From positions 372,001-436,000 of the forward strand of contig NC_063076.1 in assembly GCF_022605165.1 (NCBI RefSeq): a DNA stretch of 64,000 nucleotides, in the 5' to 3' direction. Origin of the DNA: Purpureocillium takamizusanense. Its lineage: Eukaryota; Ascomycota; Sordariomycetes; Hypocreales; Ophiocordycipitaceae. A model generated the notes under the pieces. That model was not told where the DNA came from. It worked only from the letters and a program-made list of their open reading frames with translations, and made no database searches. This document shows, piece by piece, positions 1 to 64,000 of this stretch. Numbering within the stretch: the first letter of the stretch is position 1; each line of letters starts with the position of its first letter. The translations under genes were made by a program, and so were the position numbers.

Positions 1-1
1 C

Positions 2-358
2 GGGTCGGTGGCCGGCCTGCGGGGCGGGACGCCGAGCCTGCTGTACCCGACGAGCAAGGGCGCCGTGGTCAACATGACGCGGGCCATGGCGGCGCACCAC
101 GGCGCGCAGGGCGTGCGGGTCAACTGCGTGTGCCCGGGGATGCTGCACACGCCCATGATGGACAGCCCCGCGGCGCCCATGTCGGCGGAGACGCGCGAGG
201 CGAGGCGCCGGCGGAGCCTGCTGGGCACCGAGGGCAGCGCGTGGGACGCGGCGGCGGCGGTGCGCTTCCTGGCGGGCGGGGAGGCGCGCTGGATCACGGG
301 CACGGTGCTGACGGTGGATGCGGGCGCGACGTGCTCGACGGCGATTGCCATGGACTGA
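2..358 (+). CDS. Short-chain dehydrogenase/reductase, C-terminal part
   Basis: The frame is open from the window edge to TGA at 356-358, giving about 118 residues. It shows the SDR catalytic pair Tyr-x3-Lys (YPTSK) about 15 residues in, then the conserved NCVCPG turn where classical SDRs have N-x-(V/I)-x-PG. The C-terminus carries WITGTVLTVDAG, typical of NAD(P)-dependent oxidoreductases of the FabG/classical SDR type. The Rossmann GxxxGxG cofactor motif must lie upstream of the window. The substrate cannot be inferred. Confidence 0.9.
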   Translation, partial: GSVAGLRGGTPSLLYPTSKGAVVNMTRAMAAHHGAQGVRVNCVCPGMLHTPMMDSPAAPMSAETREARRRRSLLGTEGSAWDAAAAVRFLAGGEARWITGTVLTVDAGATCSTAIAMD

Positions 359-1282
359 GGAGGGCGTCTCATGGGATGCCTGTGTGGAAGAGGAGGGAGG
401 AGGGGCAGGTGATGAAGAGAGGTCGGCGAGGAAAGAGAGAGAGAGAGAGAGTCTGGGGCTGTGCGCGGGCCGGGTCCGCATCGTCAGCGGCCGGGCGGCG
501 TCTGGGGTTGGCGGAGGCAACAGGATGGTTGGAGCATACTGCTTTATACAGTTTGCGGAGGAGGCAGCCCGTCGATTGTCGATCCCGTGATGTCCAGGCG
601 ATGCGACCTGGCCGCCGGTCGTGGCATGGCTGCGGAGGACGAGCAACGTTTGTTCAACGTTTCCCGCATAGGCAGTCGACTGTCAATTTGAAATGCAAAC
701 ATGACGTTAGTGTTGGATACACATCGTCCGGCGAAGGCGAGTGAGGCAGAGGGGCAGTTAGTGCCCGAGAGTCCCGTCACCTCTGCGCCGGGGCCTGGGA
801 CGCACTGCGCCGCCTGTGAGGTGGCGCTGCACGCCGTGGTGCCTGCCGCCCCGCTGTAGAGAGGTACCTGTACCTAGGCCTAGTAACTGCTGGTGGTCGA
901 CTCTCCCGCTCCGCCGTGAGCATCACACCCTCACACCTCAGCACGGAGCCGCGCAGAGTCATAGACCATCGCCCATCGACATTGCCGCTCCATTGGACGC
1001 CGCGGCTGGACAATCGCAGCACGCTCAATCAGCCCAGCGACCTTGCAAGCTGCCCGGAGCCCGTTGCTAGCAAGCGGACAAATCTCTTAGGTAAGTAGGC
1101 CCTTTGTCCTGGCCCCTGAGCCGTGCGCGTGCCCGAGTCGCCCAGTACACCACACACACACACACATACACTACACAAACACTCACACACTCACCATGGA
1201 CATAAAAGCGCCGAGCCCGCCGCGCAGGCGAGCACCACGGCATGCAACCCAAGTAGCCTAGCCACCAGCAACCATCCACATC
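359..1282. other. Intergenic region, SDR to Nudix gene
   Basis: No convincing coding sequence was seen; the ORFs here lack family motifs. Just upstream of the Nudix ATG lie a CA-rich tract (about 1150-1192) and a pyrimidine-rich leader, which probably form the promoter and 5' UTR of that gene. Confidence 0.5.
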
Positions 1283-2029
1283 ATGTCGGGCCTCGCCTCA
1301 GCGCCCAAGCAGGGCACGTCGGCCTTCATCGTCAAGGGCGACAAGATCCTGGTCGGCCAGCGCCTCGGAAGCCACGGCGCGGGCTCCTGGCAGCTGCCCG
1401 GCGGGCACTGCGAGCCGGGCGAGGGCTTCTTCGAGTGCGCCGTGCGCGAGGTCAAGGAGGAGACGTTCCTCGACGTCGACGGCGTGCGCCTCCTCGCCAA
1501 CACCTACGACGCCTTCCCGCAAAACGACAAGCATTACGTCACCTGGTTCGTCCTCGTCGAGATGCGCGACGACGAGGCCGTCCCCAAGGCCATGGAGCCC
1601 GACAAGTGCGCCTCGTGGCACTGGATGTCCGTCGCCGACCTGCGCCGCAAAAACATGTTCCTGCCCCTCGTCAACCTCTTCGACGTCAAGAAGACGTGGG
1701 ACGCCGTCCTCGCCGGCTCCGCGCCCCTCATCCGCCTGCCCGCCACCGCCGGCTCCGCCGCGCGCAACCTGCTCGTCCGCTGGGACACGCAGCCGGGGTC
1801 CGCTCTGCGCGTCGACGCCGCCGCCGGGAGCGTCACCCTCGGCCGCGGCCGCGACCTGGCCGTCGTGGACCCGAGCCCGGGCAACACGGCCTGCTCGCTC
1901 CAGATCGTGGTCCCGGGGCCGCACGGCGAGCACGTCTTTCCGCTCGGCAACGACGTCGTGGCGCTGGGCGAGGGCGCGACATGCAAGGCCGAGTCGGTCG
2001 TCGACGGATTCCACAAGGCCAGGGCGTGA
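1283..2029 (+). CDS. Nudix hydrolase, NUDT15/MTH2-like
   Basis: Single exon, 248 aa, ATG at 1283 in a good context. Residues about 10-140 form a Nudix domain. The box begins at about residue 40 with GGHCEPGE, continues to REVKEET, and so keeps the G-x5-E-x7-REVxEE metal-binding core that hydrolyses nucleoside diphosphate derivatives. The N-terminal part resembles the short NUDT15/plant NUDX1 type that acts on oxidised or noncanonical NTPs. About 100 residues follow (from about 150) that I do not recognise. They are Gly/Val-rich and predicted beta. The substrate is not determined by the sequence. Confidence 0.88.
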   Translation: MSGLASAPKQGTSAFIVKGDKILVGQRLGSHGAGSWQLPGGHCEPGEGFFECAVREVKEETFLDVDGVRLLANTYDAFPQNDKHYVTWFVLVEMRDDEAVPKAMEPDKCASWHWMSVADLRRKNMFLPLVNLFDVKKTWDAVLAGSAPLIRLPATAGSAARNLLVRWDTQPGSALRVDAAAGSVTLGRGRDLAVVDPSPGNTACSLQIVVPGPHGEHVFPLGNDVVALGEGATCKAESVVDGFHKARA

Positions 2030-2297
2030 TGGGCTGTGTTTGGGGAGAGGACGTATGTATGTACTAGCTTAGATTCCGCAGACTTGCACAAAACACGGAC
2101 ACGATATCCAGTATGAAGAATAGTATGCACCTAGTATGCACGTAGCAAGTATTGCACTAGGCGAAATTGGCCCCATTCGCCCCACCTGTGACCCCCCAGC
2201 CCAAAGCAAGCTCCACGACAGTGACGACTGACGACGCACCACCAACAAGCTCCAGCTCCCAAGCATCGCGCATCCATTGCTCGCCCAGCATGTCGCC

Positions 2298-4225
2298 ATG
2301 TCCCTCTCGGAGCCTCGCCGTCCGCGCCTCCTCCCGCAGAACCGGAAGCTGCGCCACCTGAACGGCCTGTCGCTGCGCAATCTGTCCTTTGCGCCGCCCG
2401 CCCGCCGCGCCGCCGCCGACGATGCGGCCGCTTCCGCCGTAGACCAGTCCCGTCGCCTCGAGGTCCTGCGCGAGGCCGGCCAGCTGCATCTCTCGCGCTC
2501 CTCCGAGAGCCTGCACAGCGGTGCCACCTCCAGCGGACCTCCCCGTGCCGACAAGCGCCGCCCCGAGGTGCGCCAGCGCCGCACCAGCCTGACCTTTGCC
2601 CACGCCAACCCGGCGTCGCGGCAGCGGAAGCTCGAGGAGCTGGTCGAGAACTCCGTCGGCGATGCCTTCTTCTCCCTGCACGTGGCCGGATCGGACGATC
2701 CCGTCTACGTGAGCGAGGTGCGCGAGCGGTCAGCGGTGAGCTCCCCTCCATCACATCATTCCGACGGGCGGAACACGGGTTGCTGACGGGCGAAATGTAG
2801 AACTTTGACTTTCGCTTCTTTGACCTCGCCGACGATGGCTTTTCGAGGGATTGTATTCTGACGGCGCGCGTCTGGTCGCGGCGCTCCGGCCAGCCGTGGA
2901 CGCTGCTTCTGGAGGAGATTGTCGACCTACGCAGGCTCAATTTTATCGGCACGCTCATGGACCGGCGGTTCCCGCCCAACGCGCTCGTCTTTCACCTCGA
3001 GGACGGTGTCTACTCGCTCGATTTTGCGACCCGCGCTGCCGAACCCCGCCAGGCCCCTCCGCCTGTGGCCACGTCATCGTACAACGCGCTCATGAAGCTG
3101 GCCAACCTCGAGAGCTCGATCCGGGACGCCATGGACACGCAACGCCGCATCATGGAGCAAATCGACGGCATCCTCGAGAGGAACCCGCCTGACGCGCGGG
3201 ACACCGCCGGGGAGGAGGCCACGCTGGCGGCGCGGTACGTGGCGGCGCAGCGGCGCGCCAATCGCCAGGCCCAGAAGCGGCGCGACGAGCTGCGCGAGTC
3301 GCTGGCCAGCCGGCGAGCGGCCATGGCGCGCGGCCGCGAGGCCCAGGCCCGCGCCGAGCAGGACGTCGCGCACAACCGAGAGCAGCTCGAAGCCTCGCGC
3401 TCGCTTGCGGCCGCGACGGAGCTCCAGATCCGCGGCCAGCGTCGCCGCATCTGCTCGGAGCTGTCCGACATGCTGCCCATCAGCCCCGTGCCGGGCGCGC
3501 CGCCGCTGTCGTTTCAGATCTGCGGGCTGCCGCTGCCCAACTCGACCTACGACGCGGCGACGGCCCGCACCGTCAACGAGGACGTCGTGTCCGCCGCCCT
3601 GGGGCTCGTGGCGCTCGTCGTGCGCAACCTGCAGTTCTACCTCTCCCTGCCGCTGCCCTACCCGCTCTACCCCTACGGCTCCCGCTCCGTCGCCCGCGAC
3701 GACATCTCCCTGCTGCCCGACCAGCCCGCGCCGCCGCCCCCGTCGCGCCGCGAGTTCCCGCTGCACCTGCCGCGCGGCGGCTCGTCCCTCGGCCACTGGC
3801 GCTTCGAGTACGCCTGGTTCCTCCTCAACAAGGACGTCGAGGCCCTGTGCGCGTCCCAGGGCCTGCGCGTCGTGGACATCCGACACTCCCTCCCCAACCT
3901 CAAGTACCTGCTCTACGTCTGCAGCGCCGGCACCGACGACGTGCCCCAGCGCAAGAGGGGCGGTGTGCGCGGCCTCTGGGCGGGCAGGCGCCTGCCGGGA
4001 GGGGTGCCCGCGCCCTCGCCCGCCGCCGACCACCACCGCCCCCTGAGCAACGCACTCGCCGCGCACGACGCAGACCAGACGCGGCGCCTCAGCGAGAATT
4101 CAGACGGGCTCGGCGAGCGCGGCACCGACAACCTCAACGGAAATGGCAACGGCGTACTGGACGCGGGACCGCTGGGCGAGCGCTTCACCCTGCGGACCAA
4201 GGGCCTGCGAGAAAACGTCGTGTGA
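2298..4225 (+). CDS. VPS38: Vps38/UVRAG-like subunit of PI3-kinase complex II
   Basis: Two exons, join(2298..2735, 2801..4225), 620 aa. The 65-nt intron has GTGAGC, a TGCTGAC branch site and TAG. The open frame extends to a TTG at 2277, but the first ATG is at 2298 in a GCCATGT context. The N-terminus is basic and disordered. A beta-rich segment follows (FDFRFFDL, about residue 150; NALVFHLEDGVYSL, about 200), then a long Ala/Arg/Glu coiled coil (about 225-370), then a conserved globular C-terminal half with LPLPNSTYD, an N-L-Q motif and WFLLNKDVE. This order matches the Atg14/UVRAG/Vps38 family, which joins Vps34-Vps15-Vps30/Beclin 1 for endosomal sorting. Because autophagy-type Atg14 is shorter, Vps38/UVRAG is preferred. 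Confidence 0.82.
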
Positions 4226-4517
4226 GGAATGGATGCCGATGGACAAGGGCCGCGAACATCCGTCATGTGCATGATACCCAGCAGCAGCAGCAGCAGCAGC
4301 ATGGCGTGCGCCGTGGCACTGTCGATTCGCCGTCGCAACAGCACCGTAGTCTACCTACAATACCGTACAATCAAAACAACCAAGCAACCAACCGTTCCAA
4401 CGCCGTGCTAGAAAGCCACTCGTGGTGACGGACGAAATGTAGCCTCCCACCCCAAGTGCCGGCCTGTTCCCCCTTAACCGTCCCTTCCTGAGCCACCACC
4501 CGCGCGTGGCCGCCATG

Positions 4518-7500
4518 CTATGCCCTGTCCGTACGTGCAAACTTGACGCTCTTCCTGCGCTCTCGCTCCGACCCCGGCGTGCCGACGAGCCGCGCGCTTC
4601 CCGGGCTCGAGCTGAGGATCCCGCCCGCGGGGGACGCGGAGCCGGCCTTGCCGCTGACGCCGCCGCCGACGCCGCCACTGACACCACCACCACCCATGAG
4701 GGCCTCGCGGGCCATGCCGACGGCCTTGCTCTGCGGCACGTCGTTGCCGTCGCTCTTGACGCTCGCGGACCCGCCACCCCCGCCGCGAGCCTCGACCGCG
4801 CCTGCGACGGCGGCGGCGCCGGTGCCCCGCGCGGGGCTCGTGCGGCGGCTGTTGCTGCGGCTGTTGTTGTTGGACCGGTTGTAGTAGAGTGCGCCGCTGG
4901 CCCGGCGCTCGTGGTGGTGCGCCGCCGCCGTCGACTCCGGGGTGCTGCGCGCGGCGTCGGCGGCGGCCACCCGACCAATGTCCTCGGCGCGCTGCGTCGC
5001 CGTCTCGCCGCGGTACCGGCCGGGGAGGCAGGCGTGCCCGCAGCCGTCCGAGGGGCAGCAGCCGTCGCTGTACTTGGCCGACGGGTCGCTCGACGGGGCC
5101 GGGTTCGGGTCCAGCGCCGCGTGCCACGTCTGCAGGCAGGAAGCGTGTCCGCCGTGCGCGCAGCCCGGGCAGAACCACCAGCCCTCGAGCCAAGTGTCCC
5201 CCGGGCCGGGCGCGTCGGCGATCTCGGACGGGATGTCGGCCGGGCGCTCCGGCTCGCGGTGGCCGCAGACGGCACACGGGCCCATGGCGGCGCGGCACCG
5301 CTCGCACGTCCAGACGGCCTCGCTCCCGCGCGCGGGGTCCACCTCGTGCGGCTTGCGGCACGACGGGCAGAAGAGCCCGACCTTGACCCCCTGCTGCGCG
5401 GGGCCGAAGATGGCCGTGTAGTTGTCGCCCCAGTCCGGCAGCCCGGCGGGCCAGCCCTCGACGCAGAGGTTGCGCAGCAGGGCGGCCTCGACGAAGAGGC
5501 TCATGCGCGCGAGGCGGGCGTGGTGCTGCCGCAGGATGGCGGCGGCCCGGTGGCCGTCGATGACGGACTCGGGGACGAGCGGCTTGAGCAAGAGCACCAT
5601 GGCCGACGCGTTGAGCGCCGACGTGCGCGTTTCGAAGTCGAGCGCCCGCGTGAGCAGGGCGTACGGGTCCAGCGGCGACGGCAGGGCGTCCTTGTCGGCC
5701 AGCGGGAACGGGTAAGGGGGGTCGTCGTCCCACGGGAGGTAGTCCGTCTCGATGATGTGCTTGCGGGGGTCGTGCTTAGGCGACACGGCCGGCTTGGACG
5801 GGCTGCGCGACCTGTCCACCACCTCCACGTCGGGCGCGTCCGACGGCTTGCGGTCCGAGTCCGTAAACGACTGCGACGGGTACTCGTCCGACTTGGTCGT
5901 CTGCGAGATCATGAACATGTCGTCGGACGAGTCCTTTCTGTACTTTGTCGGCGACTGGCGCCGGCTGTCGTCGTCGACGCTCGACGCGCTCGACCGCTCC
6001 AGTGTCGACTCCTGCCTCGCAATGGGCTTGGCAAAGACGTCGCCGCTGCTGGAGCCGCTCCTCGCCGACCGCTTTCCCTCGGATATGGAAAACATCTGCC
6101 CGAAGCTCTCGTCCGAGTCGTGTCGCACCGCGCGGCCCCGGAACCGCGGCATCGGCACGTCGATGGCCTTGGCGAGCACCTCTGCGTCGTAAAAGTCGTA
6201 GCCCTCGGTGTACGACGTCTGCGAGTGCTCGCTGTCGTCGTGGCTCGTGTCGGACACCGGCTCCGAGTCGAGGCGCCGGCGCGGGCTCTCCCTGAACGAG
6301 CCGTGTGCGGCCGGCCCGAGGTTGAGGCTCTCCGGCTCGACAATGGGCGTCAGCTTGCGGCCGTACTCGTACGCCTCGTGTTGTCCCGTGGCGATGTCGT
6401 CGGCGGGCCGCGCCACGGGCGTCGGCACATTGGACGTGCTCTCAATCTCCTCGGCTAGGAGCGATCGCGAAAGCAATCGGCCGTCGATGCTGCCGCCCCT
6501 CTGCGTCGACGGCCGCCGCGGGGTCTCCTCGCCGCCGTGGGCGCCGGCGGGCAGCTTCAGCCGGACCCGATCCTCGCTCGGCAGCTTCTGGAACTGCCCG
6601 ATGCGGCGTTCAAGGTGGTACTGCGCTCGTCTGTTCAGCAGCAGGGTCATGGCGTACGCCAGGATCCTCCACGTCTGCGCGAGGCGGTACACGGTGGCGG
6701 TCTCGGCGGCTCGCGCGAACTGCTCCATGATGTGCCCGACCCTCTCGACCAGCGGCTTGCCCTCGACGCACGGCAGCTCCTTGTGGAGCGTCTCCAGGTA
6801 CGCCCCCGACAGGAACTGATATAGGTGCACCGGCTTCGCCGCCGGGATGCGGCCAGAGGCCATGGCCTGCTGCGTCCGGAACACGCCCGTCACGCTGACG
6901 GACTGCTCGAGGTTCAGCAGCTTGTCCTCGGGGCCGGGCGGGGTCGTGCTCAGCTGCCTGCCGCTCAGGCGGCGCCTGTGCCTCCGGCGCGGGGCGAGAA
7001 AGGTGCCCATGACCTCGTCTTCGGAGTCGCTGCGGCTGACGCTCAGCACCGGCGGCGCGTTGGGGCTCGGGCTGTACGAGGTCTGGCGGTGCAGCTCGGG
7101 CTCGTGGACGACCGAGGGGCGCGGGCGCTGCGACTGGGGCCGCTCGTCGAGGAACATGACGACGTCGCCGCGCGGCGAAAAGGCCATGGCCGACGTCGAC
7201 TGGCGGTCCAGCACCCGCGGCGCAAACGCCACGTCGCACTGGTTGAACATGCCGTCGGGGCCGACGGTCCAGAGCATGTCGCGGTCCTGCCAGGCGAGCG
7301 CCGACGGCGAGCTCTCGAAGCGCTCAATCTCCTTGTAGGGCATGGTCGGGCGCGCGAGGTCCCAGATGTGCACGGCCGAGGTGCCGTAGCGACGGTTGCT
7401 CGTCTCGTCGTAGCTGACGGCGACCTGGGCCAGGCGGCGCGTCTGGGCGGTGGTGGACCACAGGCCGGGCCGCCAGGCGACGGCGACGACGGGGGCCGGG

Positions 7501-8381
7501 GTGGAGATGGTGAACTTGGGCTTCTGCCTCTTGTCGGCCGAGGGCCCCAGGTCCCAGACGTGCATCTTGGTGTCGGCGCCGGCGCTCATGAGGTGGATGC
7601 CGTCCGGGTGCCAGGCGATGGCGGAGCAGCCCTTCTCGTGGGCGTTGAGGCGCAGCAGGGGCCGCGAGGGCTGGCGGACGTCCCACTTGAGAACGATGCC
7701 GCCGTCGGTGCAGCAGGCCATCTCGTGGCCGACGCGCGGGGACCACTTGACCTGGCGGACGGACTCGATGCAGCGCAGCGGGGCGAAGCGCTGGCGGAAG
7801 GTGAGGAGGCCGGCGCGGTTCTGGAGGGGCGTCGAGGCGTCGAAGACGCGGGCGGCGCCGTCCTGGCTGCCCGACAGGACCCAGCTCTTGAGGTGCGGGT
7901 TCACGTCGAGCGTGTTGACCTGGCGCGAGTCCTCCTGCATCTGGATGTACTCGATGGGCTCCGACGCGGAGCCGGCGCCGAGGCGGGCGACATCGTAGGC
8001 GAAGATCTTGCCGCTGGCGCACGCGGTGAAGATGGTGGACGAGTTGCCGTGCCACTTGGCGTCGCGGATGTTGAGCTGGTCGGCCGCGACGCCGCCGCCG
8101 GCGGGCGGCTGGCGGGTGGTGATGGCGGCGCGGACGTCGACGCCCTGGGAGACGGAGAAGCCGCCGGGCTCGAGCACGACCGTCTTGAGCACGTGGGGGC
8201 CGGCGAGCACGGCGGCGCGGCGGTCCGGGGCGACATCGAAGCAGGCGACGGGCGCGCCGGAGGGATAGACGGCGTTCTGCGACTTGGGCGGCCGGTAGGT
8301 CGGCGGCGGGACGGCGGGGTCCGGGTCGGCGGCGCCCTTGCCGAGCAGCTTGCGCATGAGCTTGGAGTCGCGGTTATACAT
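4518..8381 (-). CDS. RTC1: Rtc1/WDR24-like SEA (GATOR2) complex subunit
   Basis: Single exon, 1287 aa from ATG at 8381. An in-frame ATG lies upstream at 8579, but the 66 extra residues look like translated leader. The N-terminal half (about 45-480) holds WD40 repeats, for example AWHPDG followed by MHVWDL. A long Ser/Pro/Asp-rich linker follows. From about residue 1000 there is a RING-like zinc module: CPSC, CERC, CAVC, WWFCPGCAHGGH, then CCPSDGCGHAC. WD40 propeller plus linker plus C-terminal zinc ribbon/RING is the Rtc1/WDR24 layout of the SEACAT/GATOR2 complex, which regulates TORC1 at the vacuole in response to amino acids. Sea4/Mios and Mtc5/WDR59 share related architecture and are the alternatives. 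Confidence 0.87.
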   Translation of the reverse strand: MYNRDSKLMRKLLGKGAADPDPAVPPPTYRPPKSQNAVYPSGAPVACFDVAPDRRAAVLAGPHVLKTVVLEPGGFSVSQGVDVRAAITTRQPPAGGGVAADQLNIRDAKWHGNSSTIFTACASGKIFAYDVARLGAGSASEPIEYIQMQEDSRQVNTLDVNPHLKSWVLSGSQDGAARVFDASTPLQNRAGLLTFRQRFAPLRCIESVRQVKWSPRVGHEMACCTDGGIVLKWDVRQPSRPLLRLNAHEKGCSAIAWHPDGIHLMSAGADTKMHVWDLGPSADKRQKPKFTISTPAPVVAVAWRPGLWSTTAQTRRLAQVAVSYDETSNRRYGTSAVHIWDLARPTMPYKEIERFESSPSALAWQDRDMLWTVGPDGMFNQCDVAFAPRVLDRQSTSAMAFSPRGDVVMFLDERPQSQRPRPSVVHEPELHRQTSYSPSPNAPPVLSVSRSDSEDEVMGTFLAPRRRHRRRLSGRQLSTTPPGPEDKLLNLEQSVSVTGVFRTQQAMASGRIPAAKPVHLYQFLSGAYLETLHKELPCVEGKPLVERVGHIMEQFARAAETATVYRLAQTWRILAYAMTLLLNRRAQYHLERRIGQFQKLPSEDRVRLKLPAGAHGGEETPRRPSTQRGGSIDGRLLSRSLLAEEIESTSNVPTPVARPADDIATGQHEAYEYGRKLTPIVEPESLNLGPAAHGSFRESPRRRLDSEPVSDTSHDDSEHSQTSYTEGYDFYDAEVLAKAIDVPMPRFRGRAVRHDSDESFGQMFSISEGKRSARSGSSSGDVFAKPIARQESTLERSSASSVDDDSRRQSPTKYRKDSSDDMFMISQTTKSDEYPSQSFTDSDRKPSDAPDVEVVDRSRSPSKPAVSPKHDPRKHIIETDYLPWDDDPPYPFPLADKDALPSPLDPYALLTRALDFETRTSALNASAMVLLLKPLVPESVIDGHRAAAILRQHHARLARMSLFVEAALLRNLCVEGWPAGLPDWGDNYTAIFGPAQQGVKVGLFCPSCRKPHEVDPARGSEAVWTCERCRAAMGPCAVCGHREPERPADIPSEIADAPGPGDTWLEGWWFCPGCAHGGHASCLQTWHAALDPNPAPSSDPSAKYSDGCCPSDGCGHACLPGRYRGETATQRAEDIGRVAAADAARSTPESTAAAHHHERRASGALYYNRSNNNSRSNSRRTSPARGTGAAAVAGAVEARGGGGGSASVKSDGNDVPQSKAVGMAREALMGGGGVSGGVGGGVSGKAGSASPAGGILSSSPGSARLVGTPGSERERRKSVKFARTDRA

Positions 8382-9109
8382 GGCGGCCGTGATGCGAGGG
8401 CGCCATTGCTGGGTCAATGGAGCATTGGGCGTGCGTAGTGAGGGTGTGAGGCTGAGGTGTGTGCGGGTGGCGATGTCGCGTGCTTCGCGGTCGATGGGGA
8501 CGTTGCGGGTGGTGATGGTTGCGAGCACGAGGGAGGCAGTTGGAGACGCATGAATGTGGGGGAGCCGGAGGACAAGCATGAGGTGAACGAGCCGGAGCGA
8601 GGGTGCTCCCGTCAGTGTGGGGGCACACGAGCCCGGGCCTTCAGTGGAGGCTCCAACCGCCTGCCGGAGGTGATCAGTGACCGCCCAGGCACCTCAGACC
8701 CATGATTCAGTGGCCCCCAGGCCGTTTCGCAGCAGCCCTGGAGGTGTCCGAATCGACGCCTCGGCGGACTGGAGCGCAGCTACAGTGGTACAAAGCACAA
8801 CCGGCCTCTCCAGGCCACGACTGCAATGCCCAACGCCATGATGCACCACGCCCCGGTCCCTCCCAGGGCCAGGCAGCTGGGACGGCCCGCACACGACACT
8901 GTGCGGTCCAGGCCCAGATCGCGGCCTGCCAGGGCTTCGGATCGGGGCTGTGCTGCTACGCACCCTTGGAAGTCAGCCTCAGCGGGACGGCCCATGCGTG
9001 TAAACGCCTCGCCCGGCGCGTCGACTGCACCCGCCATTGCAAAAGGTATATAATAAAGCTCGATGCCGTGCCTGCTGCCCGCGGTGCATCCGCAACGTAC
9101 TAGGTAGAC
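8382..9109. other. Divergent promoter region, RTC1 and HET gene
   Basis: No supported coding sequence. It holds the leader of the minus-strand RTC1 gene and the promoter of the plus-strand HET gene, including a TATA-like element annotated separately. Confidence 0.5.
9047..9056 (+). promoter_or_regulatory. TATA-like element of the HET gene
   Basis: TATATAATAA lies 53 bases before the HET gene ATG, with no intervening ORF. A clean TATA element is uncommon in this GC-rich window, which supports regulated transcription starting about 30 bases downstream. Confidence 0.5.
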
Positions 9110-11509
9110 ATGAGAGACTACGAGTATCAGCCCCTCGGCCCCGGCGAGATCCGCCTCCTCCGCCTCGAGGCCGCCCGCCCGGACGAGCCCCTGTCGGGCA
9201 CCATCCTCCACCACCGGCTGCGCAACCCCGTCTACCGCCCCCGGGCCGAGGAGGGCGATGCGGACGGCGGCTACCTCGAGCACGCGCTCGCCTACGAGGC
9301 CATCTCGTACCACTGGGGTGCCGACAACCAGACGCCCTTTGACGTCGTCATCGACCATGGCTCCGTCATCCGCATCACGGCCTCGCTGCACACGATCCTG
9401 CGTCGCCTCGTCCTGCCCGACGGCCCGCGCGTGCTCTGGGCCGACGCCATATGCATCAACCAGGTCACCTCGGCCGACAACCGCGAAAAGGGCGAGCAGA
9501 TCCAGATGATGCCCGACATCTACCGCATCGCGTCGTGCGTCCAGGTCTACCTCGGCCCCGGCGCCGACGACGTCGCCCTCGCCCTCGACTTCATCCGCTC
9601 CATCGCCGACTACTCCGAGTACCTCGACACCTCGCAGCACGACGACGGCGAGACCGCCACGGCCCTCGCCCAGCAGCGCGGCTTCGTCCTGCCCCCCGTG
9701 GGCGACCCGCGATGGCCCGCCCTCCGCGCTTTTCTGCGCCGGCCCTGGTTCCGCCGCGTCTGGATCATCCAAGAGTTCGTCTATGCGACCGACGTCGCCG
9801 TCACCTGCGGCGACCACGACATCGACTGGCACCTCCTGTGGCTCTGCGCCAAGGCCTACGCCGACAACCGCCAGCTCATCTACACCGGCTACTCCCCCGA
9901 CCTCTTCGGCACCCGCCGTCTTGACCTCTTCCGCGAGGCCCACGAGGGGGCTCGCGCCATGCTCGTCGTCACCGACCTGCGCATGCGCGCCTGGGGCTAC
10001 ATGACGCCCACCTACATGATCCTCAGCCTGAACGAGAACCGCGACAAGGACAAGTTCTCAGGCCTGTCCATCCGCAAGGACCTCAACGCCATCAAGGAGT
10101 ACGAGCGCTTCGCCAAGACGACGCTGCTCCACGACCGCGCCAAGGGCGAGACGTTTCCCTTTGGCCGGCCCGACATGCTGCAGCTGTTGCGCCGCACCAG
10201 CAACTTCCTCGCCACGCAGCCCGTCGACAGGCTATACGCCCTGCTCGGCCTCGCCGGCACCGACCACATCAAGCCCGTCTACTCGGAGCAGCAGACGCTC
10301 AACGTGGTCGCCACCAAGTTTGCCGCCCACTTCATGACGACAGGATCGCTGTCCGAGGTGCTGTCTACGGCGGGCGTCAGGTCTGCGACGCCGTCCCCCA
10401 ACGACCCGCCGTCTTGGGTGCCAAACTGGACAAAGATGACGTACTCGCAGGACATGCAAATCGGCTTCAATCGGCTGGCGGATATCCAGGACAAAGACGA
10501 CAGGGAGAAGGACAACGGCGCAGAGCAGCCGGCAGCAGGAGACGAGGCAACTGTCAGGGAAGGCGAGAAACCGACCGAGGAGGCGCAGCCAAGGGAAAAG
10601 GACAGCGAACGACTGTATTCGGCGTCGGGCGCTTTGCCGCAGGTCTTCCACATCAATGAACTCGAGGCGTCGCTCACCATCAAGGTCACACCGGTCGACC
10701 GCGTTGTCCTCGTCCTGCCGGGTCAGCTGTGCCTGGGAACGCCCATGTACCTGTACATGGCCCAGAAGCTCGGCCCGGTGTATGCCGACGGCCAACCCAT
10801 CGAAGAGGCCTTTTGGCGAACGCTTATCGGCAACCGTACCTGGAACGGTCTGGCTGTGCCGGACCGATACGCCGCGCAGTACGTGAACCTCAAGCGGCAC
10901 GAGACGGGCCTCCTCGCGCGGGCGATGCTGTTGCTCGTAATCGTGGCCTTGATTGCGCTGCCCTTTGTGACTATCGCTATCCGCTGCATTCCGTTCACCG
11001 GCCACGTGGGCCTCGTGACGGCCGCCGTGGCCTGGAAGGTCTCCACGGTATCCGGCGTCGTCTTGCCCGGCATCGTGTACCTCACCCTCTTGCCGCTGTT
11101 CCGCTGGCTCTGGATCACCGCGCTGGTGCCCTTGCTGGTTGTGATCGCCTGGTACCTGGCGGCCAAGGTGTACCCGCTCCTCGTCCTCGATGCCCTCAAG
11201 TACATTGGCGTCACCACCGCCGCCAGCATCGGGTCGGTGCCCGAGGACTGCACCGAGTACCTGACGAGCTTCATGGTGATGGGCAACAGGTACAACCTGT
11301 GCTTCACCGAGGGGAGGCTCATGGGGCTGCTGCCGCTGCTGACCAAGGAGGGCGACATTGTGGTCATTGTGCACGGGTGCCACGCGCCGTTTGTGGTGAG
11401 GCCGACGCGACGCCAAGGATACTACAAGCTCGTGGGCGAGTGCTACGTGCACGGGGTCATGAATGGCGAGCTGGCGGCGAGCGAGTCGATCGACATTGTC
11501 CTGTGTTAG
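9110..11509 (+). CDS. Heterokaryon-incompatibility (HET) domain protein with C-terminal membrane helices
   Basis: Single exon, 799 aa, ATG at 9110. Residues about 60-225 form a HET domain: ISYHWG, then ILRRLVLPDGPRVLWADAIC with ICINQ, then VQVYLGPG, then WFRRVWIIQEF. HET proteins act in fungal allorecognition and programmed cell death and are often compared to TIR-like domains. The middle region contains the usual RLYALLGLAG segment and an acidic linker (about 460-505). Unusually, about residues 605-700 hold three to four hydrophobic helices, after which the family's soluble C-terminal element resumes (CFTEGRLMGLLP; GDIVVIVHGCHAPFVVRP; GECYVHGVMNGE). The membrane block is therefore inserted inside the normal C-terminal region. 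The trigger and partner are unknown. Confidence 0.9.
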   Translation: MRDYEYQPLGPGEIRLLRLEAARPDEPLSGTILHHRLRNPVYRPRAEEGDADGGYLEHALAYEAISYHWGADNQTPFDVVIDHGSVIRITASLHTILRRLVLPDGPRVLWADAICINQVTSADNREKGEQIQMMPDIYRIASCVQVYLGPGADDVALALDFIRSIADYSEYLDTSQHDDGETATALAQQRGFVLPPVGDPRWPALRAFLRRPWFRRVWIIQEFVYATDVAVTCGDHDIDWHLLWLCAKAYADNRQLIYTGYSPDLFGTRRLDLFREAHEGARAMLVVTDLRMRAWGYMTPTYMILSLNENRDKDKFSGLSIRKDLNAIKEYERFAKTTLLHDRAKGETFPFGRPDMLQLLRRTSNFLATQPVDRLYALLGLAGTDHIKPVYSEQQTLNVVATKFAAHFMTTGSLSEVLSTAGVRSATPSPNDPPSWVPNWTKMTYSQDMQIGFNRLADIQDKDDREKDNGAEQPAAGDEATVREGEKPTEEAQPREKDSERLYSASGALPQVFHINELEASLTIKVTPVDRVVLVLPGQLCLGTPMYLYMAQKLGPVYADGQPIEEAFWRTLIGNRTWNGLAVPDRYAAQYVNLKRHETGLLARAMLLLVIVALIALPFVTIAIRCIPFTGHVGLVTAAVAWKVSTVSGVVLPGIVYLTLLPLFRWLWITALVPLLVVIAWYLAAKVYPLLVLDALKYIGVTTAASIGSVPEDCTEYLTSFMVMGNRYNLCFTEGRLMGLLPLLTKEGDIVVIVHGCHAPFVVRPTRRQGYYKLVGECYVHGVMNGELAASESIDIVLC

Positions 11510-11665
11510 CACGTCACCGTCGAACCCACGGCGATGCGTCCATGCCGTAGTCATTCTGCCAACACGTCAGCGGGCCTGCTCGCTGCTCGCCTGCGCGCTG
11601 TGCCGTCACTCACCTCGTAAAGCTAGCGTTACACGCCGATGCCGTCAACAGACGTGTGCATCGGC

Positions 11666-12144
11666 TCATTCCCCATCCTTTGCGTCGGGGCTGCGGCTGC
11701 GGCTCCGTCCCCGGCGATTCCTGCCTCCACGTCCCTTGCCCGGGGGCGGTCTCACAAACGCAAAGTCGACCTGCACCGTCTGGTCCAGCAATTTCGTGTC
11801 GTGCGCGCCGTCGATGGCCGCCCGCGCCTCTTCGAGGGTCGAGTACTCGATGAGAGCGTAGCCCTGGATCGTCAGCTGGGCCCGACTCGTAGGAGCGCGA
11901 CAGCGAGGTATACCTTGACGTAGCCGCTTCGGCGGTCGAGGTTCAAGTGAAGGTTCTTGATCTCGCCGTACTCGCCAAACTTGTCCTGGATGGCCTCCTC
12001 GTCGGCCTCTTCGTGCACGTTGGTGACGACGATGATCCAGCCCTCAATGGACCGCACGGCCGTAGCCTTGGCGTGCGTCTGCATCTCCGACTCGTTGCGC
12101 GGGGGCGACCCGGCCGGGTCGATGTCCATGTCGACGTCCGCCAT
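11666..12144 (-). CDS. Y14: RNA-binding protein Y14 (RBM8A), exon-junction complex core
   Basis: Two exons, complement(join(11666..11863, 11914..12144)), 142 aa, with a 50-nt GTATAC...CAG intron of phase 0. The open frame extends upstream to a TTG, but ATG at 12144 gives MADVDMD. An acidic N-terminus is followed by one RRM: RNP2-like [24 protein letters not shown], and RNP1 spanning the splice as GYVK plus GYALIEY, ending VDFAFV. The C-terminus is Arg/Ser/Gly-rich. This is the Y14 pattern. Y14 binds Mago and eIF4A3 in the exon-junction complex, which fits an intron-rich genome. Confidence 0.93.
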
Positions 12145-12686
12145 GTTGAGTTGCTGGGTGAGCTGCGTGCAGGGGACAAGCAAAGTGAACGAGCAGCTCT
12201 GAACGAAGCTTTACGTGGGGTGGTATTTCGGTCACGTGATCTGGCAGCAAATGCGCAGCTGGCATGCGGCGCTGGGAACGCTTCCGCCGCGACGCAAGTG
12301 AGACAAGCTCTACGGGGCGAGTATGCAGAATCACGACGCAATCAACGGGCACATGGAGATATTGGACACATGTCTGTTGTCGTCATTGTCGCCATGGACT
12401 GCGATCGCAAGTGTCGAGTGCCCTCATTTCAACATCGGGCCAAACGTTCCAGAGTCGTCTTGCGTCCGCGGTCGCCGTGCCTCATCGTGTCGTTGACAGC
12501 CCAGCGCCCGACACTTGCCCCCTCATCGATCCGCGTCACTGGTCTCATCATCACTGTCATCGGTGCTGTTGCGAGAACTTTCTGTATTACGAAAGAACCG
12601 GACGCCGTGTCGCGCTGCTCTGTGCTAGCTGCAACTGCCAATCCGCCCAAACATCATGCATCCATCGTCCTCATCCCGCCATCCGT
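12145..12686. other. Promoter region of the Y14 gene
   Basis: This stretch lies between the Y14 start and the eS30 stop, both on the minus strand. No coding signal was seen; it is presumed to hold the Y14 promoter and the eS30 3' UTR. Confidence 0.45.
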
Positions 12687-13050
12687 TTAAGAGCCGGGGT
12701 TGGGGTTCATCTGTCGACCGTCAGCATCACGATTCACACCCGCGCATCCGTCGTCGTCCGCTCACCTTCCGCTTGCCGCCACCGGTCAGGGTGACGTTGA
12801 CGAATCGTCGGGTGTACTTGAGGCGCTTGAGAGCACGGCCCTTGGGGACCTTGGCCTTCTCCTGGGGCTCAACCTGCGGGGGGAGGTCAGTCATCGTCGG
12901 TCGGTCGGTCGGTGGGCGGGCGTCGGGCGGCGAACCTTGGGGGTCTGAGACTTGACCTTGCCTGCGAGAGTCAGCGGATGCGCAAAGAGGACAGACGGGG
13001 GACGGCATGAGCGTACCGGCACGGGCAAGAGATCCGTGAACCTTTCCCAT
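12687..13050 (-). CDS. RPS30: 40S ribosomal protein eS30
   Basis: Four small exons, complement(join(12687..12710, 12766..12873, 12936..12961, 13017..13050)), encode 63 aa. The product begins [20 protein letters not shown] and ends KRKMNPNPGS, with the diagnostic [13 protein letters not shown] in between. These match the eS30/FAU family over its full length. The three introns (55, 62 and 55 nt) have GTGAGC, GTTCGC and GTACGC donors. Reading straight through intron 3 gives a spurious tail, so the last 8-codon exon is needed for the conserved MNPNPG end. The protein sits in the small ribosomal subunit. Unlike metazoan FAU there is no N-terminal ubiquitin-like fusion. Confidence 0.95.
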
Positions 13051-13698
13051 TTTGATGGATTTGAGTGGTGTTGCTGTGGATGACGAATTGAACGGGGGCG
13101 GCTAGAGATTTTCGTGGAATTTGGTGTTGTGTGGGCGAGCGACTCACGTGAGGGGGCTGCGGATAAACTTTGCCGCGCTGAGTCACCACCGACCGGCCCG
13201 TTACATAATCGACAACGTTGAAGTGGGTCCGTGAGCACCTCTTTCTCAAGACACCCAAAATGGACGGCACAGCACTCTTCGTTGAGTACCTACACAAGCA
13301 AGACAGGCTACAATTGCCGGGCCGGTACTGAAGGCGCCATGCATTCTCACTTGGTGTGATCGGGTCGATGGCAACAACGTCTCCGTGTTGGAGCGACTGA
13401 GATATACAGCCACGGTGTTGGGTCAACGACAATGGAGCCGCACCAGTCCAGCGGTCATCGATGCAAGGTGAAGACGCGACGGGGGAGCAATCGACTACGT
13501 AGTCATGGCGACAATTCGCCGGAAGGCATTTTGTGATCATACGACGGCATCTGCGGCCTGGACCGGCAGACGTCGCGCCGCAGGAACAGCGCCAAAGCCT
13601 CGCACTAACGGCGCCGGCAGGGGCCGAGTGACAACTGACGTCACAGGCACGCATCACGACTCAAAAATGGCCGGACAGCCCGCCGGCCAGCCGTACAT
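13051..13698. other. Divergent promoter region, eS30 and esterase genes
   Basis: No supported ORF. Promoter sequence for the minus-strand eS30 gene and the plus-strand esterase gene. Confidence 0.45.
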
Positions 13699-15519
13699 AT
13701 GGACACGAGGAGCCCGTGGTGCAATTGGCCGCGAGGGCCTGCTCCAGGCGCCATGGCACCACAGGCAGACACAGAGGTCCCGCGGCGGTCTGCCGTGAAG
13801 CCGCACACGACGCTCCGGGAACGTTTTCTTCACAAGCTGCCTCATTACACGGGGCCGTACAATGTCGGCTACATGGACATCGAGGTCCCCGCCCGGAACC
13901 CGCGACCCGTGTCCCACCTGAGGCGCAATGGCAAGCCTGTCCTCCGTCTCGACACCGTTCTCATGGGCATCTACTACCCGTGCGACCTCCACGAGCACCT
14001 CGAGGCCGGCGGCGACAAGCCGCACAGGGTCGACTGGATGCCGCGGCCGCGCATCGCAACGGCCAAGGGCTATGCCAAGTTTCTCAACATCCCGGCGGCT
14101 CCCGTCACGGCGTATCTGGCCTGCACGTCGCTCTTCACCAAGCTGCCGGCGTTTCGGAACGCCAAAATCGCAGACTACTGGCCCGAGGAAACGCTCAAGG
14201 ATAGAGGGCAACATCCGCAGCAAACCGGCGAGCCAAGGGGCCGGCCCAGGTTCCCCGTCATCATCTTCAGCCACGGCCTCGGCGGCTCGCGGCTGTGCTA
14301 CAGCTCCATCTGCGGCGAGCTCGCCAGCTTCGGCTTTGTGGTGGTCGCCATGGAACACCGTGACGGGTCGGGGGCGAGGACGTACGTGAGCCTGCCCGGC
14401 AATGTCGAGGCGGCCGAGATTGAGTCGTCGACGGCCGAGATTCACACGGGCAACGAGGCCAACGACGACGGCGAGAACAAACGGGTGTCGAGGCGCAAAG
14501 CCGGCCTAAACCCGTACTACGTAATGGACTACATCCTGCCCAAGGACAATGCGCAGGACACGTCGCCGCACAACCCCCGCGGCGTGGATCACACGCTGCG
14601 GTCGGCGCAGATTGAGCTGCGGCTCGAAGAGATCAAAGAGGCGTTCCACGTGCTGGGCCTCATCAACAGCGGGCACGGCGGCGACGTCGCTCGCATCAAC
14701 CTGCGGCGCAAGGGAAACATCGGGTCGAGCTCGCAGGGCCTCGGCGGCGTGCGTTGGGAGGACTGGGAGGACCGGATGTTCCTGACTCACGTCACGGCCA
14801 TGGGCCACTCCTTTGGCGGCGCGACGACGGTGCAGCTCTGCCGAAACGGCGCCCTGACGTGGCTTGGCCAGGGCGTCGTCCTCGACGGATGGGGCCAGGG
14901 AACTCCGCCGCCGGAGGCGAGCGGCGGAACCGTCAGCAAGCCCTTGATATCCATCTCGTCGGAGGCGTTTATGCACTGGAAGGACAACTTTGAGAGCATC
15001 GTGGGCATATGCGAGGAGGCGCGTGACTCGGGAGCGCTGTGCTGGATGCTGACCATTGCCGGGTCCACGCACCTCGTCATGACCGACTTCGCCGTGTTGT
15101 ACAGGCGGTGGATGACGATCCTGACCAAGTCCATGGTGCACCCCCTGCGCGCCTTCTACCTGACCGTGGCGGCGTCGCTCGAGTTCCTCAGCCTGACGCT
15201 GCCGGTGGAGCAGACAAAGTACAACGTGTGGGTGGACGAGGGCCTGCTCCTGTCGGCCAAGGCCCCGGTGGAGCCGGGCGCGGCGATGCGGCCGGAGCAC
15301 GCGCCGGACCATAAGTGGGTCGCCGTCAAGCTCAAGATCCGCAACGAGCTGTGGACGCGGCTGCGCGCGTGGGCGAAGCGGTCCTGGCGACGTGTCCGGG
15401 GACGGCGCGAGCATGGCGGGCTGCTGGGCCAAAACGCCGAGGAGATGTGGACGCACATGAGCCCGACGGCAGAGGAGATGGCCCGGTGCACCACACCGAC
15501 GTCAGTGGCCGGCAGATGA
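13699..15519 (+). CDS. PAF-acetylhydrolase-like (alpha/beta-hydrolase) esterase
   Basis: Single exon, 606 aa. ATG at 13699 or 13753 could be the start; the second gives MAPQADTEVPRR. The fold markers are in order: MGIYYPC, then RFPVIIFSHGLGGSR (oxyanion region), VVAMEHRDGSG, and the nucleophile elbow GHSFGG with Ser at about residue 371. The catalytic Asp is probably in VVLDGWGQG, and the His in STHLVMTDF. This is the platelet-activating-factor acetylhydrolase family (group VII PLA2/PF03403), which cleaves short or oxidised sn-2 acyl groups from phospholipids. No signal peptide was seen, so it is probably intracellular. A basic C-terminal tail (about 540-600) is extra. Confidence 0.9.
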   Translation: MDTRSPWCNWPRGPAPGAMAPQADTEVPRRSAVKPHTTLRERFLHKLPHYTGPYNVGYMDIEVPARNPRPVSHLRRNGKPVLRLDTVLMGIYYPCDLHEHLEAGGDKPHRVDWMPRPRIATAKGYAKFLNIPAAPVTAYLACTSLFTKLPAFRNAKIADYWPEETLKDRGQHPQQTGEPRGRPRFPVIIFSHGLGGSRLCYSSICGELASFGFVVVAMEHRDGSGARTYVSLPGNVEAAEIESSTAEIHTGNEANDDGENKRVSRRKAGLNPYYVMDYILPKDNAQDTSPHNPRGVDHTLRSAQIELRLEEIKEAFHVLGLINSGHGGDVARINLRRKGNIGSSSQGLGGVRWEDWEDRMFLTHVTAMGHSFGGATTVQLCRNGALTWLGQGVVLDGWGQGTPPPEASGGTVSKPLISISSEAFMHWKDNFESIVGICEEARDSGALCWMLTIAGSTHLVMTDFAVLYRRWMTILTKSMVHPLRAFYLTVAASLEFLSLTLPVEQTKYNVWVDEGLLLSAKAPVEPGAAMRPEHAPDHKWVAVKLKIRNELWTRLRAWAKRSWRRVRGRREHGGLLGQNAEEMWTHMSPTAEEMARCTTPTSVAGR

Positions 15520-18156
15520 GCCGCGCGGCAAGACATGCGTGCGTAGAAGCAGATTAGATGTTTAATGATTACGACGATGACAAGGCCAAAGCACCTGCAC
15601 ATCCCCGGGCCTGTGGAGCCTGCCCTGTCATACGACTGTTCCGGGAGGGCAAAGTCATATACCTACCACACAGACTCTGGCTGTGTGCAAGGCGTCGCAG
15701 TCACCATGTCGTCCGCGTGGCAATCGAAATAAGGTGCCCTTCGGGCTTCGTCGGCCCCTCCTCCCGTACCCGCTGGTTCCAGCAGCGTGCCTGCGGGCTT
15801 CCGACTTGGAAGCTGGGCGGACACCAAGCACGGGTCCTCCCGACCTAATCAAGGTAGTACGAGCCAAAGACGGTCCGGGAGAATCACGCCCATCGAGCGA
15901 CCTGCACACGGGCCGTGCATACCATGTAGTCCTTTCCTGGGTCGACGGTACGTGGCCGGGGCCGGAGCGGAGGTCAAAGCGAACCATGCGTGCATGATGC
16001 AAATGGCCCTCGCAGACGACTTGCCTCAAGTGCATCACGCTGCAGGCGGGTGCGCCGGCCGGCGCGACGTGCAAGTGCAGCGTAGTGCAGGGTAGAGGCT
16101 AAGGCGACGATGGCGGAAGTGTTACCGAGCCAATGCCCGCTTTGGGGCAGCTATTTTCAGCAGCCCACGCCCACGCGCACCTCCGCCTTGGCGATGGTAG
16201 TCGTCTGGCTGGGCGGGTGGAGGGTGGGATGAGGTGGTATGGGGTGGTGGCCACGATGGAGCGTGGCATGGTGGTTGAAGGGCTCGTCCGAGTGCGTGCG
16301 CCGAGGCGGCCCTGTCCCGGAGCCGCGGATTGAAAAACGAGCGAGTGAGCCAGCGTGCGAAAGCAGCCTGTTGGCGTCCTTCCACAGCCTGAGAGTGCAT
16401 GCATGCACCCATCACGGACCACACACGGCGCTGGCCTGTGTGCCGGCACATGCAGCCACACTTCGTATTCCATGGTGCCAACGTGAAACGTGCATGCCCG
16501 GCGTCCCTATCCCAGCTGATCCGGATACTGGGGTCCCTCGCCGCCAGGAGAGGAAAAAAAATAAAAATTTTGTGGCGGATGGGGGGGGGCACTGCGGGTT
16601 CTGGATGAAACGAGACAGCGCCGGGCGAGTGTTGATGGACGGCGTCAGTTCATGTGTCAGGTCGGCCTCCGGACGAGTCCTCAGCGGCTGGGCCCGTGGG
16701 GACGACACGAACCCGACACGGAGGGGGTCGTCAAGCACGTCAGGACCTGCCGACCTGGTGACAGGAGGCGGCGGTGCCGTGCGGCGCGGCTCGCTTGAGA
16801 CTGGCGGGCGCAAGGGGGGGGGGGGGGGGGGCTCTGAATGATTGATTGATCGATTGATGGACCATGACCGAGCCCGGAGGTGACGGCGGCACGTCGCGAA
16901 GCGACCAGCTGGCACTGCTGGCGCCGCTGGCACCGCAGGCCCCGCGGCGTGACATCGTTTGAATTCTATTCGTCGCGGCCTGGCCCGACCAACACTCGTA
17001 TTGGCTGTCCGCGATGTGCCCGAGTCTCCAACGAAGCAGTCGTCGCACGGCCAGCGCGTACAAATACATACACCGGTGCTTTGTATGCCCTGACGATCCA
17101 TGATTGTCGTGGCCGGCTGGGCCCCGGCTGCTGCGCAGAGCAGCGCCGCATCAACCGAAATAGTCGTTGTTCCAGGGTTCCAGGTTCCTTCTATTGGATC
17201 CATCCCGCCAAGCCTGCCAGGAGGGCGCGACAACGACCCGCCCCACACCTTCTGAACCACCCCCACCACCGCTAGCGCTGGGTGGTTCCGAGCGCCACCT
17301 GCTCCCGGGCGTGGGCGGGCGGCTCCAGGTGCCCATTGTGTAAGCCGTGGTAGGCGTGCGGTCTGCGGCCTGGCCGCCGATCCGCTAAAGCAGCCCACCT
17401 CAACCCATCGTCAGCTGCAACTGGACGGTCTTGACAGTGCCCTGCCCGTCAACGACAGAGGGCCCGCGAGCCTGAGGTGAGAGCCAGCCCGGGCTCGAGC
17501 CGCCGCCACCCCCGCTGGCAGCAGCTGCCCGCCCGCCTGCCCGCCCACCTCAGTCGGTCTGAGTTGGAGCGAGTCGCAGGACAAGACAAACGTCGAATCC
17601 ATTCAAATCATCACGGGCCGCCATTGCTCCCTTTCCTTGGCCCCGACTCGAACACACCCCCCAACCGTTCGTTGCCGCACCGTCCGTCCTCCGTACTCCG
17701 TACCTCTGTTTTCCTTCCTCATTTTTTTTTCTTTCCAACATTTGCGGCATTTCGTTCGTCCAGCGTCCCACCCCCGTGCCTGCCCTCGATCCACGGCCCT
17801 GCCGCACCCGCTCGTCCAGCCATCCCTGCCCGACCTCTCACAAGGTGTGCTGCGGCTTCACCTCTTGTCAAACCTGCTTCATGGCCGTCAAGGATTCTGG
17901 CACAGACGCCCGCCGACACTGACCCGACGGCTATCTGCATCGTCAAGCCACGTCGCACTCCTGTTCCGGCGCAGGACGCTCGGTGCAACTTTCTTCTCAC
18001 TGCCGAAGCCGTCCACGTAGTATCCGCCGGCCGGGCGTTCCTCCTTCCAACAAAGGGGCCGCCCCCCCGAAGCCTCGTGAGATCCCACCGGCTGCGACGT
18101 CGTCGCACCACCAATACGCTCGCTCCACAACGCAGGTGCCATCCTGCTCCGGGACG
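15520..18156. other. Large intergenic region (about 2.6 kb)
   Basis: No coding sequence could be supported on either strand. It contains an A-rich run near 16553-16569, an 18-base G run at 16814-16831 and a pyrimidine-rich stretch (about 17700-17760) upstream of the next gene. Part of it is probably a long 5' leader of the 18157 gene. An unrecognised ncRNA cannot be excluded. Confidence 0.4.
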
Positions 18157-20617
18157 ATGACCATGCCCGAGGCCAAGGCACGCCCCGCCCGTGCCAACAG
18201 CTTCCACCGCATGCTGGAACTCGAGAAGCAGTACATGGTGAGTGAGTTGAGCGCGTTCCTGACCGGGCCCCTTCGTATTGACAAATGTTCGTGCCTAGCT
18301 TGAGCGACTTCAGACGAGCAAGCCTCCGCTCGACCCGCAGTCCCCGGCCAGCCATGTGTCCCCGGTCCGCTCCAGCATCCAAGCTCGCCGCGCCGAGGTG
18401 CGCCCGCCGCCGACGTCTGAGCCTCGACGGGGACCTCGCCCCTTGGTTATCAACACGGCGGCCCCCAAGAAAACCGTGCCTGCACCCCGCGAGCCTGTTG
18501 TCGACGACGCCCCTGCAGCCGTCGCCTCCCCCGTCGACAAGCCCGGCCCAAAGGTTGTCGCTTTTGCGTTCCCCCCCAAGGAGATGGCCAAGGACACGAG
18601 CAAGGACATGGACCGTCGGTCCATCTGCGTCTCCCCCAGCTGGGAGTCGCAGTCCCGCCGCCGGGAGGAAAAGAAGATGATGGAAAAGAAGAAGCGCGAG
18701 GAAAAGGACCGCGAGAAGGAGGAAGCCAAGACGGCCCGCACCCGGAGAGGACGGCTCAGCAAGCTGCCGCCGCTGGGCCACCGCGAGCCCAAGCCACCGG
18801 CCCCGAGTCAGACCGCACCCAGGGAGCCGCTGTCGGTGCCCTCGTCCAAGAGCACGCCGACGCTCCCGTCCCTGATACCCGTGTCGAAACCCCAGGAGCC
18901 GGATCGCGGACGCAAGGAACATCGCAACTCCTTTTTCGGCAAGGATGAACAACAACAGCCCAGGAAGACACGCAGCCGCTCGAGCTCGTTTGCCTCGCTC
19001 TTCCGTTCCCCGTTTGAGCGGCGCCGCTCCTCGGTTGACCACTCCTCGGAACCCGAGTTCATTGGCGGCATCAAGCTCGAGCTCGAGCGCCACCTCGACG
19101 GCGAGCGGGCGGCCATGGCGCAGGCGGGGGCCGACGAGGGCGAAATCCATCCAGCCCTGCGTGATAACAAGCCCGCCCTCAAGTCGCCGCCGCCTGAGGG
19201 CAAGGACCCGAACCGACGACACTACCCGCCCATCACGCGCCACGGCAAGGCGCAAAACGCCCGGGCCCTCGTCTCGCCGACCGCCCCGGCCGTGCCCGAC
19301 GTGCCCAAGGCCGACAAGTGGAGGGTCCGCATGGGACTCAAGCCCAAGGCCGAAGAGCAACCGGCCCCGGCCGCCTCTCAGGAGAGCAAAGACGCGAAAC
19401 CTGCCGCCCCGGTGGTCTCGCAGGCCACCGCCAACCCGGCCGCGGTGACGGCGCCTGCCGCCGGCCGAACCGAGGAACAAGACATCAGTAACAATGAGTC
19501 CATCCCCAGCGTCGAGTCGCACGGGTACCGGACGGCACCGTCGTCCCCGTCGCCCCCTCACCGAAGCCCGAAACGGTCGCAGCAGAGCTTCTCCGACGGA
19601 GAGGGGAAGCCGCCCAAGACGCCCGTCGCCGAGGTCAAGGCCGAGACCCTCTCCACGCTGTCGGTGACGCCCAAGGCCAGCGAGTTGTCGCGGCCCGCGC
19701 CGCCCGGTACGCCGATGCAGGGCACGGAGCCGTCGTCGGACCCGGCCGCCGACCAGCAAGCGGCGAAGCGGCCGAGCTCATCCGAAGACTCGTGCTCCGA
19801 GGAGTATCACTCGCCGTCGCCGCCGAGCACGCCGGCCACGTCTCGGCCGCAGTCGGAAAGGGGGGTGTCGGCCGACAGGAGCAAGGCGCTGACGCAACGG
19901 ACGAGCGCCGCCGTGGACGAGGACATTTACGAGATCCAGGCCGCGGCCGACAGGGTGCTCGCCGACTTCGACAAGCCGTCTCCTGAGCGCCTCTCGTTTG
20001 AGAAGCAGCGCAGCAGCTTCGAGACGATGCCCGAGCCGAGGTCACAGCCCGGGCGCCTCAAGGACAGAGCCTCGCTCCCCTCCGTAAACCGCATGTCGGT
20101 CCCTGCGCGCAAGGCCATCGCAGCGCGAGAGCACTCGCAGTCGCCCCGGCCCGCGGCGGCGTCGTACCTGCAGGAGGCGCGCAAGCTCGTGCCCATCGCC
20201 CCGCCGACGCGGGCGGGGAAGCAACGTCTGGGGCCGCCCGCGTCCTTTATCCTGCCCGGCGACCTGCCGTCGCCGTCGGTGCGCTCCGAGGCGTCGCGGT
20301 CGTGCGAGACCATGTTGACGACGACAACGCGGTCGCTCGCGCGGCACTCGACGGCGAGTCTGCTCCCGGGCATGGACCGAGAGCCAGTGGCCAAATTCTT
20401 CGTCGAGTGCTGCGGGTGCAAGTACTACCACGACATGCCGAGCAACCTCTACGAGGCCATGGCGGACCCGGGGGCGATGCTGGCGCAGCGAGACACGATG
20501 GGGTACGTGGGGTCGATTTCTGTACAGGTCAAGTGCCCGTGGTGCAGGCACGAGATGAGCACAAAGTGCTGCGCGGGGTTGGCGGCCATGGTGTACGTGA
20601 CGGAGCGGTTACACTGA
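18157..20617 (+). CDS. Disordered Pro/Ser/Lys-rich protein with conserved Cys-rich C-terminal domain
   Basis: Two exons, join(18157..18237, 18299..20617), 799 aa, with a 61-nt GTGAGT...TAG intron. Exon 1 encodes 27 residues ending LELEKQYM, continued by LERLQTSK. Most of the protein is low-complexity Pro/Ser/Lys, with a charged helix (about residues 125-160) and a short RSSSFASLFRSPFERRRSS block near residue 250. The last 70 residues change character: a VECCGC pair, YHDMPSNLYEAM, then KCPWCRHEMSTKCC. The spaced Cys pairs suggest a small zinc-binding fold. I do not recognise a characterised family. It looks like a conserved fungal protein of unknown function. Confidence 0.75.
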
Positions 20618-20796
20618 TCGCCGCGTCACGGTGTGTGTTGTTGGGCGGCGGCGGGGATCATTTTCGGTAGATAATGGAGGAGGTGCATGTCACGACGTGT
20701 ATGAACGTTTTTCGCCCATTGGGGAGTCAGGATATCAGTGTATTATGTGCTATAGCTAACCGAGAAAAGTTTCTCCTTCGCCCCCATGCCGGCGGT

Positions 20797-21563
20797 CTAC
20801 ATGGGCCAGAATCGCCGGGCCTGGCGCCCCTGAAATCGCTCCTGGAGGCGGCCGAGTTGCCGAGCCAGACGCTCGTTTTCCCTGAGAGCCTCCCGGATGA
20901 GCCGCTCTGTCGATGCAATCTCTCGGGCTGTGTCGTCACGCTCAGCGCGCAGGCGCTCCGCCTGGCACTGGAAGCTGGCCAGCTGGCGTTGCAATTCGGC
21001 AGTCTCGGTAGACATGGCTGCGGGCACGGAGACACACGGCCAATGGCGTCGTCGAGAGATGTGCGAAAGTCGATGAGCGCGACGGCCACTGACCCTGGTC
21101 GACCAATTGGCGCTTGACGTTCCCGATCGCCGATCGCAACTGGCGGTTCTGTTCGCAAAGGCGGGACAGGCGGTCCGTTACTTGCAGTACGTCTACTCGG
21201 AGGTCAGGAACAGCCCTTGGCAGGGTGACACACTCTCTCTGCTTCACCGACGGCAGCGAGGAGCCGCTCTTGGCTGGACGGCCTGGGACATGAAGAGAGC
21301 CAAAAAGAAAAAAATATGAAGGAAAAGAAAAGACGTCGCTCGCAATGCCCACGAGAGCGACCCTTGTCGGCAGCTGGCGTCTACCCGAGGCGCTGCTGGG
21401 CGTCCTCGATCCGCGCTCGCAGTTGTTGATTTTGTTGCCGGATGTTGGAGAGGCGGACGGCGAGGTCCAGCATGCGCTCGTTGAGCTTGCGGGTGGCCTT
21501 GTTGAGAGCCTTGACTTGTTTCTCTGCCTCCTTGACGGCAGAGCGGAGCTCTCGGTCGCCCAT
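20797..21563 (-). CDS. Small three-module coiled-coil protein (gene C of cluster)
   Basis: Four exons inferred from splice signals and in-frame coiled-coil continuity: complement(join(20797..21017, 21094..21192, 21248..21282, 21385..21563)), 177 aa. Donors are GTAGAC, GTGAAG and GTCAGT; acceptors are CCCAG, GAGTAG and CCGCAG. The 55-nt middle intron has a CTGAC branch. Each large exon carries a heptad-like module with an Asn: RQQNQQLRARI, CEQNRQLRSAI and RENERLARQL. The tail reads GRQARRFWPM. No known family is recognised. Two neighbouring genes (22036 and 22275) have the same module, so a tandem family is likely. The first intron acceptor is the least certain junction. Confidence 0.55.
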
Positions 21564-21814
21564 GTGTGCGTCGAGGGGGGCGTAGAAAACGACAAGGGGA
21601 TGTGCTGTTTGCAAGGGTGGTTGGGGTCCGGTAATGATGAAGGTCGTTGTTGATCTCGCCGAGGCACACTGCTTGACTCTACTTTTCTGGTCAATCGCGG
21701 CATGAGACCTCTGGTATTCAAGGGCGAGGGCAGAGAACAGTGGAAAGAGGTGAAGGGACCCCTGGGTCTACGGACTGGGCTGCTCGGTAACGGATGAGGA
21801 GGCAGCGGTTCGGC

Positions 21815-22036
21815 TCAGTAGAATCGCCGCGGCCGCCGCCCTTCGAGCTGCTGCTGGAGACGAGCCAATTGTTGTGTCAGGCGCCGATTCATATTGTAGA
21901 GATACTCAAACTCTGCCCTGGCAGATTCGTAGCGCCTCTGGGCCTCCGCGGCGGCCGCCTCAGCCTCTGGGATTTCCATTTCATACTCGAGGAGGGTTTC
22001 GAGAAGCTGCTCGCGGCTGCTACTAGTGTGGGGCAT
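21815..22036 (-). CDS. Small coiled-coil protein (gene B of cluster)
   Basis: Single exon from ATG at 22036, 73 aa. It is helical throughout, with heptads of Leu/Ala and an Asn-containing segment YNMNRRLTQQLARLQ, ending GRRPRRFY. The ending parallels ARRFWPM of the 20797 gene. SSREQLLETLLEYE resembles SSQERLLAAVDVLQ of that gene. A strong acceptor (TTTATTACAG) sits two bases before the ATG, as it does before the last exon of gene C. Part of the 5' end may therefore come from an upstream exon, possibly gene A. Function unknown. Confidence 0.5.
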   Translation of the reverse strand: MPHTSSSREQLLETLLEYEMEIPEAEAAAAEAQRRYESARAEFEYLYNMNRRLTQQLARLQQQLEGRRPRRFY

Positions 22037-22086
22037 GGCTGTAATAAAGGGAAGTCGGCAGATGAACAAAGTGAAGGTGTGTGTAT

Positions 22087-22275
22087 CTAGCGCTGGTTTG
22101 CCTGGCGTTGCAGGGTGCTGATCCTCGCGTCGAGGGCTTGGTTTTGGCGCACGAGACGCTCGCTGCGTCTTTCGAAGTCTTGCGCGAGCATGTCCCAGTG
22201 TCCCGCGTCCCGTTGCAGGCGCTCGAGCTCTCTGCGCAGGCGCTCGACGCGGGCAGCGAGGTCGTCGTGAGGCAT
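22087..22275 (-). CDS. Small coiled-coil protein (gene A of cluster)
   Basis: 62 aa, ATG at 22275. It is entirely helical, with ARVERLRRELERL then RLVRQNQALDARISTLQRQ, sharing the Asn-centred module of its two neighbours. A TATA box (22542-22548) and a probable 5'-UTR intron (22303-22381, GTAAGC...CTAG) lie upstream, so this is probably the first coding exon of a transcript. Its stop lies only 50 bases before the ATG of gene B. A non-canonical GC-AG splice (GCTAGA donor) could join A and B in frame, but the donor is poor. Function unknown. Confidence 0.5.
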   Translation of the reverse strand: MPHDDLAARVERLRRELERLQRDAGHWDMLAQDFERRSERLVRQNQALDARISTLQRQANQR

Positions 22276-22541
22276 GGAGTCTTGGGCTGGGTCCTTGCGG
22301 AGCTAGGAAGGGGGCAGGAGATCTCGTGGGCTGTCGTGCTCGAGGATGTGGGAATGGTTGGCACCGTTCACTTGGGCTTACCTGGCGATGGTTGAAAACT
22401 TGCGTGAGTTCGTTGTGGGCAAAGGCGCCAAGGCGGAAAGACGATGCTGCGCTGAAAAGTCGTGGGAAGGCGTTGTAGGCACTGTTGCGTGTGAGGATTC
22501 CGCAGAGAAAGAATCGCCTTCTCGAGCCCGACGGGCGCCCA

Positions 22542-22548
22542 TTTTATA
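22542..22548 (-). promoter_or_regulatory. TATA box upstream of the small coiled-coil genes
   Basis: TATAAAA on the minus strand, about 265 bases before the ATG at 22275. The interval contains a probable 5'-UTR intron (donor GTAAGC at 22381, acceptor CCTAG at 22303). A TATA box at this spacing supports real transcription of the coiled-coil cluster. Confidence 0.5.
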
Positions 22549-23047
22549 CTCGTTCATGGTTTCAGTGTGATTCATGGACGGCGAGGTTCGTAATCGTGAT
22601 GCTGATGCTGCGCCGGCGTGAGTGAACAATGGTAGGCAAGGGCGTGATTCGGGCCTCACAATACGCTCGACGTGGACAGAGTGAGTGACTGGAGGAGACC
22701 GTGGACGAGGACACGCGCACCGGCCACGGCAGCATGTTTGATGGATGCGATGGAAGGCTGCGTGGCAGGCAGACCAGACCAGACCAGACCAGGTGACAAT
22801 GAGTTGATGCGTGCGCCAGGTGCAGCTACTCCGAGAGCAGGCAAGCCCGCGTTTTTGGTGGGCTGCGGCGAACGTCTTCCCCACGCTGCGGCCTGCGCTT
22901 GGCGGCGAATCAACTTAGACCTTTAATCACCCCAACCGCTGGTCGCTGCCCACCGCCTCGCCGCCCGCTTCCATCTCGAGTCGAGTCGAGCCGAGCTCAC
23001 ACGTCACGAATGCCGTTGCTGCTGCGTCCGGCGGCCACTCCCCCCTT
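22549..23047. other. Divergent intergenic region before the first Zn2Cys6 gene
   Basis: No coding sequence was supported. It holds promoter sequence for the minus-strand coiled-coil cluster and for the plus-strand regulator at 23048. A short CCAGA repeat occurs near 22770-22792. Confidence 0.4.
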
Positions 23048-24784
23048 ATGCCCGAGACGCGGCGCCAGAGTGACAATGCCCTGAAAGCGGCGGCCGCCCG
23101 CCGCCACGGCTCCAAGGGTAGGTAGTAGGCGTCTTGTCTGTTTGAATTGATTGAGACCGTTGAGAGTGAGAGAGAGAGCGAGAGCGAGAGAGGGGCACGC
23201 ACGCACGCACGCACGCACGCACGCTGACACTTTTTGCCCGCCCAACGCCCAGGCTGCAGCACCTGCACCAAGCGTCGCATCCGCTGCGACCTCACCCAGC
23301 CGACGTGCAAGAAATGCGAGAAGAAGGGCCTGACGTGCCCGGGCTACGGGCCCCGGCTGCGCTGGGCCGGCGGAGTCGCTGTCCGCGGCAAGCTCAAGGG
23401 CCAGAACGTGCCTCTGCCGGGCCTCGCCAGCCGCTCGCCGGAGCCAGACTCTGACGAGACGGAAGGCAGCTCGGCCAGGCGAGGCTCGGCCCCGGCGGCG
23501 GCGGCATCGTCGTCGTCGGCGGGCGCCCCAGCCGCGTCGGGGGCAGCGACACCCGCGGCCGCCACGGCGCCGCCCACGTCGGCGGGCCCCGGCCAGACGG
23601 TCATTGTGAGCCCCGCCAGCCTCGACAACACGCTGCGCAAGTCGGCCCGCGAGTTCATCGAGTACTACGACAAGAACATCGCCGGGCTCATGGTGTGGTT
23701 CGACTCGGCCAACAACGACTACCGCAGCCGCGTCCTGCCCCGCGCGGCCAACACGCCCGGCCTCCGCCTCGCCGTCGCCGCCATCTCCGCCCACCACGGG
23801 GGCCTCACCTTTGACCACGAGACGCCCCGCTTCTCCGAGGCCGCCCGAGACGCCTGTCTCAACCTCATCCAGGAGCACGTCAAGGACATGACGGGCCGGC
23901 TGACGGGCGGCTTCGAGCTCACCTCGCAGTCCGACATTGCCGACGCCGAGTGGATGCTGGCCGCCATCCTCATGATTTCCACGTACGAAATGGCAAACGC
24001 CCAGACCGGCGCCGCCGAGAGCCACCGCATGGCCGCCCGCACCATTGCAAACGTCTTTGGCCACAACACCCAATGCTGCACGCGCGTCTTTGACTTTTTG
24101 CGCAACCAGCTGGCCGTCTTCGACGTCATGGCCACGTCGACGTCGTTTGACCTGTCCGACGTGGAGAACACGGTGCTCCCGCCGCCGAGCATGGCCGACG
24201 GCCTGTTCGCACGGTACCTGACCCTCGTCCACCAGGTGACGCTCGTTTCCCGCCGGCGCATGTACGCCGTCGGCGACGCCTCGACCTTGGCCGCCGAGTT
24301 GACGCCCTCGGCCATCCGCTCGCAGTTTGAGCAGGCCCGCGGCGCGACGCTCCTGGCCGCGGGTCGCCTGCAGATGCAGCCGTCGGCGGTCGACAGCCGC
24401 GACTTCATCCGGCTGGTCGACATCTACCACCACGCGGGTGTCATCTACGCCTACCGCTGCCTCGACCTCGTCGCCACGGAGCACATTGACCGCGAGGCGT
24501 CCATGGTCAAGTTGTTTGAGCAATTTGCCGCCTTGGAAGACGCTACGCTGTGCGCGCAGAACCTGCCCTGGCCGGCCTTTGTCGCCGGCACCGAGTGCCA
24601 CGGCGACCCGCGCCGGCAGGAGACTATCGCTACGCTATTCGAGACCATCACCGATGCCACCAGCTTCAGCCACTTCCGCGACGTGCTCAAGTTTCTCCGC
24701 ATCTTTTGGGAGAGCGAGCACACCGACTGGCAGCCTCTCGGCCGGGACCTGCAGCAAAACGGATTCCGCATCCTCCCGCTGTGA
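23048..24784 (+). CDS. Zn2Cys6 transcription factor (fungal_trans_2 type)
   Basis: Two exons, join(23048..23117, 23253..24784), 533 aa. Reading exon 2 alone starts at a TTG; the real ATG is in exon 1 (MPETRRQS), which ends in ...HGSK and joins to GCSTCTKRRIRCD. The binuclear cluster has six Cys: C-x2-C-x6-C-x5-C-x2-C-x6-C (CSTC...CD...C..C...C). After an Ala/Ser-rich linker comes the DUF3468/fungal_trans_2 regulatory region: REFIEYYDKNIAGLMVWFD, then LRLAVAAISAHH, then a WMLAAILMISTYE helix. It binds DNA at CGG-containing sites in the nucleus. The 135-nt intron holds a GA/CACG microsatellite. Its stop lies 34 bases from the convergent dioxygenase gene, a possible target. Confidence 0.9.
23162..23224 (+). 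repeat. GA-rich and (CACG)n microsatellite in an intron
   Basis: A GAGA/GAGC tract followed by about seven CACG units, just upstream of the CTGAC branch site of the regulator's single intron. It lengthens this intron relative to others in the window. Confidence 0.85.
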
Positions 24785-24818
24785 ACGGACACGATGCACC
24801 CCCCGCCACCCTCCGGGC

Positions 24819-25775
24819 CTACTTCTGCACCGTCTCGCCATCGTTGATGCCAAAGATGACCTTCATGGGGTCCTGATACTTGTAGAAGCCGAGTGCGGGC
24901 TGGCACATGCCGTAGCCCAGCAGCCGCAGCACCTGGGGCGAGAAGCCGCGCTCCTTGGCCACCTCGGGCGGAATTTCGAGGTACGAATTCTCCTCCTGCC
25001 GGAGCGTGCCCTTGCATAGGAACACGCCGATCGTCTCACGCGCCTCGTCTCTGCTCTGGTCAGCGCTGGGTGGAAGTGGAAACGGCAAAGCAGCAAAGGG
25101 CCCCGCTCACTTGGTCACGTTGGCGCCCCCCGCGTGGTAGACGTTTCCTACGAAGATGGCGGCGTCGCCGACGCCGAGTTCCGCCGGCATTGCTTCGTGG
25201 TCGTGGGGGCACCGGTCCGGACCCCACTTGTGGCTCTTGGGGATGACAATGGTCGCGCCGTTCTCCTTGGTCGTCTTGGTCAGGGCGGTGACGCAGCCCA
25301 GCATGACGGGGAAGTCGCAGTTGCGCGTGTGGTAGTCGGCGTCGTCGCGGTGTAGGGCCTGCTGCTTGCCGCCGGGCTCGACGCGGAAGCCCACGATGCT
25401 CGCGATCTGCGGCTTGCCCACGACCGAGAGGCGCTTCTGGCCCTCCCAGTATGTGTAGTGCGAGCTGAGCAGCGCGTTGGCTGTGTCGAGGAAGAGGGGG
25501 TTGACGAGATGCTCGGCGGTCGCGTCCGAGTATCGGAGCACCCCGTGGGCGCGCTTGGTCGTCGAGGGGAAGAAGCCCGACTCGTCGACCCTGTCGCTGT
25601 CGAAGCTAGGCTTGAGGTCCGCCCGCATGCGTCGGCAGAGGTCCTCGGATGCCAGGTTGCGCACGATGACGGCGCCGTCGCGCTCGAGTATGGAGAGGAG
25701 CAGCTCGGGCGTCGTCGAGGCGTCGTCGGCGTCGACGCGGGTCAGTGACGTGCCGGCCTCGGTGGGAAAGTCCAT
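24819..25775 (-). CDS. Phytanoyl-CoA dioxygenase (PhyH)-family Fe(II)/2-oxoglutarate oxygenase
   Basis: Two exons, complement(join(24819..25050, 25111..25775)), 298 aa, with a 60-nt GTGAGC...CAG intron. The double-stranded beta-helix markers are present: iron ligands H-x-D in ALHRDDADYH, a distal His in VYHAGGANVT, and WEGQKRLSVVGKPQ before them. The family hydroxylates or otherwise oxidises small molecules, and fungal members often sit in secondary-metabolite or lipid pathways. No targeting signal is evident. The gene is tail-to-tail with the Zn2Cys6 gene at 23048, so the two may be a regulator-enzyme pair. The substrate is unknown. Confidence 0.9.
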
Positions 25776-26408
25776 GATACGAAGCTACGTCTGCGATGCG
25801 GTCATGTCTGTTTATTGAGCACCACGGTTGTGGCAGAGAGCTGGCGATTTATATATTTGTTTTCACAACGCGCCCCTTTGGCCCCGTCCCGTCGGTTCTG
25901 CCCGGTCTCCGCGCGCTGCCGCACCGCCAAGTGTTGCGACTGGTTTGCCTCGTAAGGGAGCAATCGTGAGAATCGACAGGGAGGGCGGTCGCACGGGGCG
26001 CCCTCCGTGCGACCGCTCTCCGTGCATCGGCCACGGTGCGCTCCGCGAACCGCTCGCAGCACCTCCTCGCCTAATAAACAAACCGTCGTGCCCCGGACCC
26101 GGAGCCGATGGGACCGGGCGCCGGCAAAATGGTCATTGGCAGCGGCGTGGTGTTTTTGTCGGCAGTCTCGTCTCAAGGCCTGAAGCGGGCATCGCCCCAT
26201 TCTCGCAGAGGCTTCTCGCCACAGTGACCCGTTGGGGACTAGCAGAGGCGTCCATGTGGACCAGACCTGTGGCGGCGATGTCAGTTTGACGTGGGCGCTG
26301 GAGCGTTGGAGTGGGCTGGCGGCGCATCGTGGGCCAACGGCCGCGTCAGGCTCTTGGGAACCATTAGGCATCCTCTTGACCCACAAGCAACGCAAGTTGT
26401 AACACAAA
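25776..26408. other. Intergenic, dioxygenase promoter to tRNA
   Basis: No supported gene. It includes the promoter of the minus-strand dioxygenase gene. Confidence 0.4.
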
Positions 26409-26519
26409 GGCACTTTGGCCGAGTGGTCTAAGGCGCCGTGTTCAGGTTCTCGCTTCGGTCTTCCGAGCTCCCTATTCGCGGTCTAGTAATAGGCGAGGGT
26501 TCGAATCCCTCAGGTGTCA
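26409..26519 (+). tRNA. tRNA-Leu (anticodon CAG) with intron
   Basis: A class II tRNA folds from the sequence. The acceptor stem pairs GGCACTT with AGGTGTC plus discriminator A. The D arm has GCCGAGTGGTCTAAGGC, which also holds the A box. The anticodon stem pairs CCGTG with CGCGG around loop TTCAGGT, giving CAG at 26443-26445. A 29-base intron (26447-26475) lies one base 3' of the anticodon. The variable arm folds as CTA-GTAA-TAG. The T arm is GAGGG-TTCGAAT-CCCTC, containing the B box GGTTCGAATCC. It decodes CUG as leucine; the CCA tail is not encoded. Confidence 0.92.
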
Positions 26520-27246
26520 AACTTTTTGCCGGTGCGCACCATGCGTGGTGAAGCCGTGCACCGATTTTTTTTTATGCGCGCGACGAACCAGGCACGCATC
26601 AGTCGATGTGCTGGGTCTTGGTTTGGCGATTGTGCAAAATGAGAGTTGCGGTGAGCCGCAGTGGGGGGGAAAGTGAACCATGAATTGACGGGTCATGTAT
26701 GGCAGCAGCATGCTCAGACAGAACCATAAATGTTCAGTCAATGCAGTTGCTGACATCTTGTGCTAATAATCGGTCAATGAATGCGCTTTGCACCCAGAAA
26801 CTGGCACTGATGCACGTTGGTAGCCGGCGCATGAATGAGACTTGGCGTGCGACCTCACGTGGCGCTGTGAGGTTGTCGCAGAACCAGTCGACGTCCGCGC
26901 AAGGCAAGTGGGGAAGCCTGCTCGTGCGAGACATGGCATCCCAAACTTCAGCCTCATCTCAACACGCCACTTCTCGACACCACCACGCAGACGAGCCTAC
27001 GAGGGCCGTGTCCATCGTGCTGATTGCTTGCACCGGACAGACAGCTGGTAGCATCCTGGGTCGCGCCTCGCTCGGTCGCAGGCACAGGCTCGCTCGTCGC
27101 GAGCGCGTCGTGGGCAAGGTTGCTCGCGCCATTCGACGACATACGCATCAGACGACTGGCCTGAGCGACATGCGCCGTCAGAATGGAGCCTCAAGGCCGT
27201 GACGCAAATCTCTCGGTACGGCCTCGTCCTTTGACCCCATGTGCGC
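26520..27246. other. Intergenic, tRNA to second Zn2Cys6 gene
   Basis: A T-rich run (26565-26573) follows the tRNA and fits a pol III terminator. No coding sequence is supported in the rest. A 167-codon plus-strand ORF at 26699-27202 has no family features. Confidence 0.45.
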
Positions 27247-29283
27247 ATGCAGCCCGCTAACGGCGTGACCGACCAGTGCGATGCATGCCGCATCAAGAAG
27301 CTCAAGGTAAAGGCGGTCTCGCCCCCGCGGGCGACGTTGGCTCCGCTCACAGAGATAGTGCTCCAAAGACCGCCCTAGCTGCACGGCTTGTGTGCAGAAC
27401 CGCCGGCCCTGCCATTACAGCGGCAGGGTTGTCCGGTCGCCTCTCACCCGAGCGTGGGTTTCCCGGCGCCTGGCCTTGCGGATGTGAGCTGACAATCGTG
27501 CTGGCAGATACCTTACTGCGGTGGAACGCCGTCTGCAAAGCCTCGAGAAGCTCGTGGCCGAGAAGCTGCCGGACCTCAACGTCGACGAAGCGCTGACGTT
27601 CGTCAGCAGCCCACGCATGGAGGCTCTGGCGAGCGCACCGTTGAGCGAGCCCAGGGAGTCATTTGCCGAGGCCGTCCCCGACGCCGCCGACGGCTACGAT
27701 TGGCAGGAAGATGCCAACGAACTCGTCGACGGCATGGCGGCGCTCTCCGTGGAACCAACCGGAGCGGGCTATCTAGGTAGGAGCATCATCTCGATGGGCG
27801 GCTTGTGCGGCTCGCGCTGACTTTGGCAGGGTCCACCGCCGGTGTCTTCTTCCTGCGTGCCCTCCTCGCCTGGGTGGACGGCCAGAGGTCTCATCTCGAG
27901 CCCCGGCCCGGCGCGTCCCCGCCCAGCCGCCCTACGCCGACGCCGACGCACATCCAGCGGTCTCTCGAATCGGGCCAGGTGCTGAACCAGCTGCTGGACT
28001 CGTACTTCTCCGTGTACCACTCGTCGTATCCGTTTGTGCACGAGGCGACCTTTATGGCCCAGTACCACCAGCTCATCCCGCGCCCCAGCACGGCGTCCTG
28101 GCAGGCCCTGCTTCACACGATACTGGCTCTGGGAGCATGGTGCTTGGACAGCGAGGATTGCGAGCTCGAGGACGCGCTGTACCACCGCGCCATCTCCTTC
28201 CGCGAGGACGAGTCGCTCTTTGAGAGTGCCAACATGACGCTGGTGCAGGCACTGGTGCTGCTGAGCAACCTGAGCCAGAAGCGCAACAAGCCCAACACGG
28301 GCGGGAACCTGCTCGGGCTCGCCGTGCGCATGGCCCTCAGCCTCGGCCTGCACAGGGAGCTGCCGGCCTGGAACATCAGCCACCTTCAACGGGAGATGCG
28401 CCGGCGCGTGTGGTGGGGCCTGTACATGTTTGATAGCGGTGCCTCGACGACGTTTGGCCGGCCGATCCTGCTGCCCGCCGGCGAGGCCATGGACGTCAAG
28501 AGCGTGCTCAACGTCAACGACGAGCAGCTCACGCCGCGGACCGTCGACATGCCCGAGGAGTCGGCGCTGCCCACGCGCTACTCGGGCATCAAGGCGCAGT
28601 GCGACTTCCACGTCCACTCGAACCACATCTCCAACCGGCTGCTCTCCCCGTGCGGTGTGTCGCCGGAGGAGGCCATGCGCCTCAACCAGTCGCTCGAGTC
28701 GTGGGCGCAGACGCTCCCCGGCTACTTTGCGTTCAACGGCGAGCCGGCGGCCGCGGACGCCTGGTACCTATTCACGCGGGCCCGGCTGTGGTGGCGCTTT
28801 TGGAACCTGCAGATCATCCTCTTCCGCCAGCTGGTGCTGTGCCGGGCCATGAAGCGCACGCAAGACTCGGGCCTCGCCGCGACCGACGTCGACAACCGCT
28901 GTAGGGACGTTGCCGTCCACGCGGCCAGCGCGACCATTGTGTCCATCCACGAGTTCCTCGGCCAGGTGCGCATGACGAGGCTCATCAACTGGTACGCGAC
29001 GAATTTCCTCTTCCACGCTGCCCTCATCAGCGCCCTCGCGATCCTGGGCGACCCGCAGGCGCCCGGGCTGGCGTCGTGGCAGGCCGACGTCGAGAAGGCG
29101 AGCTTCACCTTTCGCAATCTGCTGTCGGACAACCCGCTCGCGGCCCGATGCGCCGATATCCTTAGCCACGTGCTGCCGCACGACGACGTGACCGCGGCGT
29201 TCCCAGAGGAGGAGCTGGACATGTCCTGGATGGACCCCGACGTCTTCAACTCGCTCTGCTGGACCGACTTTGGACAAGTGTGA
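27247..29283 (+). CDS. Zn2Cys6 transcription factor (fungal_trans, PF04082-like)
   Basis: Four exons: join(27247..27306, 27359..27435, 27508..27776, 27830..29283), 619 aa. The zinc cluster spans the first splice: CDACRIKKLK joined to CSKDRPSCTACVQNRRPC, giving C-x2-C-x6-C-x5-C-x2-C-x6-C. A coiled segment VERRLQSLEKLV follows. The large exon holds the fungal regulatory domain, with YHSSYPFVHEATFM, LLGLAVRMALSLGLHRE and RRRVWWGLYMFD. The exon 2/3 donor at 27436 (GTCGCC) was chosen because it is the one that keeps frame; it is the weakest junction. The sugar-transporter gene starts 255 bases downstream on the same strand, so it is a plausible target. Confidence 0.85.
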
Positions 29284-29538
29284 TGTCGACGCCGTCGTCG
29301 TCGCGAACCCAGGCGGACTTCTGTCCTCCGGCATTGGGCGTGGGGTTGTTGACGATCAGCATCTTCACATTGGGCCGGACGACACATCTCCGACCCACAA
29401 TGATTTGCTCGCGGCACCCCGACATCTGGGAAAACGCGGGGTAAAAATGTAACTGCAGTGCCTGACTCGGAAAACATATAAGAATCGTCAACCGTGTGGT
29501 CAGGTTCCAGCATCGGATCGTCAACAGCAGCAATCACC

Positions 29539-31388
29539 ATGGCACTTGTCGAGAGTGGCGCCTCCAAAAGCGTGTTCCGCCAAGTGCGGGAGAATCCGTA
29601 CATTTTTGGCCTCTCTGCGGTACGATGCTCTCTGCGCGCTCTTCCTGCAGCCCCTCGCTGACCGTTCGTCCAGTTTGCCTCCCTGGGCGGCTTCCTCTTT
29701 GGCTACGACCAGGGCGTCGTGTCGGGCGTCCTCAAGATGGAATCTTTCGGCGCCCTCTTCCCACGCATCTACACGGACAGCAGCTTCAAGGGCTGGTTCG
29801 TGTCGACGCTGCTGTTGGCGGCGTGGTTCGGGTCGCTCATCAATGGGCCCATCGCGGACCGATTCGGCCGAAAGGGATCGATGCTGGCCGCCGTGGTGGT
29901 CTTCGTCCTGGGTTCCGCCCTTCAGGCCGCCGCCAGCACCACTGGCGTGCTGTTCGGGGGCCGAGCGGTCGCGGGCCTCGCCGTGGGGATGCTCACCATG
30001 ATTGTACCCATGTACATGTCCGAGGTCTCGACGGCGGGCATCCGCGGTACCCTTGTCGTGCTGCAGCAGCGTAAGTCGGCGCCCGACCGTGCTACTTTGA
30101 CTTGGGCTGACCGGTCCTCAGTGAGCATTACGCTCGGCATCCTAGTCAGCTACTGGCTTGAGTATGGGACGCAATACATTGGTGGCACTCGCTGCGCGCC
30201 AGACATTCCCTACACCGGCGCGGACTCCCAGTTCGACCCCTACCGAGACGTCGGCCCCAACGGCTGCACGGGGCAGAGCGACGCCTCGTGGCGCGTGCCG
30301 TTTGCGCTCCAGATCGCGCCCGCCATCGTCCTCGGCGTCGGCATGATCTTCTACCCCGAGTCGCCGCGCTTCTATCTAATGCGCAAAAATGAGGACAAGG
30401 CGCTCAAGTCCCTGGCGAGACTGCGCCGAGTGCATCCGGACTCTGACGTGCTCCGCGAGGAGTATCTCTCCATCAAGGCCGAAGTCCTCTTTGACGAGTC
30501 CATGGCCCGCGATAAGTTTCCCGGCAAGACCGGCGCCGCCCTGTATCTCGCGCAATACTCATCCCTGGTGTCGACCTGGCCCGCGTTTCGTCGGCTCTTT
30601 GTCGGGTCGGGGACGATGTTCTTGCAGCAGGTGAGACTGGCTCCGTGTAGGACAACATTGGCCTCGCGCGTTCAACGGGACTGACTGAGATGCATGGACA
30701 GTTCATCGGTTGCAACGCAATGATCTACTATGCGCCGACAATCTTCGGGCAGCTTGGCCTCTCCGGCAACGCCACGTCGTTGCTGGCGACGGGCGTGTAC
30801 GGCATCGTCAACACGCTCTCGACGCTTCCCGCGCTGTTCCTCATCGACAAAGTCGGACGGCGCCCGCTGCTCATGTGCGGCGCGGCGGGGACGTTTGTCT
30901 CGCTGGTGATTGTGGGGGCCATCGTCGGGGCATACTCGGACCTCCAGTCGCACAAGACGGCTGCGTGGACGGGCATCGCCTTCATCTACATCTACGACAT
31001 CAACTTTTCCTACTCGTTTGCGCCCATCGGCTGGGTCCTGCCGTCCGAAATCTTCAACCTCGGCAACAGGTCCAAGGCCATGGCCATCACGACGAGCTGC
31101 ACCTGGATGTGCAACTTCATCATCGGGCTCGTCACGCCCGACATGCTGGAGACGATCAGATGGGGCACGTACATCTTCTTCGCGGCGTTTGCCCTGATCG
31201 CGCTCGTGTTTGTCTACTTTGTCGTGCCCGAGACCAAGGGCAAGAGCCTCGAGGACATGGACATTGCGTTTGGCGACACGGCGGCGCACGAGGAGAAGGC
31301 GCGGCTGTTCAACATTGCGGCGACGCTGGGCCTCACGGCGCCGGTGCCGGACGAGAAGATTGCGCCCGAGGCGGAGGAGCAGGAGTGA
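29539..31388 (+). CDS. MFS sugar transporter
   Basis: Four exons: join(29539..29619, 29674..30070, 30122..30630, 30702..31388), 557 aa. Twelve-helix sugar-porter family (TC 2.A.1.1). Signatures in order: GGFLFGYDQGVVSG in TM1, ADRFGRKGS between TM2 and TM3, PESPRFY at the end of the first half, LIDKVGRRPLL between TM8 and TM9, and VPETKGKSLEDMD after TM12. All introns are short (51-71 nt). It should act as a plasma-membrane H+/sugar symporter or facilitator. The closest type (hexose, quinate or disaccharide) cannot be settled by eye. The adjacent upstream regulator suggests inducible expression. Confidence 0.93.
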
Positions 31389-32486
31389 CCACGGGAGGTT
31401 CGTGTGCTCGGAATGGGCCTGTAGACTAGATGACGGCTGCGCTCCTGTGCGGAGAGCCACAGCATCGTACTGGCTTCGGTCTGGGATCTGTACCATGGGA
31501 GCCGCACGGCGTTGTGGCCCGCATATGACTTGGCACCGTAGGCGCGACAGACGAGCCCAGGATTTCGTCGCGTACGATCCGGCAATGGCAAGAGAATTTA
31601 AAACATATTCACCATGTCGCAGAAAGTTGCCTGCCTGGGCGTCTGCGTGGGGTCAGGCCGCGAGCAGCTGATCGTACGAGGCGAACGGGCCGCATGCTGG
31701 CCAGAGGCGCTGGAGAGCGAGGCGCTGACCGAGTATGTACGAAGTGCCTTTGACATGACAGGCATCTGCGAGCAACGCGCGCGCTGTAGGGGTAGTAGTT
31801 GCGGCTGTTGTGAAGACGCAATGCTACCGTAAACTTCAGACGAAGGCGCCGAGCGTTGGACAAACGCCTAAGGGACAAGTGCCGAGTGCTGACGTTGGGG
31901 GCGAAGGCCAACCGTCAATGAACCTCGCCCTGGGCAGTGGGCCGCCACCACCCCCACGATGGGCACCTGGGCAGGCACGGCGCCCCCGCAGATTCCCCCG
32001 CACGCCCCCAAAGCCACCGCGCCAGGGGTCCGTCGGGCACCCAGCGGGGATCTCCAGTGGACGCCCAATAGGATCGTGCCCAGAACATTCTACAGGGGGC
32101 CCGGCGGATACGGCCCGCTGAGCTGAAGACGCTGCACCAACAAGCTCCCCCTTTGCCGCCAACGATGGCAACGAATGTGTGCGCCGGGACCCAGACCGCG
32201 TCGGTCCTCGAAGCCGACGTCGGCATCGCTGTCGATTCCACATCGCTAGGTAGCTCAACTGCTTACACACCGCATCAAAGTCGTGGTTCGCTCGCAACCC
32301 CACGGATGGACCACCCCTGTGCAGCCCGCCACCACGTGCGTGCCGCCGGTCACGATACAAATACGAAGTGCGGAGACCCGGGGGCAGCTGCGCGCACCAT
32401 CATCGTCGTCGACGACTCAAGCCCGCTTTCCCCAGGCTGAGCGATTGTCTGGGACGACTTCCAGTAGCTGCCGCTCCGCCAACACC
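31389..32486. other. Intergenic, sugar transporter to Dal5-type transporter
   Basis: No supported coding sequence in about 1.1 kb. It contains the 3' UTR of the sugar transporter and the promoter of the next gene. Confidence 0.45.
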
Positions 32487-34407
32487 ATGGCAGCGACCAA
32501 GGCCGGCGATGATGCCCTTGGCTTCACGGCGCAGATGGAGGACGTCGAGGCCACCAAGGAGGTGAGAGTTCCGTCCCGCCACCGCCGTGCAATGCCCTGC
32601 AATGCGATGCGAGACAGGGCAAAGCAATGCCTCACGGAATGCGATCTGACAGTGACACGCCTCCCAGTGCCCGTCTCCCAGCGGCAGCGACACGCCGCGC
32701 AGCATCCACGACGACAACGACGCCGCCGCCGTCGCCCGCGAAAAGGCCCTCCTCCGCAAGCAGGACCTGCGCATCATCCCGCTCACGGCCGCCATCTACC
32801 TGCTGTGCTACCTCGACCGCTCCAACATTGGCAACGCCAAGGTGCTCAACTCGTCCACCGGCAACGACCTGCTCCACGAGACGCGCATGACGGCCTTTGA
32901 GTACACCATCGCGCTCATGGTCTTCCTCGTCGCCTACGCCGTCTTCGAGGTGCCCTCCAACTACTTCCTCAAGCGCCTCCGCCCCAGCCGCTGGATCGCC
33001 TTTCTCATGCTGTCGTGGGGCGCCATCACCATGGGCCTCGGCGGCACGCACAACTACCCATCCGTCACCGCGGTGCGCTTCCTCTTGGGCGTCTTCGAAG
33101 CTGGTGCGCCCCCCCCCCCCCAGATCGTCTCCCTCCCCATTTTCCCCCATGCTCATCTAGCGCAGGCCTCTTTCCGGGTCTCGTCTACTACCTGACGTTT
33201 TGGTACCGCACCGAGGAGCGCTCCGTCCGCGTCGCCGCCATCCTCGCCTCGGCGACGCTCGCGGGTGCCTTTGGCGGCGCCATCGCGTACGGCGTCGGCC
33301 ACATGAACCGCGTCGGCGGCCTGTCGGGCTGGCGCTGGCTCTTCATCCTCGAGGGCATCCCCTCCGTCATCTCCTCCGTCTTCGTCTGGTTCCTGCTGCC
33401 CGACTACCCTGAGACGGCCGGCTGGCTGACGGCCGACGAAAAGGACCTGGCGTGCCGGCGGCTCGCGGACCAGGGCTCGCACGGCTCCAGCGAGTCGCTG
33501 ACGTGGAGGGAGGCCAAGGAGACGCTCCTGGAGTGGAGGCTATGGGTGCACTACATTGTGAGAACGGGGTCTCGACTGAAAGTCAAGGGCGTGACGAATG
33601 CTGACTGTTGGTAGATTTACTTTGGCATATCGACGCCCTTCTCGAGCCTGTCGCTCTTTACGCCGTCCATTGTGGCGGGCTTGGGGGTTCGTACCGCACG
33701 CAACGCACCGTTGGCCCCGTCAGGCATGGGAATGCTGATTATAACACGGCGCCGTAGTTTGCCGATCTCAAAGCGCAGCTCATGACTGTGCCGCCGTACG
33801 CGGCCGCCTACGTCGTGACGCTGCTCGTGTCCTGGTCCGGCGACCGCCACAACGCGTACGCCTCCTTTCCCTCCCTTGTCTTATACATACACACACACAC
33901 ACACCTCACCTGAGTGAGCACGAAGCTAACAGGAGCAGCCGGGCCTTACACTCAGCCGTCTTCTCAACCATTGGCGCCGCAGGCTTCATCGGCTCGGCCC
34001 TGCTCCCCGCCCACAGCTACACGGTGCGTCCATCCATTCATGTCCAGCCTCCCCCTCGCGTATCGCACTGCTGACCGGAGCAGGAACGGTACGGATGCCT
34101 CATCGTCGCCGCATCAGGTGCCTTCTCGTGCATCCCGCCGCTGCTGGGCTGGCTGTCGTCGAACCTACACTCCACCGCCGCCATCGGCCTGGCCATTGCG
34201 CTCAACGTCTCCATGGGCGCGCCGGGCCAGATCGTCGGGGTGTGGATCTACAAGGCCGACGAGGCGGCCGCGGGATACCCGACGGGCCATTGGACCAACG
34301 CGGCGCTGCTGCTGTTCGTGGCGGCCAACTGCGTCGCCATGCACTGCTATTACGTGTGGAGGAACCGGCGCGGCGGAGGCAGGGACGGGGTGCCGTTCAA
34401 GTATTAG
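32487..34407 (+). CDS. MFS anion:cation symporter, Dal5/allantoate-permease type
   Basis: Seven exons: join(32487..32561, 32668..33103, 33166..33557, 33615..33686, 33758..33855, 33939..34023, 34084..34407), 493 aa. All boundaries keep frame. Family marks: LLRKQDLRIIPL before TM1, LCYLDRSNIGNAK, EVPSNYFLKRLRPS in TM3-4, EAGLFPGLVYYLTFWY across the second splice, GWRWLFILEGIPS, and LPDYPETAGWLTADE in the central loop. This matches the fungal ACS family (allantoate, nicotinate, pantothenate, biotin precursors). It should act at the plasma membrane. The second intron carries a 13-C run and the fifth a CA repeat. Substrate unknown. Confidence 0.9.
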
Positions 34408-34924
34408 ACGTGCAGAAAACGTACTTTGTGCAAGTTCAATGCTGCTCTGTACAGTCCTGCTGATGGCGAGGCTGTGCCCATTGTCATCGCAGTCAACCGT
34501 CTTTCTGCCATTGTATGGACTAGATTGTGGCTCATGTCTCGAGATACTTTACTGCCCCTTGGTCATGGGTGTTGGCATCCGGGACTGCATGTCAGTTCAG
34601 CCCGGGGCCTTGTGACGATGTAATGGCCAGGATCATACTGACATGAGGGTGCCAAAGGCGCGCGTACGCCTCGGCCCCCCCTGGACCGCGTCCGGTCCAG
34701 ACGCAGTGATTTGACCTGGACTGACAGTTCTCAATGTACGGTTCGCATCCTCGATCTGAGATGCAGCTGCGAGACTCTTTTAGCCTACAGAGCTTCGTGG
34801 AGATTCGAGGAACACAAAGCGAGAGCAGCCAACGGAAAATGGAAAGCCAGCGATTGAATAGTTCCTCAACTACTTCGTACAGGTCCGCCCACGACGACGG
34901 GCCTTACCAAAACGTAGAACCCCT
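34408..34924. other. Convergent intergenic region
   Basis: This stretch lies between the stop codons of the transporter (plus) and the zinc-knuckle protein (minus). Only 3' UTR sequence is expected; nothing else was seen. Confidence 0.4.
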
Positions 34925-36463
34925 TCATCCCTGGAGTTGCGGCTCCATGCCGCTTCCAAAGTACCGTTGCACACTCTGCCAGTCTTTGGTCATGGGATCC
35001 ACTGGCAGCAACCAGTGGTTACGATACCTGTTGACCGGGTGACCTCTGCCATTATCCTTCCTTAGCTCTTGCGCAACCTGGCGGCCAAAGGCGGTAGTCC
35101 AAGGGAAAGTACTTGGTGGCGAATTGTCCGGAGAAGCCTCAAGATGGGCGACAAGAACTTTGTACCAAAGGCGGCTGTTGCGAGTAGCCAAGGGCGGCCT
35201 GTTGCCACGGTCGAGGACAAGTGAGCGGTACTGATACGCAAATGGAAGGTTTGGCCAGGTGGCGCATTCATCGATGTTGTGATCCGTCGAATTGCACCTC
35301 GGACAACCTTTAAGAACACCTTCTTGAGCGGGTCTGGCGCACGTGCCGAGTTTATGCGAATCGTCACCACAGTTTGCACAGCTTTCGGGTTCTGCCTGCT
35401 TAGCAGGAGCCTTCGGGATGGGGGGATCGTTTGCAAATGGTCTTTTTGGGCGCTGCTCAAAAGCGGAATTGGTCACGCTTTTCGTAGCGGCCTGAGGTTT
35501 TGCTTGCTTTGCAGGAGCCTTCGGGATGGGGGGATCGTTTGCAAATGGTCTTTTTGAGCGCCGTTTTAAAGCGGAATCAGTCACGCTTTTCGTAGCGGCC
35601 TGGGGCTCAGCCTGTTTTGCAGAAGCCTTCTGGATGGGGGGATCGTTTGCTGGTCTTTTCGGGCGCTGCTCCAAAGCGGCAATGGTCACGCTTTTCGCAG
35701 CGGCCTGGGGCCCAGCCTGCTTTGCAGGAGCCCTCCGGATGGGGGGATCGTTTGCACATAGTCGTTTCGAGCGCTGCTCCGAAGCGGAACCAGTCACGCT
35801 TTCCGCAGCGGCCCGTTTTCGGCTGAGGTTCGTCGGCAGCTGAACGTGATGAGAGTTGGCTGCCTTCATCTTGGAGCCCAACAATGCACTTTGGCTTTCT
35901 TTAGACACAGTGCTGTCCTGTGTCTCCTTGCCGATCGCAGGGCGAGTTTCACAAGTGCTAGATTCGACCACAGTAGCCGCGGCTGTGGAAGCCTGCTGTT
36001 CGCGTTCTTTTGCTGCAAACTCTTCGTAGACCTTAGAGGGGGTCGTGCTTTCTTTGAATCGGCCGCAGACGGAACGGAAAGGCCACTTGGGCTGCCGGGA
36101 AACCTCAAAATGTTGGACTACCAAATCAGCAAACTGTGATATCGGGCCGGGGTTAAGTATGGACCTACACATGAGCTTCCAAACTTCCAGATCAACAAAA
36201 TAATCGAAAATCATTGAGCAAATGTGCGATTTGTGGTTGACGTATAGTGCTCGACAGACGGCACTCTCGGTAGCTGCAAATGTTCGATCATAGTCGAGGT
36301 CTATTCCGTGGTACCGGTAGAAGCCTCTGATATGAAGGCGGCGGTTTGCTGTATCTGCAGAATTGCCCCAATCGAGGGTCATAAAGGGGTGCGAATATGG
36401 CGCATGCTCGGGACGGCTGTCTTTCCAGTCGACGGTTCCCCAGTCATCCGGTTGCTGGCTCAT
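34925..36463 (-). CDS. Repeat-containing protein with two CCHC zinc knuckles
   Basis: Single exon, 512 aa, ATG at 36463. The N-terminal 130 residues look globular (Trp- and Tyr-rich: MTLDWGNSAD, YRYHGIDLDYDRTF, CRALYVNHKSH). Residues about 216-359 contain four near-identical 35-36-residue repeats with the core KSVT...EQRPKRPFANDPPIPKAP and AKQAEPQ. They are Lys/Arg/Pro-rich, so probably disordered. Two knuckles follow, CANCGDDSHKLGTC and CPRCNSTDHNIDEC, both C-x2-C-x4-H-x4-C. A conserved-looking tail has Trp/Arg patches. Zinc knuckles suggest RNA or single-strand nucleic-acid binding. No integrase or reverse transcriptase motifs accompany them, so it is not an obvious retroelement gag. Function unknown. 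Confidence 0.78.
   Translation of the reverse strand: MSQQPDDWGTVDWKDSRPEHAPYSHPFMTLDWGNSADTANRRLHIRGFYRYHGIDLDYDRTFAATESAVCRALYVNHKSHICSMIFDYFVDLEVWKLMCRSILNPGPISQFADLVVQHFEVSRQPKWPFRSVCGRFKESTTPSKVYEEFAAKEREQQASTAAATVVESSTCETRPAIGKETQDSTVSKESQSALLGSKMKAANSHHVQLPTNLSRKRAAAESVTGSASEQRSKRLCANDPPIRRAPAKQAGPQAAAKSVTIAALEQRPKRPANDPPIQKASAKQAEPQAATKSVTDSALKRRSKRPFANDPPIPKAPAKQAKPQAATKSVTNSAFEQRPKRPFANDPPIPKAPAKQAEPESCANCGDDSHKLGTCARPAQEGVLKGCPRCNSTDHNIDECATWPNLPFAYQYRSLVLDRGNRPPLATRNSRLWYKVLVAHLEASPDNSPPSTFPWTTAFGRQVAQELRKDNGRGHPVNRYRNHWLLPVDPMTKDWQSVQRYFGSGMEPQLQG
35386..35818 (-). repeat. Four in-frame tandem repeats of about 108 bp
   Basis: Four units of 105-108 bp inside the zinc-knuckle gene encode 35-36 residues each. 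Units 3 and 4 are nearly identical at the DNA level. Unit 2 lacks one codon, while unit 1 is the most diverged, which suggests recent expansion from the downstream side. Length remains a multiple of three. Confidence 0.85.
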
Positions 36464-36800
36464 TTTGTAGCTTTTCGACGGTCAAGGCGGAAGGGTCATG
36501 TCGTTCTGGTCCAAGTTGGCGTCGCTGCGGAGCAGGCGAGAGTTTGTCGGAAGGATAGTTGGTAGGTTCGAGTGGGGTCGAGATGACTGTGCGTTGGTTT
36601 GTTTTGTCCTGGCGCGATGGATGGAGAAGGAACGAAGGAACGAAGGAGGCGGTGGAAGTGAATAGGTGAACGGCAAGTTATGGCTGCTGCCAGCCGCCAG
36701 CCGCCAGCCGCCAGCTGCCAGCCTACCTCAGGCACCTGCGCGGGCAGTGAATCACGTCCTCACCGTAGCGACCCTGAACGCGGCGGAACGCTGGCTATCG
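36464..36800. other. Intergenic with CAGCCGC-type repeats
   Basis: The gap separates the zinc-knuckle gene start from the stop of the third Zn2Cys6 gene. At about 36687-36722 there are consecutive CAGCCGC units. Otherwise nothing was seen beyond promoter and 3' UTR sequence. Confidence 0.45.
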
Positions 36801-38862
36801 TCAGGGCACTCGCTCTCCAGCATCAGGCCGCAGCCAGTCGAATGTATCCAGGAGCTCAAAGTTGAAAAAGTCGTTCATATCCCCCAGATACCCCATCGAA
36901 TCCATGCCGTCTGCCTTGTCTGGGCCAGGGGAATTGAGCGTCTGATCGAGGACGTGTCGAACCACCTTCTTGACATCGCTGCACAGATCGCCGTTCGGGG
37001 CCGTCGGGCCGACCCAGTCGAGAAACCCGACTAGCAGGCTCAACTGTTGAATCACACTGGAGCGGCGCGACATGGACGCACCCGAGCCGCGCAGCAGCTC
37101 GAGGCACAAGACTCCACCCGCCGGCGCCGCGTACCCCATGACGAGCCACTCATAGTCGCCGTGCAGCCCGCTCATCCTGTCCTTGTGCGTCCAAAAGACG
37201 AGCGTGAGGGAGACGAGCTCCAGACTGACTTCCAAGAGTGGCAGGCTTGGCCGCGTGCTCGGGCGGTCGAGGAGGCGCTCGATGAAGAAGAGGTTCTGCA
37301 AGTGTTCGAGCCGCACCAGCAGCTTGCCACATAGCGTCGGGCCGTCAACCGTTGAATTCGACACGTCCTCTGGTCGAAACAGGATGCTTTCAGGGAATTG
37401 GGATAGCAGGTCCAGATGCTGCCGTTTCAGGCCGCTGGCAGAGTTAGCCTACGCCTTAGCGGACTCAGGGGACACTCACAGAAGAGCCTCTGCATCTACG
37501 AGCTCGCTGGGCTGCAACGCAATGTCCAGGATGGGGTCTCGTGCAAAGGCAATCATGCATCGCGCGCGCTGCAGCGTTGTGGCGTAGGTTTTACCCCGCG
37601 TGTTCCACCCATTCTCGTCAACCAGATCATCGCTCCAGGGCGTCAGCCCGAGCAGGACGTCGTCGGGAATGTCGAGCGGCAGAGGCGTAGAGATGAATCG
37701 GTGAGCGAGGTGGGGCGGGCGACCCGTGAACGTGGCCATGACCTTGTCTGAGACGACGACCTTTGCAAACAGGCGCCTCTTGATCTGCGTGGAAATGGAG
37801 CGGTCTCGCGGGTCCCCCGGGGACGCGTGTAGACCGAGGAACGTGGCCATGCTGAGTGACTCGCCGTGAAGGCGCCAATGCTGCGGGCCTGCTCGGGTTA
37901 GCCAAATCCCGGAAGCGGCGGGCTTATTACTCACTGCTGTCGCCGGTGACGATGGACTCGACGATGGCTTGCCTGGAGACGAGATGGTGCAGCAGAGTGT
38001 TTGCGCTGGCCATGTTTCGTGTGATCTCGATGCAGCCCCAGGAGCAGTCCTTGTATTTGCAAAGACTCTTCTGTGCCTCGTCGCCCGTAACGTGCTCGCC
38101 CGTCACGGACTGCGGCGAGGCTTTTGCGCCCAGCGCCCACGTGTTGAACAGGATGCCTAAGCCCTCCCATCGCATGTTGGGGCCAGAGAAGCTCGCGAAC
38201 CACTCGCGCGGATTGGTGTAATCTTCCTTCAGCAACCGGGAGCTATTGCGAGAGAGCGCCAATGCCATCTGGGTCAGCGCGTTTTGCGTCCCGTCGCGAA
38301 GCAGCGGACCAAATGTTGTCCAAAGACTGTCAATGAGCCATCCCGTTGCAATCTTGCACCAGCCTTCGTTGGGGTTGATGTTCCACTTGAACAAGAAGCG
38401 GCAGTCCTCCTCGGTCGGGATGTTGCGGAGAACTCTGAGGGCCGTATCGTGGAGCCTGTCGTCCAGCAAGAACCGCGAGACGGCCCCGTCATGTCCGTCG
38501 ACGGAGCTCGCGAGCTCATCAGGCGTTGCCGGCAAGCTACTCTGGGCCTCTTGCAGGACGGCGGTGTAGCTTGTGGCGCCGAGAAAGCCTTGGGTGCCGT
38601 CCGTCTGTGGCGTGAACGGGACAGGAGAGTGGGTGTCGCGTCGCTGGTTGGCTTGGCGGGTTTGAGGCGGCGACCGGGTGGGCGTCTTGTTTTGGACGAG
38701 ATAGACGCAGCGGTTTGAGATTCTGCCGCGCTTGCACCGCGAACACACGGGGAGAGCGTGGTCGCAGGCCACCTTGCGCCGATGGCACGGCTCACACGCC
38801 TGCGGCCGCCCGTTGCGGCGTCGAGGCACGCTGCCGCCGAGGGGCGATCTTGGACCTGGCAT
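36801..38862 (-). CDS. Zn2Cys6 transcription factor
   Basis: Three exons: complement(join(36801..37434, 37480..37888, 37935..38862)), 656 aa. The open frame runs up to a TTG at 38901, but the first ATG is 38862 (MPGPRSPLGG). The cluster CEPCHRRKVACD...CSRCKRGRISNRC has C-x2-C-x6-C-x5-C-x2-C then a longer final spacing of 8, as in a subset of fungal zinc-cluster proteins. The introns are 45-46 nt with GTGAGT donors and CTAAC branch sites. The middle has WGCIEITRNMASANTLLHH. Exon 2 contains STQIKRRLFAKVVVSDKVMATFTGR, a common motif where fungal_trans proteins read RRRLWW. It is nuclear and DNA-binding; no target is evident nearby. Confidence 0.87.
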
Positions 38863-41631
38863 GCTGAAGGCCGATGCGGGATCTGCCAGGAAGAGCGTCA
38901 ACTGTTGCTTGCGGAGAGTGTCACGAAAAGTTGAGTGACTTGGGACCGAGATGTTCCTAGCAGGAGCGGGTCTCGGCTTCGGCGCTCGGCGCTCGGCCCG
39001 CCGTGTAAGTGGGTGGAGCTGCCTGTGAGGAGACGGCGGCAGACCTGGCGGGGATCATGTAGACAATTCTTCATCCAGAAGATTGGCAGTCTCCAGAGCA
39101 CGGTGAGTCGGCCTAGCGTGGCAGCGCGGGTACGGCTTCTTCCTTTCACTCTGCTCTCCCTATGCCAAGATCCGACATGGCGGGCGAGATTCAAACTCGT
39201 ACCGACCAGATTTGAGCCCTGGCGAGCGGCGAGGACGAGGTTGCTTAAACAGCTTCTTGATCCCTTTAGTCACCCCGACACAGACCAGCCAGCGACGAAC
39301 CATTGCAGCCCACAGGAGTCAAATTTTGAGCAGTCTCAGCGTCCCGAAACGATCCCATTCCATTGCGGACGGGCGCTTCATATGGCGTATGCCGCGATGA
39401 CGGTACTGCATCTGCGCAGACAAGATGTATGAGGCCCCTGGGCATGTCGCTGCAATGCGAGCATCATGGCAGGATGTCCTCTGGCGGTCAACCTGGCGCG
39501 CATCTCCAGCATCCTCAAGACCCATAATCAAAATGGGCCTGCGTTCGGCTATAGCAACCTCGCGTTAGCGACCGCCGATGGACGCTCGGGTTCCCAAATC
39601 AAACGGACAGCCAGAATCAAAAAGGGGTTCGCTGATGGGCTGACTCAACGGGCGGTCATATCAACACTACTGCCAGCACAACATTGCGAGGCATCCCGAA
39701 TCGATGGCTGTGAGCCCCATGTTCACCTGCAGCAACATGTACCGATGCTTAGCCATAGGCCAACTAAGAGCCGAGCCACAGCCCTGCGTCCAAAAGTCGC
39801 CTGTCCCAGGCCGGCTCAGTGCGAGGCTGCACCATGCCTTCCAGATCGAACGACCAAGGAAGCCACGTGAGCCGTGAGATGCCTGCCGGGAGCCTGAGCC
39901 GTGTGATCACCGTCTGTGGCTTTGGCGCAGGCACTCTCGGCCAGGTTTACGTGCTGATGAGGGCGCCAGCGGCCCAGGTGAATATCAAATCGCCCGGGAG
40001 GCTCTGCAGGCGTTGGAGATCAGTGGGTGTCCGCTGAGTGTGGGCGTCGAGTTTACCCTGGCCGCGGCGTTGGACGACATACACTGGAGGCCTGCAAATT
40101 GCTGGGCAGGGAGGGAAGAGTTGGCCCGCTGCCGAGTCCAGCAGAGGCGAAACTGGAAAAAGTTGCCCCGTGCCAAGCCGGTTACTGCGTCCCCGGAGAT
40201 GCTTGATGCCGCCCCTCCCGCGGCTCTGCGCAAGCCCACTTCGTACATTGCGGTGCTAGGAATTGTTGAAATTTGAACATTGCGGGGTTGTCGGCCTGAC
40301 ATGCATACCTTGCATACAAGTTCGTAGTTGCCATTTCGTAAACTCGTCAGAGATATTGCACTTGTGCCTCCAGCCGCGCCACATCTGGCCAACGCGCATT
40401 CGCCTGCGATCACGGGTTGCAGCCATTGAGGATCAACGGACGAAGGCGCACCAAGCTCGCCCCCCCGCAGCCAGGCTGTGCGCGAGGCAAACCTGGGGGC
40501 GCGCGCCAATCGAGGCTTTGCGCAACCCAAATGCAGCACAGCCTCGCTGAGACGGGCACCCTTCTGGAAGCCAGCATCCAGCCACAGGGTCAGCCCGGCC
40601 ACAGCACGTTGGGCACCACTTTATCGCACCAGCTCCAGGGTCTTGCAGGGTGGTGGCTGCGCAGTGGGTCCGCTTGAGCTTATCATGGTAGTGCTTTGTG
40701 CTGGGGGCCCTGCAGGCCGCGGTGAGCATCTGTTTGGGTTCAACGTTGCTTGCGATCGCTCCGCAACTCGGGCCATCGCATCGGACCGCATCACGCCTGT
40801 GGTGGGGATTGCGGACAAAGCACATCGCTGGCATTTCCATTGAGGTACATGATGGCGGTGCAGATGCGCAGATCCGCTGGTAAGCATTTATCGAGAGCCG
40901 CCGCCGCTGACGCCGGGATGCAGCACTAGCTCACTAGACGAGGGCATCGCCGAATCGGCGCCGTGGACATCTGCATCGGGGCCCATCTCTGTCGGCATGC
41001 AGCAGGGGGTTTTCGTCTTTGTGCTGTGTAACCCAGCCACGTGAAGTTCATCGCATCAGCCGCCTCGAAAAACGCAGTGGAAGCGCGGAGCGTTGGTTGA
41101 CCGTACGGGCCATCACCAACATCAAAGCGTTTGGCTGAGCGGCAGGCACCTTGGTGGTTTTGGGCATTCGAGGTAACTAGCTGGCGGGCCCGCGCGTTCG
41201 GGGAGGTTTCGGGTGCGGCTTGCCAAACACGCCGTCGCCACCAAGAAATGAGGGTGGAATATGGTGACCTCATCATCTCATCGGCACTCCCAGGGGTGGC
41301 GAGGCTCGGCTCCCTCCTTCATCGCCCACCGTCAGTGGGTGAAATGCTCCGCTAGGCCGCCCCGTGCTTCTCCGGCGCCAACGCTATCCGTCGGCGTGGA
41401 GATTGGTGACGCTAACGTTGGAAGGTCTTTCAAGCCGCTGCCGCAAAACGCCTGGAGCAATCCGTGATTCGCAGTCGCGAGTTTGATAAAAAAAGGGCGA
41501 CGCCCCCTGGCTTGCCTTTGTTCTGTCCATCCACCAGACCAACATCACTATCATTTTCACTTCGCCGAGAGCGGCCTCTTTGTGTCTCTCTCACATCATC
41601 AACGTCGGTTTCCAGGCTCACAATCGACATT
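38863..41631. other. Gene-poor region (about 2.8 kb)
   Basis: No ORF here shows a recognisable domain or splice-consistent coding pattern on either strand. Base composition is less GC-rich than flanking genes, though not visibly AT-rich as in RIP-degraded repeats. No inverted terminal repeats, transposase or tRNA-like fold was seen. It may hold diverged pseudogene remains or non-coding transcripts. Confidence 0.4.
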
Positions 41632-42547
41632 ATGCGGATCGATCTCGCGCTCATCGCAGCCTCGCTGCTCAGCACGGGGGCGGCCGTCGCAATCGACGGC
41701 CCGCGGAACGTCGTCAGGATGGACATGGGCGCCCAGGACGAGCAAGATTTGTACAAGCGCCGAGGCGGCGGTGGAAGCGGCGGGCGCGGAGGCGGAAGCT
41801 CTGGCGGGAGCAGTGGTGGACGAGGTGGCAGCGGCGGCAGCGGCGGCAGCGGAGGAAGCGGAGGCTCTGGCGGCAGCGGCGGCTCCCGAGGCGGATCCGG
41901 ATCGTAAGTGCCCTCCGCCGCCAAAGAAGCGTGGTGATCGTACATGTACTGACCGAACCGACAGCACCGGCAACAGGGGCTCCGGCTCCAACTCGGGCGG
42001 CACGTCGAGCGGCGGTTCCGGGCCTACGCCTCGGTTCGGCGGCGGCCGCTTCTACGGTGGGGGCGGCTCGCGGCCGTATACGTCAGGCGGCCGAAGCCCT
42101 GGGTCGGGCATCCTCCCCTTCGCCCTCGTCGGCGGCGCGGCCCTGGCCTTCTGGCCCGGTCTCTGGCTGTACGGCGCCTACATGTATCCGTACCACTACG
42201 TCCACCACTACCACAACGCCACGTCCGATAAGAACGAGACGGCCAAGGTCATGTGCGGGTGCGCCAAGTATGCCGAGTGCGGATGCGACGAGAACAACAG
42301 CACCGCCTACTACGATGAGCTGCTGGGCAACGGGTCGTATGACGCGCTCAACAAGAGCGTCGTCAACATCGGCAACTACAAGGGCGACAAGACCATCCTC
42401 ATCAACGGCACGTTGCCCAATGGCACGACGGCCGACGGGCCCGACGAGAGCACAGAGTCGGCCGGCGTGGGCATGCGTAGCCTCGCCGAGGCGGCGGGCT
42501 TCTGGCCGGCGGTGGCCGCCGTCGTGGCCGCCGTCTATCTGGTATAG
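41632..42547 (+). CDS. Secreted Gly-rich surface protein (DUF7732-like)
   Basis: Two exons, join(41632..41903, 41965..42547), 284 aa, with a GTAAGT...ACAG intron. Signal peptide residues 1-19 (IDLALIAASLLSTGAAVA). A KR dibasic site near residue 43 precedes a Gly/Ser tract of about 45 residues. The second half has GGGRFYGGGGSRPYTSGGRSP, a hydrophobic ILPFALVGGAALAFWPGLWLYG, a HYVHHYHN stretch, CGCAKYAECGC, and several N-glycosylation sequons. The C-terminus is hydrophobic (FWPAVAAVVAAVYLV), consistent with GPI attachment. This layout fits the fungal DUF7732 family, which is uncharacterised. Wall or membrane surface location is inferred. Confidence 0.82.
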
Positions 42548-43282
42548 GGGACGATTTCGTTGATACTCCGGGGCTGTTTGAAGGATGTGGCCGCGAGGCA
42601 CCGATACCCAGGCGCGGGCGGCAAGCGCTGTTTTTTGTGATTTTAATCTAGACCATCTGTATGCTTATATGATGACGAACATGCCGAATAGACCAACGTC
42701 GTTCAATCGTCTTCTGGTCACTATTGTCGAGGATTCCATTGTGCGCCCGTATTGAGGGTGTGTTTGCCATTGTTGCACCTTGCGCGCCGCGAAACATCTC
42801 GTCACACTCGAGACGTTACAGACTCTCCCTTTTCAACCTACCTTTTCACATCACGCACCGTTCACGCTCCTGCGCTACATCTGACCTGGGGTCTCACCAA
42901 CTGGACATCATTTGCCACAGAACGCAAGGAAACTCGGATTTGCCTGTGAAAGTTTGCATCATCACCGTACCGCAGACATCGCCCGCTGCGGAGCTTGGAC
43001 GTGGAATCACTGCCGCGTTCGGCGCCTCCCAAATCAGTGCCACCAACCGCTGTGGAACCGCCCGAGAAGGCCGGCGCACGGACCACTTTGATGACTCAGC
43101 AATTTTCCCTCCTCACTTCCTTGACGCCGCTTCACGACTTCCACTTGGCATAACCCGGCCATCGCCCATCGCCCGCCCTCATCTCGCGCAGCGTATCAAG
43201 GCAGTGCATCGCGCGCGGGCCGACACATGTGACGGTACAGCTTCGAACGCCCCGAAGCGGAGGCCAACGCCAGCGACACACC
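42548..43282. other. Intergenic, promoter of TAF1
   Basis: No separate gene is supported in about 735 bases. Pyrimidine-rich stretches near 42840-42870 fit a leader or promoter of the next gene. Confidence 0.4.
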
Positions 43283-46200
43283 ATGGCGGAAGCAAACGGC
43301 GGCGCCTCACCGCGTGACGAGGACTGGAAGGCGCAAGATGCGGCCGACGAGCGCGAGATTGCGAAGCTGCTGGGACAGAGCCAAGAGGGCGGCGCCGACG
43401 GGCTCGCGCTCGACGACACGCCGTTTGACCAGTCGGGCAAGGCTGACGACGCGCAAGACTTCGAGGACATCAGCGACGACGACCTGCCCGACGAGGAGCC
43501 CAGCGGGGGCGCGTCCTTTGAGCTGCCCGGCCTGACGGACGACGGCGGCACTAGCAACGACGCCGACGACCTGTTTGGCGAAGGGCCTTCGTCCCCAGAC
43601 CCGGTGCTGGGCCCGTCGTCGCCGGCGCCGCAGGTTCGCGACGACACGGACGAGGCGCATCCGACCGACCAGAGCTTCATCAACTTCGACCCCGACCCAC
43701 ACCTGAACGGGTCCGCGAACCAAGATCCCGACATTCCTGCCGCCGCCGAGTCGGCGCAGGACATCCTCAAGGCAGCATGGCCGGCGTACAAGAAGGGCCG
43801 CATCTTGGTCTGGAGCGATCTGCTGCCGCCCAAGCGGGCCGTCTGGAAGGAGAAGAAGCCGGCCAGGAAGCCCAAGCACCTCGTGACGAGCAAGCAGTCC
43901 CTGGAGATGACGGGCGACCAGGAGAAGCAGTTTCGCATCCCGGGCGCCGCCGCAACCGGCAAGCTGCGCCCGCACGAGGCCCTGCTCGCTGGGCTCGTGT
44001 ACTGCGACAAGGAAAACGCCGTCAGCGAGACCGTCGCCCAGTTCGACGTCGACCAGGACTCGGACGCCGAGCCCGTCCACGGGTTCTCGCTGCGGGATAT
44101 CGAGCTGGCGTGCGAGGACTGGAACGCCCGCATCGCCGACATTGAGACCGACTTCCAGTCGCGACAGGCCGCCGAGAAGGAGCTTCTGTCGCGCAAGCGG
44201 CAGGCGGAGCAGGACGATGAGTGGGACGCCGAGTTCCTGATGGACGCGGACGAGCCGCGGCCCAAGAGGCGGCGCAGCGTGGAGGCGGGACTGCCGGACA
44301 TTCCCCGCTACACGGCGCCGTCGTTTGACAACTTTGAAGACGCCACCCAGCGCGGCTCGAAGCGCGTCTATCTCGACATGTCGGATCCGTATCTGCTCCT
44401 CGAGACGGACCTGCAGCACCCTTCCAAGCGCGCCCGCCTCGACGCGTCCAAGATGCGTGCAATCGGGCGCAAGGACCTGTCGTCGCGCTTCAACCTGTCC
44501 AACGACGACGCGTACGAGCTGCTCAAGGAGAACCACCAGAGCAAGGTCCGCGCCACGCTGGGCAACATCTCGGTCGACCACAGCATGCCGGCCATCAAGC
44601 TCACCTGGCCCTACTACAAGGTCAAGCTTGCCGGCACGACCGACGAGTACCACCGGCCGCGCTTCCGCTACAAGAAGTTTGCGGGCCACGCCATCAAGTT
44701 CGACAAGCCGCAGCACTTCAAGCGCAAGCAGATGAAGGGCAAGGCGCACGAGGTGTTTGTGCAGTCCAAGGACCTCGGCATGGGCGACAACTCGACGGCC
44801 GTGCTGTTCGAGTACTGCGAGCCGCGGCCGCGCGTGCTCAACAACTTTGGCATGGGGAGCAAGCTCATCAACTACTACCGCCGCAAGGACGGCGTCAACG
44901 AGGACGATCAGCAGCTCCCTAAGCGCGAGCTGGGCGAGTACCGCATGCTGCTGCCCGAGGATCGGTCGCCGTTTGCGCTGTTCGGCACGGTCGACGCCGG
45001 CGAGACGGTCCCGACGCTGCACAACGAAATGTACCGGGCCCCCGTCTTCAAGCACACGCCGAGGACGTCGGACTTTCTCGTGGTCCGCAGCACGACGGGC
45101 GTCGAGGGCTCGCGCTGGTACCTGCGCAGGGTCGACCACCTGCACGTCGTCGGCCAGCAGTTCCCGTCGGTCGAGGTCCCGGGCCCGCACAGCCGCAAGG
45201 TGACGACGGCGTCCAAGAACAGGATGAAGATGCTGGCGTTCCGCATGATCCGCCATAGCAAGACGGACAACTGCCAGCTCTCCGACATCACCAAGCACAT
45301 TGCTGACTCGACTGACACCCAGAACCGCCAGAAGCTCAAGGAATTCCTGCAGTATGACAGGGACAGCGGCGAGAAGGGCATGTGGCGGCTCCGGCCCGGC
45401 GAGGTGGTGCCCGACGAGGCCGGGACCCGCGCCATGATCAAGCCCGAGGAGGTCAGCCTGCTCGACTCGATGCAGCTCGGCATCAAAGAGCTCGAGGATG
45501 CCGGCTACGACCCCCGCAACGCGCAGATCGACGAGGACGGACAGGCCGACGCCGAGGGTGAGGACGTGGACGCCGAAGGCGGCGACGAAGAGGCCAGCAA
45601 GATCACCAAGGCGACGACAGCCAAGAAGCTACAGGAGAAGCAGGAAGAGACGCTCGCCGACAAGATGGCACCGTGGAAGACGACCAAGGCCTTCATCGAC
45701 GCCTGCCAGGGCAAGGCCATGCTGCAGCTGCACGGCGAGGGCGACCCGACGGGCCACGGGCTCGGCTTCAGCTTCATCCGCACGTCCATGAAGGGCGGCT
45801 ACATCGAAGCGGTCCAGGGCCCGCTGGCCACGTCGGCCGACGCCATGGAGCGTGAGAAGCGCGCTAACGGCGGCCACGCGTACAACGTCAAGAAGCAGCA
45901 GGCCATGTACGAGGGGGGCATCCGGGACATTTGGCTCAAGCAAAAGTCGACGCTCTCCGACACGCAGCAGCACGACGACGGCGACGTGCAGGTCAACGAG
46001 GACGAGGACGACAGGTTCAACGTCAATGTCGCCGCCACGCCAGCGCACTTTGACGAGGCCGTGAGCCAGATCAGCGGGCTGACGACGTCGACCAACCGCC
46101 ATGGCAAGCGCGCGATCCGCATATCGCGAGAGGTTCGGATGTCTGATGGCACGACGCAGACACGCATCGAGGTCGTCCATGATCCGGTCGTGATCTCGCA

Positions 46201-47358
46201 GTACATGAAGCGGCGCACAGAGGCTGACCTGGAGCTGCGCGAGTACGTCCACAGAACCACCCGCTCCCCACACCGACCCGGGCGTGCGGCTCGGCGGACC
46301 CGGACCCATCCCGCGTCAAAAGTTTGGCGTCGCCCGGGCTCGGTCGTTGATTTTGTTGGCATCGAGTTGAGGGCACCTGCTTATGTCTACCTCGCAGCAT
46401 CTACAGCGCGCGGCCTACGGGCAATGCCGACCATGACCGTCTTGCAAACCTTAGGTATGTTGCCCAGCCCCGAGATGAGGAGGTGGCGCCCGTGCCGCTG
46501 CTGACCCTTTTGCAGAATCAAAAAGGAACTGGAGCGACTCGAAAAGAACAAGGCCAGACGACAGGCCCGAGAGCAGCAAAAGGAACTGCACCAGAAAGCA
46601 AGCGCAGGGGACGCTGGCTCTCCTGGGCCCAGCGGGCCCGACAAGATACCTACGGGGACCACCCGGAAGTGTGCCAACTGCGGACAGGTCGGGCACATCA
46701 AGACAAACAAAAAGTATAGTCTCCCCTCCTCGTCGCGTGGCTTTCGACTGGTGGCGTGCACTTGAGCCGGAGGGAACAGAACAGGGCAAGGGCAGAGCGG
46801 GCCGCCGCAAGAAGGAGAATGCGTTCCAGAAACTGATGCGCAGCGCCGATGAGCGACGCGCCGCCGATGCAAAGGCCAGGCTCGCTCGCGAAAAGCTGGA
46901 GTCTCAAGAGGCTGAGAAGGCCGCAAAGGCGGCGGCCAAGGCGCAGGCTCAGCGCGAGCGTCTCGAGCGAGAACGCAAGCTCCAAGAGCAGCGCGAGGCC
47001 ATGAAAAGAGAGCGTGAAGAGAAGAAGCGCAAGGCGCTAGAAGAACAGGAGCGCAGGAGGCAGCAAGCGTTGCGCGACAAGGAAGAGCGCGCCCGGAAGC
47101 GCCAGCTGGAAGACGAGGAGAAGCAGCGCAAGCGCGCCGAGAAGGAGGCGGCCAAGCCCAAGTACAACTACGGACGGCTCCGGCTCTAGTGCACGCGGAC
47201 GGGGGAAACGAAACATGGCATCAGCGAGACATGTGCTAACCGCGTGTAGGTTGTGTCCTCTGCTCAACGGCACGATGAAGGCGGACAACGGGGCGGCGGA
47301 GCACGGCGGCTTTGGTAACTACAACGCACCGAGCGGCACTGCAGGGTCGCCGATTTGA
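43283..47358 (+). CDS. TAF1: TFIID subunit TAF1
   Basis: Four exons: join(43283..46242, 46398..46454, 46516..46713, 47250..47358), 1107 aa. The acidic N-terminus (ISDDDLPDEEP) resembles the TBP-binding TAND region. The central DUF3591/TAF1 core includes LTWPYYKVKLAGTTDEYHRP, GKAHEVFVQSKDLGMGDNS and FRMIRHSKTDNC. Further on are IYSARPTGNADHDRLANL and RIKKELERLEKNKARRQ, then a zinc knuckle CANCGQVGHIKTNKK completed by LCPLLNG in the last exon. There is no bromodomain, as in fungal TAF1. It scaffolds TFIID at pol II promoters. The last intron (46714-47249, 536 nt) is far longer than the others and contains a long charged ORF; see the separate entry. Confidence 0.92.
46796..47189 (+). other. Charged helical ORF inside the last TAF1 intron
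   Basis: An open frame of about 130 codons runs from the middle of the intron to TAG at 47187-47189. It encodes a long Lys/Glu/Arg/Ala helix (AREKLESQEAEKAAKAAAK, EREEKKRKALEEQERRRQQ) and ends KPKYNYGRLRL. A splice from the TAF1 donor at 46714 to an acceptor ending at 46795 (GGGCAG) would read into it in frame, giving an alternative C-terminus without the last zinc-knuckle Cys. An internal ATG (46834) could instead start a nested protein. Whether it is expressed is unknown. Confidence 0.4.
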
Positions 47359-47554
47359 CGATGGAGATTGGGTTTCGATTGCTTCACTGCGCGGCGTTTG
47401 GGCACAAAAGGGTGGTCAAAAGGGACGACACCAAGACGAGCTTGCAAGTAGTATGTATACCCATCGGATTTGAACTGGACGCGGTGTGTCCTGTCCCGTC
47501 TTGCGTGAACGACGTCTCTCGTTCGACATGGTTCAACACTACTAGCTGTGTGCC

Positions 47555-48319
47555 TCAATTCCGCGACTTGGGCGGCCAAGTCATGCCCTTTTCCGTGTAG
47601 GTACCCTCGCCCCCATACTTGCCCATGTCGATGGACCACGTCTCGAGAGTCTCCCACCCGAGATGCTGGTACAACAACTGCCCCTCCGGCGTCGCCGAGG
47701 TGTAGATGGGCAGCTGTCGCCGGGCCGCCTGCTCCATGGCCCATCGCATCAGCGCCTTGCCTATGCCACGACGCCGGTATGCCTTTTTGGTGGACACGTC
47801 GGCGAGGTCTGCGCGCTCGTCAGTGCGGCGCCCTTTCCCCTCTCTGTCTCTCTCACACACGTCTTTTCTCGTCCGTCCTGCTTCACGAGGCATTCATGCA
47901 TGCATCCATGGGTTTGGTCTTGACTCACACAGGTACGGCGCATCGCCCATGGCGCGATCCTTGGCCGCCGACATCTGGGCGAAATAGTCGCGGATGGGCG
48001 GGACGTTGTACCCCGAGGGCTTGGTGATGGGCTCGACGGGCGGGCGGTCCTCGAGGGCGGGGACGTTTGCGTCGTTGAGCTGGGCAAAGGCGACGACCTC
48101 GCCCGTGTCGGTGTCGAGCATCTTTTGCACGACGAGGGGGTACTCGGGGTTGCCGAGGTCCTCGCGCAGGCCCGCGGTGAAGTGCGCAAGGCGGGCGGAC
48201 GGGTCGATGCCGCCGTAGCAGAGACGCGTCCAGGGGTCCGGGTCGAGGAAGTCGGCGATGAGGATGGCGGCGAGGGCGGGGGCGTCGTCGACGGTGGCTT
48301 GGGACATTTGGAGGGGCAT
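47555..48319 (-). CDS. GNAT-family N-acetyltransferase
   Basis: Two exons, complement(join(47555..47808, 47929..48319)), 214 aa, with a 120-nt GTGAGT...GCGCAG intron. The acetyl-CoA motif A is RRRGIGKALMRW (consensus R/Q-x-x-G-x-G/A), preceded by the beta strand YLADVSTKKAY made across the splice. Motif B follows as LPIYTSATPEGQLLYQHLGWE. The N-terminus (ATVDDAPALAAILIADF) is the usual GNAT helix 1. The substrate is unknown. It lies 844 bases from the peptide-precursor gene, on the same strand, so a role in the peptide cluster is possible but unproven. Confidence 0.9.
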
Positions 48320-49162
48320 GCTTACTATCGTGATGCGGGCAGGGGGGGGGGGGGGGGGAAGTGGCTGTGTGGTGAGTTGAGGCGGCTGGGCTCTGATGGA
48401 TGGTGCTTTACACGGCCGCTGGGGCGCGGACTTATATCCTGGTCGCCCACACGTTCCGATCTACAGCACATCTTCCTCCTCTGTCCTCTCATCTACACCG
48501 ATTCTGCGATACCGGCAAGGGTATAATGTCTCAGTGTCCCGCCCCGCGCGGAAGCATAGCTTTCGCAGATATCTGAATATCTGATCAGTGCGCACCAGGC
48601 AGCAGCGGCAGAGCGGCTCAAACACCCCGCTTCAGTAGTGAGAACAAGAGGCGAGACCTGCATACTAACTGAACGACAGGAGGCCTGAAGCTGTGTGACG
48701 AGACGTGTTGCCCTGGGGTGGCATGTGAGTCGCGGGTGGTGTGATTCGGCAGCGGGACGGCCGGGCCGGGCCGGAGGCGTGAATGTCTGATGCTACACTA
48801 CACCAGTGACGTCGCACAATGCAATGCGGCGTTCAGTTGCGAACACTTTGTTTCAACAGGCGCACGCGCCATGTACGTACTTTGTAACGTGCTTCAAGGA
48901 ATGGAAGTTGTTGCTATCTGTCTCGTCGTTCAAACTCGTAGCTCGTCATCTCGCGGCACCGTCAAAGAGTGTTGTTTGTCTCCTAGCTCGCCCACGTAGG
49001 AGGATCAAGTCCATCAATGCTTACGGCCCCAGCCCCCTGAAACAACACCTTCATTGGCCCCCCTACAACCTTTGCTTTGCGAGCCCTGCCCACCAAGGAC
49101 AACCAGTCCAATGGTAGCCTGGATGAGAAGGGCTGTCTGAGTGGGCATCCGCTGGACGCAGC
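48320..49162. other. Intergenic, GNAT promoter and precursor 3' flank
   Basis: A 17-base G run lies at 48342-48358, 22 bases upstream of the GNAT ATG. No coding sequence is supported in the remainder. Confidence 0.45.
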
Positions 49163-49791
49163 TCAGATGTAGGCCTGGTGGCGGTCGGGCTCGGCTCCAG
49201 ACCGCTTGATGTAGGCCTGGTGACGGTCTGGCTCGGCATCTCCTCGCTTGATGTATGCCTGGTGACGGTCCGGCTCGGCCTCGGACCTCTTGATATAAGC
49301 TTGATGGCGGTCCGGCTCAGCATCTCCGCGCTTGATATACGCCTGATGACGGTCCGGCTCGGCGTCACCGCGCTTGATATAGGCTTGGTGGCGGTCCGGT
49401 TCGGCATCACCACGCTTAATATACGCCTGATGGCGATCCGGCTCAGCATCGCCACGCTTGATGTAAGCTTGATGACGGTCTGGCTCGGCGCCATCTCGCT
49501 TGATATAAGCCTGATGGCGATCCGGCTCAGCCCCAGACCTCTTGATGTAAGCCTGGTGACGGTCGGGCTCAGCATCGCCGCGCTTGATGTAGGCCTGGTG
49601 TCTATCCGGCTCGGCCCCGGACCTCTTGATGTACGCCTGGTGACGGTCTGGCTCGGCGTCGCTGCGCTTGATGTACGCCTGGTGGCGGTCAGGCTCAGCC
49701 CGGCCCTTGATATAGGCTTGGTGGCGATCAGGCTCAGCACCCGAGCGCTTGATGTAGGCCTGGTGGCGGTCAGGCTCTGCGTTTGAGCGGG
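49163..49791 (-). repeat. 15-copy 42-bp in-frame repeat array
   Basis: Units are 42 bp (one is 39 bp). All 15 encode the identical decapeptide, while third codon positions vary between units (TAC/TAT, CAG/CAA, GCC/GCT, CGC/CGT/CGA). The two-residue spacer after KR varies. Synonymous drift with an invariant peptide points to selection on the peptide itself rather than a young satellite. Confidence 0.93.
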
Positions 49792-49907
49792 CTACCGTTT
49801 TGTCAGTCGCGTTTCGTCTACCGGGACAGGTCTGGGGAGGCCTCACGCTCGGCGGGGGCGGCAAGGCCCAGAGCCGGAAGGAGAGCAATCAAGACGGAGG
49901 CGCGCAT
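49163..49907 (-). CDS. Kex2-processed repeat precursor, dikaritin-like RiPP
   Basis: Two exons, complement(join(49163..49791, 49847..49907)), 229 aa. The 55-nt intron has GTGAGG, a CTGAC branch and GGTAG. Residues 1-17 form a signal peptide (SVLIALLPALGLA). The rest is 15 exact copies of AEPDRHQAYI. Each is followed by KR and a variable dipeptide (SG, GD, DG, SD, SE), except that the second copy is followed by KGR and the last by the stop codon. Such Kex2-repeat proteins with a Tyr-containing core are precursors of dikaritins (ustiloxin UstA, phomopsin PhomA). Two UstYa-family oxidase genes lie next to it. Mature peptides should end in Tyr-Ile. Fungal alpha-pheromone precursors are the alternative but have Trp/Cys-rich repeats. 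Confidence 0.88.
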
Positions 49908-50839
49908 GTTGAGTCTGGAGACTGTGCTGATGGTGGTGGATCGAGTGTTGTTGAAAGTCTATGCCTTTCGTCTGGTGAATAGCTTGTGTATCCAGACAAG
50001 AGCCATTTTATATACGGGTTGGACCTCGTCAAGGCCGGTCCTAGGTGCTCAATCCCCGACTGGAGACGCCCGGTGCCGGACGCTCTTTCGATGACATGAT
50101 GCGATTGTTTGACCGTCCCGCTTCCACGATCACTACCCAATCCTCCCATACGGCATAGAGCCGAGGCTCAAGCACGAAGCGACGCCTCCTATGTGTCATG
50201 TCGTGGCGGGTGATCAGTCGTGATATCCGTGCATGAACAAGACATGCAGCGGTCCCGTCGAGCAGCCCAAAGAGACGAGGCCACTACGCAAGGCGATCGT
50301 CCGCATTCGAGAATGATCTTCCCTCGAGACAGAAGCTGAGCAGGCTGACGGCTTGCATATGTGATGTGATGAGAGACGACGGGAGCCGGAAGCGTGTCCG
50401 AGACAGCCGGTCTGGCGTAAGGAGGCGGATGTGCTCGGACCAGACCAGCCGTCGGTGGTAGATGACTATCGTGAGGACTGCTACGGATTATGCGTGTCTG
50501 GCGTTGTCTAGTAGTTTGTTCAACTCCAGACAGCGGTGTGTTTGCCTGCAGTGAAACAAAACGACATGTGGCTACGTCCGCGGCTTTCACTTGTTCGCCG
50601 GTGTAGTGATGTGATGCCGGTGCGGCTCTGAACTATGCAGCTCAAGTTCGCAGAAGTCTCAACTAGGAAGGCGTTCCGGCAGTTTGCGTTGCAGCGATAC
50701 GACAAGACACAACACGATGCGTTCTCGCGAACGATACCGGCTAATCGGGACGGCCAACATGATAGCAATTTGAGTGTTGTAAAACCTATTCTGAGACGTC
50801 TGATGTCTATCCCGCCCTCCCCTGCCCCCCTGTCCACAT
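49908..50839. other. Promoter of the peptide-precursor gene
   Basis: No coding sequence is supported. It contains the precursor's TATA element (listed separately) and the 3' flank of the next minus-strand gene. Confidence 0.45.
50006..50014 (-). promoter_or_regulatory. TATA element of the peptide-precursor gene
   Basis: TATATAAAA on the minus strand, about 100 bases before the precursor ATG, leaves a short leader. A strong TATA box fits a highly induced small-peptide gene. Confidence 0.55.
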
Positions 50840-51875
50840 CTAGACGATATTGCCGCTGACCGAGTAGTCAAACGGATCGGCTGCACATGTTAGCACTCGA
50901 AACCAGATAGTGGAGGCCACTTACGCAGTTCTGGGTGAAAGTTGGGGTGCTTGAGCAGGGTCTCGTCGAACCCGTCAAAGTGGTGCGCCCACGCCCACTC
51001 TTCAATGGCCTCCCAGTTTGCGCATTCGTGCACGATGCGGAAGTTGGGCCACGGACGATGGAAGTTGGGGATCCAGTCAAAGGTCTGGATCACCACGTCC
51101 GCATTGCACATGATGTACTTGCGCACACTGTCCAGGCAATGGTCTACGGCTGTCAGCGAACGTGTGAATTCCCGGCGGCCGTTGGTGCTCACCGATGTGC
51201 TGCTCGAGATTCTTCTCTTGAGTCATGTTGTAGTAGTCTTTGTGAAGGTAGCGCCTGACATATCTCTGCGAAAGAGTCACTGTGTGTACGCGGAATGGGA
51301 TGGGGCCAGGAAAAGACTCACAAGACAGTGCAGCTGATGATACACGTCCAGCCCAGCCATGTAGCCGGACCCGTCAAGCAACGGCACCGAGGTGCGGTTG
51401 ATCTTGTCCAAAGTCTCCTTGCTGACTCGGACGGCCGTAGGCCCTAGGAGCTTGTTCCATGCCTCATCGAGCTCAGGTCGTGGCGGCCCTTTGAACACAT
51501 TTGAATCCTCAATCTCGCTTTCAAACAGCTGCGGCTCCCACTTGATGGCCTCCCATGCCGGGCCTGGGCTCATCAGCATTGGTCACGCCAGTAAAGAGTA
51601 CGCATGCACGACGTACTGTAGGCGAGGAGCCCGCTCTTGTGGCTGCCCGAGGGCTTCCAGCCGCGGTAGTCCCAAAAGGCGAAAAAGAGCGTCGTGTAAA
51701 AGGCCGCGAGGAAGAGGTGCAGGATCACTGGAGTTGTGATGGATGCGCAGCGCCATCGTCTCTTGAGCGGAAACTGGACGAGGGACGATTTCTCGACCGA
51801 CAATCTGTCTGGCGAGCTGTTGCCATGGCCGAGCAGAGTGTCGGCGTCGGAAGAGGAGTCGATTGACCGCGGCAT
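50840..51875 (-). CDS. UstYa-family (DUF3328) oxidase, copy 1
   Basis: Five exons: complement(join(50840..50880, 50925..51143, 51193..51265, 51322..51563, 51617..51875)), 277 aa, all junctions in frame. A short cytosolic Ser/Asp-rich N-terminus is followed by one membrane helix (about residues 47-69) and a lumenal domain. Both family motifs are intact: YHQLHCL (HxxHC at 162-166) and EQHIDHC (190-194, made across a splice). HECANWEAIEEWA follows near the end. UstYa/UstYb proteins catalyse oxidative macrocyclisation of Tyr-containing cores in ustiloxin biosynthesis. The HxxHC histidines and cysteines are the presumed active site. Adjacent to the repeat precursor, this is a candidate crosslinking enzyme. 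Confidence 0.92.
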
Positions 51876-52432
51876 GATGATGGATCGTGGACAGAGTGTG
51901 GTGCTCAAGCAAGCTTGGACTCGACTTGGGGCAGGGATGAAATGCTCAAGATGGCCCGGGGACCGCCAGATACCCATCCAGATCAACCAACACGCTGCTC
52001 TCGAGACTCTCATCTCGCGGGGCCAGTTCACATAGGCACCGGGACATCGACGGCGCTTGACATCACGGCACGTTGGTCCCGTCGTTGCATGGTTCCCATC
52101 ATGTGGCGTTTGGCGATGCAGATGCGAGTCTCACCTCCACCAACCCGCCCACACACATTCAACCGGGGTCGCGGCTCTGGGCAAGGCGGGGCCGGTGGTG
52201 CTGCAGCTGAGCTGATGGCGAGACCGTCTGCGTCTCGATGCGGCATCTTCAGTAATGCGATTATGGAGGGATTGTATCTGAGAGGGAGTTCCGGGATCAC
52301 AGCGGCGATGATGCCATGGCCTGGCCCATGTCCAGGAAATAAGCTCCCATGTCCGCCAACAGAGCACTTCTTCTGCGTTTCTCACTGTGAGTGACTGTGA
52401 GTTTGCAACTACGTACTTGTGAAATTTCGTTC
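51876..52432. other. Shared promoter of two divergent UstYa-like genes
   Basis: 557 bases between the start codons of the two DUF3328 genes, with no supported ORF. A common bidirectional promoter would co-express them. No clear TATA or palindromic CGG site stood out. Confidence 0.5.
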
Positions 52433-53437
52433 ATGATGGGCTACGCGAGTCTGAGAAACATCTTTGGCAACGGCCTCAAGGCTGGCCAACCGCCCACGAG
52501 GTACTCGAGGGTCAAGTCCGAGGACCCCCTTGACCCGGAGATGCCACATGGCCTTTGCCGCTGCTCTGCTCGTCGCCACCGCGAGGCGTGGAAGTCGCCT
52601 CTGCGCGTGTTCGCGTATGCGCTGCTCACGTCCGTCATCACTTGCCTCATCATGTGGAGCTTTCCACCCAACTGCAAGCGCGGCGCGGGCGGCGAGGGCC
52701 CGTTGCTGAAGACGCCCGTACCCGAATGTAAGTCTTCGTAACGGGATTTCCACCGGGGGGAGTGCAGGACCCGTGCTGAACAGTGCAAGTCCCCAAGGAG
52801 ATCCGCATGTTTGAGCTCGACATGACGTACGCGGACCCGCCCACGCCGGAGAACGACAAGGCGTGGAACGACCTCTTGCCTGTAAGTCTAGCTTCCCAGA
52901 CTGTCCGTCCGTGGCCATGGCCGGCGGAACTGACGGAAGTGAAATCGACAAGTTTGGTCGCGGCTACGTGTTTGTGGACAACGCCGCCGAGTATGGTCTC
53001 GAGCCCGGCATCGAGACAGAGTACGGCGAGATCTACTCGGTCGCGCTGTATCACCAGATGCACTGCCTGGGCCTCGTGCGCCGCAACTTCTGGCGCCTTG
53101 TCGACGGGATCCTCAACAACAGGCCCGGGGTTGCCGACGAGGCGCGTGCCGAGATCCAGAACTCGCACACGGGGCATTGCTTCGACTACTTCAGGCAGAG
53201 CTTTGAGTGTTCTGCCGACATGACCCTCGAGTGGCCGCGCACCGAAACGGATGGCCGTAGGTACCAGGTGGACGGCGGACACATTCCCCACGTGTGTGCC
53301 AGCAGGGTGAGTTGCGAACGGAATCCTGAAGTGACCCAACAGCGCGTGGTTCCTCTAACAGCCAGCAGAAAGCGCTCCAGGATTACATGGACTATGCGCA
53401 CTTTAACAACTCCCACAACAATGACATTGCCGCATAG
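52433..53437 (+). CDS. UstYa-family (DUF3328) oxidase, copy 2
   Basis: Four exons: join(52433..52727, 52784..52881, 52953..53306, 53366..53437), 272 aa. ATG at 52433 or the next codon at 52436. One membrane helix at about residues 60-83 (VFAYALLTSVITCLIMW). Then KEIRMFELDMTYADPP, W-x-DLLP joined by the splice to FGRGYVFVD, and the two motifs LYHQMHC (HxxHC at 165-169) and NSHTGHC (203-207). It differs markedly from copy 1, consistent with the paired UstYa/UstYb arrangement of dikaritin clusters, where two different family members act together. It should face the secretory lumen, where the precursor repeats would be released. Confidence 0.92.
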
Positions 53438-53707
53438 AGTGCATGACAGACTGCACGGGACTTGGGTAGTGACTGACGGCGCTTGGAGGAGGGTGGCTCT
53501 GTGCAGAGGGGTTGTAGCCAGACACGATCGAGTAGTACGGAATCAGACTGCAGTTAAGACACAATTGAATTCACACTGCAACCAGATTATGAAATGTGCA
53601 AGGTGGCGAATGCGGATGGTGCGACTAATTGATGCCCTTGGGATGATTAGACAATCAAGTTGGTTGTTAGACCCAGTTGAGCCGTGCTGCATGCTATGCC
53701 ACCACAT

Positions 53708-54361
53708 TCAGCCATCAACGTTGTCTATGCCCAGAGCCACCCTGCACGCCGGGTAGCCGACAGAAACCTCGTGCAACGCGCCGTCATCGACCCTCCGGTC
53801 CTTGAACAGCCCCTCACACTCCATCATGCCGTCCCAGTCGGTCGCGTAGCCATCCACCGAGGTCGAGTTGAGCACCGCCCGATGAAGCTTCCTCCACGCA
53901 AACACGCAGCGGTGGCGGAGGTACCTCTCGGTGACGAAGAGCGTCGAGTGCTGGCCCTGCATGACGTTTGCCAGCGATATGGAATTGGACGTGGGATCCG
54001 GACGCTTCCAGTAGTGCCACTGCTGCACGCTCAGAAACTCCTTGGTGAGCTCAAAGTCGTGGCAGGCATCGGGCAGCCATGCCATGGCAATGGGGTCAAA
54101 CATGCACCCGCGGTTGCGGGCCGTTAGGGGACTGTCTCCGCATGGACGGACCTGAGCGTTTTCCACGGGCGACCAGACCGAGGCGGCGACGGAGGCGCGA
54201 TACAGGTCGTAGCCCGCAAAGAGAACGCCAAGGCAGAGGAGCGAGGCCACGACCTGTAACAGGCATCTGAACAGTTTCGACCCGTCGAGATGCTTAGGGT
54301 AGCCGTCTTCTCCCTCTTTGCCGTCGCCAGGCGGGGCCAGGAAGGCCACCGTCTCCTCCAT
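53708..54361 (-). CDS. Single-pass membrane protein with CG...GCxFD motif, copy 1
   Basis: 217 aa from ATG at 54361. An upstream exon starting near 54510 (MDHKFMSS) could be spliced on, which would add about 29 residues. A membrane helix (about 30-52: CLLQVVASLLCLGVLFAGY) is followed by a lumenal domain with PCGDSPLTARNRGCMFD, AMAWLPDAC and a Trp/Tyr segment QQWHYW, then RYLRHRCVFAWRKLHRAVLN. The two genes at 54808 and 56673 share CG-x-S...GC-x-FD and C-x2-SWRK-like elements. Those two keep HxxHC at the equivalent place; here it reads LRHRC. It may be a distant or degenerate relative of DUF3328. Function unknown, probably cluster-linked. Confidence 0.75.
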   Translation of the reverse strand: MEETVAFLAPPGDGKEGEDGYPKHLDGSKLFRCLLQVVASLLCLGVLFAGYDLYRASVAASVWSPVENAQVRPCGDSPLTARNRGCMFDPIAMAWLPDACHDFELTKEFLSVQQWHYWKRPDPTSNSISLANVMQGQHSTLFVTERYLRHRCVFAWRKLHRAVLNSTSVDGYATDWDGMMECEGLFKDRRVDDGALHEVSVGYPACRVALGIDNVDG

Positions 54362-54807
54362 CGCCTCCTCTACGGCGGCGTCGCCGACATCCAAGCTCGA
54401 CCTCGGGCTTGGCGGCTCCAAGGGGGCCTTGTGGTTCGCTGACAGCCCAGGAGGTCAGCTTCGACTTCGCACTCGGGTGTGAGCTACTTGCCGTAACGAG
54501 AAGACATGAACTTGTGATCCATTGCAACAGACAGCTAGAGTGACCGTGATGCCAACAGCTGCGAATGACTCCTTGAGCAAGTCGTGCGGTATGAGAGTGC
54601 CCCGGAGGCACCTGGTATCAGGCCAAAGCCTCTTGGATGCAGTAAGCGGGGTGCTATGCATCCTTGTCTTGGACGCACCACCGTACGGACTCAGGGCTGA
54701 CCCGCCGTGGGCATCAAACGTCTTCAGGTTTGTGTCCGCAAGTTGCCGTCACTCCGTCGTTTCTTCTGGTTGCCTTACAAGCTCACTACAAAATCGCCAT
54801 TGACGAA
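54362..54807. other. Divergent promoter between two CG...GCxFD genes
   Basis: The short gap between start codons probably contains a first exon of the minus-strand gene and the shared promoter. No other gene is supported. Confidence 0.4.
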
Positions 54808-55589
54808 ATGGAAAAGACTATCGGTACGGCCACGAGTTCATGTACAGATCTTTGCTGACCGGCTCAGCAGCTTCCTTGAGCCGCTCCTGGCGGCGGATGA
54901 CCAGCGAGGCGGCCTCACGGCCAGTGCCCTCCAGGCAAACTCCAAGATCGACTACGGCCAGGGAGGCGGGCATGTTCAGCTTCACCAAGGAGCTCCGCCG
55001 CAACCGTGGCACGAGTGCCGCGATTGTGATCCTATCCATTCTCATCTTGGGCCTCGAGATCGTTGCGCAGACTGGTTTCCCTCACTCCAGCCGCGACAAC
55101 AGCACTTCAACGCCAGGCAGGCCAAGTCAGCAGGCGGTGGTTTCCGGCGAGCTGACGAAAACCCACTGCGGCTCGTCTGCCGAAGAGGCACGCCGACAGG
55201 GCTGTCGGTTTGACGAGCTCAGTCTTGCGTGGCAGGCGCCGGCCTGCTACGACAAAGAGACCATCGACGAGTTCCTGGCGGCCGGCGACTGGGAATTCTT
55301 TGCCGACGAGCACAGCACGGAAACCGTCCCGCACGACGAGCTGGCTCTGGCTCAGGAGCCGGTGCACGTCACCCTCCAGTTCCACATAGCGCACTGCCTC
55401 TTTTCGCGGCGACAGATGGTGAGACTGCTCCTGCGCGGGGCGGCCATGGACACCCACTTGGGCGCGTACAGGCACACCGACTATTGCGGCAAGACGATGC
55501 TCAACGAGGAGGGGAGAGGCAACGACAGGCACACCAAGGCGCCGGCCATCTACCCAGTGTGCAAGCCGCTTCAGGCTTGGGGGAGCTGA
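54808..55589 (+). CDS. Single-pass membrane protein with CG...GCxFD and HxxHC, copy 2
   Basis: Preferred model is join(54808..54823, 54868..55589): a 5-codon first exon (MEKTI) spliced with a GTACGG donor and a CTGAC branch, about 245 aa. The unspliced alternative starts at ATG 54840. A membrane helix SAAIVILSILILGLEIVA is followed by THCGSSAEEARRQGCRFD, LAWQAPACYDKE, a WEFFAD segment, then LQFHIAHC (HxxHC) and RRQMVRLLLRG. The last part has DYCGKTM. This shares its layout with copies 1 and 3. HxxHC after a membrane helix recalls UstYa proteins, but only one such motif is present. Role in the peptide pathway is inferred from position. Confidence 0.78.
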
Positions 55590-56672
55590 GTGCCTATGCG
55601 AGGCGGCGCAGCTTCGCACGCAAACGGTGGATTGGATGGCCTGGATGATCGTGACAGACGGTGCAGACAGTGACAGACGACAGATGAGAGACATTATTCT
55701 TCAATCCGAATTCTGCTTTATAATCCTTGGGCATGTGTCTCATCGGTCAGCCCAGCGATCTGCTGTGACAACGATCTGCTGTGACGGGCTGCAGCGATCC
55801 CATGGTGGCGGGCTGAACCGTTCACTAGCGTTGCACGGCAGTGGCAGGCATGCGTCCTGACGACGAGGTGCCGGCATGCCGGCGACGCTCACTCACGGCA
55901 ATCAGAGACTGACAACGTGCCCAAAGCGGTCCGTAGCGTTCCAAAGTTGCGGTACGGGCCGTGTCTCGGATGGTGCCGCCACCGCTTGTCGCGGAACCTC
56001 GAGCGACTAGCAACTTGCTCGACTGCTGGGGAAGTGTGCCAAACGGCACCGCCGGCGGCGGTTCGTCCTAGCCGAAGAACGACGTCGCTGTGGCGCGCCG
56101 ATCGTGGCCACCGGATTCGCAGCGGATGGACCCGTTGAGGTTTCGTCGTGTCCGACGCGGGCCGCCAGACTAGTTGCGGCGCCGAGACAGAAAGTGCACT
56201 GCTGCGGATGGACACTGCTGTAGAAACATGCAGTTCTCGGCTGTCAGCTCTAGACGGCGCTACGCTTTGCCGGCCTTCCGTCGAGATACTCTGCCGCTGA
56301 GTGACGACAGCAAACGAGACACCAATGGCGTCATGAGAATGTGCCGGCGGTGCTTAAGCCAACTGAGGCCGCGGGACGATGGCGACAGATCGTCAAGACA
56401 GCGCAAGCACAGCGGCCGATCAACGGAGTGGTCTGGTTATCGCCGAGGACTTGTAAGTGCCGCCTCGACGAGCAGCAAGGGTCGACTGGCTGCTCCCCGA
56501 CATGTTTCTGGCCCCTTGCTGGTTGACCAGCCCGTTCGTCTTCTCTGTGCCAAATTAGTTAAAGGACGCATTGTGCTGTGTGGACGCTGCTCCTGCACAC
56601 TCGTCCATCTCTTGGTAGGCGTGCCCCTTCCATCGTCTTCGACAGCAGCTGACCCGTGCAGACATCGTCGAC
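55590..56672. other. Intergenic within the peptide cluster
   Basis: About 1.1 kb without a supported gene on either strand. Short CGATCTGCTGTGAC repeats occur near 55757-55785. A decayed gene cannot be excluded. Confidence 0.4.
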
Positions 56673-57485
56673 ATGGATAAAGTCAACAAGGAACAGCCAC
56701 ATCTCGCGGACAAGGAGCAGTATGACAGTCTCTTGACCGGAACGGACTCGGAGTCGGTCGACCTGGATGCCATCGGGGCCTGGTCACGGCGCCGGCGATG
56801 GGGGATTCGCGCCCCAATTTTCATCGTTCCCGCCGTCCTTCTTTTGGTCGCTGCGGTGACGCTCGTGGCCATCGAGTCGTCCAATGTGTCGCGGATGCAC
56901 ACTCTCTTCGCGCAGTTGCACCACAAGCTCGACGCGCTCGACCGGCATGTGCAGGCACCAGTGCCGGTGCCGGTGCCGGCGTCGGCGCCGGACGGCCCCT
57001 GGACGGCAGCCGCGCCGACTGGCGAGGAGCTGGGCCACTGCGGCTCGTCCATCGCTGAGGCACGCTCCCTCGGGTGCATCTTCGACCCCATGTCGTGGGC
57101 GTGGCAGCGGCCCGAGTGCTACCACCCGGAGCTCGTCGCCGACTTCCTCGCGCGCATGGACTGGCGCTTCTACCTGACCAAGGAGGCGCTGCCGTCCGAC
57201 GAGGTGCCTCGTGAGGCCTGGGTCCGAGGCGACTACCTGTCGCTCTACGGACCGGGCGCGTGGCACAGCTTCCACTGCACCTACTCGTGGCGCAAGTTCC
57301 ACGAGGCCTTTCAGGACAAGAGGCCCATGGACAACGACATCCTGCAAATGGAGCACACCATGCACTGCGACACCATATTCCTGCACGACCTGGATCCGAA
57401 CCTGTCCGCGGCGTGCGACACGGCGCCAGGGGGCTGCAACACGACCGAGGTCAATGCCGGCTTCAACTCGTGCGGCTGGTACTGA
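56673..57485 (+). CDS. Single-pass membrane protein with CG...GCxFD and HxxHC, copy 3
   Basis: Single exon, 270 aa, ATG at 56673. An acidic cytosolic tail is followed by a membrane helix at about 50-72 (IFIVPAVLLLVAAVTLVAI). A short helix and a Pro/Val/Ala linker (PVPVPVPASAP) come next. Then GHCGSSIAEARSLGCIFD (Cys at about 124 and 136), SWAWQRPEC, DWRFYL, and WHSFHCTYSWRKFHEAF with HxxHC at about 198-202. The C-terminus has several Cys (CDT, CDTAPGGCNT, SCGWY). It is the best-conserved of the three related genes in this cluster. It may be a lumenal oxidoreductase related to DUF3328, but that is inference. Confidence 0.85.
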   Translation: MDKVNKEQPHLADKEQYDSLLTGTDSESVDLDAIGAWSRRRRWGIRAPIFIVPAVLLLVAAVTLVAIESSNVSRMHTLFAQLHHKLDALDRHVQAPVPVPVPASAPDGPWTAAAPTGEELGHCGSSIAEARSLGCIFDPMSWAWQRPECYHPELVADFLARMDWRFYLTKEALPSDEVPREAWVRGDYLSLYGPGAWHSFHCTYSWRKFHEAFQDKRPMDNDILQMEHTMHCDTIFLHDLDPNLSAACDTAPGGCNTTEVNAGFNSCGWY

Positions 57486-58666
57486 TGATCCGTGGGTGTG
57501 CTGGGCGGCGGGGGAGTTGATATGGATGGCGCTGGCCCGGGCTGCGGTCGTCGGCAGCGCGAAGAGGCGAAGTGGGTGAAGTGGTGAGGCGAGGGCTCCG
57601 CCAGACTGAAGGGCGCCGGAGTAGTATGTAGTTTCGTCCAACAAGGCTTTCGAGTAGACCGCTCGCTCATCAACGACGTCCATGTGTGATTTTGTCATGC
57701 AGCGGCAGCTGATGGCGTCAATTGCCCCTGAAAGGAACCAACAGCCGGATCCTCTGATCCACCAACATGGCCCTGGTCACGGCCTTGGGATGTCCGTCAG
57801 CCAGCTAGCGTGTTTTGAGCCGTTGATGCAGAACCAACGTGGTGAATAGGCCCGACTTACGGGGTCCGCTGTTGACGAACGGCGGAGAAGACTCCAACAA
57901 GCGTTCTTTGAATACTCACGGATGCTCAGTACGAGAGCCACGCGGCAAAGGAACTTGAATGTATGGTGCTGCTCTCTGCTCCGTGTTTCCATATGGCGCG
58001 GTATGGCTGAGTTTTCCTCGACGTTGCTGTGGTTGGCTGTCTCAGGGGGAGACGAATACCTGCCAATGGGGCGATGCAACAGACTGCGTGGCCAAGAGAC
58101 AGAGTCAGTCGCCTAGCACTCAGTCTTCCACAAGAAGCTTGGGGCCGGGACAGGCCGTCCATGTGAGACACAGCTCGGTAGCAGTCGCCCCTGGCCGGGG
58201 GGAGGCGGATGGACGAGCTCATGGTCGAGGCTCGCCGCTCACCTGCTCAACGTACTTACTTGATCCCAAGTATATTGCACGAATGCACCATCTCCGGAGC
58301 AGTCCGCAAACGCGTCGCAAGTGCACGCGCGGCAGCCCTCGCGGAGCACGCCCGAGGCGCAATGACCACGTCGGAGCGGCCTCTGACGCATTCGGCAAGC
58401 CAGCCGTTGGGTGAACGTGTGTTGTGTTTGGATCGGCACCATTTGCGGGGACGGCAGGTGGAAATGAGTGTCTTGTCCCTGGTTTGCAGTTGGGGGCGGC
58501 GCTCAGCTCGACTCATATCAGGGCTTACATAACATGACAACAGCGCCCGCCAGCCCGCCAGCCCGCCAGCCCGCCAGCCAGCCATGGAAGCTAATAAACT
58601 CGCCGCTCCACCACTGGCCAAGCCATCACGGCATTAAAAACGCCAGCCTCTTGTAAGTCGCCGGCC
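57486..58666. other. Intergenic, promoter of the ABC transporter
   Basis: About 1.2 kb with no supported gene. Near its end (58545-58583) are four to five AGCCCGCC-type units. A GTAAGT at 58653 followed by CCGCAG at 58719 could form an intron around the transporter's start codon, but using it gives no in-frame upstream ATG. Confidence 0.45.
58545..58583 (+). repeat. Short AGCCCGCC tandem repeat
   Basis: About four copies of an 8-base unit with partial units at the end, in the leader region of the ABC transporter. Confidence 0.75.
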
Positions 58667-61600
58667 ATGTCGTGGCGAGCAGCGGTGACCACCGCGACCC
58701 ATGGCTGCTCTCCGCAGGCCGACGATGTCTTCGGGCCCGTCGTCGGTCGAGAATGCCGCGGCGGCTTCGACTTGACCCTGTTGTTCGAGCAGGCCGTGCT
58801 GTCGATAATTCCGGCGGCCATCATCATCGTCGCCTTTCCGCTGCGCTTCGCCTACCTCGCCACCGCTCGACCGAAATCGATTCTTCATCCCGCGCGCTTC
58901 TTCAAGCTGGTACGGCTCCGTTGGCCTCTCTTTGACCACCTTGGCCACCTGGTCGTGAAGACATTTGAATGCTGATTCGGTCTGCAGTTCGCAGCCTCCG
59001 TCTTTCTCCTCCTTCAGGTCGCGCTTCTTGTCCTGTGGTCCCGCGATGAGGTGAACCGCACGAGGGCCTCGCTGCCCCTGGCCGTCCTCAATGTCATCGT
59101 GGGCCTTCAGCTGGTGGTGCTGTCGTGGATGGAGGACGGCCGGTCGATCCGCCCCTCGACCATGCTGGGCACCTACCTCGCCATCACCGTCATCCTCGAC
59201 ATTGCGCAGGCAAGGACACTGTGGCTTCGACACCTAAGCACGCCCATTGCCGCCGTCTTCTCCGCCACGGTGGCCGTCAAGGCCGTCATGTTGCTGCTCG
59301 AGAGCCGCAAAAAGACCACATACCTCAAGCAAGCCCACGCGGACCTCCCGCCCGAGGCCACCAGCGGCATCATCAACCGCAGCTTCCTCTGGTGGCTCAA
59401 CGACCTGTTCCGCCGAGGCCTCTCCACCCATCTCACCCTCGACGACCTGTATCCCTTGGACGACGAGCTTGCCTCGGGCCCCTTGAGCACCAAAATTCAA
59501 CAAGCCTGGTCGCGGCGACGCAAGCCCGAGCGCCGCTTCGAGTTTCCCCTCGCGGCCTGGCGGGCTCTGCGCTGGCACATCCTGTCCGCCATCGTCCCCC
59601 GGCTGTTTCTGATTGCGTTTACGTTTGCACAGCCCTTTTTGATTTCTCGCGTCCTGGACCTGCTGTCCGAGCCCGACAGCCAGCCAGCCCGCAACGTGGG
59701 CTACTCGCTGATCCTTGCGGCGGCCGTCATCTACATGGGACTGACGCTGTCGACCCTCTACTACAACCACAGCGTCTACCGGTTCATGACAATGTTCCGT
59801 GGCGCCAGCGTCGCGCTCATCTTCAACCACATGCTCACGCTTCCCCTCGGCGAATACGATGATTCGGCCGTCGTGACTCTGATGAGCACCGACGTGGACC
59901 GCATCGTGCTCTGCCTCATCAGCCTCAATGAAATCTGGGCGCGCGTCATCGAGGTTGCCGTGGGAGTCGTGCTGCTGGCGCGGCAGCTTGGCTGGGTCTG
60001 CCTTGTGCCGCTCTTTGTCGTCGTCGGTGAGTTCCATGTCCTCTGAGGGCCACGAAACCGAGCGCTGATGATGCAGTGTCCTTTTTTGGCAGCGCGGAAA
60101 TCTCGAGGACCATCGGCGCCCGCCAAAAGGTTTGGATAGACGCCGTGCAGCAACGAATCACCATCACGGCCTCGATGCTTGCCGAGATGAGGAGCGTCAA
60201 GATGATGGGGCTGAGCCCGGTGTTGTCTGCCATTGTCCAGGATCAGCGAGTCCAGGAAACGCGGCGCATGGCGGCGTCCCGATGGAGCATCGTCTGGCAA
60301 AACGTCGTGCAGAACCTGCCCTGGGCGCTGGCCCCCTCGCTCACCTTCATCATCTACGTCGCGCAGGCCACGGCACGGGGCAGCTCTTCCATCGACGTCA
60401 CCCAGGCCTTTACCGCCTTGTCCATCATCACGCTGCTCACGGATCCTGCCGCCAAGCTTCTGAGTGCCATACCTTCCACTGCTGCGAGCTTGGGCTGCTT
60501 CGATCGGATCCAGGAATTCCTCGTAGCACGTCCCAGGACCGACCCCCGCTTCGTTGTGTCGCCGTCGAGAACGACACAAGGGCAAGAGGCCGCCACGATC
60601 TCGATGCAAAACATGTCGCTCCGCCCCGTCGCCACCGCCGAGCCCGTCCTGACGGACGTCAACTTCGCCATCGCCCGCGGGTCACTGGCCATGGTCGTTG
60701 GCCCCGTCGGGTCCGGCAAGACGACCCTGATCAAGGGCATTTTAGGCGAGGTCAAGGACCAGAACGGCGGCTCCGTCAGGATCGCCAGCAAGCAGGTCGC
60801 GTTGTGCGTTCAAGTACCTTGGCTGCCCAACACGACGATCCGGGAGGCCATCTCAGGCTACGTGGAGGAGGGGCAAAGCGTCGATCAGGCGTGGTACCGG
60901 AAATGCCTGCATGCATGCGCGCTCGACTACGATCTCGATCGCCTGGCAGACGGCGAAGACACCCTTGTAGGCAGTGCGAGCACGGTCCTCAGCGGTGGCC
61001 AGAGAGCGCGGGTTGCTCTGGCTCGCGCGGTCTACGCCCGGACGGACATTGTGCTCCTCGACGACGTGCTGGGCGCTTTGGACACCAATACGCAGGCCAC
61101 AATCATGTCTCGCCTGTTTGGCAGCGAAGGCTTGCTGAAGAAGCGCAACGTGACTGTGGTGCTCGCGACGCACGCCAGTGAGTGGCGTGGCCCTGCATCT
61201 GTGGCTTGCCGTGCTAACTCGCAGCAGCCGAATTTCTCAAATATGCCGACAAGGTCCTCATCGTTTCTGATGGACGGGTCAAGGATGGCGGCAAGGGCGA
61301 CGGTTCTATCCCCAAGGAGCTCATCAATGCTCTCAAGGCCACGTCCAGCCCCTCGGCGGATCAAGTCGAGCCCAAGGAACCCAACGCCAAGGACAGGGCG
61401 GAGGAGATTGCCGAGGCCAATGAAGTGAGTGACATGAACAGGTCGGAAGGCGACCTGGACGTGTATCGGTACTACTTCAAGTCTGTCGGCTGGCCCAAGA
61501 CTGCCCTCTTCGTCGGGTTTGTCATTGTGGACGTTTTCTGCAGCAGCTTCAGCAGTATGTGTGTTCCAGCCATGACGGATGGATGAGGAAGCTAACAACA

Positions 61601-63496
61601 GCAGCGATCTGGTTGAAGTGGTGGGCCGAGGTTGATGGGGGCCAGATCGCGCTCTACATGAGCGTCTACGTCGCCCTGGCGTTCCTGACGTCCGTGGGAA
61701 CCGGTGGATACGTCTGGTAAGAGTCTCTGACAGTGCAAGAGAAGATGAAGCTCACCCAGGCAGGTCCATACTGATCCTCATCTCTCCGTACACCGCGCGT
61801 AAATTGCACGCTGTGCTGCTACGGGTTGTCATGAGGTGCGTGCGAGTCCGTTCGAGCCGATGCTTTTCTAACACTGTCCAGGGCGCCTCAATCGTTCTTC
61901 TCGGCCACGGACAGCGGGTCGATTCTCAACCGGTTCAGCCAGGACATGACCATCATCGAGGGACAGCTGCCCATCGGCATCCTCATCGCCGTCTCAAGTG
62001 TGTATGCTCCCCGCGAGCCATGGACGCAGCTAACGCCAGTAGATTTGTTCTCGTCGCTCGCGGCCGCGGCCCTGGTCACCACGGGCTCCGTTTACATGGT
62101 CGTCAGTGTCCCGTTCCTTGTCTTTACCATCTGGGCGCTGCAGCACGTGTACCTCCACACCTCGAGGCAGCTGCGGCTGCTGGACCTCGAAAGCAAGAGC
62201 CCGCTATATTCCCACTTCCTGGAAACCGTAGGCGGCCTCGCCACTATCCGCGCGTTTGGATGGCAATCGCGTTTCAAGGCCAAGAATGAGAGGCTGCTGG
62301 ACTACTCGCAGCGGCCGCACTACCTCTTGTACTGCAGCCAGCGGTGGCTCAACCTCGTCTTGGACCTCATCGTCGGCGCGCAGGCCGTCCTCGTCGTCGG
62401 CCTCGCTGTTGGGCTTCGACGCTCCACCAGCCCCGGTCTTCTCGGTGTCTCCCTGAACAGCACGTTGTGTAAGTGCAGTCATTGCTCTCAACGATTGCCG
62501 TGCCATGACTCACAGTTCGATAGCCTTTAGCGGCGCTCTCTCGTCCCTCGTGTCAGGCTGGACGATGCTGGAAACCTCGCTCGGCTCGATTGCGAGGTTG
62601 ATGAGCTTCGAGGCTACGGTCAAGCCAGAGGACAAGCCCGGCGAGACGTACCAGCCGCCACCCAGCTGGCCAGAGCGCGGTGCCGTTGAATTTCGCCAAG
62701 TCACCGCTGTCCACAGGCAAGTATCCCGGTCCAAGGAGTGGGCATTGCTAACGAGCGGCAGTCCCGGAGCCGTGGGCATTTGCGAGGTTAGTCTGGAGAT
62801 CAAGCCGGGCCAAAAGGTCGGCGTGTGCGGCCGCACAGGAAGGTTAGTTTCAAGCAGACCAACGACTGCCTGGCGATGGCTGACAAGCATTGCAGCGGCA
62901 AGAGCTCGCTCGTAGCTACTCTGGTGAGGCTATTGGAGATGGACTCCGGTTCCATATTCATTGACGGAGTGGACGTTGCCACGGTGCCACGCGAAACGAT
63001 CCGCGAGCGCCTCGTCAGTCTCCCGCAAGATCCACTGGTCCTCAATGGCAGCGTGCGCCTCAACGTGGACCCAGAAGAGCGAAGCACCGATGAAGCCGTG
63101 GCGACGGCGCTGGACCGCGTGGGCCTTGGGGATTTTGCGCAGTCGCGCGGCATCATGGCCGACATCACGGCGACGTCGCTGTCGCGAGGCGAGCAGCAGT
63201 TGCTCGCTCTGGCGCGGGCGGTCGTCAAGAAGCAAGCCTGCGGCAGCACCATTCTGCTGCTGGATGAGGCGACAAGCAACGTCGACGCCGAGACCGATGC
63301 CGTGCTGCAGCGCATCCTGCGTGAAGACTTTTCGGGGTGCACGCGGGTGGCCGTAGCGCACCGCATCGAGACGATTATGGATTCGGACGTGATTGTGGTC
63401 ATGGACTCGGGACGCATCGTAGAGGTTGGTGCGCCTTCGGATCTGTTGCATAAGGAAGACGGGTGGTTCGCCCAACTGGCCGGGTCCAAGGAGTAG
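58667..63496 (+). CDS. ABCC (MRP)-type ABC exporter
   Basis: Eleven exons: join(58667..58909, 58988..60026, 60077..61177, 61228..61554, 61605..61716, 61764..61835, 61882..61997, 62043..62468, 62524..62716, 62762..62842, 62896..63496), 1436 aa, a normal length for fungal ABCC. It has an N-terminal TMD0, then TMD1-NBD1-TMD2-NBD2. NBD1: Walker A GPVGSGKTTL, signature LSGGQRARVALARA, Walker B IVLLDDVLGALD (Asp instead of the catalytic Glu, usual for ABCC NBD1). NBD2: GRTGSGKSSL made across the last splice, LSRGEQQLLALARA, ILLLDEATSNVD. Intron 9 has a GC-AG donor (AG|GCAAGT). It exports or sequesters amphipathic compounds; here export of the cluster peptide is likely. Confidence 0.94.
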
Positions 63497-63647
63497 CCTT
63501 GGGGTTGGATATGCTAGCCCGTCAAGATGCTGTTCGGTTCCGCATCACAGCCGACTGTTGTTTTTGTATTGTCTATGATGTGGGGGTCTGATCTAAGTGA
63601 CAGGAATTTGCTCCAACAGCATTTGCCATTGGCATGGCTTCAGCGCC

Positions 63648-64000
63648 CTACGAAGCGTCACCCTTGACGGGAGATCCGACCATGAGGTCAAGCAAAGAGA
63701 TGACCACCTCAGCAGCAGCCAATGCGGTGGTTTGGCTGACCGTGTCGTAGACGGGCGCGACCTCGACCACGTCGGCGCCTACAATGTTGAGTCCCTCGAG
63801 CCCTTGCAAGATGGTGAGCAGCTCCCTCGTGGACCAACCCCCGGGCTCAGGGGTGCCGGTTGCTAAACAGTCGGTCAGTCGATCACGTTCGTAGTCGGGC
63901 CTCGCGCCGGGGAGGGGTGCATGTGGTGGGAGCACGGCGGGGGACGGGGAGCTTACCGGGAGCAAAGGCGGGATCCAGGACATCAATGTCCACCGTCACG
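63648..64000 (-). CDS. Agmatinase/ureohydrolase-family protein, 3' part
   Basis: Two exons are visible: complement(join(63648..63862, 63957..64000)), with the gene continuing beyond the window. The first visible piece encodes VTVDIDVLDPAFAP, containing the metal-ligand D-x-D-x-x-D-P motif of the arginase/agmatinase family. After a 94-nt GTAAGC...TTTAG intron it continues ATGTPEPGGWSTREL and ends with VVEVAPVYDTVSQTTALAAAE, which is the usual C-terminal signature of agmatinases. It hydrolyses a guanidino compound to urea using a Mn2+ pair. True agmatinase versus guanidinobutyrase cannot be told from this part. Confidence 0.9.

Follow-up and report, generated by a model that had tools for sequence, protein, structure and literature searches.

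In fungi, dikaritin-like RiPPs are recognized by DUF3328 (UstYa) proteins with two HxxHC motifs, which are described as the class-defining enzymes, and an older five-gene definition that included a tyrosinase and a methyltransferase is described as since relaxed (PMC12048977). Ustiloxins and phomopsins are reported to carry an N-terminal tyrosine linked to an internal isoleucine, and epichloecyclins an internal tyrosine (PMC9233826). For one DUF3328 enzyme, CctR, it has been shown that these proteins are O2-using binuclear copper enzymes and that the HxxHC motif forms the copper site in a homodimer, and the catalytic domain is proposed to face the lumen of an organelle (PMC12435403). CctR and other DUF3328 copper enzymes have a single N-terminal membrane helix, a lumenal domain and an HxxHC(x)nHxxHC arrangement on two adjacent helices (PMC12435403), as do the enzymes with both motifs described below.

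The window analyzed here is a stretch of 64,000 nucleotides on a contig of 2,226,199 bases in the genome of Purpureocillium takamizusanense (35.6 Mb, 14 contigs). In this insect-associated fungus, as the original prediction proposed, gene content (a Kex2-repeat precursor with paired DUF3328/UstYa proteins that carry both HxxHC motifs) identifies a dikaritin-like UstYa/Kex2-repeat RiPP cluster. What is new is another member of this group that comes with a companion HxxHC family, including a fixed His-less branch. As in ustiloxin and phomopsin clusters, there is a signal-peptide precursor with Kex2-cut repeats, at least two DUF3328 proteins with two HxxHC motifs, and a tyrosine in the core. However, the window has three extra proteins of what we call the E-type family, its core ends in HQAYI with a penultimate tyrosine, and its exporter is of the ABC type, whereas that of ustiloxin and phomopsin clusters is of the MFS type. 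It also differs in that no methyltransferase, tyrosinase or S41 peptidase was found among the seven cluster genes by the ORF list and Pfam, as the original prediction had noted for these enzymes (the methyltransferase being of the UstM type), which places these seven genes outside the older definition based on tyrosinase and methyltransferase. The epichloecyclin (GigA) cluster is likewise described as having a Kex2-repeat precursor with an internal tyrosine and a peptide of about nine residues (PMC9233826). The core in the window is different, and the Epichloe relative C2857_004664, itself of the UstYa type, carries EPDRHQSYL repeats.

The precursor gene and its repeated core

The precursor gene (49163..49907, minus strand) is intact. 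A 55-nucleotide GT-AG intron joins an upstream exon that carries the start codon (49907-49847) to the repeat ORF (49791-49163), which has no start codon of its own. Spliced translation and repeat analysis yield a protein of 229 amino acids with a hydrophobic N-terminus, judged by eye to be a signal peptide, followed by 15 identical AEPDRHQAYI cores. These features agree with the secreted Kex2-repeat precursor with a tyrosine-containing core that had been predicted. The sites between cores carry KR in 13 of 14 cases and KG(R) in the other, and a variable dipeptide adjoins each core (GD six times, SG four times and five others once each), with GD, SG, SD, DG and SE among the spacers that follow KR.

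The DNA encoding the cores has diverged, as evident by a mean pairwise difference of 4.9 of 30 nucleotides and the lack of a single identical pair among the 15 copies, and yet there are no residue changes, although only 19 of the 90 possible single changes per core are silent. Because the residues stay constant in diverged DNA while neighboring dipeptides vary freely, the core is marked by selection beyond chance, and the sequence pattern is that of cores under purifying selection between free-running spacers. The last core runs directly into the stop codon without a KR, both here and in Epichloe festucae, which suggests that the mature peptide ends in Tyr-Ile in the window and in Tyr-Leu in Epichloe. 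With tyrosine as its penultimate residue and an HQAYI ending, the core is indeed unlike those of ustiloxins and phomopsins with their N-terminal tyrosine. A literature search brought up neither the core string nor the form that it takes in Epichloe, and an earlier description is possible, since the original reports on ustiloxin, asperipin, victorin and GigA lay outside that search.

The single database match to the precursor is E. festucae C2857_004664 (P0001), a relative of the UstYa-A protein of the window (70% identical over 99%) with EPDRHQSYL-type repeats at the end of its gene model. The pairing of precursor and enzyme therefore predates the genus and reaches beyond Purpureocillium. In the window, UstYa-A adjoins the precursor just upstream on the same strand, and so the P0001 model may be an annotation fusion of two neighboring genes, or else a genuine enzyme-substrate fusion. 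Most of its linkers read KERS and one reads KKRS, so that dibasic cleavage is seemingly reduced in Epichloe and release by Kex2 is questionable there. A core-like string occurs in only 1 of 37 UstYa-A relatives, P0001 itself, in a search of the relatives' own gene models, to which separate precursor genes are invisible.

UstYa enzymes and a companion HxxHC family

Two divergent DUF3328/UstYa genes lie beside the precursor. UstYa-A (50840..51875, minus strand; exons 51875-51617, 51563-51322, 51265-51193, 51143-50925 and 50880-50840) carries HQLHC and HIDHC, and UstYa-B (52433..53437, plus strand; exons 52433-52727, 52784-52881, 52953-53306 and 53369-53437) carries HQMHC and HTGHC, as read in the translations. 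The original prediction had called both genes and both motifs and had named a PF11807 search as a check; this search places UstYa-A at 190 bits and UstYa-B at 97.1 bits, well above the Pfam cut-off of 25 (an alternative UstYa-B gene model with five extra residues scores 90.3 bits). UstYa-A is 91% identical to P. lilacinum VFPBJ_08881. At least two HxxHC motifs are present in 27 of its 37 relatives, and the pair is 27-32 residues apart in 26 of these 27 and 57 apart in P0010.

The three further membrane proteins, predicted to be related, are indeed akin to each other, with D 33% and C 24% identical to E by alignment. Gene E (56673..57485, plus strand) encodes HSFHC and HTMHC after one membrane helix, 30 residues apart and thus within the UstYa-like range of 27-32. 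Gene D (54840..55589, plus strand) keeps an intact first motif (HIAHC), and its second is altered to HTDYC. Gene C (53708..54522, minus strand; exons 54522-54492 and 54438-53708 with a GC-AG intron), whose protein is identical to public protein JDV02_008952, belongs to a His-less branch of the family (LRHRC ... GMMEC). The original prediction expected a minimally tailored product. This is doubtful, because C, D and E are of the HxxHC type or derived from it, and the cluster holds more than two potential copper-oxidase subunits.

None of C, D and E matches any Pfam family above cut-off, PF11807 included. A profile built from the three, with 8000 candidates scored, retrieved 37 relatives: 19 E-type proteins plus P0069, 13 C-type proteins and four truncated or mis-modeled sequences (P0070, P0071, P0073 and P0074). 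The 19 E-type proteins and P0069 are the 20 of 37 with two HxxHC motifs, which are always exactly 30 residues apart, and PF11807 touches only 2 of 20 family relatives, below cut-off (best E 0.06). The family has its own conserved CG...GC.FD block, and in this block, its Pfam standing and its His-less C branch it differs from CctR and other DUF3328 enzymes. The block and the lack of a Pfam match would also be compatible with a separate origin of C, D and E, as a family that binds metal or delivers copper or electrons and whose HxxHC pairs are convergent. The CctR authors postulate that an unknown protein supplies Cu(I) or electrons (PMC12435403).

Comparison of E-type and UstYa lumenal profiles is weak by its statistics (score 26.9, E 0.0019, probability 14%), which leaves room for such convergence. 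However, both motifs align in register, none of 300 column shuffles reaches the observed score (best 23.6), and a reversed profile scores 9.8; adding C-type sequences to the E-type profile lowers the score to 24.5. The E-type topology is that of UstYa, and its motif spacing of 30 falls within 27-32. Moreover, AlphaFold2 models of an E-type protein (P0038, mean pLDDT 77) and of P. lilacinum UstYa-A (P0002, mean pLDDT 68) have a common order: a membrane helix, later a five-residue strand that leads straight into the motif-1 helix, with the motif at the fourth residue of that helix, and then a second helix that starts just before motif 2. Profiles and models together support common descent of the E-type family and UstYa, short of proof, and we regard an unrelated origin for C, D and E as unlikely, though it carries real weight. 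No family of this kind was noticed in literature listings; the original papers named above were outside this search as well, so an earlier description is possible.

The His-less proteins form a branch of their own. A tree was built from 37 sequences, comprising six from this genome and 31 of the 37 relatives (P0039, the window's own C protein, was counted once, and P0070-P0074 were excluded). In this tree, 12 C-type proteins make up one clade with a support of 0.999, whereas the clade of 20 E-type proteins is weakly supported (0.47). At the motif columns, all 20 E-type proteins read HHC/HHC. The C-type columns read LRC/GEC in 9 of 12 proteins, gene C included, and VRC/GEC, LRC/GKC and HRC/EMC in one each. 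All four motif histidines, absent from gene C, are lost in 11 of the 12 and three are lost in the twelfth, but both cysteines are kept in every case. C-type proteins are found in two named Purpureocillium species, several Ophiocordyceps and Cordyceps sp. RAO-2017. The gene C branch is likely to be a dedicated, fixed pseudo-oxidase, and its long retention without copper ligands points to a partner with a structural or regulatory role. Only tentatively, at odds a little short of even, do we propose the fuller reading that fungal RiPP clusters use, beside UstYa, another family of HxxHC copper oxidases that is invisible to Pfam, with one clade fixed as a His-less, non-catalytic heterodimer partner.

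Related loci in this genome and in other fungi

With E, D and the family copies on contigs C14 and C5 as queries, the genome was found to hold E-type sequences at five loci: the window (three genes), C14:40.2 kb, C5:580.4 kb, C9:12.1 kb and C6:1622 kb. Four of these have a PF11807 match no more than 10 kb away, and the 10-kb zones around such matches (17 loci) cover 1.0% of the genome. The chance that at least three of four random loci would fall in these zones, counting the four outside the window, is 4e-6; this estimate would lose force if the loci cluster towards contig ends. At 13 of the 17 UstYa loci there is no E-type match.

Extending the search for repeat precursors, as had been advised, revealed three further Kex2-repeat genes near UstYa genes in the same genome, two of which have an E-type gene within a few kb. 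In the second cluster (C14:39271-45034), a precursor with four ALYPVTWPSK/GK repeats lies between two UstYa genes and the E-type gene carries HISHC and HIKHC. In the third (C5:575845-581226), a precursor with six SEAQSPD(I/V)LYNNQAGWGK(K)R repeats is likewise placed between two UstYa genes, and the E-type gene carries HVAHC and HTSHC. Near the end of contig C9 (C9:2635-21456) there are several UstYa matches, a NKVDSYALRSGWYYTKR-type repeat precursor (19503-19850) and, approximately 7 kb from it, an E-type copy (12110-12451) with QVAHC and HIMHC that is interrupted by stops or introns. The remaining gene (C6:1621598-1622548; HTRHC and HVTHC) lies on a contig without any PF11807 match, and the 10 kb read around it hold no repeat gene; a role outside RiPP clusters is possible for it.

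Outside this genome, six contigs, matched up by their identical lengths, carry matches to both the UstYa-A and the C/D/E families. By locus tags, the order is A-x-C in Cordyceps sp. RAO-2017 and in Ophiocordyceps australis, and a further O. australis record has C-x-E, in agreement with the A-B-C-D-E order of the window.

Cluster boundaries and a proposed pathway

The seventh gene, at about 58668-63496 on the plus strand, has several exons; its start and full exon model are our reading. Pfam searches of four ORF pieces gave two matches to ABC_tran, both above cut-off, and two to ABC_membrane, of which one falls below it. An ABCC exporter had been predicted: the Pfam matches bear out an ABC transporter, and the ABCC subclass is our reading of the sequence. 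On the left, the cluster is bounded by a GNAT domain (47564-47893, by Pfam) and a TAF1-like gene (by ORF reading), and on the right, from about 63.65 kb, by an arginase-family gene (Pfam). The GNAT neighbor may nevertheless belong to the cluster, as in one clan of lichen RiPPs the gene for UstY is described as being flanked by GNAT genes (PMC12048977). To the right of the window (L009 2656-9919), there is an alpha-L-fucosidase (Pfam), followed by an FAD-linked oxidoreductase and a SAM methyltransferase by ORF reading. Elsewhere in the window, positions 35387-35813 hold a tandem array of approximately four units of 36 residues, read on the minus strand, that directly precedes a stretch resembling a CCHC zinc knuckle.

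We propose, with a probability of roughly 0.7, that the core is released by Kex2, oxidized by UstYa-type copper enzymes and probably cross-linked through its tyrosine. The precursor would enter the secretory pathway, where Kex2 would cleave after KR and a carboxypeptidase would trim KR, leaving peptides of ~9-12 residues with the ending ...HQAYI. Copper dimers of the UstYa type that face the lumen (A, B and probably E) would then oxidize the core, most likely joining the tyrosine side chain to another residue, and C, which has no copper histidines, and D, one of whose motifs is altered, may serve in heterodimers as partner or scaffold subunits. Because tyrosine is penultimate, a ring would run back from it, unlike in ustiloxins and phomopsins and nearer to epichloecyclins. 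The ABC protein might export or sequester the product, or serve in self-protection. An ABC pump works from the cytosol, and it is a poor match for a lumenal peptide unless the product returns to the cytosol or the pump has a protective role.

This proposal is favored by the 15 selected cores, the two adjoining PF11807 proteins with double HxxHC motifs, the Epichloe repeats on a UstYa-A relative, the neighboring of A, C and E in other fungi, the three further repeat genes near UstYa genes and the copper chemistry of CctR. We counted against it the penultimate tyrosine, the occurrence of the repeat in a single UstYa-A relative, the KERS linkers of Epichloe and the cytosolic action of ABC pumps.

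It is improbable, but not negligibly so, that UstYa-type enzymes modify the core without macrocyclization, for instance by hydroxylation, halogenation or desaturation. DUF3328 proteins have also been tied to hydroxylation, halogenation and isomerization (PMC12435403). However, the characterized repeat-precursor cases are cross-linked, and a survey reports tyrosine in 65.6% of KEP repeats near DUF3328 genes versus 38.2% otherwise (PMC7329392), a residue that the window core has. A linear secreted signaling peptide, hormone- or pheromone-like, with the UstYa genes as mere neighbors, would share the Kex2-repeat architecture described as common to alpha-pheromones (PMC6339444), but is highly improbable, given that the STE13 signature (XA/XP after KR) used in that source to recognize alpha-pheromones is absent from all repeats, that the repeats are paired with a UstYa-A gene in Epichloe too, and that nearly all pheromone-annotated KEPs are reported to be without DUF3328 neighbors (PMC7329392).

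Fungal RiPP mining relies largely on one UstYa Pfam model. A survey of 7878 repeat precursors is described as scoring neighboring genes by Pfam matches (PMC7329392), and a family without a Pfam model would go uncounted there. Should the E-type proteins be copper oxidases, the annotation of such clusters misses some of their oxidizing subunits, and C, as a conserved pseudo-oxidase, would offer a direct test of why UstYa-type proteins so often come paired.
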